Source of the DNA: Nipponacmea schrenckii
Lineage: Eukaryota; Mollusca; Gastropoda; Lottiidae
Assembly (NCBI GenBank): GCA_030562195.1
Contig: CM060199.1
Location: forward strand, 15,582,338-15,646,337
Length of the DNA: 64,000 nt
Direction of reading: 5' to 3'
How positions within the stretch are numbered: position 1 is the stretch's first letter; every line of letters begins with the position of its first letter. Below the pieces are notes generated by a model. That model was not told the origin of the DNA. It did not search any database and saw only the letters and a list, made by a program, of their open reading frames with translations. Position numbers and translations under genes: made by a program. Positions 1-64,000 of this stretch are shown piece after piece.

Positions 1-975
1 ACTTTATGGTTTGGAAGTCCTCTTGCCAAAGAATAAACACCTACAGAATCTAGAAATTTTCCAGAAAAATCTCCTGAAACAAGTGCTCTCACTCCCCTTA
101 ACCAGTGCCGATCCAGCTATCTATATGCTTTCAGGCTTCCTGCCAGTTGAAGCCCAAATAGATAAGAAGACTCTCACTCTTTTCAACAACACCTGCCTTC
201 AACCAGATACTTCTGTAGAAAGACGACTAGCATTACGTCAACTTCACGTTAAAAAACCAAACAGCAACAGCTGGTTCATTGCAGTAAAGAAGGTCCTATG
301 GAAGTACAACCTCCCTGACCCTCTAACTATTCTCAATAGCCCTCCTACAAAATATCAGTGGAAACTCACAGTCAACAAAGCAGTACACGCACACTTGCAA
401 GAAAATATCTTGAACCTTGCACAATCCAACCTGCCAACTATGCAAACTCACTGACGAATCATTACACCACTTTTTACTGGAATGCCCAGCCCTAGAAAAC
501 ATCCGAAAACCTATAATTGAACAAATAAATTCAGACCTGACCAATCTTGGCTTAGAACCTCTTTTGATCAAATACAAATTCTACTAGATTGTACGCCCCT
601 GTTAACTCTACTCCCCCTTAATAATGGCCCCCAACCTACTATCAGCCGGCTGACTGACTTAGAATTTAACTGTAAAAGACTGACACACAACCTACACAAC
701 AAAAGATATCAACTACTCAATGGACGATAGAAACTAGAAACTCTTCAAGTTGCTCATACAGCCTACAGTGTGACCTATATTACCCTTTTGTGTATAGTGT
801 ATAGTTATAGTTGGTGTTGTATGTTAAACGTTACTAACAGTGTTTGAACTCTGTGTGTTGTTATAACATTGTAGCTGATTTATATATTGATGTTATCCAC
901 GTTGTAGCTGAAAGGTTCAACGGTTCTCCCTTGAGGGAGGCGAAGATATAGAACAAGAACAAGAATGGGCCAACT
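1..975 (+). mobile_element. 3' end of a non-LTR (LINE-type) retrotransposon, degenerate
   Basis: This is the C-terminal tail of a LINE-type polyprotein followed by its 3' untranslated region. The open frame at 11-451 stops after '..LPTMQTH', but a +1 shift near 425 restores a continuation with the spacing CxxC, then ESLHHFLLECPALE, typical of the zinc-knuckle-like motif after reverse transcriptase in many LINEs. That second frame stops near 586. The tail ends near 945-965 with short GAACAA-type repeats, common at the 3' ends of several LINE clades. The reverse transcriptase itself would lie left of the window. The frameshift means the copy is dead. The clade (CR1/Jockey/RTE) cannot be set from this part. 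Confidence 0.7.
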
Positions 976-1839
976 AAATCTTTAGTCATGCCGAAATCGG
1001 CACTCAAACTAATTTCTGTTTCGATTAAACTAACGTACATCTGGAAATCACTCCGACTAATTTACGAGTATTTCCCAAATCGCGTAAATCCCAGTTAACG
1101 AGTAGCAACGACCTGGATAATCGAGGCTAGTAGTGTAAAGCAGTCACCGGAAATACACAAAGATGGCGTATTGCCGGAAATATGAAGTTCGTAAAAGAAG
1201 ACAAAAATAAAGACGAGAAATAAAAAATATAGCTTCTCATACTATCATACCCAACAGAAATTGGCAAGATGTGTCCCAGTTCAAGAATAAGCAGTTTTTT
1301 TATTGATTGCAAAGATGATGATACGGGCGGGCGACGTATTTTTATTTTTATTTTTTTTAACAAATAAAATGGTTTGAAGCGGGAGGTTTTTGTCGGTGCG
1401 GCGGTGCCTGAGAACCAAGACACTTTTTTTTGTGGCCTTGGATGCATGAAATTTTTCATGAATTGGTCATCCTAAGGTTTATTCACAAAATATTAAATTT
1501 GACTTTACAACTTTATTTTATTTTACACTTCATTGATTTGATGTTGTATTTTATACAAACAATGTGCCACAGGAGTTCACTAATTACACCCGTCTTGTTT
1601 GACAGTGACTTTACACTATAGTCTCCTTCTCAGGCTGAAATATTTCTTGTTCCCTTTCATCTAAAACACACTTTCACAAAATTGAGTTTTTGTATGTATA
1701 CCCTTATCAAACACATCTATTCATTTGTTTAGCATAGTACATATTCCAGAGGAGAAATAGCAGCACATGTGATCTGTGAACACATTGTAATGTTTCTTAA
1801 TGAATATACCACTCTGTCAAAGGACACTGTTATAATATA
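976..1839. other. RBM25 3' flank
   Basis: The stretch lies between the LINE tail and the RBM25 stop codon. It should contain the RBM25 3' untranslated region, transcribed on the minus strand. I see no convincing coding exon: the 110-codon open frame on the minus strand at 1127-1459 is low-complexity and matches nothing I know. A promoter-like motif cluster at 1146-1181 is listed separately. Confidence 0.5.
1146..1181 (+). promoter_or_regulatory. ETS/YY1-type promoter motif cluster
   Basis: Two CCGGAAAT ETS-type sites (from 1147 and 1174) bracket AAGATGGCG (1160-1168), a YY1-type motif that in animals often sits just downstream of a transcription start in the sense direction. The surrounding 1000-1440 segment is less AT-rich than its neighbours. 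It could start an unannotated plus-strand transcript antisense to the RBM25 3' end, or be the minus-strand promoter of a gene left of the window. Motif evidence only. Confidence 0.3.
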
Positions 1840-4800
1840 TTATTTGACTAGACCAAGTTTTTTAGCCTCTGTTTCATAGACTAATAACCTCCACATTTTG
1901 ACCACAAACACTTCAGCTTCCTCGTCTAGAACCTAAAATACAACATAAATAATTCAAATCATAACTTATTCTAAATAATTGCTTTACCATAGTTCAGTTC
2001 AAACTTTCTGTATTACTTTTTATAATGCAAAACGGACATCTGCTCTCACTTAATTCAACAAAAAACATACTGAAGATTAAACTTGTCACTTCCTAGTCAT
2101 TATGGACAAGGTCAATTACGAACAATGACAACTGTTTCAATATCTGCAATATATTTTTTTAGTTAACCCTTCTTTAACCCACCAAAAGCTTACCATAGCT
2201 ACATCATTTTGAATACTGGCTGGTGTACTACGTGCTATCACTTTTTGACAAATAAAATCTGTTAAAGTAGGTTCTTCTTCACCAATATATTCTACGATCT
2301 TTTTATTAATCCAAGGTTTGATGCGCTTGTCCATCAACGCCTGAAATAGAAATAATAGAAATGTGTTATTAAATTTAGAAATCACAAGAAGAAAATCACA
2401 TTCATCCACTCAAACATACAAATCTGAAGTTCAAAAGTGAAGAAAATCAGTGCAGCTCAATTGTAAAAATTGTTATTATTTGTCAATAAAGCTGACAATA
2501 TTCAAAAAGTTAATAGCAGGGCAAATATTGTGTTATATCTGGTTCTGTAATGCTTAATTGAAGGCTCAAATTGTAATGTATGGAACCTGGTTAGAACTCG
2601 AGCCAAATGTCAAATACTATCAAAGGTCTTGAAAATGCAAAAATGACATAGCCAACTGTTAAATTGCTATTATGAATCAGGGAAAAGTGCACAGGTCTTC
2701 AACAACATCCCTAGGTTGTACCTGATCAACTATAGTCCAGTCTAAGGAAAAGGCAAATAACTCTTCTTTAGCTGTAGGTATACTATCAATTAAGATTTTA
2801 ATTTTATTTCGTTTTTCTTCTGCCACATTAGCTGGTTTCTTCTCTTCATCATAATCAAGCGGTACTAATTTACGTTTCTTAGATTCTGAACTATCTTCAT
2901 CTTGATTAAATACATCTCCGACTGTTAATTTTTTACGTTTTGATGATGGTGCTGAGGCCTCAGCTGGACTATTTGTGTTACTAGTTCCAGAGCCTGAAAA
3001 AAAAAAGAATATTGGTCAAGAAATGTAGTCAAACGAAATACAAACTTTATAATTTGTATTGAGGGCATCAATATATACCGATAAATAGATCTTCACATAG
3101 TAAATCTGAAACCCTTAACTCAATTTAACATAATTACAATTCTCTACAAATTCTAAAACAGATGCTACAATAAAGACACTATCTGATAATGATTCCTGTA
3201 TGTTAATTGGTTGCTTCAATTAAAGGAAGGAGTAGTATATCCATAATAATAGTGTTCGGATTTAGTTAATGTCATTCAGAGATTATGATGATAACAATGT
3301 CTGGAAACAATTAATTTTGTTCTTACCTAATTTCAAGCCACTAAAACTATGTTTAGAAGATTCAGATTTTTCTTGTTTGCTGTTAGAATAGGTTGGTTGT
3401 TGACTATCCTCTGATACCATATCATTATCTAAACTATACATAGTGTTATCTTCATCATCTGATAGAGGACTGGGGGCTAGATTCACTGGGTTACTGGTAC
3501 TAGCTGGAACTGCATCTGGTATAGGTTTCATAGTTCTTTTCATAACACCTTTATCAGAGTCTGAAGAGTCTTTATGTTCGGGACTACTAGCAGGGGAGAT
3601 CACAACTTCTTCTATATGTAATCGTGGTTTTAAATGCTCTTCTCTTTCTTTCTCAATCTGAAATGAATTCAGAATATTCTGGGGGCAATTATTTTGATTT
3701 CTTCAAATATTTTTCTTAAGTTGATACAGAAGTCCAAAATACATTTAATATATTTTGTTCAATGGCAAGATGATTAGTTGTATTCCTAATTTAAGAATTT
3801 TATAAGCAAAATATCATCCACCTACCCTAGCCAGTTCAGCCTCTGGATCAGGATGACCTTCATCCATCAGTCTTCTTTTTATTTCTTCAAATTCTTCCTT
3901 TTCTCTCTGCCTATCCCTAGCATCTGCTTCCTTTTCTTTTTCTCGTTCTTTCATACGTCGAGATAAGGCACTACCCCTAAAAGGAGAAGTTATTATTCAT
4001 GACAATGAAGCCAAATTCATGATGAAGTCCACAGATAAGTATTTACCTATAACACAAATGTCCATAATATAGAATACCAACTAGATATCAACCATTGAAA
4101 TTGTTAACAAAATTAACCTTGTGGGATCTGTATCCTATATAATATATCTAAATTTTCTGATTTTAACTTATTTAATTACATTTTATTAATCAACTTACTT
4201 GAAAAACTTGGGATCATCCCTGAGATCATCATAATCTTCTAAAAATTCTTTTAATCTTCGAGCTTCTCTAATCTCATCTGTTTTTCTTTCTTCTTCCCTC
4301 TCTCGCTCTTTATCATTTTCTCTAGCCTTCTTTCTCTCTCGACCTTCCCAGTTTGTCAATCTCTGTAAAAATAAGACATAGCTGATATCAATTTTCAAAT
4401 CATTTAAGTTATTTCAGTAGTAGCTAATTCTTGATAATATATCTGTGGTAACTTCTAAAACTGATTCAGCAGCTTTAGCAAATACAACAATCAAATGAAC
4501 ATCTTTAATTTCAAAAGAAAAACATGCCAACCTCTTTATATGCTGCTTCTTTCTCTCTTAATTTTTTCTCTAATTTTCGTCTTTCTTTTTCTTCTTCTTC
4601 CTCTTCTAGCTCTTGTTCTTTTCTCCTATAATTTTCATTATTTGATGTACATATATATATTGGATATACCACCATCTCTCCTCTCTGAATATGTCTTGTA
4701 AACAAGGTATATATAGGAAATAGGTGAATATATTTTGTAGATAAAACCTTCAGAATTGATAAATCATTTTCTTTACTAAATATCACTTAAAATACGCATA

Positions 4801-7800
4801 AAACATTGAAATAATTCTGAAATAAATATTTACCTTGACCTGTCTGATCTGTCAGGTGTTCGACTGCGTTCCCTAGTTCTCTCCCTTTCATTGCGTCTGT
4901 TATAAGTACGATTTCTGATAGGTGGAGTCCTTGAACGACTTCTTGTGGAAGAATGACGATCATTCCTCCTTTTATCGACAATTCTGTCTTCTCTTCGACT
5001 CATTTCTTTCTCTCGTAATCTTTCCCTTTCTCGGTCTCTCCGTCTACGAGCATCTTCATTTCTTCTTTCTTGTTCTCTTCTCTCTTTCTCTTCATCCACC
5101 TCCTCATCCTAAAATTGAAAATCAGCTCACAACATCAAACATCTGACAATATCAACAATCACAACCAGAAAACAATGGCATATTTTGAGTGCAATTCTTG
5201 TTATGGTCTAGGAGAAACATAACCAATACTTTCTTTTTTTGTTGTTGAAAATTTGACTTATAGTTTGTATTTGGTTATCACCAAGTAAGAAATTTTTTGG
5301 CCAAAGATAACTGTTTCATTTTCAGTTGAATGCCAATGCAGATGTCAAGTATTTTTTGTAGAAAATTTTGCGCCAAAAAATGATGCCAACAACATACATA
5401 TCCACAAGGTCATGTAGATTAAATAAGTTTTCATTTTGTACTTCTCTGCTCGAAATTACACTGGTTAAATCCTTCATTCTCCTTTTAGAAGTCAATCGGT
5501 GGCCTACTTAAAGGCTGAATCCCATCAATATCAGGCTGTTAACGACATAAAAATACAAGGTTTTATGATTCCCCCTTTCCCATCCCAATCAATTAGTCAT
5601 TTGTTAGTCAATGCAATTTAGTTGTGTCAATTGTTTGAAAGTGTCAAAACGGAATTTTAAAAACTGGCCATAATTTATTCCCTGGAAATATCAGTCTTAA
5701 TTTAATATCATCATAATTAATTTTAAGTGTATGTGTCTGGAATTCAATCCTCCAAATAACAATAAAAACAAGCATCAAAACTGATGCACCAAAATTTGCA
5801 AGTGCATCTCTACATGGTCGGCTGTTTGCTTCAAACTTTAAAGATTTCATATTTTTTTATACACAAATTGCCCTTTGCAAATTCACTTAATGCTACATGA
5901 TAACTTCTTGAGCAAAATACAGCCTCAAGAACTAAATGTTTTGATGTGAAATCTTTTAATGATTAAGAAAAAAAAACTGTGTCAACCATGATTTGATAAT
6001 GTTGAGTGTACTGGAGGTCAACCCTCCAAAATAACAGAATAAAGAGTATAAAGTGTATAAATTGATGGTGTGAATTTGTGTTATGGTGTAATAACATAAT
6101 GTATGTTCAGTCTCGCAGATATCAGAACAAGCTTCCAATATCATCAATATATAAACCACATAAATAATAGAACTCTCTGTAAAAAATGTTAAAGTAGTCA
6201 CCCACTCACCTCAAAAGACTAAACAGGATTCCTCTTTGGGACTAGCCGTTACAAAAAGTTAACATAGGGGCACTAACCTGGTGACATTTGGTACTCTTTA
6301 CAACTTGGGAGTACTTAAAATGCTACTTAAAACCTTGAGAAGCGCATTTCCATATAGTTTTTAGCTATTGCCAAAATAATTTGAAGTTTATTTCTACTGG
6401 GTATTTATACTTTGCCAAACTTTTCCTAATCATGATTATTATACTCAGGAAATGTTTTCAATTTCATTATTACAATTTCAATATTATTTTAATATACTTC
6501 ACATTTGTACCAGCATATATATTTTCAAACAATTCTATATTCAGCAAAGATTGGCAAACAGGCTTTTTGCTTTCATAAGAAGGAGTAGGTTTAACTAAAG
6601 AAATTAGGCAATAATTTAGATTTTTACCACATTAAATACTTACAACTATAATCTCTAGTCAAAATCTAAAATACATCATTTGCGAGAGACATCGTACAAT
6701 GTCATAGTATACAATACATTTGTAAACACTCACCACCTTTTAAATTTAATTCTTTGTCATGAATTTTGACAGCCTTTCTGTTCAGACAACAGCTTGATGC
6801 ATAGTATTTGGAATCTAGTAGATTTGGGGGTAACGAAATATAACCTATTAATTTCACGGCATAAAACAACAATTCAAAAAAAATCTCAACACAAGTTTAC
6901 AATTTCTCGTGTTTAATTAGTGGTGAGAAAGCAAATTATGAGAAAAGCTAAAAAAATATTCTGAAAGAAATGAAGCTTTTTAAAGTTTCTTTGTCCTATT
7001 TCAGTGAAGTTCAGCTAGGTATAAAACCTAGAGACATGTGAATGGGTATTATTTACCCCTGAAAGACATTTAAGTCATATTGCAAAATGTATTTTAAACA
7101 AGTTATAAATCTACTTCATCAAACTGTTAATCTTAGCATTCTTAAAGATCCTTTAGTCAGATTTTGCAATCAATCAAAATTTTAACCCATTCTTTGATTT
7201 TGAAAAAGAAATTGAAGCAAATTTTCATTGAGATCAAGGAACTTTTGTTTTACAAAGTTTAACTGTTTCATGAAGTTATTTTTTCCAAGTAAAATAAAGT
7301 GTTAATTACCTTGTGTAAGTCTCTAAATGAACGGATTTCACGATTGATTATAAATTTAGTTTCTTCTTCAACTTCTAAACCATCAAGACCCTGTAAAAAT
7401 CATTCTTTATATTATACACTGCCTCAGACCAGTCTAATTAAAATATAGCATGTTTTTCATTAGCTATTGGCTTTGAACATAATCACTACAGTTAGGTCCA
7501 ACACTGCCCTTCAATACTGACTGTTTAAATGACCTTTGACCTAACTGAGTTTTAACCAATCACGTGGCTTCCTTTCCCTGCGACAGGATAATGTGACGTG
7601 AACAATTGGTGCATTCTGAGACGTATTAGACTAGCTTATCAAGTCTGCTCAATTAGAAAGAAGAACAGGGTTTTTCATTGGCTGTTTTGTATCAGTTCAA
7701 ATTAAGTGGATTGGTTAAAACAGAGGTCATTAGGTTAAAACTGAGTTAGGTCAAAGGTCGTTTGAACAGTCAGCATTCATGGGCAGTGTTAGACCTTACT

Positions 7801-10800
7801 GTATTGGTTACGCACAACGCCAATAGCTAAAAAAAAACATTCGAAAACGAAACTAATAAAATACGAAAGAAAGTAAAGTTTCTATTTTAATTAGACTGTG
7901 CCTCAGACCAATCAGACAGCTACTTTGAATGGGTACTTTTCTTAGAAGGCAATTTAATCTCTTTCTGTTTGACTTAGGAATTAAACACAAAATACAGATT
8001 AGTGTAACAGGAAAATACAGGAGTCTGAGGATTGCAAACAGCTTATTTAAACACTTAACTAGGTTTAAATTCAAAAAAGATATCCTACCACATCCTTAAC
8101 ATCTTTTCCTTCTTTAATCATCTGGATTTTCTGTGGTTTAGGTTCTTCTTCTACAATAACAATAGCAAGGTTACAGTTTACTGAATATAATTCAACCTCA
8201 AAATAAAATTTTTAATGAACTTTAAAATGATACACTAATTCTGTAATATTTTTTTAATGTTGGTAAATTAATCTTACTGTTCTGATGAAATCAGTGGAAA
8301 GAAAAGGGTACAGCTTACATAATAAAATCAAAGGCCAATAATAAATGTCAGAAAAATATGACTTACTAGGTGCAGCAGCAATAGCTTTATTCATTTCTTC
8401 TGAATATTCCATCATTATAGCTTCTAACCCTGCAGTAGCTACACGATCTTCACGTTTAGTAAACTCATCTAATTCATCTAAACTTGGATCATCGTCTCTT
8501 ATTTCTCCATTTTCTTTCTCACCATTTTCTTCTTCTTTCCTTTCTTTTTCTTTTTTCTCCTCAGCAGATGTGGCATCAGCTTTTTTCTTACTTCTGTATT
8601 CATCTAATAATGTTTTTGTTTTGGCATCTACTTTGACCTAAAATAAATGCAATTTTTTTTAAAAAACAAACAAGTCGTCTGACACTTCAATGTTAATTTG
8701 AAAGTAATGACAGTTTCAACGCAGTATAACGTTGGTCTGAATGCATGAGAACCAGATACACATTCAAGTTCTATCAAAAATTAAAGAAGAAATTTATCAA
8801 CTGGTGAAATAAGTATTTGGTCTATAACCAATTGATTGTATTTGAAGAATCATACATTTGGAAAATTACATAGATAAATAACGTCGTTTTTGTAAACCAA
8901 TTACATATATCATAATAACCACTAATATAACTTACTACTAGCTTTTTATCTGGTATATACCAATCATTCAATAATCTAATACATCGCAATGTAGCTTCAG
9001 GATCTTCATATTCACAAAATCCAAAAGCTATAATCAAAGCAAAATTATAAAAAAATGAAAAAGATGGGTTGATATATTTTATATAAGTTAAAGTCAAAAT
9101 ATGAACGTGAGCGACAACTCAATAAATGATATGCCATTATTTATTTTGTGATGTTAAACACATCCTGGCTTTGGAGACTAGGAATTTAAAATACCTTGTA
9201 GTTTGCCTGATGCTCCTTGAACTCTCTTCCAACTTAAAACATTACCACATCTCTGTAATATTAAAGGTATTAAAATGAAGATAATCTATAAGGTATTTGC
9301 TAAATGATATATCTTGAGAATAGACTATGTAGATGACATCCAAATGCCTGAATGATATAGGTTTATAATGGGGAAATTCAACTGTCAATTTTTAGACATA
9401 GTCATAATTTGCTTTAAGATTGAAGATATCAAAAAACTTGTATATCAATCTTCTGACAGTGATAGCTTCACTCTTATTTAGTCATTGTGCCTTCAACAAG
9501 AACAGCCTGTTTCAAAAATCCAAATAGAAAATAGTGAGAAATTACCTGCAACATTTGTTTGATCATAACATCAGGGGCTTTGTCACTAATGTTACCAACA
9601 AATACTGTTGTTACTGGAGGCTTCTCATCTTTGGAATCCTGCAATAGTATAGAATATCTCATCAATACTGTTAGAACCGTAACATTCTGATGAATGGTGA
9701 AATATCTCAGCCATTCTGCCCTACGAAGTTCTTGTGACATAGTCAACATGTTCACTTTAGGTTTCTAACTTTCTATATAGGCCTATATTTTTCCCTTCCT
9801 TGCCTGAGAGAGTCAAACAGTCTGATTATACATGGACTATGCAGACATTTCATACAATTTACACTTGAAAATGAAGAATAATTTTGAAATTATTTACCTT
9901 TGGAATTTCTTGTGGTACTAACTTTTTAGGTTGTTTCTGTGAATTTACCACAGGCCTTATCATCTGAAAGAAAAATCCAACAAAAAAAATATTCCATAAT
10001 AGTTTCCATGGCTGTATCATTGTCCATAGTATTGTAAGATAGCTTGCCACTGGCAGCATTGATTTTGAACAAAAAATGAAGGGGATAATAGCTATACCGT
10101 ATAATTCCGAATATAGTGCGCAGGCATGTATAATGCGCACCCCTTCCTTGCCCCCGCGAAATCGGGGAAAATTCATTTACCCATGTATAGTGCGCACCCC
10201 TTTTCGCGGCAAAAATACGACTTTAAGTTGGCATTTCATAGACACCAATATCGGGAAATAGTTGTCAATACGTAAGTCACCATTCATAGATTTTTTTTTA
10301 TAATAAACAATGTTCCACTGCAACTTACGTTTCTACTATTTGTAATTTGTAAACGACTTTATCGGGATACCGCGCTATTCGATTACGGTACCGCGGAGTC
10401 GAGTCGTGAATACGATTTTAAGTTGGTATTTCACAGATTCCAATATCGGGAAATAGTTGTCAATACGTAAGTCACCATTCATAGTTTTTTTTATAATAAA
10501 CAATGTTCCACTGCAACTTACGTTTCTACTATTTATTTTTATAATAAAATCCATTTTAATCCCGTATTTATTGCTTCTAATCTCTCGTAATGGTATTAGT
10601 GAGTGTTATTTAGAAATCATGTATCATGCTATTAAATTACGGTACCGAGGATGATATTCTATTGGAATAAAAATGTGCAATTAACCGGTAAACTTAGACG
10701 TATTGAAGAAGATATTGACAGAAATTCAAAGGGCTAACGGTAACTGGCTTGGTGTAAGACTAATAGGCCCCATTATACTTGTAATCATAAGGCGAATAAT

Positions 10801-13800
10801 CATCATGATATTGCGTTAGTTCCTTTTGTGTGAATACTTAATTGTGATTGTTTCGTTTGTTTAACGTAAATAAATATCATTGTCTTTCTTAATTAAGTCT
10901 TTAATCATCGCTGGAGTGACACGATTCGCTCAATAGTTTATTTTTATCGTCTGCTTTTACCCCCCGCATAGATTTATCGACTAGTATTGCCTCTCAACGG
11001 AAATGAAAAAAAAAATGACGGCGTGAACCATGTGTTTCATATCTGATGAATAATTAGGAAAACAATGGATTATATTAAAACCCACTTATTCTGGTAACCG
11101 TATTTATATTCAGGCAAGACTCGATTACGTATTGAGGCATGTCATCAAGCATGACAATCAATTGTTCCTACTATAAGAGCCATCCAAAATGCTTGGCCCG
11201 TGAACATTATTTTTGGTACCTCTCGTCTTCACGTAAATTTTCCCATGTTAATAACAAAGTTATTAACTTGAATCATTTTAGTTTTGTTCAAATATTTAAC
11301 AATACTTATTTAATTTATAAGATAATAATCATATTGTGCCGTTATTACAATCATAATTCAATCTTTTACACAAATCAATTTTACCGCGAATGTCGATGAG
11401 GGAAGACAAAATGGCGGATCCTTAACATCGACTTGCGGCATTCTCTTTGGGGAAAAAAAATACTCCAAATTTATTTACCCGTATATAGTGCGCACCCCCT
11501 CTTTGTTGGGCCCATTTTATGGCAAAAACCTGCGCATTATACACGGAAATATACGGTACTTCTTTTCTAGGGTGATATATGTACAATATTACTAAGTTTC
11601 CTTAAAATCATTCAAGAATTATACATAATAACAAGGCAATAACTCATAGATTTTCAGTATTTTTGATTGCTACAAGGATTCACTCTTGGAAGATAAACAA
11701 TTTTAACAAAATTTATCAAAATCCGTAAGGAATTGTGCCTTGTAAAAACAAACCAAAAACCGAACGCGTTTTAAAGAACAAAGGCAATAATTCATTTTAA
11801 ATATTTTGTGATATTTCTTTTCAATAGGGTTCATCCTTGAATGATAATTAAAAATTTCAGCAAGTTCTGTCAAAATCTGTAAAGCATTGTGCCTTCTAAA
11901 GTGTTTACGAGCTTAAATTTTGATGCTTTTTTCAAAAACTGAGCAATAACTGATATTAAATATTTTAAGATTTATCTCATTTTCAATAGGTTTCATCCTT
12001 AGGGGATTCCACATACTCATGCCAAGTTCCATTAAAATCAGTCAAGAAATGTGACTTGCACTAGTGTTGAAACGGTTAATAAGTTAACCGATTCTGGGTA
12101 GGATTTCATGGTTACCCGGGCCTGATCTGAGGTTATCCGTCAAATGTATAAAAAGTTAAAACTTTTGACAGAAATGTCCTTGTAATAAACATTTAAAACA
12201 ACGGTTATCAAGCCTCTTTTTCTATAAACTTACAGTCAATAACTGGGTCTGGATGATCGAGTCTATCTTGTCAGCAAGAATGCTGTTATGTAAATTGGGT
12301 TAACCAATAGAAATGGTCAGTTATGAATATTCATGAGATTAGATGCATGGATTCCTTGAATCAGTTTCCCCTTACGTGACAAAACTGATATTTTAATCCT
12401 TTGATCTGTTCGAGGCTATCCTGTTGCAATGACATTGGCGCCTGTCTGTGTATTTCTATTCTCTTTGATAATTTATTCATTAATATTTTTCAAGCCAATA
12501 ACTGGTCTAAAACTTGGTCAAGTCTTCGATAGTTGACCCTACTGCAGTTTAGTTCACACAGTTTCAGCTGCAAATGCGTTATTACCTAATATTATACAGG
12601 TATAAGCATTTTAATTATTAACCGGGATTAACCGAGTAATTACCGGTTATTGCCAAGTTACCCGGTTAGTAAAAATCACTAACCGTTTCAACACTAACTT
12701 GCACAGTGTTGATGAGCCAAAAATCGAAATCATTTGAAAGAACAAGGGCAATCAAATATTATGTGATATTTCTTGTTTTCAATTGGGCTCATCCGTAAGT
12801 GATAATAAACAATTTCAGCAAATTTTGTCAAAATCTGTAAATCATTGTGCCTTCTAGAGGGTTTACAAGCTAGAAATTTTGACGCAATAACTAATACTAA
12901 ATATTTTTCAATTTTCAATAGGGTTCATCATTAGGTGATTACAAATACTCATGCCAAGTTATGTCAAAATCGCTCAAGAATTGTGACTTGTAGAGTGTTT
13001 ACAAACGAAATAATCAAACACATTTTATAAAGCAAGGGCAATAATTCGTATTAAATATATTTTGATATATTTGATTTTCAATAGGGTTCATCCTCAGGTG
13101 ATATTAAACAATTTCAGCAAGTCAAAATCGACCAATAATTGTGCTGTGTAGAGTGTTTACAAGCCTAAAATTGAACGCATTTAAAAAAAAAAAGGGCAAT
13201 AAATGATACTAAATATCTTTCGATGTAACTGAATTTCAAACCTTGTAGAGTGTTTATGAGCAATTGTGGACGGTCGGACGTGGGTGACAACAATATACTC
13301 CCCCTATTTCATGTAGGCGTATAAAAATTAGCTCAACTGCTTTGGAATAACTCTCACTACAGTACATTTTGGAAATTGGCTTGTAAATATGTTCAATTAA
13401 GTTGCAAACCTATCTATCTAGGTCTATCTTTTTAAATTGCTTAACAGACGCTTAGCATACAATTTAATTTGCAAGGAAAAATAACTTACTGTGGGCGTTG
13501 GTGCTGCCATCATGCTCATACCCATTGGGACCATACCTAAAATACAAAGTGTTGGCTAGTGCTCGTAAGTTACATTTATATCGATCACCTTGTGTCTTAA
13601 TTTTCAAGGTTTTGCACAAATGAATCTTTATTGAGATTGAGCGAAACTAACCCATCTAATTTTTAGAACATTATTGACAACCAAGGGTGTTTTATGGAAC
13701 GCCGTAACTGCCTTCTGTTAGTATTTTTGCAGTATCAGCATCTTTTTGTATTATCAGCATCATCTTTTCGTATTATCATCTTTTTGTATTATCATCTTTT

Positions 13801-15833
13801 TGTATTATATGCATCATCTTTTTGCAGTATCAGCATCTTTTTGTATTATCAGCATCATCTTTTCGTATTATCATCTTTTCGTTTTATCATCTTTTTGCAT
13901 TATAAGCATCATCTTTTTGCAGTATCAGCATCTTTTTGTATTATCAGCATCATCTTTTCGTATTATCATCTTTTTGCATTATCAGTATCATCTTTTTGTA
14001 TTATCATCTTTTTGTATTATCAGCATCATCTTTTTGTATTATCATCTTTTTGTATGATCATCTTTTCCGTAACTGGCCGTAGGTTTGCGGAAATCAACAG
14101 TAATCTTCGTAAGAAATCGATGTAAATAAGATGCCGTAGACTAGGTTAATGAGTCTGCAGTCTCCGATTAATTTAGTGATGGCATTTACAGGTGTTTCTC
14201 CAATACTGATTAAAAGGTAGCATTTCACGCTAAAGAAGTTGGAAGTAAGAACTCGCAGAAGTAGAAATGAAGAAAGTAAAAAATGATGGTCTGATGTAGA
14301 AAGCTGTTTAAATGGGGTGGGGGTGGGGGCAGTAAACAGTCAAATATTTAAGCCTGAAGGAATATAGATTCAGAGGTAGGAACTCAAATGCTGGTTGGAA
14401 GTCAGAAGTCAGCAATAGGAAGTTGGACATGGTAATCAGATTTAGGACGTTGGGAACCACGTATGAAAGTGACAGTCTGATGTAGGTTGTTGGAGGTCAG
14501 AAGTTCTATTTTCACGGGGGTTTAGAAAAATGAAAATGCTATGGTTTTTAAATGTGTTCTGACAAAGTCTGGCATGAAGAGAAAATTGAGAATCGTATTG
14601 CAGCTTATTCTCTAACAATGTTAAAATCATTTGTGTGACACTAAATTTGCTATCGTTAACTATTTGTGCTATGAATATAAGAATTTGAATATTTCTATTG
14701 CACCAGTTTTTTTTTAATACCATATGGTTAAATCTTCATGTAATGTTAATGTTCATTCCCTTTTGATATTGGATTTGTCTCAACATATTTTCCCCACTTC
14801 TTGGAAATTGAAAATGCAGCTCATTGACTTCAGATTTTAACTCAGTATCGTTAATTTGAGTAAAACTGAGAACAGATAAGTCAAAAAATGCCATTCGCCG
14901 ATATACAGTTCTTTCCGATACAGACAGCAACTTTGAAATTTCAGATATTTTGAAACCAGAGTCTAATAAACTCTCTAACAATTGTTTTGATTTAAAACAA
15001 TTCCGTTGTGTTTGCATTCTGACTGGGCATATTTAATACATTCTGTTCCGATTTTCATCATATCTGAAGAATTTGATATCCCAAGGCATTCCATATCATA
15101 ACTGGACAAATGGCAAACTAAATCAGGAGATATTTTTTCTCTTTGAAAGGCAGGCGTATGCAATGAAAGGTGTAAATTTTCTAAAATGGTATCCATTTTG
15201 ACAAAATAAAAGTTGCGTCTCATTAACCTAGTCTACAACATCTTCTTTACGTCAACTTTTTACGAAGATTAACGTTGATTTCCGTAAACCTACGGCCAGT
15301 TACGGAAAAGATGAAAACAAAAAAAACAAAAAAGATTGATAATACAAAAAGATGATAATACGAAAAGATGATGCTGATAATACAAAAAGATGATAATACA
15401 AAAAGATGATAATACGAAAAGATGATGCTGATAATACAAAAAGATGCTGATACTGCAAAAAGATGATGCTTATAATGCAAAAAGATGATAATACGAAAAG
15501 ATGATAATACGAAAAGATGATGCTGATGATACAAAAAGATGCTTATACTGCAAAAAGATGACGCATATAATACGAAAAGATGATAACCGAAAAAGATGAT
15601 AATACGAAAAGATGATGCTTAGAATACAAAAAGATGCTGATACTGCAAAAATACTAACAGAAGGCAGTTACGGCGTTCCATAGTGTTTTGTCTCCTAAAG
15701 TCTCTTCAGCTATCCTTATTCTGAGAGTCCAAAAAATCTGAACCTAACCAGGTTAAACACTTTTCTTACCCATTGGTGCATAGTATGTTCCTATTGGAGC
15801 CATACCCATAGGTGGACGTGGTGGGAACGACAT
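1840..15833 (-). CDS. RBM25: RNA-binding protein 25 (RBM25), splicing factor
   Basis: RBM25 is a nuclear U1 snRNP-associated regulator of alternative splicing (Snu71-type). Coding exons in order: 15833-15770, 13536-13490, 9963-9898, 9638-9546, 9252-9195, 9027-8936, 8637-8367, 8150-8089, 7390-7310, 5108-4834, 4625-4532, 4362-4199, 3976-3826, 3657-3327, 2993-2722, 2340-2194, 1932-1840. All phases agree and give 786 aa. The protein starts MSFPPRPPMGMAP, then has an RRM (TTVFVGNISDKAP, WKRVQGASGKLQAFGFCEY, DKKLVVKVDAK), a long RE/RS-rich middle (RLTNWEGRERKKARE, LKEFLEDYDDLRDDPKF) and a C-terminal PWI domain (KPWINKKIVEYIGEEEPTL) ending AKKLGLVK. A 5' untranslated exon begins at 15864 behind a CAG acceptor, so exon 1 lies further right. 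Introns hold many transposons but no coding break is seen. Confidence 0.96.
7430..7898. mobile_element. Fold-back MITE with 10-bp target duplication
   Basis: A 469-bp insertion in an RBM25 intron. The ends are CAGTCTAATTAAAATA and its complement, flanked on both sides by TGCCTCAGAC (7420-7429 and 7899-7908), a perfect 10-bp direct repeat. The arms (about 7430-7560 and 7707-7898) are long imperfect inverted copies sharing blocks such as GACCTTTGACCTAACT and TTAGCTATTGGC. No coding capacity. A 9-10-bp duplication points to Mutator-like transposition, but no transposase is present to prove it. Confidence 0.85.
10097..11556. mobile_element. TA-flanked non-autonomous DNA transposon (Tc1/mariner-like)
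   Basis: A 1,460-bp insertion in the large RBM25 intron. The left end CCGTATAATTCCGAATATAG matches the complement of the right end (CCGTATATTTCCGTGTATAA) over about 28 bp with few mismatches, and both ends abut TA (10095-10096, 11557-11558). Subterminal GTGCGCACCCC blocks repeat near both ends. No transposase frame is recognisable. TA target sites and termini of this kind fit a Tc1/mariner/pogo derivative. The internal part carries a direct duplication, listed separately. Confidence 0.7.
10211..10535. repeat. Direct duplication of about 130 bp inside the TA element
   Basis: Blocks at about 10211-10343 and 10407-10535 are near-identical, sharing CCAATATCGGGAAATAG and GTCAATACGTAAGTCACC, and are separated by about 65 bp. 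It looks like an internal duplication of the host transposon. Confidence 0.75.
11559..13330 (+). repeat. Tandem-core mobile repeat, left end missing
   Basis: About seven diverged units of roughly 150 bp share the theme GGGCAATAACTCATA, TTTTCAATAGGGTTCATCC, then CATCAAGAAnTGTGACTTG. The block ends at 13264-13328 with CAATTGTGGACGGTCGGACG and TAGGCGTATAAAAA, which matches the right terminus of the 32654-35196 element. So it is another copy of that family, truncated on the left near the TA transposon and split by a hAT MITE. Confidence 0.7.
12062..12696. mobile_element. hAT-type MITE with 8-bp target duplication
   Basis: A 635-bp element with perfect 17-bp inverted ends TAGTGTTGAAACGGTTA, flanked by a perfect 8-bp direct repeat ACTTGCAC (12054-12061, 12697-12704). 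The 8-bp duplication is the hAT hallmark. No transposase is encoded. Subterminal GGTTAACC and ACCGGTTA motifs recur. It is inserted in a unit of the surrounding tandem-core repeat, so it is younger than that repeat. Confidence 0.88.
13693..15682. mobile_element. 2-kb transposon with 460-bp minisatellite inverted arms and 6-bp target duplication
   Basis: Ends TATGGAACGCCGTAACTGCC and its exact complement abut a perfect 6-bp direct repeat GTGTTT (13687-13692, 15683-15688). The inverted arms (13693-14152 and 15220-15682) are mostly a tandem array of a GATGATAATACAAAAA-type motif, closed on the inner side by CTTTTCCGTAACTGGCCGTAGGTTTGCGG-like sequence and CTAGGTTAATGAG. The 1.07-kb centre carries a broken minus-strand reading frame with a helix-turn-helix. 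The 6-bp duplication, TAT..ATA ends and an HTH typical of integrase-type transposases fit, from memory, the eukaryotic IS3EU group. Maverick/Polinton relatives also make 6-bp duplications but usually have other termini. It lies in an RBM25 intron. Confidence 0.8.
14736..15223 (-). pseudogene. Broken transposase N-terminus with helix-turn-helix
   Basis: Two overlapping minus-strand frames (15223-14975 and 15017-14736) join through a frameshift near 15015. The first reads MRRNFYFVKMDTILENLHL; the second holds LLESLLDSGFKISEISKLL and VSERTVYRRM, a helix-turn-helix like those preceding integrase-type DDE domains ('..GF.. ..IS.LL.VS.RT..RR'). It continues with FQFPRSGENMLR, which also resembles that family. 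No catalytic core follows, so the copy is an internally deleted remnant inside the 13693-15682 element. Family assignment rests on motif memory only. Confidence 0.6.
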
Positions 15834-16576
15834 ATTATTTGACCTCACTTTCTAAATCATCAAACTGAAATATTTAATTAATATATTTTTCTGTTACCTT
15901 AGGCTTAATGTAGATAATAAAATATGAGGACATAAAAAGCCACAGTTGCTACCACAGCCACAAGCAATGTTGGTGGAATTATTCACTTAGCAGTTATCTA
16001 CAGCGGGCTTAAAGCTAGCCTACACCCTTCTTTCCAAGGAACTTTCCCTTAGTAAAATGCACAGATTTGCCATTTAGGCTATTTGGTTAGATTTATTTCA
16101 ATTTGACACATTAAAAAAAATATTCTTAAATAATTCTAGTTCTATGTACTTTCTTCTACCCAAAGACAATCTAATACTTTCAATACTGTTTCAGAGTTCA
16201 CATTTCAATTAACAGAAATATTATTGTCAAAAATTAAATGCAATTCTGTAAACATTGTGGTGTTAGATGGTGATGAGAACATAGTCTCATAAAAGCACTG
16301 GCCTAGGTCACAAAGTAAAGATTTATGATAAAGCAAGGTGCAAGTTAAAGGTAAGGATAATTAGATGCGTTAATTATGGATGTCTCTGAAATATTATCTG
16401 AAGTAATATAATTTCTTTATCTGAAATAGTTGAAAATATAAGAATTAATTTTCTTCTGATATATCGATAATCAGCTAAAGAGAAAAGCCAAATATTTTTA
16501 TGTACCTATAATAAATAAAGAAATATTAATGTAAAATGTAGTGAATTCAGAATAAAGGAAGTCGGGTAATTTAAAG
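15780..16576. other. Start of RBM25 and its upstream intron or flank
   Basis: This holds the start-codon exon of RBM25 and, upstream of the acceptor at 15865-15867, presumably the first (5' untranslated) intron. No further gene or repeat was recognised in 15868-16576. Confidence 0.4.
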
Positions 16577-16999
16577 CTATTGGGGATTGAGTCTACCATG
16601 AATTAGGATATTGCTGAGATTTTTATTTCTTTTGTACGCTGTAACAAGTCTCTTGCTGTAGACATGAGGATATTGGTTTTGAAGGCTTTGGTAGTGACGT
16701 TTGACAATTAGGGAGGCATTAGTGGCAGTATGATTGTAGGTGGTAACAAAAGGTATTATCTGATTATCATGTTGGATATTAAGGCCATTTGGATATACAG
16801 TTTGAAGTTGGTCCATCCAATAACTCTCGCGTTGTAATCTTCTTTGTTTTGGCTTGATGTTTGGCATAGGTTGTATCTTTTCAATTGGCATAATCAACAA
16901 GTCTTCAATGGAATGGTCGGGTTGGTTAAAATGATTAGAAATTGGTCTATTTTTGCCATGTACTATATCGTAACGATGGCCGTTAAAGCGAGTTCGTAG

Positions 17000-18969
17000 C
17001 AGAGATGGGGCCAATTACATTCAATGTAATCGATTACGATTACAGATTACTTTCAATTTTTAGATTACAATTACAATTACAATTACACATATTTTCAAAT
17101 GTAATTGATTAAATTACAGATTACTTTGAATGTAATTGATTACGATTATAGATTACTTTGCAGACAGACAAAATTAAATCTTCTTTTTATTTAAATTAAA
17201 CTAAAATTCAAGGTATACAACAAAAAATAACAATATTAATATAACAAATATATAACAAATAACAAGATTTTCTATTTTGGTAATTGTTTCGAATTGCATT
17301 TAATGTTCATTAAATTTTCAAATGTGGTATCACTCAATCTACATCGTTCTGGTCTAAAAATTTTGCCACCGATACTAAATAGCCTTTCAACTGGTGCTGA
17401 CGAAGCTTGAATACAAAGGAACTTGCAGGCCATATTGGATAAAATCGGATAATTATTTTTCTGGCTATTCCAATACTGCAATGTGCAGTTATACCGAGAA
17501 AACCTTTCATTTGACGATTTGACCACAGATCCATTGTGAGGCATATACTGTTGGCTTGCTTTAAACACTGCTTCACCTTGGTTTGAATTACTTGGCTTTC
17601 ATCGGGAATCAATTTTGCAGAAAGGTACTTTCTACTAGGTATTTGGTAGCGATTGTCAAGGGTGGCAAGAAGGTTTTGAAAATCTGCACTGTCCACAACA
17701 GAAAGAGGCATAAGGTCACCAGCAATAAAATGGATAAGGGCATTGGTTATTTGTTTCTGATGAGTATCACTAGATGAATACTTGGTTGTAGGTTTCACAA
17801 ATGATGTCAATGTCTGTTGTTTTTGTTTAGGGTTGGCTGGAGTAGACACGGGACTGCAAGGTAGTGTTTTCAAGTATTCTTCTCTGTGCTTTCTCTATAA
17901 AAAAACAATGTATTTTACAAACATTATTATCACAAAAATCACAATAGAGTTATGTTCTATCATAGCTTTTAGCTTTTCCCTTATCTAATACTAAAAAAAG
18001 TTATTGCTTCAAGATGAGACATCAAAATAATGTCTTGAATAGCACTGGCCACGGTCATTTGTCTTGAAAGACAATAATTAATAGTTAGTACACATTTGAT
18101 TAATTTACTTTGATTTACCTTCATATGAGTGACGAAGTTGGAAGTTGTCTTCACAGAGCCAGATATAACAGATGAGCAACGAGGCTTTAACATTTCCTGT
18201 AGCACCAGGAGGTATGTTGAAATGGGAAAAAACTGCAGCAGACATTGTAGTACTTGGTATCAAGTAGAAAATGATTAAACTTTTTTGTGTCTTGAAGAAT
18301 ATATAGTAGCTTGAATTTGGCTCAGGTGTTCTAACACCTAACTGACATTATCCATTTTACTTCAGTCAGTGTTATTTACTGCAGATTTCACACTTATTAA
18401 TTGACCAAGTGCCTGTGAAACTCTGCAATTGTATTGTTTTAGGTGATTAATAATTGATCAATCAGCACATTCCATGATAATTTAATCTTCTATTGAAATC
18501 AAGTTTGTCAGGATTATAAACCAATTATTAGGAACAATTAAGTTGCATATTTCCCTAGGAAAACTTAATACATGACAGAACAGAATGACAAGTTATAGAA
18601 AATCTTTGTTAATTCTTATTCAACCCACATAAGCCTTTAATGTTTGTAAGCCTAATACTAAACTTCATACTTTTGGAAGTAAAATAGATAAAAGGTAACA
18701 TAACTGTAGTGTCAAGTATGTATTTCCATTCCACATACATACAATTTGAATTTCCACATACATACAATTTGAAAGATTGGGGATCATAGAAGTAATCATA
18801 AAGTAATCTAAATGTAATCATAATTACAGGCTGAAATTAATGTAATCGATTACAATTACGATTACTTGTAATCAAAACATGTTATGATTACAGATTACAT
18901 GCAATTACATGAAAAGATGTAATCAATTACAGCTAATTACAATTACAGATTACGATTACCCCATCTCTG
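17000..18969 (-). mobile_element. hAT transposon (ZBED type), internally deleted, with 8-bp target duplication
   Basis: The 1,970-bp element has ends CAGAGATGGGG and CCCCATCTCTG and is flanked by a perfect 8-bp direct repeat GTTCGTAG (16992-16999, 18970-18977). Subterminal regions on both sides are packed with GTAATCGATTAC and AATTACA motifs (17010-17160 and 18800-18960), probably transposase-binding arrays. It sits inside the Penelope-like GIY-YIG frame. The transposase is broken, so the element is non-autonomous. Confidence 0.92.
17272..18205 (-). pseudogene. hAT/ZBED transposase remnant
   Basis: Three pieces remain in protein order. A BED zinc-finger fragment at 18205-17981 (PRCSSVISGSVKTTSNFVTH) comes first. 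Next is the N-terminal part of the catalytic region at 17873 leftwards (VDSADFQNLL, then ICLTMDLWSNRQMKGFLGIT). Last is the hATC dimerisation domain at 17568-17272 (YWNSQKNNYPILSNMACKFL, then SSAPVERLFSIGGKIFRPER). The middle of the RNase-H fold is missing and the parts are in different frames, so an internal deletion plus frameshift removed activity. Relatives are ZBED4/ZBED1-like hAT proteins. Confidence 0.85.
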
Positions 18970-19105
18970 GTTCGTAGCGCGTTCTTAGTTTCTCCAATAT
19001 ATTGTGTTTCGCATTTTTTACATGAAATTAGGTAAATTAGATTTTGGTCGCCGCATGAAAGTTGGTCAGATATAAGAAAAGTTTTGCCGGTTTTATTGTT
19101 TTTGA

Positions 19106-20239
19106 AAAAATGAGAAATAGGTACGTGGTGGTACTCTTAACTTTCCAACCGGAAGTTGAAAACATGCTATTTCAACATGAAAAACCACATATTCCAGGCT
19201 GGTTTATTTAATTTTTATCAAACTGCTACCTACCTTAATATCAATTTTTGCTAATTATTGCATAGTATAAATGAAATCTTGTCTTTTTTACGAGTAATAT
19301 TATATTTTCTTCTCTACAATGCTTCTACTCAATGCACTAATGGCGGCTTGTTGTTGACGTCACGCGCACTGTCACGTGATATGTTGCGAAAGGGAGATAA
19401 CAAATTTTAATAAAAAAAAACCTTTTTTATGGGTGCAAAAGGGTTGCATAATTTTTTTTTCAAACAGTCAAAATGATAAAGAATTGAAGATTGTGCAGGT
19501 AAATTTTCAGAAAAATTGATGTCAATTCCCATTCATCTTTCAATATCAATGTGTATGTCATTTTGGTCAACTTTCCAGGAGAGCTAAAAAACTGTTTAAA
19601 TCGCAGTTTATCCAACAAATCTTATCAAATTTTGAACGTCATTAATAAGCAACTTTCGAGCCGATTCTGTAAAAAAGAATCTGCGCTATAACATGTGTGG
19701 TCATGAAAAGACGACATACGAGATATTGAACAAAAATATCTTTCCAAAATCCTGATGTACGAGATTTGGATTTATTCGTATGTCAATAAATGGGATATAC
19801 GATATTTTTTTACATCAAGGGACGTAAGAGGATATGAGATATAATACACACTAGAAACGAATTAAAGGGTCTGGTGGGCTTAAAAGGATATAGTCCTGCA
19901 AGTAATTTAGTTTCAATATACAATTGACAATTTACAATGTCTTGTAATTCAACACAGTGTAACTTACAGATAAGACTGTTGCCAATTCTAAGATATCTTT
20001 TCAACCCACCCCATCGGTCAAAGAATGTGGATACTAATGAAACTATGCACTCTGCAACGTAAATATATATTTGACAACATCCCTTAAATATTAATCATTT
20101 ATTTTACCTATTCCCCATTCGGTTTCCAAATATATACTAACCATCTGTTCAAAACGTTTTATCAATACAGAATTATGAAACACAATATTATCAACAACAA
20201 TGGAATCTCATGTAAATGTAATTTTTCGATTAAGAATTC
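19106..20239. other. Non-coding stretch between transposon remnants
   Basis: Apart from the promoter-like cluster at 19339-19378, it contains short ACATACGAGATAT-type direct repeats at about 19700-19845. Similar GACATACGATAT words recur at 24265, on the other side of the broken transposase-like gene, so this may be subterminal transposon sequence. No gene was recognised. Confidence 0.3.
19339..19378 (-). promoter_or_regulatory. YY1/CRE/E-box cluster, candidate RBM25 promoter
   Basis: Within 40 bp lie AATGGCGGC (19339-19347, YY1-like), TGACGTCA (19355-19362, perfect CRE) and CACGTG (19373-19378, E-box), in a locally GC-richer patch. Read on the minus strand the order is E-box, CRE, then GCCGCCATT, followed near 19290 by CTCGTAAA, a possible 5' splice site. 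The RBM25 start-codon exon has an acceptor at 15865, so its first exon must lie upstream, and this is the best-looking candidate. Not proven: mobile DNA lies between. Confidence 0.35.
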
Positions 20240-22569
20240 CTACTCATAGGGCAAGTTATCATAAAAACTATGAAATTCCTGAGGAATGACAGATTTTAAT
20301 TCTTGCATGTGCCTATATTTCGTTGCTTTAATTGGAAGTGGTTGGTCGTATAATCCGAAAACAACATCTGTGGTAGATGGTGATGCAACTTTGGCTTTCC
20401 TAGGTAAGGAGGAAAATTCCTCCCCATAATTAAGTTTATACATAATTTCACCGTTAACATCATACTGAATTACCCTAAGATTTGTGACAACACTATCACC
20501 AACCTTGGAACCTGGACGAATACTTTAATGCGGAATAGTTTTTAAAAAAAATGTGAGACAAGAACTAGACCTCATATGGTTTCTCGAGTCGTGCATCTCT
20601 GATTTTATCTACATAATTCTGAAGGTGATATATAGGTTTTCTTTTAAGCTTTCTCTCGATAACACCGTGGGGAGTCACACTCCATTTGGGTGTGTCCCCG
20701 TTCCAGGTATTTATGAGTTATTGTGACCCCTTTTGTTTAGCAATGAGAAGGAGTGTGTTTGAAAGAGTAACATTCCGATTTTGGTAATTACAACCGTCGC
20801 TGTAAATAATAACTCAGAAATAGTTTCATCAATGTGATTTAAGTAATTATAGATGCATGAGCAGAATGAATTGGCTGTTAAATCACCTTCGGTCTCGTGC
20901 CAGAAATAGCACATGACATCTTTAGTTGCAACATTAAAAATAGTGAAATTGTGACAGCCTAATTTCGTTTTGTAGTACAATGCACTCGCTTGGAGCATTG
21001 GGCACATCAGTAAGGCTTGAAGATCAAGGGTAACTACAAGCAATGTTGGATCTATTAAAGCTCTTTCTTTGTCCTTGTTCTTTTCTTTTATCGCTTCTTC
21101 TTTCTTCTTAATGTGCTCTGTATATTCTTCTTCTCTAATATTGTTTTGTTCGTAAGCGCAACAAATATCACATTGGTATTTTTTCGGCGAGAAGAGCGAA
21201 AGATTTAAGTTATCAAAAATCTGCGCGAATAACCTTTGACCAGCAACTGGATTATTTTTTTTCTTTGCAATGTTGTTCAAATATCCTGTACAGTTCCGCG
21301 AAAGATGCAAATACTGGCTAGAGATAGGTTTTGCTGCTTGTTGAGCGGCAGAAGTGTGATGGCATTTTCGGTAAATCATTTAGAAACGTTTTAGCATGTT
21401 CACGCTTCAAATCTTTTAATGCAGGGTTTCGATTTTTCCGTTTTGCGGGTGTGTGGTATACCATTAGTATTTTTTTCAATCCAATCATAAATAGACTTTT
21501 CACCTATTGCTTGTGTTGAAAGGAACATTGGTTTGCATACTTGGTATCTTTTGTCACCTTTCTTTAAAAAGTACTTTAATGAACAGTTTCTTCTATGATG
21601 TCCGTCAATCAATTTTTTTTATCTCTTGGACTTCAAGCTTCAACTAAGCTATTAATGTACACCTTTTTCTCCTTCCAATCCATTGATCTCCAAAAAGCAT
21701 TAAATATTCCCAACTGCTCTTCATCAGTAATCATATCGCATTGCTGATTCATTTTCTTACATCTATCAGTGCATTTCCGTTTACCCATTTCTCTCTCTGG
21801 CCTGTCTCTGCTATAACTATATTTGCCGTCCAATTTTACACAACCCTTATATCTTCGTCCTTATATTCTTTGTTCTTTGCCACTGCATTACTTTTGATTT
21901 GCGTTTTCTGCCTCCAGATGCTTCTTCCCTAATCTCCACTTCGCCATCTTCCTCCCCGTTCCCGTTCTCTTCCATACCTTTCAACCCATCCCCAATAACA
22001 TCCCTGTTTCCATCCAGACCTTTCAACTCATCCCTAGTAACACCTCTGTTCCCCTCCACACCTTTCAACCCATCCCTGTAACACCTCTGTTCCCCTCCAC
22101 ACCTTTCAACTCATCCCTAGTAACATCTCTGTTCCCCTCCACACCTTCCAAATCATTCCCAGTAACATCCCTGTTCCCCTCCACACCTTTCAACTCATCC
22201 CCAGTAACATCTCTGTTCCCAGTCCAATATTCATCTTCACTATTGGGTTCCCAGTTTATATCCTTGGAATCGTCTAAATCACTTTCCGTATCTTTATCTA
22301 CATATTCAGTTACTTCAATGTTTCTAGTCATACTATCCTATTTTTGTAAAGTCATTATTCATTAAATCTGTTTCTATATTAATAGATTGAACAGTTATAT
22401 CAGGTAACAAAGGTTGGGTTTCAACCAGAATGTCTCCCGCACCAATCTCATCTAAATTTACAATTTCGTCTTGTAACGTTTCGAACAAAATTTCAACATC
22501 TGGTTTCGGTGGTCCTGATATGACTTTGTCTGGATTAGACGTCTTTTTGAGTGCCATATTCAGCAACAT
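20240..22569 (-). pseudogene. Frameshifted transposase-like gene of an unnamed invertebrate family
   Basis: Collinear minus-strand frames run from MALKKTSNPDKVISGPPK (22569) through an acidic repeat region, KRKCTDRCKKMNQQC (about 21780), a Cys pair (KKYQCDICCAYEQNN, about 21190), a charged coiled coil (EEEYTEHIKKKEEAIKEKNK), and a core TLDLQALLMCPMLQASALYY KTKLGCHNFTIFN. They end with GLYDQPLPIKATKYRH and IPQEFHSFYDNLPYE. I have seen this architecture in repeated multi-copy genes of molluscs and arthropods; it looks like an RNase-H-like transposase, but I cannot name the superfamily. Several frameshifts and a stop break it. Tandem 14-residue repeats near the N-terminus are listed separately. 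No terminal inverted repeats were identified. Confidence 0.6.
21965..22232 (-). repeat. 42-bp coding minisatellite
   Basis: About six copies of a 42-bp unit encode GVEGNRDVTGDELK on the minus strand, with substitutions (NDLE, TRDELK, GVEGNRGV). It crosses two of the remaining frames of the transposase-like gene, so at least one indel arose inside the array. Confidence 0.85.
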
Positions 22570-23078
22570 CTGACCCCTTGACAGAAAGTGATTTTATCAG
22601 ACATTTCAGTAAATCTGCAAAAGAAAAATTTACTGAATATCTAAAATCCAAATATCGTATCTCAGACTTTCTACAACTTAGAAAGAAAATTTATTATTTT
22701 AAAATCTCGTTTCTCGAAAAAATAATAAAAATGTATTTATTTTTCGATAGATAAAAAGAAAACGCCAATGAATATCTGTTACCACTTATAAAATTAAATA
22801 AATTCTAATTCAGTATTTTACATGTTTCATACAGATATTTTGCACAATGTTGTAAATAGGAAGCATGAACCAATGAACCATCAAGAATAATATTGTATTA
22901 AAATATAAAAAGTTGATTTATTGACTCGTACTTATCTCCAATGTAATAAACTCTGTGTTAAACTCTTTAAAATGCCAGAAAAATATTGTTTAGCTAGTTT
23001 AAAACGTACCTATTTAAGTTGAAAAGTAAGCGTCTTCAGCATTTCCCGGGTGTTTTCGAGATACGATGTTTTGAAGGC
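22570..23078. other. AT-rich spacer
   Basis: No gene, hairpin or named repeat was recognised. It separates the transposase-like gene from the GGGGCGTAGCGT element. Confidence 0.4.
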
Positions 23079-24232
23079 AGGGGCGTAGCGTACGGGGGGG
23101 GGGGGGGTGTGGGAGGTGTCCCCCCACTTTTACTGAACTCGTCGGTAAAACGCGGAATCGTTCGGTAAAAGGGGGTCATGGATGGAACGGTCGGTAAAAC
23201 GCGGAATCGATCGATTAAACCGATTAATTAACCTAAAAAGTCAAAACCTTGTGTTGGTTATGATCGGTCAATAAAAGACGGCAAGGTGGGACCGTCGGTA
23301 AAACCTATTACCCTAAAAAGTAAAAACCTTGTGTTGGTTATGATGTTATCACTAAACTGAAACTACCGGATCTGGTCGGTATAAGTTGGTTATGACTGGA
23401 GTCTTCGGTAAAACCGATTGGCTAACCGATACCATTTTTATCGGTAAGCTGTATCCGTTATCGTTATTTGAATTTGTCGGTAAAACGCGGAATTGGCCGA
23501 TAGAAGGTCATAGATGGAGCCGTCGGTAAAACCGATTTGTTAACCGAAAGAATGAAAACCTTGTGTCTGTTAAGATGTTATCGGTAAACCGTTCGTCTAC
23601 ATAAAAATGATTTTACTAAACTTGTCGGTAAAACGCGGAATCGGTCGATAATAGATCGGTCATAGATGGAGCCGTCGGTAAAACTGATTGGCTGACCGAA
23701 AGAGTTGAAACCTTGTGTCAGTTATGATGTTATCGGAAAACTGTTCGTCTTCATAAAAAGTGATTTTTACTGAACTTGTCGGTAAAACGCAGAATAGGTC
23801 AAAAAAGGCTATATAAAACATATGGTTTTCCGATGAAAATTGATAATTTTTACCGGTGGAAACGAGTTCCAAAATCGCGTCGATGTATTCTCCGGGTTTC
23901 CTAGTTTGTAAAATTTTTCGGGGAAGGATCCCCGAACCCCCCGCAACTGCAAGGGCCAAATACGAAGGCCTTTGGCCTGCAGGACTTGCCTTTGAAAAAT
24001 CACCTTTCAGTCCCCCCTCTCAGGCATATTCTAGATACACCCCTAATAAAGGTTTAGGATTTGCTATAACGATGTATTTCGTTCGTGTATAATGTATATA
24101 CTTAATAGTGCGAGTAAGTTATTTTTACCCCTGGAAGAACACGTGTTCGTCGGTAAAACTTAGACGTTACACGTGTTCGTCGGTAAAACTTAGACGTTAC
24201 ACCCCCCAGTCAAAATGGTCACGCTACGCCCC
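23079..24232. mobile_element. Element with GGGGCGTAGCGT inverted ends and a tandem core
   Basis: A 12-bp terminal inverted repeat GGGGCGTAGCGT begins at 23080 and closes at 24232. The flanks ATGTTTTGAAGGC (23066-23078) and ATGTTTGAAGGA (24233-24244) are near-identical, suggesting a long, slightly decayed target duplication. The interior has diverged units of about 110-180 bp built on GTCGGTAAAACGCGGAATCG, AACCTTGTGT and GATGTTATCGGTAAAC. Near the right end a 30-bp unit ending TCGGTAAAACTTAGACGTTA is duplicated head to tail (24150-24205). No transposase. Superfamily unknown. Confidence 0.7.
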
Positions 24233-24423
24233 ATGTTTGAAGGACATACACCTTTTTATTCGGACATACGATATTTTAGAAGAATATGGTTTAAACCAAT
24301 CAAATTCGGAAAAAATATGTACACCCTGTAAATCTAGCTTTTTGATTGGAGTACATCTACGAGGTTTTGTTAAAAGCTGCACATAGGCAACCCCCTTTGG
24401 AAAAACCAATAATATATTTTTGG

Positions 24424-24637
24424 CCAATTCCGAGGTTTTGATAGCGCAGCGACGATATGCAAATTCATGTTTTTTTTAATGTTTTGATTAAGTGCGAGAT
24501 GATTCATTGGCGGCGTGAGAGCGTGACATTTGTCAATAAAGCATGAGACTCACCCCAATGCGTGAGAGTTGACAGGTCTGCTTTTCTTGCATAATAATTG
24601 GTCTTCCATCTGATAAGAAAAGCTGTATTACTATTAG
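24424..24637 (+). promoter_or_regulatory. Candidate promoter and 5' untranslated exon of the BBOX1-like gene
   Basis: CCAAT (24424) and a POU octamer ATGCAAAT (24457-24464) precede a strong splice donor, ATTAG followed by GTAAGT, at 24637/24638. The next acceptor, TTTCAG at 24899-24904, opens the start-codon exon. The simplest reading is a 5' untranslated exon ending at 24637. Start site not defined. Confidence 0.4.
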
Positions 24638-24927
24638 GTAAGTGTATAAAAAAGCTTCTTCATCTCCTAAAACAGTTTGTGTGTGCACATGCGGACTGAG
24701 CTGATGTTTTTAAGTCGGTAAGAAAGTTCATTTTATAGAAACTGGGTCGGTGTGAACTTGGTTTTGTCTGATTTCAAAGAGTTGATGTTTTCAAACTGAG
24801 AGAGAATTCCATAAGTTGGTAGGCTAATTCTGAATGAAAAGAAGTGCCTTCTAATATCGAGTCTACAGCGTCTCTTATGCATGAATAATTTGATATTATT
24901 TCAGGATATTTGACAGCAATTGACAAA

Positions 24928-27900
24928 ATGGCCTGTACAATAATTAAAAATAACTGTAGAATACAGAAGAGTTTTCAGTTTAATAAGTTCTTCACAACAA
25001 CAGCTAAAAATCAGTGTTTGGTGACAAGTATCAAAATATATGAAAAGCTTTTAAGAAAAAGTACTAAGCCTGTCAAGGGTTTGAGGTCTCATCAAACCTT
25101 TTTGTACTCTCAGGTATGTTATTTATATTTCATGCATACAATTTTCAACATATCTCATTGGGATGCAGTGGTTTCCTCCCCTTTACAGTTCCACCCACAG
25201 TGGTTTCCCCCTTTTTCAAGTTCCACCCTAGTGAGTTCCACCCTAGTGATTTCCCCCCAGTGATTTCCTCCCTCATACATTAATTAACAAGGATAATTTG
25301 AATTAAAATCATATTTAATTTAGGCTACAACAAAGAGAAAATTTAGTGAAATTTCATCACAAAAATGGCCAAATCTGTTGATATCATTATAATATTTGAG
25401 TTTCAGCATAAAAGCCCAAGAAAGAATGCTGGTATTTCTGATAGTAAAATCAATAAAGATGGTAAAATGGTGGATATTTTGTGGAATGATGGAAAGATAT
25501 CTAAGTCAGTAGTTTTTATTTTAACTATTAAGATACCTATACAATTTATCACACCAAACTTCAGTTCTGGTTCATCAATTAAAAATATTTTGATTGTATT
25601 TGGTTTAAATTCTGGAGCAAAATGTTATAGTTGTAGGCTTCAAACTGATCTTGTCATTGACATTAGTTAAATGAAGATTATAGAATTTGCGATATTGGCT
25701 AAAAAGGCCATTTCTGGAAAAATATTTCAAGAAGAATTGTAAATTGATTTAAACTGAAGATCAGTGGAAATATGTGACCACAAAAATTGTTATTTTGTCT
25801 CCCAAATTGGGATACTACTAAGCTTGAAAACTATTATATTAAGGAATATATTTTTAAGATGAAATTGGGCTTTTTTTTTATCCAAAAGATATCTCCTGCT
25901 ACATGTGTTAATGTAAGAAACCCATTGGTGTGACAATGAAAAAGAAATTCTCCATTTATATTCGATGTGAATATTTTCTCTTATTTACATATAGGTCAAT
26001 TGAAACAATGAGAAAGGATATGAAAGAAAAAAAAAACAAGCAATAATTTACAAGGATAACAAAGTTATGTTTTCAAATAATTCTTTCAACAAGCTGATCA
26101 TTGGATGATTTAAGGTCACAAGATTTTCATTGTTCATTCAAAATTAGAACTCCAAGGTTCCAACATTTGTTCAACACGACTTTAAAGATTCGTATACTCT
26201 AACTGACTGTGCTACAACCAGGCCTTCTTTATCTCTTTCAGTTTCCATAGTATATGGTTGAGATACAATTGTGAATGTTCAAACTGCACTCAACCAGGAA
26301 CCGGGCAGAAAAAACTAGATAGTTCTCAGATAGCTCATGACATTCAATTAGAATCTGTTGACATTCAGGGTAATGATTATACTCAACCTATGATATTTTT
26401 GTGTCTTCGTTTCCTGTTCAAAATTTTATCTTTGGGTAGCATAAAAAAGAAATTGAAACCAAAGGCAGAATTTTTTCTATCCATTTCTACTAAAATTACT
26501 TAAAAACAAGTGGATTGCTTATGTTTTATGTTTTGAGCAGATACAAGGGAATTAAATATCTTTTCTATGGTTACTTCAGGAGATAAGATGTACTTAAAAT
26601 GGAAAGGTGAGATAAAGCACCAGGGACAAGTTAGGCTGGACTTCCTGTCTGAAAATAGTTATTCAAAATCAGATATCATCAGAAGACACTCTGCAGTCAG
26701 AATAACAAAATTAGCAAAGGTAAAGCATGAAAAGTTTTGAGACCATTTCTTAGAAACAAACCCCCCTCCCCCTTTGCCGAAGATGTGATGACCAATAAAT
26801 TGAAATCTACTGCATCCTGAAATTCTAGTTTTTGGGATCCAGAAAAATCACAATTTCAACATATAGGATATTCTAGGATGAATAACCCCCCCCCCCCCAA
26901 AAACATCAATATTATAAAAAAAAAGTTGCTCCTTAACTACATGTATGTGCTCTTTAACTGAACACCATATGTCATGGGATTCAGACAATATTATAAAAAG
27001 AACTGCCTTTTTCACAATTTTTGATGTTAGAAAGTTTTTTTGAAGGAAATTCCAGTGGTACACTATACTGATGTTATAAACAGTAAAGAAGCTCTGTATA
27101 ACTGGCTATATCAGATAAATGAATATGGTTTATGTTTAATGAAAGATGTACCAACCGAAGAAACAGTTTTCATATCTGTAAGTTATTGTAAAATAGTTTT
27201 GCACACACAAAAGATACAACTACTTTTTACATGGAAAACAAGGTAAGTTCAGAGAGATCCTTCTTCAATCTTCGCATTGATGACAAAAATTATTAAATTC
27301 GTCAAAGGATACAAACATCTAGAACTTTTAGAATGGAAATCAAAACCTTCCTTTTGGGCAAAATTTAATTTGTTGGTTGTTAGATATTCATTTTACCCAG
27401 TGATGAAGTTTATCTCCATTTTATGCTTTACATATACTTCCATATGAAAACTTATGTTAGGTTTGTCAAAATTATAAAAAGAAATGGAAGAAATGACAGC
27501 AGAATAGAAAATTGTTCACATTGTACTACATGTATATCATTCACCAATACTATTATGATATTGCTTGTAAATATAATTCACCATTTATTTTAGCTAGCCA
27601 ATAAAATTGGACCAATACAAGAAACCAACTATGGAAAGGTTAGTTATTTTCATACCAGTTTCAAGATGTTTGTGACCATAGACTCCTTTTTAATTGATGC
27701 CAAAAAAAGCACCTGTTAGCATCAGTACAGAGAAAATGTTTCGTGCCTATAATAATCTTTGAGATATTGAGGTTTTATTTTCTTCAGATATTTTCTGTCA
27801 AGTCAGATCCAAACCCAGTCAATATTGCTTATAGTACTGAAGAATTAACTCTTCATATGGATTTAGTTTATTTAGAATCACCACCGGGTTTACAATTGTT

Positions 27901-30158
27901 ACATTGTTTGAGGTAATTCTTGATTTTGTACTTCACAACTTTTTGGAAATTAACTCAACCAAGGCCTAGAGAGATTTTTTGTTGTCAGAATTGTATAATT
28001 ATTAGGAACAAATATACAGAAAACTAGATAAAACCTGGAGCCTGAATCAGCCCAATAATAGACTGAAATGACAATGTTGTGTCTATGTTTAATTTCACAA
28101 TTATTTGACATGCTTATCTAATAATATATTTGAGTAGTCTCCTTTTAATCTTCAGATTTGCTTCTTAATTTTTAAAGGTTTGATGATGAAGTTAAAGGTG
28201 GTCAGAGTACCTACTTAGATGTTTTCCATGTGGTTGAACAGTTTAGAGAATCACATCCAGAATCTTTCCAGATTTTAACACAGATTCCAGCCACATTTCA
28301 GAAGTGTCATTATGAGAGGTAAATGCAAAAAATAAGTGAGGCAATTAAGATGTTTTGCTGGAGAATACTGCCTGAAAATATGAGAGGTAAATGCAAAAAA
28401 TTAGTGAGGCAAATAAGATGTTTTGCTGGTGAATACTGCCTGAAACCTGTACAACATGACTTTAAAATTAAGGACAAGTTTAAAATCAAAGTTATTTGAA
28501 AGGTCTGCCAAAAGTGTAAATAGTGAATTAGAACCATATCTTTTGAGGCTTTGACTAGCAATTAGGTATCAAAATAGCTAGACTAATCTATTCTGACCCG
28601 TATTTCTTAGATACATATACTTCATTTCAGAGAAAATCCCTTTCATTTAGTATATCAGAAGCCACATATAACTCTTAATGATTATAAAGAGGTAATAAAA
28701 TATAATTGTGAACTAATTTGTTAAGCATGTACATGTTTGTCAGTCAATGCCATTCTACCATAGCATAGAAACACTGAATCCAGGAGTTGACCCTAAGTAC
28801 TGTTTACTTCAGATGTTGAGATGAGGCAAAGTGGAGGATCTGACATAGTAATATAAGGATTTAGAACAAATAATCTGGACATTTATTAGAAGGCTAGTTG
28901 GTGTCATTTCCATGTTAACCTTACCATTCACTTCTTAGTGAATGTCTTTTTTATTTCCTAAAAGAAAGAATCAAATTATCAGTATGCCTGACATCTAGAT
29001 CACATTACATATCAATACAAGTCTTATTCAAACTCCTTGATTACTATCTTTTATTTTAGTTAATTGGTGTTCATTGGGCTCCTCCATTTGAAGGTCCTTT
29101 ATTTGTGGAGGAGGTATGATCATATCTATTTTACTTAGTACACTATTAAATATAGGCCTTGTTTATTATCTGGATAGAGCTGGCCTTTTGAAGAGTTTTA
29201 ATCTCAATAGTATATATATGTAGGCCTATGTGGACAAGAATCAGCATACCTTGCCTCACTTAACACTTTCTAAGTAATTATTGTCATTTGCTCTCATTTA
29301 AACACCATAAGATACAAAGCAGTAACTATGTCAGCCTGTTTGAAATACTGCCTCCTTAAAGAGTTGCCTTTTCATAATCATTAATTTATTACAGAAAAAC
29401 GTGGAAAAATATTACAAAGCATATCAAGATTTGACTCAAGCCATACATAATTCTGATAATTTGGTAGGTCAGTTCTTCATTTCTAAAAAATCTAGATTAT
29501 TTAGCCAACTTGTTCCTTCTGGAATCAAATTCATCAATTTCACCTACTTTTAATGTTGCTCTTTTTCAAACAATAACAAAAAATAACTGAAAAAGGACCT
29601 TAATCTTCTAAGGTACATTTAAGGAGAGCCCTAAAGTTTAGGGCCTAAACTGTTCTCAAGTATTTTTAGGAGTTTTAGCTACCCTAAAATATTTCACCGA
29701 ATTAAAGTTAGATTCAATGTACAGCTATCTTGTTTATTTTCTTAGATAACATATTTGATGAAACCAGGTGATTTAGTGACATTTAATAATCATAGAATTT
29801 TACATGGTAGGAAGAAATTTCATTTAAATGGTGGAGTTCGACACTTACAGGTAATACTATTTATCATTGACATTTTATTGTTTATTGTCTCCCTTGAAAA
29901 ACTTCATATTAAATCATTATCATTTTTAGTTAGCTTAAACTTTTAACTTGCATAACTTAAACATCATGAATCCTAGAAGAAATGTGAAACTGTGATGCCC
30001 GTTTACATTCCAAATTTCAAAAATGGATTTAAAAATCTTTCTGATTTCAGGGTATTTATGTTTGTATTGATGACTTTAAATGTAAAGTGCAGGTTTTATC
30101 CAATCAAGTGGGCGATGGCAGACCACCAATACATGTTGGTAATCAGAGCTGGCTCTAA
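24928..30158 (+). CDS. BBOX1-like: Gamma-butyrobetaine dioxygenase-like 2-oxoglutarate/Fe(II) oxygenase
   Basis: The family hydroxylates gamma-butyrobetaine to L-carnitine (BBOX1) or trimethyllysine (TMLHE). Exons: 24928-25113, 25407-25504, 26242-26369, 26580-26719, 27046-27177, 27594-27638, 27788-27912, 28178-28318, 28631-28691, 29060-29113, 29395-29463, 29746-29850, 30051-30158; all phases fit, giving 463 aa. The basic, acid-poor N-terminus (MACTIIKNNCRIQKSFQFNK) suggests mitochondrial import. An N-terminal Zn/DUF971-type domain follows (ILWNDGKISNFHSIWLRYNC, CECSNC), then the oxygenase core with the iron HxD as HMD in LTLHMDLVYLESPPG and the distal His in FNNHRILHGR. The C-terminus RHLQGIYVCIDDF extends past vertebrate BBOX1. 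Substrate is not provable from sequence; BBOX1 fits better than TMLHE. Confidence 0.93.
25165..25275. repeat. Pyrimidine-rich minisatellite in intron 1
   Basis: Five or so copies of a roughly 20-26-bp unit of the type AGTGATTTCCCCCC or AGTTCCACCCTAGTG lie about 50 bp after the first coding exon of the BBOX1-like gene. Confidence 0.75.
28312..28447 (+). repeat. 68-bp tandem duplication carrying a splice donor
   Basis: Two copies of 68 bp start at 28312 and 28380. Each begins ATGAGAGGTAAATG, the donor of coding exon 8, and runs through AAGATGTTTTGCTGG and AATACTGCCTGAAA. The first donor keeps the reading frame; using the second would run into TAA at once. Confidence 0.9.
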
Positions 30159-30284
30159 AGATGGAAAAGATGGATTCTCCACATAAGAAATTTGTTTTCT
30201 ATTTTTATTGTGTTATACCACTGTACCTCCACTTAAGAATTGTTTTTACCTTTTTATTGTATTATACTCTCCACTGAACGCCAG

Positions 30285-31511
30285 ATCCAAAATGGCTAGA
30301 TTCTGAAATCCTCAAATTACTTGAAATTTGCCTAAAACGAAATGATTTTTCATTCAACAGTAAAATTTATCTTCAAACCTCTGGTACAGCAATAGGCAAG
30401 AGATTTGCACCCAGTTATGCCAATATATTCATGGCAGAGTGGGATCGTGAAATTGTTTTGATCTCTCCTTTTAAACCTTTATTTTAGGGACGATTTCTTG
30501 ATGACATTTATTTTAATTTGGCAATACACCATTCAGGAATTTGGGCAATATTTTGAAATTTCAAACAATCACCACCCATCAATAAAATTAACAGCAAATA
30601 TCAGTGAACAAAGTATGGACTTTCTCGACACAACAGTATTCAAAGGACCGGATTTCACTAAAACTAGGAAGGCTGATATTAAAGTATTTTTTAAACCTAC
30701 CGATACCCACCAACTTTATTGAAAAGCTCATTTCATCCTAAGCACACCTTTTCAGGCATAATAAAATCGCAAATTTTACGGTTTCGTAGAATTTGAACCC
30801 AGACCAAGGATTTTAATGATGCATGTCAGTTGGTTTTCAAGAAATTGTGAGAGCCGGGATATTCTAAACGATATCTCCTTAGCATTAAAAGCAAAACTTT
30901 CAGAAATTGAAGATCAGAACAGAATCTCTGTACCGGTCCTTAATAATCAACTATTTGGTTCCAGGCCGTGTGGATCTACAAGATGTAGAATCTGCGAGCA
31001 TATTTTGACTTCCAATTCCTTCTCATATAAGCATAGTGGTAAACAATTCGCAATCAATGACTTACTTTCTTGTACCACCACAAATATCATTTACCTAATT
31101 TCATGCGATAAATACGTAGGTGAAACAAAAAATTCTCTGAGGGAAAAAATAAATGGCCATCGTTTCGACATCTCCCACCATCTAGATAAACCAATTGGGA
31201 ACCACTTTAAGTCAAGCAACCATTCTCTGGCGGACATGAGGGTTACACCAATTGAAAAAGTGGTTAATGATGAAGACACTGATTCAAAAGCATCAAGACT
31301 ACACAGGGAGAGCTTTTGGATGAATCAACTCAGAACCATTACACCCTCTGGGCTCAATACACAGTTCGATTCACAAATTATATCATTTATAGCCCCTTTT
31401 AATAATGTATCTTGCCAAGCTTCCCGCATAATCAAACGATATTACCTAGAGTTACAGGAAAAGTTACCAACTGTCTTAACAAAAAATGGTCGTGGCCTAT
31501 TCCAGAAATAA
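30285..31511 (+). pseudogene. Penelope-like retroelement fragment (reverse transcriptase end and GIY-YIG)
   Basis: Reverse transcriptase motifs IYLQTSGTAIGKRFAPSYAN and FMAEW (30360-30440) are followed, after a stop and frameshift near 30485, by the catalytic FLDD at about 30494. SNNHHPSIKLTANISEQSMD and FLDTTVFKG follow in a third frame. The nuclease frame at 30816-31511 has PCGSTRCRICEHI, NIIYLISCDKYVGETKNSLR and LHRESFWMNQLRTITPSGLN. The Cys expected just before the YIG-like motif is lost through a short deletion. The copy is 5' truncated and dead. It starts about 130 bp after the BBOX1-like stop codon, on the same strand, so it may lie inside that gene's 3' untranslated region. Confidence 0.88.
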
Positions 31512-32433
31512 AAACTTGCAGGATATATTGCTCGGGGTAGATTAGACCCCTTTGATTTATGAAATATTTTCCAATTCTCTTCATTTCAGAATCACTAGAT
31601 ATTATTTTTCACTGAATATTTCGAAAATATTTTTAATTACCAGCATTATATTTTACAGTGAATGGTTTGAGAAGAACATACTTTAATCAAAATATTCAGA
31701 ATACTTTTCAAAATTATTTTTCAGATCTACTTTTCAAAATTACTTAGTATTTTTTAATAGTATTAACTCAATATTAACACCACTATACTTGTATCAAAAC
31801 TTTAGTAACTTGTTACTTTCAATCACCCTAATCTCCACTGTACCTTATCAAATACCTATGATCAAGCCAACTGATGGTCATTTTAAGGAATCTGAAAGGA
31901 CTATAATAACTGTTTAAATTTATTTTTGTTTATATATCTTGAAAATCATAACCAAAGATTACATAAAGTTACTAGTAAATACCCACCAAATTTCAGATGT
32001 TGAAAATTCATATCAGATTTTTTTCCTTCTGTTCTTGTTTTTCTTTAACTCTTGTTGTGTTTTTGGATATTATACCGGTATTGAATAAAAACTAATATTA
32101 ATATTCTATTAAATGACTGACTTTGATTGAATTTTAAGATTTAAATATTGTACCAATATTGTAAGCTGAACCACCCAATTGCACAGCCCCGTCATATGTG
32201 GGGATCCTTTGCATAATTTTCAGGCTTGCTGGAGGTACCCATTATAGACAGTGACAAAATATTTTGGAATACATACATGTATATTAAAAGTGAATGGTCA
32301 ATGTATATATATTCATCAGTAAACTTACCTGGTCGTAAAAACTAACAGAATCGCTATAAAATCTGGCAAACTCACAAAATTAAGTAATTATTGAAAAATG
32401 CTAAATCAATTTAATAAGCTAAGAGACAACAAT
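31512..32433. other. AT-rich spacer, nothing recognised
   Basis: No open frame above background, no tandem array and no inverted repeat noticed. Confidence 0.4.
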
Positions 32434-32580
32434 TATAATGGATATAGAATTCTATTTATTCTTTTAAACAATGTTTCATTTCACATACAGGTAACGTTTT
32501 CAAGTTCTTGTCACGTCACCTGTATGTGTAATGAAACGTAGTGTTTAAAAGAATAAATACAAGTCTTTATCCATAATAGA
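32434..32580. repeat. Imperfect hairpin of about 150 bp
   Basis: The core arms are 32453-32492 and 32518-32559 (TTCTTTTAAACA against TGTTTAAAAGAA; CACATACAGGT against ACCTGTATGTG). Weaker pairing (ATAATGGATA against TATCCATAAT) extends outward on both sides. The loop is 25 bp. It could be a miniature transposon or a structured RNA; no target duplication was found. Confidence 0.65.
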
Positions 32581-32653
32581 TATTATTGTTGTGATACTTA
32601 TAAAAGTCTTACAAGGATTAATTTATTTAGTGTTTTTCAATAATCAATTGCAT

Positions 32654-35196
32654 TTTTATACGCCCACATTATAATGTGGTCGTATATTGTCCTCACCCCT
32701 GTCTGTCCATCAGTCGGTCCGTCCACAATTGCTTGTGAACGCAATAGAGACTACAGTTTTGTCGGATTTGAATGAAACTTGCTGTGATCATTTATATTGA
32801 TGAGATCTCGGACAAGTTCGAAATTGGCAATTTTTCAATGAACGGTTTTTGAGTTATTGCACTTGACTAAGTAAAAATGCGTCAAAATTGGCTTGTGAAC
32901 GCGATAGAGACTACAGTTTTCATCGGATTGGAATGAAATTTCTGTGATCATTAATTGATATCATCTTGGACAAGTTCGAAATTGGCGATTTTTCGATGAA
33001 CGGTTTTTGAGTAATGGCACTTGATTTAGCCAAAACGCGTCAAAATTGGCTTGTGAACGCGATAGAGACTACAGTTTTCATCAGATTTGAATGAATTTGC
33101 TGTGAAATTTATATTGATAAGATCTTGGACAAGTTCGAAATTAATTTTTCGATGAATGGGTTTTTGAGTTATCCTTGTTAGAAAACGCGAAAATTACTTT
33201 GAAAGTGGACTAGTTTTCATCAGAGAATAAACTTGCTGGATTTTATATTGTAGATTTTGACAAGTTAAAATTGGCGATTTTTCGATGAATGGTTTTTGGG
33301 TTATTGCTTGACTTAGCCAAAACGGTCAAAATTACTTGTGAACGCGATAAGACTACAGTTTTCATCAATTAAGAATGAAACTTCTGTGATCATTTTATAT
33401 TGATGAGATCTTGGACAAGTTAGATGTAGATTTTTTGGTGAAGTTTTATTGAGTTATTGGTAATAACAAATGCTCAAATAGACTTGTGAACACGATAGAG
33501 AAAAAGTTCCCTCTGATTAAGAAAGGTGTAAAAGTTGATGCATCTTTCAATACCTAAAATAGACATTTCGATATACTGTTTTTGAGTTATACGCACTTCA
33601 CCTTGTCAAAACGCGGCTTGTGATTGGGGATAGACAATACAGTTTTCACCGATTTTAATGAAATTTGTGTGAAACATTTATATTGACAAGAACTTGGATT
33701 AACCTAATAATCTTAGAGTTTTTCTTTGTTAAACAAAAATAATATTTTAAAGGGGAACTAGGCAAACTTGTTAAGATTTATTGTAACAATTTTTTTGGAT
33801 TTCAATAAAGGGTTACATTTAGGGAGGTTACATGATAATATAAGCTTTATTCCCAAAACACATTAAAATTCTATGTCATTTCTATGTGCCTCTGACATAG
33901 ATGTAAATATCTTATATATAAGTATATAAGTAGAAAAAAATCAACTTGTATTGTGTCAAAGGAAGCCTTTAACAAGCAGTAAAAGTTACAATTTCAATAA
34001 CCGTAAAAAACAAAATAGCGATGGCCCATCGTAATACGCCCACCATTGGCAGCTTTAGTTATACAGGCGGTGGACATGAGGTATCAGTGAATGCAATATT
34101 TTAAACATCAAATTTCATGAAGAAACCAGCCCTCTCTGTCTTGTAAACAATAAATTTAACACGTTTTAAAGAACAATAACTCTATTAGATATGTTCGATT
34201 TGCCTGGCTTTCAATAGGGTACATCCTTAGGATGTTACAAATACACCAACTTTCATCAAAACACATCAAGAACTTCCTATCATATTCACAAGAAATTTCT
34301 GGACAAAGTCAATAACTCAAAGTAAATATTCTCGGTAAGCTAAATTTGCAATCGGTTTCTTCTTTGGGTAATTCAAAAGGCTCAAATCAGGCTTTGTCAA
34401 AATCTATCAAGAAACCAGATCTCTATCAAGTCTACAAAGAATCAGAGGCTGATAAAGTGAACACGTTTTAAAGAACAAGGGCACTAACTCAATAAATATT
34501 TTTTGATTACTCTGATTTTCAATGGGGTCTATCTTTTAGGACAAGGGCAATAACTCATAGTAAATATTTTTCGGTTGGTTTCATTTTCGATAGGCTTCAT
34601 CCTTGGGTCATTACAAAGACTCATTTCAAGTTTCATTAAAATCCATCAAGAAATGTGGTCTCTATCGTGTTCACAACAACTGTGGACAGGCAGACAGACA
34701 GACAGGCGGGCAGAAGGCTTCATCCTTGGATGATTACAAACACACACACCGAAATTGGTCAAAATCCATCCAGAAACCATCTCTCTATCATGTCCACAAC
34801 ACATTTTTGAACGCAAAATGGACGTGTTTTCAAGAACAAGGGCAATAACTCATCAATTTATTTTTCGATTTGTCTGTTTTTCAATAGGGGTTCATCCTTA
34901 AGTAATAACAAGCAATCACACCAAATTTCATCAAAATCCATCAAGAAACACACTTTTAATCGTGTTCACAACCAATTTTCAAAAACAAGGGCAATTACTC
35001 ATTGAATATTTTTCGATTGGTCTGATTTTCAATAGGCTTCTTCCTTGGGTTATAACAAACACACTCACCAAATTTGGTCAAAATCCATCAAGAAATGTGG
35101 TCTCTATCGTGTTCACAACAATTGTGGACAGACAGACATACAGACAGACAGGGGCGACTACAATATATGCCCACATTTATGTGTGGGCGTATAAAA
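32654..35196. mobile_element. 2.5-kb element with inverted hairpin ends and two tandem arrays
   Basis: The left end (ATTTTTATACGCCCAC, then GTCTGTCCATCAGTCGGTCC) is the inverted counterpart of the right end (GGACAGACAGACATACAGAC, then GTGGGCGTATAAAAAT). Each end contains its own small hairpin (CCACATTATAATGTGG on the left). Inside are two different arrays. At 32731-33700 about seven units of about 160 bp carry TTGTGAACGCGATAGAGACT and GACAAGTTCGAAATTGGC. At 34090-35150 units of about 150 bp carry GGGCAATAACTCA and CATCAAGAAATGTGGTCTC. They are joined by a 380-bp non-repeated spacer. A related copy is at 11559-13330. No protein is encoded. The plan recalls the bivalve 'pearl' elements, from memory only. 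Confidence 0.7.
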
Positions 35197-36672
35197 ATGG
35201 AACATGCAAATATATATCAGTTTTGTGAAAGAAATATGTTTAACAACAAAATTGAAATGCAGATAACAACATTTTTAAAAATATGTGTGAAAACACTACA
35301 CTTTCTTGGAATAATGACAAATTTTCCTAAATAAGGCATCAAGATATTTTATCAAGATATGTTCTCTAATTTGGAATGATATTTAGCTGATATATGGTTT
35401 TGTTTCAATATAACATGAAAAGTGTCCTAAATATATGAATTAATAAACATTCTCTAATATGAAAATATATTAATGGTCATTACCTAAAATATGAAAATAG
35501 TTATAAATATTTCTTGAATTTATGAAATATGAAGGACAAAATAAGCAAACATTTCCTTAGATTAATAACCACAATTTCCAAAATAGTAAGTAACATATCT
35601 GAAGTATAATAACCACATTTATAATCAAAATATAACAAAGAAGAAAAGATTTCTTTACATAGAACATGTATAAGATAATGTAATATTAACAACAATATTA
35701 AAAATCTGGACCACAGTATGTAATTATATAAAAAAAAAAACATTGCTTTCTCATCATATTCTAAGCTCTTATATTATGATTCAAACATAGCTTTTACACA
35801 CACACATTTCCGAACATTCAAATTAAAAAATAAATTAAAAAAATACCTGAGACTTGAGACATTGTGATAGAATATTTTGGTTGGTCATATGATTTGAAAA
35901 TTTCATGGATGAGATTCCAATTGAAATAAACTATCTAACTAAAAAAACAGAAAAGAGACCAGATACAATGGTATAAAACTATCATTCAGATCACATAAAA
36001 TACATGAATCTTTTCAATACTTTTGGATATATTGAATTCAAATTGAACACAAAATGCATTATTTTATTGCCAGGATTTTTTAAACACCTTTAATATACCG
36101 GTATTCTAGATCTGCAATAAATCATGCAAAAATATTGTACATTTATCACAGTTTATGATGGTATTTGCCAACAGATCATAGTGTCACAAATCCAAGCAGA
36201 AAATGTGTGCCAAATATGAATGTTTTCAGCCATTTAGTGCAAATATGATTTAACTTATTATATTTACTTGCTGTTTTCAATGGTCTAACTTGAAAAGGAG
36301 CTATATCGTTATCATAGTTTAAAATATAATTTATAATTTACTTTTTAGTACTAAAATCTGTTTTAGTAAAAATAACCAGTATATCTTGAAACTTTCAGTT
36401 ATTTTCCAAGAATTTAGACAATTATAAAATAACAAAAATGAGAAACCCAAAAATAAGATTTTGTTGTCAGGAATATTCAGTTCCCAGGGATTTAAGTAGA
36501 ATGCTTTTAATATAAATCCAGCATTTGAAAATAGACTTGGCTTAAAAAATGACCAGATCAACTGACCAGAACAACTCTCATAATTGTCCCTAATAAAAGT
36601 TTGTAAATGAACAAAGGGTGGAATATCAAAGCAACATCACAGAACAATGCTTTTTCATATTTTTAACATTAG
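35197..36672. other. Spacer including the TMEM229B 3' untranslated region
   Basis: AT-rich; the right part is expected to be transcribed from the minus strand as TMEM229B 3' sequence. No gene or structured repeat was recognised. Confidence 0.4.
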
Positions 36673-37152
36673 TCAATTTTTCTTTATGTCTTTTTTCACA
36701 GTTATCTGTTCAGTAGGTGGACCTATATAAAGTCTTCTAGTATTTCTTATAATAACTTGTTCTAAAAATATACAACCAAAATACCAGAATGGAGCATATT
36801 CTAATGTCACTAGACCCATAAAATCACCATGAAATGGTGTATAATCCCATGGACAGGCATCGAAATATTTCAAAACAAAACCAGTGCTGAATTCCCACAT
36901 GTAGGCCCATATTACATAAACTAATGCTCTAATGTACACTGGAAAAGTGTCTTGTAATTTTAAATATAAATATTCTATCATTAATACTGATAATCCATAT
37001 ATTGGAAATGACCAGAGACTTGTAACCCCTGAAAATTTCCAATTCCAATTCACCACAAACTCCCAAAATGCAGTAAACGTAACTTCAGTTACATATCCAT
37101 GGATAGCATAGATGTAAAACCTTTCCAAACCAGTAAGAGGTACAATGTGCAT
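36673..37152 (-). CDS. TMEM229B: Transmembrane protein 229B
   Basis: A 159-residue protein in one coding exon, close to the vertebrate TMEM229B length. It begins MHIVPLTGLERFYIYAIHGY and holds the family signatures AFWEFVVNWNWKFSGVTSLW, IRALVYVIWAYMWEFSTGF, FDACPWDYTPFHGDFMGL and LEQVIIRNTRRLYIGPP. About four hydrophobic helices are visible (residues about 10-32, 42-60, 73-95, 114-135), so it is a small multipass membrane protein. Its biochemical role is not established; the fold is related to a putative permease-type family. A 3' splice site at 37186-37188 shows that a 5' untranslated exon lies upstream, possibly in the 38.8-kb palindrome. The start Met agrees with the family start. Confidence 0.93.
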   Translation of the reverse strand: MHIVPLTGLERFYIYAIHGYVTEVTFTAFWEFVVNWNWKFSGVTSLWSFPIYGLSVLMIEYLYLKLQDTFPVYIRALVYVIWAYMWEFSTGFVLKYFDACPWDYTPFHGDFMGLVTLEYAPFWYFGCIFLEQVIIRNTRRLYIGPPTEQITVKKDIKKN

Positions 37153-37185
37153 GATCTTGAAGTAAAACGTTTCTTATCTTTGATT

Positions 37186-38625
37186 CTGAAATGTAAAAAA
37201 TAAATATTAGAGATTAACATAATAAACTCTTCAGAAATATGTGCTAGGAAAATTTGTGCTTATTTCATTCTGTTGTGACTAGGCCTAATTGACTCACAAT
37301 CAGGTAAAATTCTAAGTGTGGAATATAGCTATCAGATTTTGTAAAGGTGAAAAATAAACAATTGCGTAGTAAATGTAGGCTGTGTGTGACTGTGCTGTGG
37401 TAATAAATTTAATCTGGCTAGGGCCTACTATCTGAGCTCCGAATTGAACTTTTTGCCAATTATAATTCTATGAAACAGGCCCATCAATTACATAAGGCCG
37501 AGAATCGCAAACTTAAGATTTTTTTTTCGATTATGAAATTGAAAATGACTATGCTATGTTGTTACCAATAAAGAAAATAATTAGATCTTTTATGAAATTT
37601 ATATTTCAGTCTGCAAATCTTGTCTATTTTCTTGAGAATTTTGGAAGTTTTCCAAAGTAAAAAAAAAAAAACAAATCTTTTATTTCTTGGAAGTCAATAA
37701 GGTTGATTTTCAATGAAATATCACCAAACCTTACATATATTTCTATGGAAACCAAAGATATTCTAAGACAAATATACTGCAATTGAAAATTTTAGTAAAT
37801 AAATTACATCCTGTAATCTAAGGGTATTAACATAAAATTGCAGCCACAATATAAACACTTTGGGTGTTTAGACAATACTCTTTTTAAATCGGAGCATGAA
37901 TGGCTTTCTGTAAACTACCTCAAAATTCTGACAAAATATTTCATATATATATAAAAACAAATTCGAAATTAATACCCCCAAACACAAAAAAATTTCAGCA
38001 CGTATTTAATCTCAAAAGCTGAAATAGAATTAGAAATCTTTAAATGCAAAACAAAAATTGTGAAGAAATAAGATTATATCTTAAATCATACCCCTAGTAT
38101 GAACTTCGGTTATAAATTAATATCAATTTATCATATAATTGTGTAAAAGTATTCTGATCTATCATTAAACCACAGGGCAAAAACTATTGTTTTGCAATTT
38201 TGTAAAAAATTACGAGAACCATTATATCATTTAACTCCGCTCAATACTTTTGGTATAATTGCTAAGCTTTTTATTCGTGCCTAAAACATTCTATACTGAA
38301 AAAAAAATGCATTACAAAACTGTCCCCTAACCATCACTCCCCCTCTTATTCCGCCTTTGGCGCGCTGGAGTATTGATGTATATATATAGGGTTAATAGTA
38401 AATATTGTTATAATGTTGTATCACACCAGACCTACCCATTTACTACTGTAGTACTGGGTACGCTTTAAATTAAATTATGTATATTATATATATGAATGCA
38501 TTTGTATTATATTTATTACTATATACCCCAGAATATTTTATTAAATTATTTGTGAAATGAAAGAAAAAATTCAATTCCACACTTGAAGCAGAAAAGAGTT
38601 GCAACAATGACAATGTAGGCCAATG
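37186..38625 (-). other. Probable 5' untranslated intron of TMEM229B
   Basis: The stretch begins at the acceptor just upstream of the TMEM229B coding exon. AT-rich, with no coding exon or repeat recognised. Confidence 0.4.
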
Positions 38626-39175
38626 GCGATAAGTATAAAATGCCAAACGCCCAAAAGCGCCGAAAGGCAGAAAGATAACAAAAACTACTGGTCGGATAAA
38701 CAAATTTGAATTTTCAGTGAAGGTAACGAGAATTGTAAAAAAAGGAGACATTTTATATGATTTACTTTCTTATCGACCCATCCATGATACATCCGTAATA
38801 ACTAACAAAAATTTGTCTTCACTTCTCAGTTCATTTTTAGTCAACAAATCTACCAGTGCTATTACCACCATCTTGATGTAGCGAAGGCAGAATCAAGGGA
38901 AATAACTTAAGCTAATACATAAAACCTTTTTTGGTGTTTCAATTTCAATGAAAATACAGTCAACATAGATCTATGCATAAGAAAAAACATAAACACAAAA
39001 CCACAGACATAATTTATTAAGAGAATATTCGATAAAAAAGTAAATCATATAAAACGTCTCCAATTTTTCATTTCTCGATACCTTCACCGAAAATTCCGTT
39101 TTGTTTATCCGACTAGTAGTTTTGATTATCCAGACGTCTTTCTGCTGTTGGGCGTTGGGCATTTTACACTTACCG
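38626..39175. repeat. Inverted duplication with about 150-bp arms around a promoter-like centre
   Basis: The arms at about 38626-38778 and 39029-39175 are imperfect inverted copies (shared blocks AAGTAAATCATATAAAA, GTTTATCCGAC, TCGATA). The roughly 250-bp centre contains, on the minus strand, CAAGATGGTGG (a YY1-type start-site motif near 38867-38877). In the left arm it has GATAAGAAA followed by GTAAAT, a plausible 5' splice site. It could be an old fold-back transposon or an inverted duplication of a first exon. No target duplication was found. Confidence 0.6.
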
Positions 39176-40118
39176 GCTAGTGTGGTGAGTCAATCAGTAC
39201 TTAGATTTTTCCCTCATTGCTTGCGCAAGTGCCAATCCAATTGTATGTACTAATAAAAAGTCCAGCCTCTTTTCCAAATCAACTAACTTACATAAATCCA
39301 GAGTTGTTGGTTAATCAGAAAACTTTCTTTGTATGCAGAAGATTAGAATATTGTCGTCTGTTTAGATTTCTAAAGAAGGGAACTAACTCTTTAAATAAAA
39401 TAATCATTCGAACTACATCGTCTTTTCCATGATTTGACGTATTCGTTGAGCTTATAATGCAAGTCATATCTCTATGATTCCACTACAAACGTCAAAAATG
39501 TGTATATATATTGTATATTGTTTCTAAATTCTGTGGAAATTCCTAACAAATTAAGTAATAGAAGCTATTTACAATTAAATTTGAGAAAGGGAGAGTGACT
39601 GAACTTAGTATAATGTTGTATGATAGGAAATTACTTGGTATTTGCTAAAATCAAATTATTTCATGAAACATGGTTTTCATTCTTAGAATCTTGAGCAATA
39701 AAGTACTTGTATAATAGTACAGTATACAAAGTTTTTCTGTTTATATTCCACAAAAAAGGGAAAATAGAAACCTCATATAAGATCTGTTAGGTTTTAAATC
39801 TAGAAATATACAAACAGCCAACCTTGCTCCAGTAATTAACCATTTTGACTTTGACCAAAATGTCACCCTTACACAAATTTATTAAATTGGTGATTTTAGA
39901 TTATTTACAGTCAAGCTTGGAATAGAAGATACTGAAACTACCCATAAGTGCAATTATGGCATAAACAAGTTTTCAAGTGGTCACCCACAATATGCAATCC
40001 AAAATATAAAAATTCAGTATTAGCTTATTTATTATGTAAGCCTATCCTTTTATGTTTCCCAAAAATATAGGCATATATCCCTTGAACATAATGAATACAT
40101 GTTATGATGGAACTATAT
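39176..40118. other. Intergenic spacer with EAPP 3' sequence
   Basis: Lies between the palindrome and the EAPP stop codon. No gene was recognised; the 71-codon open frame at 39217 is not supported. Confidence 0.4.
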
Positions 40119-43100
40119 TTATGAATAACTTGACAATACATTGAAAAAATAATAAATTTCATCTTTATCATAAACAGCTACAACAGTTTGACATTCTGAA
40201 CACTTTACTGGGTTATATAATTCATTTTCTGCTTCCACATTTCTACTTTCATTTTCATTTCCTTTCTTTTTCTTTCGATTCCTTTTTTTACCCTGTTCTT
40301 TAGGATATTTCAAAGTTTCTGAATAGTTTATATCACAATTGGTAACAAACATGGCTCTGTATTGATTTGCATAGGTATCATGCCTGCGAAAAAAAAAAAA
40401 ACCCAATTTATGACCATTTTAACTAAAAAAAACTACATTCATAAATTCAAGAATTCATATACATGTATGATGCTACTAAATTGATAAAACATATTTTGAG
40501 ACTAAGATCAATTTGGAAGCTGAGGTCAGCTTAGGTTTACTGATGGTTCAAATCACATCTTGCTAATCTTGACCCATGTAAAAATGTATTATCAATTTTA
40601 AGAAATTGACCGCCTCCATACAACCCTGATAAATTGAATGTTTGCAGATTCAACCATATAGCATTTTAATTGAAATATACAAACAAATCCAATCCACTAA
40701 AAGACATGTTGATGAACAGTTATCAAAAATTCACTTACTCAGTCAGTTAGTAGGTTGAAGTCCCCTCTTAATTCCCCTAAATACCCAAACATAATTTCAA
40801 TTGCAAATCAGTGATAAATGGCACCTTTCAGACACCACTTACAAACTTATGCTCACCTTTGACAATCTCTACATAATGTAGTCATACAAGCAGGGCAATT
40901 TAATACAGCATCAGTTTTAGGTAGGTTAGTCTTATTATTAGAGGACTTAGGCTGATATTCTTTGCGTTGCTTATCAACCCACTTCTGATCCTCGTCATCC
41001 ATATCTGGATCATATAATAAATCATCATTTGATACTACAGGATGTGTACTCTTCTTTCCCTTGGAGCTGGTACTCTCTGAAATATTCAGTTAAATGTAGA
41101 CATGGAATGTATGTATGTATGGTTTTCAACATACAACTTCTATGTTAATTACATTTTAAAAAGGCGATTTAGTGTTCTGATGCCACATCAAGTACTTTTG
41201 AAAGTTGGCTAAGTGTTTACTATCAACCGAACAACTAAAGATAACAAAAGGAACCCAATACTTTAAATACTGTTTTAAATACAAACCTTTTTCTTCTTCC
41301 TCGTCAGAATCAAAATAAATATCATCATAGAACTGTTGTATATCTGATTTATTACTACTTTCATTTTCCTTGGATGGTTCTCCTGATCTCTGACTTTCAT
41401 CTACAAAATCAACATAAACAATAAGAAAAAATGTCCGGATAGGCTCAAGGATATGTCCAATTATGTTGAGAGATGAAGACAGTCAACTGTGCTCTCAGGT
41501 AAAACAAGTCAGACCCACATTGTGTTCATTTCCTATTCATTTACTTGTAATTTAACTCATAACTTGTATTGATTGTAGTACAGTGAAACCCTTCTAAACC
41601 GGCAGGCTGTCGGACCGGTAATAATGCCGTTTTGAGGAGTTACCCTTTTTTAACTGTGGCAGTGGTAATATACAAAAGCTAAATTAATTTGATTAGTGAT
41701 TAATTAGCATGTGTCGTGTCTTTTATGCTGTCAAAGATTGACTTCAATTAGGCAGCAGTTTACCAAGGATTGTTTGATTTGTTTCCTATGTATTATATAG
41801 TGATTCGGTCCAGGGCTTTTCAAATATGCCAATTTACAGAGGATGCGGTTTTGAGGGGTTTCACTATGCAAGCAAACATGAGATTCCAAATTTAAAAAAT
41901 GAAACAGAAAAGCTGAAATTTATCAAGTTTATTCAAGTTTCCTTTATAATATTTAAGAAAATATAATCTAAAGAAGCACAGGATATATAGATATACTATT
42001 TATTACTCAAAATCGTAGACAAAAGGGGTTTCGCTATGCTACACATACCCTTCCATCTACTTTGGGTCTAAGGCGAAGACAATCGCAATTCTGTCTACAC
42101 TGTGTAGACAAGATTTATGGTAAAATTGTGAGCATACAGTGCGTTGAAATCAGCCAATTGCTCATTTTACATATAGAACAACATATCCACACTAAAGTCT
42201 ATTAAGGTCAACACCTAATTACGTTCAGTTATCGAAAACTTTAGGCCGATCGGCAAGGAGGTCGAAAATAAAATCATATGACATATCTGCCATTTTTTGG
42301 ACAACTTGATTTGATTGGCTGTCAAAGCAGGTCATGCGTTCAAATTTGGACACAACGATAGCCATACCAAAAATAGAAATATTAGTTATTATAGTCTAAT
42401 GATTGATTTAAACCTTGAAACTTATTAATTAAATTGAATATTAGTATAAATTTATGATAAATTCCATCTTCAACATGATTTATGTATATGTAGTTATTCC
42501 ACTAATAGTGACTCTTGTCGGGAATGGTTGCGTGAATGATTTTAAAAATTTCAAAATGGGTTAATTTAACAATTTATCGCTAAAAACAGAAAAATTGCAC
42601 CGGTAACTACATTAAATGCTAGTTTTGTTTTAGTGCTTTATATACCAATAATGCGTATTTTCAAGCCTTACAATGGTTTCAAAAATTGCTATTATCTTAC
42701 AAGAGAAAGTCATCATGGACTCTGAAACGCCTATTTCTATATCTCTTATAAACAGTAAAATATAGGCCTAATCTCATTAAATATCTTTACTATATAATAC
42801 TCACCTTCATTTGAGGATAATCTTTTATTTTCTAAAGCTTCAATAGTCTCCTGCAATTCTTTATTCATTTCTGCCTCAAAATCATCCTCACTTGATGAAT
42901 TTGATCTTTTATTTTGAGTCTTTTTGTACAGTTTTCTTTTTTGTTCTGGAGTGCCATGTAATATAATATCAATTTCATCTTCTGAGCTTTAAATAAAATT
43001 TTAAAAAAACATTACTCTCACTTTCAAAAAAAAGACTCTTTCAAATGGTGAAAAATATGCAAAATTCAATATTGCACATCATAATTGAATAGCCTGGTTG

Positions 43101-43276
43101 CGAAAGTATCACAATTAGCCATAGTAAAGATACTTAGCAGTTTGTTTTGATATTTTTACTTTTCTTCACTACATTCTTTCAGAAAAAAACTAATTTTTTG
43201 CTAACCTTTCCGCACTTATATCCTCGTCACTGTAATCTTCACCAAAATCTGGATCCAAAGTTTTAAAAAGATCCAT
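40119..43276 (-). CDS. EAPP: E2F-associated phosphoprotein (EAPP)
   Basis: EAPP is a nuclear acidic phosphoprotein that binds activating E2F factors and modulates their target genes. Five exons with matching phases: 43276-43206, 42986-42805, 41400-41287, 41076-40857, 40383-40119, giving 283 aa, about the size of the human protein. The N-terminus is acidic and Ser-rich (LDPDFGEDYSDEDISAE, RSNSSSEDDFEAEMNKELQE). The conserved C-terminal half has DMDDEDQKWVDKQRKEY, DAVLNCPACMTTLCRDCQRH, YANQYRAMFVTNCDINY, a basic patch KKRNRKKKKG, and a closing CSECQTVVAVYDKDEIYYFF. The CPAC..CRDC and CSEC pairs probably bind zinc. A small MITE lies in one intron. No defect seen. Confidence 0.95.
41579..41866. 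mobile_element. Small MITE with CAGTGAAACCC-type ends
   Basis: About 288 bp in an EAPP intron. It begins CAGTGAAACCCTTCTAAACC after TA and ends with the inverted counterpart GGTTTTGAGGGGTTTCACTA. The ends resemble Tc1/mariner/pogo-type TIRs. One terminal base differs, so the right TA boundary is uncertain. No coding capacity. Confidence 0.7.
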
Positions 43277-45839
43277 TTTATGACATGTATTTGTTAGAAA
43301 TCGTTTAAAAACGTTTACAATTTTGTATGGAGGCTGACATCTTTGTAAGGGGAATAACTCTGGGGATATTTTTCATTAGGGCGACCGAGCAATTAGTTAT
43401 AAGGTTCCTCTGATCAATCTAAATTCAAGCCGAATCTTATCAGTCGGCAAATGTAGGTCTTAGGAGTTACATCTTGTTCAGAATTACTCATATCTAAGAG
43501 CGTAAAATTGAACACCATTGTCCCATATAAAATCTAAATTTGAAGTCGAATTTTCTATTTCAATTAATGTTGATTTAGTTGTTAGCAGACACGAATAAAC
43601 CATTATAGTTCGAGATATATTTTGGATTAGTGATTAGGATGGTTGAAAGGTAACAATATGCCATTCAACCAACACTGGTACAGATTTAATGACTCAAGGT
43701 TAACATGTTAAAATGAGAATACACAGTCCTAACATAAAAACCAGAAAAATTATAACGTTTGCTATCACTCTTACTGTGGATTATGTCCCCTTGACCGCGA
43801 ATCCGCTGAAAGAGGAACAGTTTAAGGTAACAGTCGGCAATAGGTTGGTTATAACACGATATTTTAAAACATATTTCAGAAAAATGATCCGGCAAATGGT
43901 ATCTTATAAGAAAGATTATATAGAACACATATTCGAAACAATTGCTGAAGCAAATAAAAATCGCAAAAAAATAAAACTGGCGCAATAGAATGTCACAGAG
44001 ACCTCCGATGTGTTTCCGAAGAAGACTATCAGCCGAAACATTTTTTTTTAAATAATAACTTTAAATTTTTTTTTAAAAGAGGTAAAATAATTATTATTGT
44101 TGATATTTTTTGGAGACAAGCGTGATAACGTATATGTTAACATGTTAACATGCCAAGCTTTATATTTCAATCATGAAGCCATTCTTGATATTCAAAAATT
44201 TCATGTCCATGCAAATGTCTTTGTTTCCATGAAATAAGAGGGTTGCTGATTTTACATTTGCCAAAAATCACTCTCATGAAATTTCCCGTGAAAATATCCC
44301 ATATTTCGGATTGAATATCTCTTTCTGTAAAATATCCAAATAACAATATTTACACTTGTTAGCATTTTCATCAGTCCATAGAAAATATATATTTATACAT
44401 TAAGTAGCGGAGTATTTTAGATTTGATTTTTCTATTTATACAAAAGTAATTTGCAAACTGCGATTGATTGATTTTTGCTCAATTAATGAAACCATAAAAC
44501 CCAAATTTGGATAATTTTAAATAAACAACAATACCGTAGTTAATTTTATAACATCTTAACTATCGTAGTCAAAACCTTTTAGATTCGTTGTACTTTTGGG
44601 GAGTTGTCCATATTGTGCGGATTTAAGCGTAACAAACGCCCAATTATTGCACAACTACAAATTCTAAAGGTTTCCTTTACAAATACTGAGTCATAATAAG
44701 GCCCAACACCAAAACTAGTTTAAGCTGCCAACTTAACTTTGGTTTAGAATTAACCGTTTTCAAACGAAATGAGATTGACTTAGTAGATACATAAATGAAA
44801 GCAGCATCTATTAAAAGTATTTTCAGGTATAATATACGATGTTTTTGCATAGCCAACTGTTTCTTCAATTATGGACAAAAATGAGATGGCGAAAGGATTA
44901 TAAAATCTACAACCCTAAATTGATTAAAGCTAAATTCTAGGAATGATATAATTAATCCTCGTTCGTAGACTTTTTGAAGTTCGAATTTTCTTAACGCGTT
45001 GCATCACAATTGTTAGAACTATGATAGAATCTTTAGATGTGACAAGTGAAGGCTATCGGTATATTACTGTATGGAAATAGAGGAATCATGAAATAAATTC
45101 CACTTGGCAACCAGATCAGGTCGGTAACAACTTCGACCTTACACGCCATTCCACCATTCATATTCACTTGAGAAGTAAAGCTCTAGCTCAAAGACGTCAA
45201 AATTTGACAGATATCATAAAGGACCTTTTGTGTGCGATTTTCCCTTTTTAAAGTTTCTTGGCGTGACGCGCATACAGAAGAAATTGTTATTAGCACATGT
45301 TTAATTGTACTTGATAGGGGTGAACTTATTGACATTTCCTATGAATAATTCTAAGACAGACCATATTGAGACCATATTGCTGGAACGTTCCTTCGTATAC
45401 CATCATTAGAAACAAAATTGTAATGAGACGTATGCTTCACCTTAGGGCACCAATCTGGAATTTTGACCTTCTGAGGTATTTCAATTAATTTCTGCTTCTC
45501 TATGAGTTCAAAAGATCAAAGTAGGTGAAACGGAGATATGCACGTGTATATATAAAACGTCAAGTTAATTGTGTAATTGTTTGCAATAAGTGAATTAATA
45601 TTTGATAGTGTTTGCACCAGTTCTGCAGTCAAAAATAACAATTAAAATATTCAAAGAAAACAATATAAGATATGAGCGGATATTCATAGGGAAAGATTAT
45701 GAAAAAAATATTTCAAGATTCGTTTCGATCTAGAGAAACGAAATTGGACAGGATATTATTTTTGCACTCTGCCAAAACTCTAAAAGACTCTAGGAAAAAC
45801 ACAATATAATAACTCTAATAATTCTACTGTTTAAACATA
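43277..45839. other. Intergenic region upstream of EAPP
   Basis: It holds the EAPP promoter in its first few hundred bases; no clear motif cluster stands out. A 91-codon open frame on the plus strand (43713-43988) has no recognisable family. Nothing else is supported. Confidence 0.35.
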
Positions 45840-46156
45840 TCTTAGTGAGTCCAAAGGTCAACTTAGAAGAGTGAACATGCGACATAGTAACTAAGTACAT
45901 GTAGCTAAATAAATCGACTGAGAAATTCAAAAATTCGGCTTAGAAACTCGAAAAAGCCACTTAATGGGTAAAACTGCCGACTTCATAACTCCAAAAGTCG
46001 ACGTAGTAGCCTAATTAAAAAAAAGACCTCTTAGAAACTCTAAAAGTCAACTTAGTGACTACAAAGTATATTCGTTTGAAAAACTGAAGAAGTCGACTAG
46101 AATCTGACAAAAGAACCATACCAATCGACTTGGTGGCCGAAATATCGGACTTAAAA
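45840..46156. repeat. Diverged minisatellite, GTCGACTTAG type
   Basis: About ten loose units of roughly 30 bp share AAGTCGACTTAG followed by AAACTCnAAAA. It runs directly into the hairpin at 46157. Confidence 0.5.
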
Positions 46157-46284
46157 CGTGTAAATTCAACTAAGCAACTCGGACTTGCTCTTCTCTCTTA
46201 CTGTGAATGATAGAGCCTATAAAGAAAGTAATATTCACAGTAAAGGAGAAGAGCATGTCCGAGATGCTTAGATGAATTTACACG
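46157..46284. repeat. 52-bp-arm hairpin
   Basis: The arms 46157-46208 and 46233-46284 pair over 52 bp with about five mismatches (CGTGTAAATTCA, CTCGGAC, GCTCTTCTC and ACTGTGAAT blocks), with a 24-bp loop. Length and mismatch pattern suit a miniature element or a small-RNA hairpin precursor. Strand of any transcript unknown. Confidence 0.8.
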
Positions 46285-46979
46285 CTCAACATTATTGTTG
46301 AATTCAGAATCTACGCCAATATTGAAAAAAAGGTGAAAATCTCGCCAAAGTAGAATGTAATATAGAAATAACATAGATAATAAGATATATTGTATCGGCC
46401 AAAAACAATTGTTACAACTTTCTTACAGACAAAACACGTCGCTGACAAGTTTACTAGGCGCCATGTCTCAAACTTTACCAAATATTCTGATATTGATACA
46501 GCCCGCCACAGACTCCATTTTCATGTTCCATTGTTAACAAGCGTAACATAAACCCATTGCCGAAAAGATGGCTAAATGAATTTAATTTGTAGAAAAATTC
46601 AACAGGAAAGAAGAAATGCCAAAAAATAATGAGAAAATCAGCCATGCGTAGAAAAATAGAAATCCTATACCCGAATGAAGAATGGGTGTAGAGAAGATGT
46701 TATCATAGAAATATCAGAAAATTGTCAAAATATACAAAAATAAGCTATGTATATATACCCTTCGATAAGTTGTATAAATGGCAAGGGTTGCCAAAATATA
46801 TCAACTTTTTCTTGTAACTTGGTTTGGATTTAAAAAATCGAAGAAGCTTAAATAAAAGTCCCGAGGAATATAAACAGTAATTATATCACGGTTCATACTA
46901 AAAGTGATGCTCACAATCTGAAATAAAATGGTTCCACAAAAGAGTGTTTATTGTTGTGTATGTGTATTACTTTGAATCA

Positions 46980-48230
46980 ATCCGTTGTTAGTTACAGTAA
47001 CGTTCACTGTAGGTAACAGACAGAGGTATTTATAGTAAATTTATATTAGACAGTGATGTTTAAAATATTCTAAAGAGGTTCACCGTAATAGGCAGTGGTA
47101 TTTATAGTATTAGAGATGCTTCCTCAGTACATGTATAAGACAGTGATGTTTAAACATTCTAAAAGGTTCAATGTAACAGGCAGTGGTATTTATAGTATAT
47201 TAGTGATGCTTCCTCGTCGGTATAAGACAGTGCTGTTTAAAATATTCTAGAGATGTTCACTGTAACAGACAGTGATGTTTATAGTTTAGTAGATAGGTTT
47301 AGTGAGCGTAACAGTCAGTGCTGTATACTTTATTAGAGTGTATATAATTCATTAGAGATCTTTACTGTCCGCCGTCACAGTGATGTTTTTTATTCTACAT
47401 GTTTACTGCAAGTAACAGGTAGTAACACTGTATTAACATACAGTTTACAGATACAATAAGAGGGGTTTACTGTAAATAATTGACAGCAATTTTTATAGTT
47501 AATAATAGTTCAATAAAAAGTTAGAGTTTATAGTTCATTCTGAATAAACTACAGTGGTGTTTATTCACTATTAGATATATTCACTCACTGTGAATTTTAC
47601 AGTTCTGTTTATAAATTTATTATAAATAATAGACAGTGATGTTTATAGTTTATAAGAGAGGCTCACTGTAATAATAGTCAGTAATGTTTATAGATTACTA
47701 GAGTATTAGGCAGTGATGTTTTTAGTTTAGAAGAGAGATTCACTTTGTTTTTCAATTTGTTTTACAGCTTCAGACATTGGTGTTTGTATATTATTATAGG
47801 TTCACTATGAGTAATACACATTGATATGTTTATACTCATTAAGAGAGTATCACTGTATGTCATTGATTAATGATTATATTTCAAGAGAGGATCACTTTAG
47901 AGTAAAATATAAGGTGTTTTTTTTCACAGGTTTACCGTTGTTTGGTGGTTTATAATTTATATGAGAGGATCACATCAAATACTTATATTTATAGTTTATT
48001 AGAGTTGTTCATAGTATAATCCTTGAACAACATTTAGAAGTATCACTGCTCATTAAAGGACAACAATTTTTAATGTTCATAGTAAGTAATAGACAGTAAT
48101 GTTTTATATCTTATTAGGATTCACTATGAATAATGCTTGTTCAGTGCAATTACATAAGGAAGTGATGTTTATAGTTTATAAGAGAGGTTCACTGTGGGTA
48201 GTGTTAATTAGGTTCACTGTGTGGTTTCAG
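46980..48230. repeat. Diverged minisatellite of about 55-70 bp units
   Basis: Some 15-20 imperfect units share AGACAGTGATGTTTATAGTTTA, broken by AGAGAGGTTCACTGTAA. Unit length drifts, indicating an old array. There is no consistent reading frame. Confidence 0.8.
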
Positions 48231-51046
48231 TTTCAGAGATGCAAGAATTTCGATTGATTGTACCAGGTTTGTTTCTTAAGGTTAATAATCTGTAAATCCA
48301 AAAATTCAATAAGCAAAATTTGGGAACAATCTTTCAGCACAAGAAGTATGGTAGAAGGGCTATCACAATATTTGGCATATTATTATTTTGTTGTGACTGG
48401 ACAAAATTTCTGTGTTTTTGAAAAGAAACCACAAGTTATAAGTATTAATTATTTTCTTTATTCACTGAACGTTTCTGTTACAGAAACTGACAGAAATCTG
48501 TCAATCATCTCTAATCTCCACAACCACCTGTTCTTCAAATATTCAAATACAAAAAACTTAATATACACCTTTACTACAGAAAAATGGTGAAGAACACCTT
48601 ATGTAACATAGTTTCAAGTGGAGATGTGTCACTGAATCACATCATCTGCATGGTAGATTTAAAGAATTCAGGGTATTGTAACTGCAAACCTTTTCAACAT
48701 TAATGCATACAAGTTTTAACTAAAGTTTTGGAATAATTTAAAGATGGAGTTCAAATTTTCTAGGTATTATTGATGCATTAAAATGTTTCAATTTTCCAGG
48801 GTATCAAATAACAATATAGTTACAAAATTATTGTCTAGGTTTTTTATCTTGAAAATGACATTGGTGTCTTTTTCAAAATCAATGATGAGAATTGTAAATA
48901 TGAGCCTAAAAAATAAATGACTTTAATACAATATGTGACACCATCTCAGTTTTTTCAAAAACTCTTCCAGACAATGTCATATTTTATCTTGCCTTAAAAC
49001 TTTAATTCCAAAGTAATAGGAATAATGATTTGAAATATAGTTGTAAGATCATAGATTTACATGTGATATGTTGAGAAAAATTTGAAAGAGTTATCTCCCA
49101 TTTATTGAGATTTTGACATTTTTTTTTGTTGAAAAATAAATAAATATCACAATAATAAACATCAATAATTCTCGTTTTAGTTAGAGGTGCATAATAAATC
49201 ATTTCATTTATTCTTCAGCAGACACAAATCTTAAGCCATTTTCAATTTGCCTAAAAACAGACAATAGGCATAGGCAGATTAGTAATGAGAATCCATGCTG
49301 AAATATTTGGCATGATGTAAAATCTTGTCATTCTTATTATCAATTTTACATGATGCCAAATTCTTAAATATCAAATTTATATGTCTTTAGCCATTTAGTG
49401 TGATCAAAATGCTTATTTACACAAAACTTGTTTTAAAAATCAACTCTATAAGAAAACCAACAGTATTGATAATTGAACCTCTCTTCAACGAAAAAAGGAA
49501 AACTGTGATCCAAAATTCTTGTGATGACCAGTAACTAATTATTACAATATAATAAAAGGTCTAATTTGATGATCAGCAAGCTTTTGTGTTTTTAAGCTTC
49601 AAATGCAACAAAAATTAGCCAAAAATATGTTTCTTTTGACTAGATGTTTGACTGAAGACAATGGAAAGCCGAGAAAAAATGATTTTAGCATCATTAGTTA
49701 TCTTCCTTTAAATCTCAGGCAAAAAGAGTACATTCCCTTTCATTTTTACCTTCAATTCAATTTACAGTATAAAGAAAGCACATCACACAAATTGAAAACT
49801 AAAGCTTTTTTATTATTGACTTTTTACACTTCCTTTGGTCATAATATTGCCTATATGGGCCGTGTTGATTCACTTTGATAACAAAAGAATTAAATAATTT
49901 ATTAAAACTTTTGATATCTAGTTTGTCTTGTATACAATATTATACAGTATTTGGTTATATCTGCAAAAAGGCTTATGCATTTTGTATTAGTAATTTAAAT
50001 ATTACTCGAAATTCCAAAATACTTTTTATAACTTGTTCTCTTACTAGTAATCTAAAGATTTTCTACTGCAATTGAAGGAGCCACAGTTATTTTGTTGATA
50101 AATTCAATTTCATAGAACTAAATTTTAGCTAAAAGACTTTTTTCCAGATACAACCAAAAGAAAACACGGAACCATTAAAATAAATTAGTATGGAATGCAT
50201 TTACACTTAGTTTTTATAACACAGCATTTTAATATTAAAAGCAAATTCAAAAATTCAATGAGGTATTTGTCTTAATAAAGCTTCATTCATAATCTTTGTA
50301 CGAATCGTAAATGGCTAAACATACATAATTTGGCTAAGATTTTTTTTGTTCCAAATCGGTAAATTTTTCTTTAAATGAAAACATATACACCTATGAAAAT
50401 AAAATAACACAGTATTTTCAGAATATGTACATCTGTTTACAAAACAGTCAAAATATGAGAGCTACCACGCCCACCATGGACTTGTATTGTAGACACAGCA
50501 AGTTATACATCATATAATTATTATTATTATTTATATATTTACAGTTCACCACTCACTGTGACCACATACATTTTCTATATAAAGTCATTTTCACCAGGTT
50601 CAAAACAAACACACAAGTTATTTATTAGGTCATGTGACTAGTTCCTGGTTTATAATATATTAATATATTTATAACATAAAAATGGTCAAAACAACCATTT
50701 TCAAAAAAGTCTTTGGCTTAAAGGAATTTCATTCCTCACAATTTAACTACACTCACACTATTATAGCACATCATCCAACCTTCACCTTCAAATTAGTCTT
50801 TCACCTTGACCTCAATACTTGAATGACCTTCACCTTTAATTATTGGTTTCCTAGCAACACAATACTTCTATGGCTGGAATATTTTGTCAATGGCCACATA
50901 TATTTTTTTTTAGTATTTGTCACTGTTTAGACTGTTCCTCTCCTGACAACACTCTAAATGGACTGAACAAGTGACAAAGATTTTTCACAGTGGCTACGTA
51001 ATAAATTGCTACTAATTAACAATAACTAGTCCTCTAGAGAATAAGT
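48231..51046 (-). other. Intergenic region and MEIS 3' untranslated region
   Basis: The right part is expected to be the 3' untranslated region of the MEIS gene. The 110-codon plus-strand frame at 48258-48590 and a 91-codon frame at 49603-49878 have no recognisable family and biased composition, so I do not call them genes. Confidence 0.4.
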
Positions 51047-53026
51047 CTAGCCAGCATGGATGTCTTGTATATGACCACCCATTCCGTCCATGCCTGCGTG
51101 TAAAGGTGGACTGGTTGCTGCAGACATGCCATGATGTCCCATACCAGCGGTTGGATGACCCATCATCATGTGATGGGGATGACCAGGAATTAACATAGCT
51201 TGTGAATGAACTGGAGGACTAAATTGTGACATATTTCCATAAGAACTACTTGGAGGTCCACCATACATATCACTCCTGTGCATGCCCTGTACACCCAACA
51301 TATGATCATATCTTTGGGAACCGTCTGTCAAATGAGAATAACCAGCTTTCATTGGATCATACATATCAGCGCTATGAATGCCACCTAATCCTGAAAAACA
51401 AGAGAATCAAAATTTAATATTCAGACTTATTTTGCAACTGGGTTTGACATGTAAATATCCTTTTCAGGGAGTTTTTACTCTTTATTTGATTCATTTGAAA
51501 AAAAAAAACCCAGAAAAATTGACAAAATAACAATGACATTAAAGAAATCATAAACTAAGTACATACCCATTTGCATGTGAGTGTTGTCCATATAGCCCAT
51601 ACCAGAGCCATCAGGGCTGTAAGGAGCATGAGATCCAGGTCCTAAAATTAAAATAAAAAAATATTAAACAAAAATTGCAACATATTCTAAATTACAAGAA
51701 TTATCTGTCTAGCCAATTGGAAAATCCTTCAAATATAAATGAGCAAAACAATAACTTGAATATAAAAGAAAATATTATCATTATATTGTATGGAGTTCAA
51801 AAAGTTTGAACACTATATAATTAATATGCTTCAGTCTGAATACGCCTTAATTGATATTTTTAAAAACTTATGATTATAAGGTACTTAAGAACACTTGAAT
51901 ACAAGTACTTAGCATTATATGATTAATTTTCTAAGATAAAAAAACAACAAAAATTATTGATTTTTTGATATGAAAGAATAGAATTATTTCAAAGAATAGC
52001 TGACAATCCAATCAAGACGGCTTAGGTCAATAGCTGCATAGAAATTAACCAATCAGATGGGAGAAGATGTTTATGTGCATGACTGCTGATCTATGACTTG
52101 TTCTCGTGACAACACTCAATGGCACTAACATGTGACTCAAGTCACAGAGAAAGTTCTCCAAATGTAAACTAGCCAATTGAATCAAATATATATGAATAAA
52201 AGATATGAAAGAAAAGTAGTTCATTTCTCTCTAGTTCCACCTTTATGTTTATTTACAACAATTTTCTAATGAAATGTGACTATTTTGACATATGGATATT
52301 GCGATTTGAATAATGACAATGAACTCATAAAAACAACTGAGGTTAATTTCTTTTATATTCAAGTCATAAGAGTTTTCATTTAAAGAAGGATTTTGGTTGT
52401 TTAAAAACCATTACAACACCTGAACCATATGTTATAATGCTCAAATAAAAATCAAAGTTTATTGTGCTCAGCTTTCAAGTGAGAAAACTTTGTTCTAGTA
52501 TTTCTAAAGCTTACATGATTTATGAATTTCAATAAAAACTACTATTTCTAAACTACTGATAAAAAATAGATAAAATGTAGGTAAAAACCAAAGAGAGAGT
52601 GAAGAAAGGATAAATAAAGGGAAGGATCATGCAGGATAAAAAAAAAGGAATAAAAAAGAAAATAAACAAAAAATTTTGAGGAATGCAGGAAAAGCTGCAG
52701 AAAAAAAACTAAAATCATGCTATGGAAAGAGAAAAAAAAACAAAAAAAACATGCAGGAATTTTGCTTTTCAGAATTGTAAGTCATCCTTTGCGATTTGAC
52801 CTTCACTGAATGTCAAGGCTATTGATCACATGGTCTCTTTCCCTCTCTCCAGTTGGTTGTTTTCCATTGTCATGGGACTCTAATGTTACCTGGTGAGAGA
52901 CCGAGAGTATCGGCAGATGACGACTTACGCCTCCTATTTTTGAAGACCGTAACGAGTTGTGACTTGCCTGCTCTATTAGATTGATCTATCATGGGTTGAA
53001 CTATTCTTCTTCTGGCATTGATAAAC
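51047..53026 (-). CDS. MEIS: MEIS/homothorax TALE homeobox protein, last three coding exons
   Basis: MEIS/homothorax proteins are TALE homeodomain cofactors of PBX and HOX factors. Exons: 53026-52890, 51641-51567 and 51390-51047, with phases agreeing. The first opens within the Trp of the homeodomain recognition helix and reads FINARRRIVQPMIDQSNRA, the MEIS-diagnostic end, then GKSQLVTVFKNRRRKSSSAD. The last two encode a Gly/Met/His-rich tail (APYSPDGSGMGYMDNTHMQM, HPHHMMMGHPTAGMGHHGM) ending QDIHAG. The N-terminal MEIS domain and the rest of the homeodomain must lie right of 64000: no matching exon was seen at 53027-64000. Internal splice sites in the first exon are listed separately. PKNOX and TGIF are excluded by the QPMIDQSNRA sequence. 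Confidence 0.94.
52628..52755 (-). promoter_or_regulatory. RBFOX-type motifs downstream of the MEIS splice sites
   Basis: In the transcript sense, TGCATG occurs at 52755-52750 and 52633-52628 and GCATG at 52720-52716, within 270 nt after the distal donor, in a pyrimidine-rich stretch. Downstream intronic (U)GCAUG is the classic RBFOX enhancer position. Confidence 0.4.
52882..52970 (-). promoter_or_regulatory. MEIS: Three nested in-phase 5' splice sites in a MEIS exon
   Basis: On the minus strand the exon closing the homeodomain can end at 52968 (AGCAG before GCAAGT, a consensus GC-AG donor), at 52929 (GAGGC before GTAAGT) or at 52890 (CACCAG before GTAACA). Spacing is 39 and 39 nt. All three leave one base, so every choice joins in frame to the exon at 51641. 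The shortest form reads SNRAGPGSHAPYSPDG, close to vertebrate MEIS; the others insert 13 or 26 residues, rich in Arg and Ser. Confidence 0.6.
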
Positions 53027-54333
53027 CTGAAAAATACAAAATAAATCTTCATAAATACACACTCATTTTAAATATAATAAAAAGTTATAAGATATTAAAT
53101 TTCAAATTTTGTGTGAGAATGATTGTTGCCAAATGCAAAGCATAAACTGTTACTAGTAATATGGTGCAAAATTTATATTGGTGTGAAATTTAAACTGTAT
53201 ATGAAGCATTAGTTTGTGAATAATTTCAGTTTTCATGTAATTTACAGAATATATGATAGAAAGCCTTCTACGGAATGAAGAGATTTAGGCAAGTTTGAAG
53301 AAACATTTTCAATCAGAATGAATTTCTTCGTGTCATTTAAAAAGTGATTTAGACATAAAATATGATGAATAAATAGGGTTGTTTGAAGTGTACTTGTATC
53401 TCAAGGGACTGCGATATAATATTGAAGCTTGGAGTTACACAGAGAAATTAAGTCTATAATAAATTGGAAGATTGTACATTCTATATACTCATCCATCATC
53501 TTCAACCTATCTAATAACATCGAATATTGACCCAATTAACAAATTAATTAACTTTGCAACATTCTAATTAATACACAAGATGTTCTGAGTCATGTTTGAA
53601 ACAGGGTAAAACAAAATCTTTTTAAGAGACTCAAAAGCTTAACTGGAATAATTTGTGATCACCAAAAAAATTGTCACACGAAAACACAGAATTTTTTACA
53701 AAAACAGAAAAACCTTGATGTTTAGACACATTTCACAGTATCTAGTTACACAGAAATAACAAACAAAATTCATTCTAAAATTTCGCAGTCATTATGATGG
53801 TTTTGAAATAGAAATAAAGGAAAGTTTTTCTTGCTGAAAATTAGGAAGCAATTAGAATTGTGAGAATATTTGTTGATATGTCAGAATTGAGAATGAGACA
53901 TGATTCATTACTAGAAACACATTAAAGGCGCCAGTCTGGATGCGATTCTTCCCTCTACATTTGTGTCAGGTTAAAATAAGGTGACTAAATCTCATTAGAA
54001 GACTGGAATTCTGACCTTTGTGACCCCATTTACCAGTCAAATTACCCCCAAAATTACATCATTAGTTTTAACTTCACAAATTTATGATGAGGTAAAATGA
54101 GGAAGAAAATTGAGATTTTCCACTCAGTTTAAATGTTCAGCTTCACAACTTTGTCATAATGACTGTCTTATTTGCCTAGAATTGGTACATAAAGAAACAC
54201 ACAAATGGTCTAATAAATATCAAAAACCTAACCCCAAATTTCACCTTTTCGCAAATTTTATGCCGTAATTTTCAATTCATGCACAATAATGTTTCTATTA
54301 TGATTATATTATAATTGAAGCATAATTGAAAGA

Positions 54334-55511
54334 CATAAAAATGAAATAAAAATATAAATGCTTACAATTATGAACGTATTTCGAGAGCCTTAAAATATTT
54401 TAAAGGCTAAATTTGCAATGACCTACATCTAGACAATATATTGAATATCATTTGACCTAGTTTTCAAAGTCATAAAATAATTAGGTCACACCTTCCGTAA
54501 CGGTTAATGATGGCGAAAATATGAAAATTATCAATTTTTGCTGTATTTAAGTACACTTATCTCTATGAATTTTTTAAGTAAGCCAAATTAAAAAATATCT
54601 ACTCGTAGACAATATATTGAATATTATTTGACCTAATTTTCAAGGTCATAGATTAAGTGGGTCACACCTTCCGTACCCGTTAAAGTGACCTAATTTTGAA
54701 AAAATCGAAATTTAAATAATTCGAAAGAAAATACGAAATTTGAAAATCGGTCTCCAAGAAAAGGTAGATAATGATCCATTGTATCTATGTGCTAAATTTC
54801 ATCAAAATCGGTCTATCAGTAGTGTCTGAATTTCGGATTTAAGAATTGTAACGAAAATTCAAAATGGCGGCCGATATGGCAGCTTGACCTAATTATTTAG
54901 GTCAAATCAATTACTATTGACAAGTTATTTATAAAACAGTTTTCACTTTTCACCTAGCAGTTATAGACCGGAAGTTACGTAATTACGTCATTTGAGGCTA
55001 AACCGGAAGTGTAATTTTTTTTTCACATTTTTTCAAAAATTATAAACATATCGCCTATCAACTGGTAAAGTTTCAAAATTTTACCATTTATATTAAAGGA
55101 GAAATCACGGTCTAAAATTTTTTTGCCGATGACCCTTGAATATTGAATTGCAAATCGTGGGTAAAATATTTAACCTAATTGCATAAAACCTATAATTGTT
55201 AGTTGACAAATACATTGAAGTTTTCAAATCTGAAAATCCGGTCAAAATCGAACTGAAAATAAACTTGCTAAAGCAAAAAAACCTAAACTTCCGGTTCTCA
55301 CTTCCTGTCAGAGATAGAACTTCCGGTTTTGTTTTATTTGATAAAAGAAATCATTCTAAGATCAACTGTAGATTTAGAATTTCTGCACCTTTTACCAGTT
55401 TGTCTGCAAACTCATCCAAGAATTACAAAAAAAAAAAAAAAAAATAAAATAATCCGAACGATTACAATACGTTTTCGCCAAAGTCATAAAAATGAAATAA
55501 AAATATAAATG
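54334..55511. repeat. 1.1-kb repeat insertion flanked by 27-bp direct repeats
   Basis: A 27-bp perfect direct repeat (54334-54360 and 55485-55511, starting CATAAAAATGAAATAAAA) brackets about 1.12 kb. The interior has a pair of similar blocks about 190 bp apart (ATATTGAATAT, GGTCACACCTTCCGTA), four ETS-type CCGGAAGT sites (54968, 55002, and inverted at 55288 and 55319) and an A-run at 55429-55446. No protein is encoded. The class is unknown. Confidence 0.6.
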
Positions 55512-58500
55512 TCATTTTATTGTTAACTAAGTACCTTTATATGATAAGCCTATTAACTTTCTAATCTATTATCAAAAACAATCCTTTTTCACATGGAAGT
55601 GCCACCAATTGTTAGCTAATATCTAATATCAAATTGCACAATATCAACTTTTATTCAGTAATTACTTTGATGTTCTTTTCAGTAAAAGGCATTGTAAGCA
55701 ATAAATACCTGAAAAGTCAATTGGACAGAGAAATAATCAGATAAAAGTACTATTAAATGCACCAAGAATTTAGACACTCTTTTCATAAGTGTACTGTAAT
55801 AATCCAACTACTGTACTACATATTGCTTGTTAATAAAATATTGGCATCTTTCAAAGATTCTGTTTCCAAAAGTCCTAATTTATTAACATTAAAGATGCAG
55901 CTTGCAGGAATTATAGCACCAGAATAATGATATATAGAGAGTGTATATGATATGTAGTAAAATTCTGGTCAGTGTTGACAGATGCCACTTGAATTATTTT
56001 ACCATCTTTCAAACTCATTAGAATATATCTACAACTATTTCTCTCATTGAAGGAATTCTAATTCCCTTTCATTAGTAACCTGATTCAGGTATTGATGATT
56101 TTGACATGTGTAGGGTGATACCTGCAAAGTTTACCACAAGAAGGCACACATAGTGAATCTTTCCTTTTTGAATGTCTAACATGTATACAATTTTAACTGG
56201 TAATAGACTATTTCTACCACTGATATACAATTTCATTAGAACTGTATAAAAGTTATTAAATAGATTTGTATAATAAGGGATAATGATGCAGTGTGTTTGG
56301 AGATACACAGAAGTTAATAATAGTAGTTGGAATTTAATGGTCATCTCTCCCAGGAATACTTTAACTATTAGATCAACCTTCTAAATGATCCTGGTCGTTA
56401 ATTAAAACTGGGAGACTTAAGATAGTTGCATTAATTAGTAGAAATGATTTAATTAGGTACAATTCTACCCATTTCAATCTATTTCTTTTGTTTGCTGGCT
56501 ACAATTGAGGTCTGAAAGACCATCTCATTATATACAAGAAAGGATTACTCTATATGTGTGCCAGGAATTAAACCTTCAGTTTTCTAAATTCTTTAATGCC
56601 AAAAAAAAAAGAAAGATAACAATTAACAATTAGGATAATATGAATAAAAGGTTTTGGATCATTTGAAATGTAGTGGAATGGTAAAATCAGATACATCAAT
56701 TCCACAAGGTGTCTAAATAATGGTCTATCACTAGCTTTCTAATTTATTTCATCTAAAAACTGTACAACTAATACAACTTAACTACATTAACTCATAGAAT
56801 GCCTCATTAATAAATTGCAGGTACTTGGTCAAAAGGATATTCATAATAACAGTAACAGCATGGTACAGGTATCGTCTTACACGCTAAATCCCTTTAACCA
56901 TTTAACCATACAGAAATATGATCGTTTTTACCTAATGAAATATTAAATTATTACATTAAGAACAATATGGTGTCCCATTACTGATCTTTAGATGATTTTT
57001 CAATGAAATGAATTTGGTACAAAGGTTATAAAAAATTCAAATGTTTCGTTAACACCTTTTAAATGTCTTGATCATGCAATAAGAGAATGATGCTCGATGG
57101 GATATCAATTTTCTGTTTTGCTCTGAATTAAAAAATCCATATGTGAATGTTGATAATTCTTAATATCCAAAACAGGGGTCAAGACTGTAACAGATATTTG
57201 AAATGTATCACCCACTTTTCGAGAAATTAAAACATTTTGGACTAAGAGAGAAAAACAAATTGAATAATAGAAGTCTATGAGGATTAGTTTTAATCCGTTA
57301 GTGAAGACAAGTTCTTGCCATTGCTAAGTTTTATATACTAGGCTTACAAACTCATTACACATTCTTAGAAAGACATTAGAAAAGCTTACTTGGCTTGTAC
57401 TTTATGTATACTCTAGAGAAATATTTTCACTCATTTTCATTTTTCACTCATTCTTTCCTGTTTCTATGCTATGTTCTTTGTGATTTTTTTGTTTTTATCA
57501 TGGCTGTTCTTTAAATGCAAACTTTGGTTATCAAATATACAATTTCAGCCCTAGAAATTCCACAATATGGTAGTTGAAATGGAAATTAAAGAAGAGTAAC
57601 TGTATCAGCTATCTGTCCGTCTGCCCAAGTGGAGAAAATGCCATTCTGAGATGATAAAAGCGTAATACCATGATTATAAGACTTTAGATAACACGGGTGA
57701 TAATCCCCAAAGATCGTATGCAATACTTCTCATCAGGAGAAAATGGCTACCAGTGATATCCATAATGATTGTTTCATACTTTCACTTTCCTATCAGAGTT
57801 CCATTAACGAGCAATTTTGGCGCGAATGCCAATAATGCTCATCGTGCCATCAGATATAGTCATAAGTTCTTGCCGTTCGTCTTGTAGCAATCATCTCAAA
57901 ATAATCTAGTGGAGAAATTATTACATTCCTCAGGGAGACGTGAGAACCATTTTGTCAGTTTATCAACAGTCATATACACAAAGTTAGTGAAGAGAAGAAA
58001 TACTGAGACTCAACTACATTCTTCAACCTTATCACTAGACACGACTGGTGCTCATTTCGGGTAATGGGGAAATTGTAATTATTTGGCCCCGCATAATGAG
58101 AGAGGATATTTAATGGCCACCAGGTGTCTCTCTTGTGCTGACACCAGCCAAATGACTCGTTACAGTTTTAATCTAAATCTAATCAGTGCTACCCTCGTAT
58201 TACTAGCTCACTATGAGATCACTGTATTCCAGCTTTTCTTGTTCCTGTCATAATTTGCACATAATATTTGAGCCGATAATCAGAATTATATTTTTTTACA
58301 GTTCCAGTGGTGAAAGTTTATCAGACAATCTTAATTTAATAACAGAATATCTAATTTGATTTTATGTTTTAAACAAAATTGCTACAGAAAAAAAAAGTCT
58401 CTGCAGGGGGAGGACAATTTCGCAACAGACGACATGATTGAGATGTGATTGATTGGAATCTTGCTATCATTTTCTATCACATGACCAGTATCTGAGTGTT

Positions 58501-61500
58501 ATGTAAAATTGATACTAAAACATAAATCTCAGGTTACCCAACCCAATTTACATTTTCATTAAAACTTAATTTTCCTGCAGGCCAACTTGTAAAATACACC
58601 AGAATATAGGAAAAACAATCCATTTAAAGTGAACGCTTCACCTCATTTCTTCACTAAAACTATTACTTTCCACCATTTTTTCTTTCTCTTTTGACGTGTA
58701 CAGGAAGGAAGTGGGACTCAACCTCTCTTTATTTTGAATTATTGTTCGTATTCAGTTTTCAATGCAGGAAATTAAGAGTTTTTACTTTCCAGAGTTGCGT
58801 TCGTGTGTGCAATACTCTGTGATTCTGTCTGACCTCAGGCTTTCAACTTCCGTTCTGATAAAAACCGGTCATTGATTATTAATACCCCACCTTAAAGCAA
58901 ACACTAAACAATGAGTGTGCTAATCATTACGTTGAATTCAACCAATGGAAAGCTGCGAGATAATGGCTCAGAACTATTAAGCTGATTAGAAAAAGTATCA
59001 TTAGGAGAAGAAAAGAAACAATTCAAAAGATTAGAATTAAGAGGTTTTGACCTTGGAGCACAAACTAAACCATACTGTTACTTATCGCCATCAGTCAGTT
59101 TTCCTGGACTCCAAGGGAGTTAATCCTATTTAATTAAACAAATACAAAGGGACATTATCCTACAACTTTAACAACATTATAGATCAGTAAGATAACGACA
59201 GGGTTGCTGTACACAAATACTAATTGAAATGCTATCATACTCACTTTGTAGACCTCAGGCAAACTGCACACTTACATAAAAGGCACTGAGAAACATCCTT
59301 GAGAACAAAGGGAAGTAATTCACATCTGCCTTATGTTAGTGAATGATTTATTATGTATGTACAGAAGAAGACAGGTTTATGTTTGAAGATTGATAACTTA
59401 TCTAATATCAATAGCCCTTAGTCAGCTGATTTGAAAATCAGACACACCCTGCACCTATCTTCAAACCACTTGTGGCATAATTTCTTGAGCCATTGCCTTA
59501 TTAAAGTACTGTCAACTCCGGGTACATTTTCAGTCAAGTAGTCCTACTACCTAGGCTATTTTTAGACAGAAAATAAGAGCAAATTACTTATTCTGGTTTT
59601 GCTGTCATGTAAAATTATCGAGTTGTAACAAGGATAGATTGCGACATGTGACGATATAAGATGTTAATATATACTCAAATGCTAGCGTTATAACATGTCG
59701 CTCTTACTTTTCTCATAATAGATTTTATAACTCAAGACATCAGTTAATCTGATCAATTTTACAAGAGATCTATCCGTAGGGGAAATTCTCAACTTCTTGA
59801 TGGACCTGATGTTGTGATCTACGGTCTTTGTTCTTAGTATTAAAATGCCACTTTGGTTGAAGTTCTGTTTCTCTGCAATAGCTATTGCAATGATTGGCAT
59901 TAACTTTCAGCGATATGTAGTCAAACCTAACTACAAATAAAAAGCAAAAGCAACAACTTCTGTTTTTAAACACGAAATTGATATCAAGAGTAGGCCTTAT
60001 GTATTATGTACAATATTTCAACAACTTTCAGATTTTCAAGATAATTTTGTAAGACTTCTGTAGGAAGTCGCAGCACCCTTCACTTAAAATATTTATATTA
60101 TTTATTTTTCTAGAGAGGAATATGTAATCTAATCTCTAAACTTGGTATCTGGAACTTGCTTGAATTCAAACAAATTAATAACTTTACATCACTGTTATCA
60201 CAAATTAACAGAAATTCTGAAGATTTATCATACAAATTACGACCATCCCACAGGCAAAATCTCTGATATCTGTGAACAGAACAGAAATTTTTGGAGAAAA
60301 ACATTTGTTAATATGGTGTTTTAATATTAATTGTAAGATAATAAATACTAGCGTTAATGGTGGGGTGTTGGTTAGTACCTAGTGAAATCTTGACACCAGA
60401 AACACCTGTACAATGACCGTTTTTAAAATAAACACATCGGAAATCATATATTACATCATAATTAACCGTGATCCAATCATGGCCATTGACAGATAGCAGA
60501 AGTTTAAACACATTAGGAAAACATTTGTCGAGAAATGGCGTGACTAACCTTACACCATTAAACTCTGCTTGTTATAACTTCTAATCATAACAAAACATAT
60601 CAACTGTTTATTTCAATGTTTATCGGAGAAGTTTTCAATTAACCATTTTTTAACCCAGAACATCATTCTCATGCCAAATTAGCTCTTTGAAAAAATTGGT
60701 AATTATTAACTTTTTGACATATAACAGCTCTCCCAATTTTTAGGAATTTGTTTGGCTCCCACTGAGCAAATATGATCGACATTTCAAATATTTCATTGAG
60801 AAAAAAACGTCAACCAGATGGAACATATGTCAGTTTAAATTTTCAATTTCTAAAAAAATTTTCTTTAATTTTAATTTTATTTAGTTATGCACATATTTTC
60901 AAATTTTTTATTTTTGTGATAAAATTGTGCATTTGGATAAAAAAATGGGCATTTCAGGAAAATATGAGTATTTTTAGCAGCCACAGCTAAATAAAATCTA
61001 ATAAAATCTTAAAAATAAGATGAAAGAAAAGGAATAAATTGTCTTTGTTAACAATTTCATTTCCTTGGCACTTAAGAGAAAATTTGTCAAAAGCCATAAA
61101 TGTCATAAGAAGTAAATGTAGAATAATTGGCTATGTTGTTTGGAGTTAATGTCTGTCTAGAAGTCATTAATGCTAACAAATATTAGTTTGGAATGGTGTG
61201 AGTGTGTAGATTATGGCAGTTCAGCTCGGCAGTGATTAATGGTCTCATTCTCTCATCATGATACTCTCCACATACAGACTATGCGACCAGACCTTATCTA
61301 CTATTGACACTCTGACTAAATATACTACTAAATATAGCATCTCAAGACTTAGCAGGAACTCGTTATATTCCGTTTGCATGAGTTGAATGGTACAGGAATA
61401 TTACAATAATTCTAATTTCATTTTGGACGTTCTAAGAATTTGTTTTAAAATTCCAAACAAATAAGTTGGATCCACCAATGGATTGAAAGTAAACAAGTCT

Positions 61501-62388
61501 GATATTTTTTACCTAACTACATGATCATTTTCTTTTTAATCATCATGTATTTTGATGTGAGTTTAGTGATTGAGACCGTATTTCTTATTAAGTTCCATGG
61601 AGTTTAAGAAGACTTTCACCGTAGTTTGATACTCGTAGATATTATCTACTAGAGTTCAACAGCAAATATTCTGACAATACAGCCAATTTCTCCATCTCTA
61701 GATTGAATTTAATTTCAGAATTATTCTGGGCCATGACTGGAAATAAAGGTTTATTAAAATTAGCTCTAGATGATTGAAGAATCAGCCAATAAAATGGGAA
61801 GAAAATTGGAAAATATTATCAGTAGAAGTAAAATCAATTACTGAAATTGAAGGCCCACATTTCTTGGTGCACACAATTAATTATTTTTTTGTCAGATCTC
61901 AAATGAACATGATTGGATTTTACCATTTTATAATTTCTTGCCACTGATTTCTTGGAATCAAACTCCAGATAAAAAAACAAATTTAAGATAAAAAAGTTAT
62001 CAAAAAATGTCTTTCTCTAGGATAAAATAGTGAACTTGAAATTAAAATTCTAGACAACATTTTTTTTTTTAGCAATTTATTAAAATTTTTTATAATTGCT
62101 TTTGTTGAAGTTCTTAGGATATGATAGAGGTCTGATATCAATGCAGTCTCAAGTCTGAAGTGTGCGTTAGTGTCAAAATATGAATAATGTATTTAGAATT
62201 GGCCACAGCAGCTTTCTAGTGTTAATGAAATCATCTTGAAGAATAGAAGAAAATGTTTTATGTATGTAATATGATAACAAGTTATCCGTGTCAAATTCAA
62301 GCCTATAGGAAGTCGTCAAGGAGGCATGGCCATTAATATGGTGTCCTTCAGCAATAAATTACTCCCCCTTGCAGTTTCCTTCCATTCT

Positions 62389-62402
62389 GTTACCATAGCA
62401 AC
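62389..62402. promoter_or_regulatory. X-box (RFX site) in the MEIS intron
   Basis: GTTACCATAGCAAC matches the palindromic RFX consensus GTTRCCATGGYAAC at all but the central positions. AATAAATT- and ATTAAT-type homeodomain words lie within 70 bp. A candidate enhancer site. Confidence 0.4.
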
Positions 62403-64000
62403 ACAAATTAAAATTGTGATAAGGGCTTGAAAACAACATTAAATTGTAATATGAGAGAAAAGGATAAGAGTGCCATTTTAAAAAGCCCCACAACAACCTT
62501 TTAGAAGAATCTTAGAGGTATATCTTGAAGTAAGATAATCAGCTTTCTTAGACAGTTGTTTATTACCCAGCTCTATTAACCAAGGAAATTATAGCTTAAT
62601 TATCCAGGCATTAAAATGGACCAGATATCTTCTGAACAGAACTATATATAGGCCTAACCTTTTACAAATGCCATAGAAATTGTGACTAACAATCACCAAA
62701 AAGAATTTTTAAATTTAAAAAAAAAGCCAATAGTTTTGCAAATGAGATATCAAGTTTAAATTTTCTTAAAAAATATATCCAAAATTGTTTTATTCCATGT
62801 ACATGTAGGTACTTCACTTTATTCTTCTAATGTCAACTGAATGAGGAAAGTTTATGAGCAAGTGTCATAATCAGTGAGAAGAAGTACCAACTTTCCCCTT
62901 AATAAAGTGTGAATATTGAGCTTGACAAGTTAAATTTAATGTTAAAGGCACTGAGGGACTCATTTAGACCATCTTCAACTTGTAAAATGTCTTAAAGACA
63001 AGACTGTCATTAAATAGCTATTATATTTGTCCAGTTAGTATTGTGGTCAGTATAAAAGCCAGTGGTCAGTGGTGGCTAATATGGTCATCAGTGAGTTAAG
63101 AGAGTTATTGAGCCAGCACGGATTAGCAGCAATTTTATTAGTAACTCTTGTTTTGTCTATAAATTAAATAACATTAAGTGGTCTAAGGAAGCTGATCACA
63201 TTCAATGAAGGTGTCAAAAAGCATTACATTTTAATTTAAATAGTGGTCAAGCCCATTGGTCACCCTCCATAGTCACTGTTAAGCCATATTGTATTGGAAA
63301 CCACTGACCCTGAGCATAGAAAGTTGAAATTAATTTGTTAGCTCACTCCTCAATTCAGAATAAATGTTTTTCAATACAGGATGCAAGCAACATTATTTTT
63401 CAAGTCTTATTGCCTGATTTTGTGACATTTTCAAGTTTTTGTTTGTGATAATATTTAATCTAATGTAATGTCAAAAGAAAGAGGAAATCATTGGAAATAG
63501 AGTTTTGATGTAAGAAACAGGAAATAAGAATCTTTTAACAACAAAAGAGAGAAATGATTTGTTTCTGAAGATAAATGGGTATAATTTAATATCCTTGTCA
63601 AAAATATCATTGATTTTTTTTTATGAAGCATAGGTACATAAAGCTTCATTATTTTTAAGTTGTGATGCATTTGTAGTTTTTGATATTTCAGAGAAACAAT
63701 TCCACAAATAAAATAGTTCACAATAGAACTATCCAATTAACAATAGTGGAAATCAAATCTGGCTACTTTCAAAAATAAATATTTACAAGAATCACAATAA
63801 TATTTAGGATCAAAATAAAGAAATGCAGTGATCACCTGTTTTCTAAATCACAAATAAATCGGCTTAAAGATAAAAAAATCCATCTAATTATACCCCCATT
63901 TCTGAACAAGTGTATCACTTCAACATCAAAGCTAAAAAAATACACCATGTTTCTAATCCAAACAAAAAAGCTAATTGTCCAACTTTCCACTTCAATTCCA

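What the first reader, a model, noticed from the sequence alone, without database searches (positions are those of the whole stretch)
52882..52970. Three competing in-frame 5' splice sites, exactly 39 nt apart, right after the MEIS homeodomain
The sequence shows AG|GCAAGT at 52968, GC|GTAAGT at 52929 and AG|GTAACA at 52890 on the coding strand. The identical spacing and identical phase mean each choice makes a full protein with 0, 13 or 26 extra residues. The shortest joins SNRAG to PGSHAPYSPDG, resembling the vertebrate MEIS sequence there; the extension is basic (FKNRRRKSSS) and adds a possible second nuclear-localisation or DNA-contact patch with phosphorylatable serines. A consensus GC-AG donor is itself rare (about 1% of introns) and often linked to regulated splicing. 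I know of no description of this triple arrangement.
Basis: partly seen in the sequence, partly recalled or inferred. Interest (0 to 1): 0.8.

Follow-up and report, generated by a model that had tools for sequence, protein, structure and literature searches.

The report
Limpet MEIS gene's optional basic tail
A limpet developmental control gene has three in-frame splice points just after its DNA-binding part; they would let an ancient basic tail, also found in sharks, roundworms and corals, be left out, half kept or fully kept.

Summary
On the minus strand the exon starting at 53026 has three in-phase donors: after 52968 (CAG|GCAAGT, exon 59 nt), 52929 (GGC|GTAAGT, 98 nt) and 52890 (CAG|GTAACA, 137 nt). 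The gene is the MEIS/homothorax gene of Lottia gigantea or a very close relative.

The interpretation needs changing. The 26 extra residues are no local oddity: the same extension (GKSPVVTVFKSRRRKSSS-like) follows the homeodomain in cnidarian, nematode, tardigrade, hemichordate, vertebrate and Haliotis proteins. Relatives are annotated with the long form (Haliotis) and the short form (Patella and three other gastropods). One hemichordate isoform ends its exon at the same Arg codon as 52929. The exon most likely encodes two optional modules of about 13 residues. The exact 39+39 spacing is not conserved (Haliotis 42+39, hemichordate 39+42).

No RNA data or DNA of relatives could be checked, so use of each site in the limpet is inferred. 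A 2011 paper on Meis gene structures, cited in the library but not held, probably covers part of this. Filed as a new member of a known kind; the possible new point is the deeply shared middle donor.

The parts
52968..53026 (-). Constitutive part of the exon: end of the TALE homeodomain, (W)FINARRRIVQPMIDQSNRA(G), 59 nt
   Evidence: The same exon (E13) is 59 nt with a GT donor in 7 of 7 insects of Table 1 of PMC7392893
52962..52967 (-). Donor 1, GCAAGT (GC type); short form, 0 extra residues
   Evidence: CAG|GCAAGT, 8 of 9; short product annotated in Patella, Gigantopelta, Bradybaena, Biomphalaria; use in this animal not shown
52929..52967 (-). Optional module 1, codes KSQLVTVFKNRR plus split Arg codon (13 codons, hydrophobic then basic)
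   Evidence: conserved from cnidarians to vertebrates
52923..52928 (-). Donor 2, GTAAGT inside the Arg-Lys-Ser codons; middle form, 13 extra residues
   Evidence: GGC|GTAAGT, 6 of 9, all six intron positions perfect; same Arg codon used in Glandiceps P0110; use in this animal not shown
52890..52928 (-). Optional module 2, codes KSSSADTLGLSP plus split Gly codon (13 codons, Ser/Pro-rich)
52884..52889 (-). Donor 3, GTAACA; long form, 26 extra residues
   Evidence: CAG|GTAACA, 7 of 9; long product annotated in Haliotis rufescens (P0001)
51567..51641 (-). Next exon with the shared acceptor (TTTTAG|GACCTGG), codes PGSHAPYSPDGSGMGYMDNTHMQM
51047..51389 (-). Last coding exon, ends ...HIQDIHAG-stop
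52628..52755 (-). Intron stretch with TGCATG at 52755-52750 and 52633-52628 and GCATG at 52720-52716, inside a pyrimidine-rich tract; candidate regulator sites
   Evidence: looked at after reading the sequence, a lead only

Best explanation
This exon of the limpet MEIS/homothorax gene ends in an optional tail set by competition between 5' splice sites. Choosing 52968 drops an ancestral 26-residue extension, 52890 keeps all of it, and 52929 keeps only the basic first half. Shown: the sites, the frames and the deep conservation of the coded peptide. Inferred: that the spliceosome uses each site in the limpet, and how. U1 would meet a GC site matching 8 of 9 positions, a GT site with a perfect intron side but a poor exon side, and a GT site with a good exon side but weak +5/+6, so no site plainly wins and regulators could tip the balance. 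The extension continues the DNA-recognition helix as an unstructured basic arm. I infer that module 1 adds DNA-backbone or nuclear-import affinity and that the serines of module 2 tune it by phosphorylation.
For: Extension-like peptide right after SNRA in 115 of the 120 proteins listed (113 by pattern; P0046 and P0091 by eye); the query carried the extension, so this shows where it exists, not how common it is. Haliotis long form: 24 of 27 aligned columns identical in the extension against 17 of 25 in the next, constitutive exon. Short form in 4 gastropods. Glandiceps P0110 against P0020 and P0021: in this region they differ only by RKSSSSQSPGGPSPV becoming L, as expected if a C|GT donor in the third Arg of RRR is used; elsewhere they differ only at the first residues or by one Gln. 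Codon choice fits donors at both GKS and RKS (0.10% by chance).
Against: No transcript evidence for this animal. Middle product seen in one species only (one of 120 listed proteins), by a predicted isoform. 22 of the 24 new proteins, mostly lophotrochozoans, lack the extension (the other 2 could not be read), so many lineages may have lost it. The Lottia model P0002 is the same animal or nearly so, runs past donor 3 and supports none of the junctions. RNA folding is no better than shuffles (z 0.00). The extension is not resolved in the model (pLDDT below 50), so its function is inference.
Confidence: 0.6

Rival explanations
1. Only the outer donors work (short against long form); GTAAGT at 52929 is a chance match inside Arg-Lys-Ser codons.
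For: Its exon side GGC fits poorly (6 of 9); a codon match of this kind arises in 4.1% of draws; no mollusc protein with the middle junction was among the 144 proteins held.
Against: A hemichordate isoform uses the same codon. The database is clustered at 90% identity and hides isoforms, so absence in molluscs says little.
Confidence: 0.27
2. The extension is constitutive here, as nematode and cnidarian entries suggest, and the GC site at 52968 is unused or rare.
For: GC donors are 0.98% of animal introns. Extension strongly conserved in Haliotis.
Against: Patella, the nearest annotated relative, is annotated with the short form, as are three other gastropods; the 59-nt exon end is that of insects; GC donors were reported enriched in alternatively spliced genes (PMC2490688, start of abstract in the listing).
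Confidence: 0.08
3. The tail mainly feeds an alternative 3' end: the intron is kept, the frame runs on to GNIRVP-stop and polyadenylates inside the intron, giving a MEIS without its C-terminal exons.
For: The Lottia gigantea model P0002 ends GNIRVT where this genome reads GNIRVP-stop; AATAAA on the transcript strand at 52463 and 52253.
Against: P0002 is marked partial and its last residue differs from the window; AATAAA is common in such AT-rich DNA; Haliotis splices at donor 3.
Confidence: 0.03
4. The 39-nt spacing reflects a tandem duplication of one 39-nt unit.
For: Equal length and a shared G[CT]AAGTC start of the two units.
Against: Past Lys-Ser the two peptides do not resemble each other, and the two steps vary separately in relatives (42+39, 39+42).
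Confidence: 0.02

Closest known systems
Extended isoforms of vertebrate MEIS1 and MEIS2 (e.g. P0013 Callorhinchus, P0016 Phocoena X3, P0039 Pangshura)
   Same: Same peptide at the same place after SNRA; the long form ends in a split codon that joins VSQG. The canonical short form SNRA-VSQG is recalled, not fetched
   Different: Donor DNA not seen; no vertebrate middle form established (P0109 and P0111 have odd tails that could not be placed); MEIS2 adds a further GFLLDPS insert
Glandiceps talaboti MEIS1-like isoforms X2, X4 and X5
   Same: X5 stops at the third Arg of RRR, the codon of 52929; X2 and X4 are the long form
   Different: Second step 42 nt and not 39; predicted isoforms; donor DNA not seen; its short form was not among the proteins held
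Haliotis rufescens MEIS1-like X1 (long) and Patella vulgata MEIS1 X1 (short)
   Same: The two outer products of the limpet exon in other gastropods
   Different: Haliotis has one residue more in module 1 (42 nt); neither shows the middle form
Drosophila hth 3/48-bp exon 8 (PMC7392893; outline and sections 3, 7 and 8 seen)
   Same: Same gene; overlapping exons by alternative 5' splice sites, in frame, with tissue-specific functions (abstract)
   Different: Lies between the MEIS domain and the homeodomain; other sequence; arose within flies; two sites, both GT in the table seen
Meis/hth gene-structure study, Irimia et al. 2011 (doi 10.1093/gbe/evr056)
   Same: Recalled from its abstract: many isoforms, parallel gains of internal splice sites and parallel losses of ancestral coding sequence in the 3' region, 22 species
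   Different: Text not held; could not check whether this nested three-donor exon is described

Membership tests
MEIS/HTH/UNC-62 TALE homeodomain genes | TALE homeodomain (PF05920) with MEIS-type C-terminal sequence | tested here: met
   PF05920 exon at G000:C8:15654481-15654564, 8.1 kb past the window; FINARRRIVQPMIDQSNRA 100% identical
MEIS/HTH/UNC-62 TALE homeodomain genes | N-terminal MEIS (PBX-binding) domain on the same gene | tested here: met
   Exons with HPLFPLLALIFEKCELATCTPREP and the following blocks, in order and on the same strand, over the window plus 80 kb
Ancient MEIS homeodomain-tail extension | GKSPVVTVFKSRRRKSSS-like peptide directly after SNRA | tested here: met
   Core 12 to 15 of 18 identical to Hydra, Trichinella, Nematostella, tardigrade, hemichordate and vertebrate entries, 9 of 18 to C. 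elegans (8 entries compared)
Alternative 5' splice site exon | Several donors, one acceptor, frame kept | tested here: met
   Sequence level only
Alternative 5' splice site exon | Each donor used in transcripts | not testable with these tools
   No RNA reads on hand; annotated isoforms of relatives support the outer two in gastropods and the middle one in a hemichordate
GC-AG intron | GC donor with otherwise strong consensus | tested here: met
   CAG|GCAAGT, the other 8 of 9 positions match; splicing at it not shown
Conserved equal-spaced (39-nt) donor array | 39+39 spacing kept in relatives | tested here: not met
   42+39 in Haliotis; 39+42 in Glandiceps and in MEIS1 of Phocoena and Lepisosteus; 39+39 only if the tardigrade junction is placed as assumed (distances inferred from proteins)

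The most novel reading that the evidence does not exclude
A three-step splice switch that sets the length of a basic homeodomain tail (0, about 13 or about 26 residues) is ancestral to protostomes and deuterostomes. Its donor signals are written into the conserved codons for GKS and RKS, so splicing and protein selection together froze these residues; where the switch was lost, as perhaps in nematodes, the Lys of GKS became Arg.
Probability: 0.25. Interest if true: 0.65.

Novelty: new member of a known kind. Interest (0 to 1): 0.42.

Why it matters
MEIS proteins help HOX and PBX factors choose DNA targets (established knowledge). A tail that can be added in steps right beside the DNA-reading helix, and whose sequence is kept from corals to limpets and sharks, is a plausible and easily tested dial on that choice. 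It is missing from the four distinct MEIS chain sequences that one search found among solved structures; the longest match ends at SNRA.

Tried and rejected
Tandem duplication as the cause of the 39-nt spacing: rejected. RNA structure hiding donors: minimum energy no better than shuffles (89 of 200 fold at least as well). Structure prediction: extension not resolved, so no fold search was run. A 9-nt micro-exon to explain the AHR that Patella has between the last two coding exons: not found in the intron 51566-51390. Literature: a search with six peptide strings found 0 papers (sequences are rarely printed, so this says little). The listings and the passages I opened showed no description of this exon; the library lacks Irimia et al. 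2011. The vertebrate short form and the human MEIS1 sequence are recalled. Names of RNA-binding factors for the motifs (Rbfox, PTB) are recalled.

Full report
What is there. The exon lies on the minus strand and starts at 53026 with the end of the TALE homeodomain. One search confirms the three donors and their frames; the acceptor before 51641 serves all three. In the scan of 53026-52600 the only other sites with at least 6 of 9 consensus matches are 52830, in phase but beyond the stop codon, and 52801, out of phase.

Which gene and animal. One search placed exons of the Patella (P0003) and Lottia gigantea (P0002) MEIS proteins in order over the window and the 80 kb next to it. P0002 matches at 100% in five of the pieces listed (69, 36, 18 and 50 residues among them) and lower in others, where the aligned ends run past exon edges (my reading) or where the Lottia model lacks a stretch that Patella has. 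The window is therefore Lottia gigantea or a very close relative, and P0002 is not independent evidence of conservation. The preceding homeodomain exon lies 8.1 kb beyond the window.

The extension is ancient. A search with a short region of the extension gave three gastropod proteins among nine candidates. A wider region gave 160 proteins at E up to 0.001, of which 120 were listed. In those 120, 115 show an extension-like peptide after SNRA: 113 by pattern and two more by eye (P0046, P0091). The other five are four short-form gastropods and P0038, which has a different insert. The 115 include cnidarians (Nematostella, Hydra, Acropora), nematodes, a tardigrade, hemichordates and many vertebrate MEIS1 and MEIS2 entries. 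Because the query carried the extension, this shows where it exists and not how common it is.

Where it was not seen. A search with the short form gave 29 proteins; of the 24 new ones, 22 lack the extension and two could not be read. They include octopus, bivalves, a chiton, two gastropods, annelids, a brachiopod, two nemerteans with other short inserts, spiders, a horseshoe crab and five unnamed contigs. Clusters at 90% identity hide isoforms, so these animals may still have long forms.

The three products in relatives. Long: Haliotis P0001. Short: Patella P0003, Gigantopelta P0097, Bradybaena P0100, Biomphalaria P0106. Middle: Glandiceps P0110. Against its sister isoforms P0020 and P0021 it differs here only by the loss of the second module, with Leu in place of Arg...Val at the joint, as a split codon C|GT turned C|TN would give. 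That is the third Arg of RRRK, the same codon as at 52929. The short exon end (59 nt) is the size of the same exon in seven of seven insects, with GT donors (Table 1 of PMC7392893, section read).

Strength of conservation. In Haliotis, 24 of 27 aligned columns of the extension are identical, against 17 of 25 in the next exon, which all forms share.

Spacing. The first step is 39 nt in Lottia, Glandiceps and two vertebrate MEIS1 entries but 42 in Haliotis; the second is 39 in Lottia and Haliotis but 42 in Glandiceps and the two vertebrates (distances in relatives are inferred from proteins). What is kept is the phase, not the distance.

Donors inside conserved codons. AGKS written GCA GGY AAG TCN contains CAG|GYAAGT, and RKS written CGT AAG TCN contains C|GTAAGT. 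With this genome's codon usage both occur together in about one of a thousand draws. In nematodes the Lys after AG is Arg in 46 of 49 entries (Lys in 2, Asn in 1), against Lys in 54 of 54 labelled non-nematode long forms (of the 120 listed proteins, 13 unnamed and 4 short rows were left out). This fits loss of donor 1 in nematodes, but it may be a single change shared by descent, and cnidarians also keep Lys although I saw no short form from them.

How it may work. The three donors look balanced on paper, which leaves the choice open to regulators. GCATG occurs three times, twice as TGCATG, within about 260 nt after the last donor on the transcript strand; 48 of 5746 overlapping 350-nt windows over 144 kb hold two TGCATG, and the 200-nt stretch 52780-52581 is more pyrimidine-rich (76%) than all but 0.02% of windows. 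TGCATG is not enriched over the whole window (22 against 30.9 expected). I looked at these after reading the sequence, so they are leads only. A review states that PTBP1 controls Meis2 splicing by binding introns (PMC7759197, passage). On the protein side, the recognition helix of the Haliotis model runs to residue 372, the G of SNRAG, and the extension is unstructured, in a model of low overall confidence (mean pLDDT 54). Its role is inference.

Known or new. Passages seen describe Meis1a, Meis1b and homeodomain-less forms (PMC3157405; PMC13379096) and MEIS2 isoforms that differ mainly in C-terminal exons (PMC7371429); none of those passages names this extension. Irimia et al. 2011 very likely treats it for some species, on my recall of its abstract. 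I file the limpet exon as a new member of a known kind. The possible new point is the middle donor shared with a hemichordate, and the coding of both inner donors in conserved residues.

Noticed in passing
52628-52755 (-): Two TGCATG and one further GCATG in a 76% pyrimidine stretch of the intron just after the donors; a possible Rbfox/PTB-type regulator site.
   Followed up: partly
52463 and 52253 (-): AATAAA signals inside the intron; with the frame reading GNIRVP-stop after donor 3 this would allow a shortened MEIS by intron retention and early polyadenylation.
   Followed up: no
51390-51566 (-): Patella, Gigantopelta and Bradybaena proteins have AHR between the last two coding exons; the window lacks it, and no 9-nt micro-exon for it was found in this intron.
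   Followed up: yes
L012-L013 region, joined coordinate 100508-100371 (36 kb past the window): The Lottia model P0002 lacks RPPSHSLNFSQQDDTQ, which Patella has and this genome encodes at the start of that exon; a possible second alternative acceptor in the same gene.
   Followed up: no
proteins P0039, P0046: Vertebrate MEIS2 entries carry both the extension and a further GFLLDPS insert before VSQG, so two separate splice choices meet at this junction.
   Followed up: no
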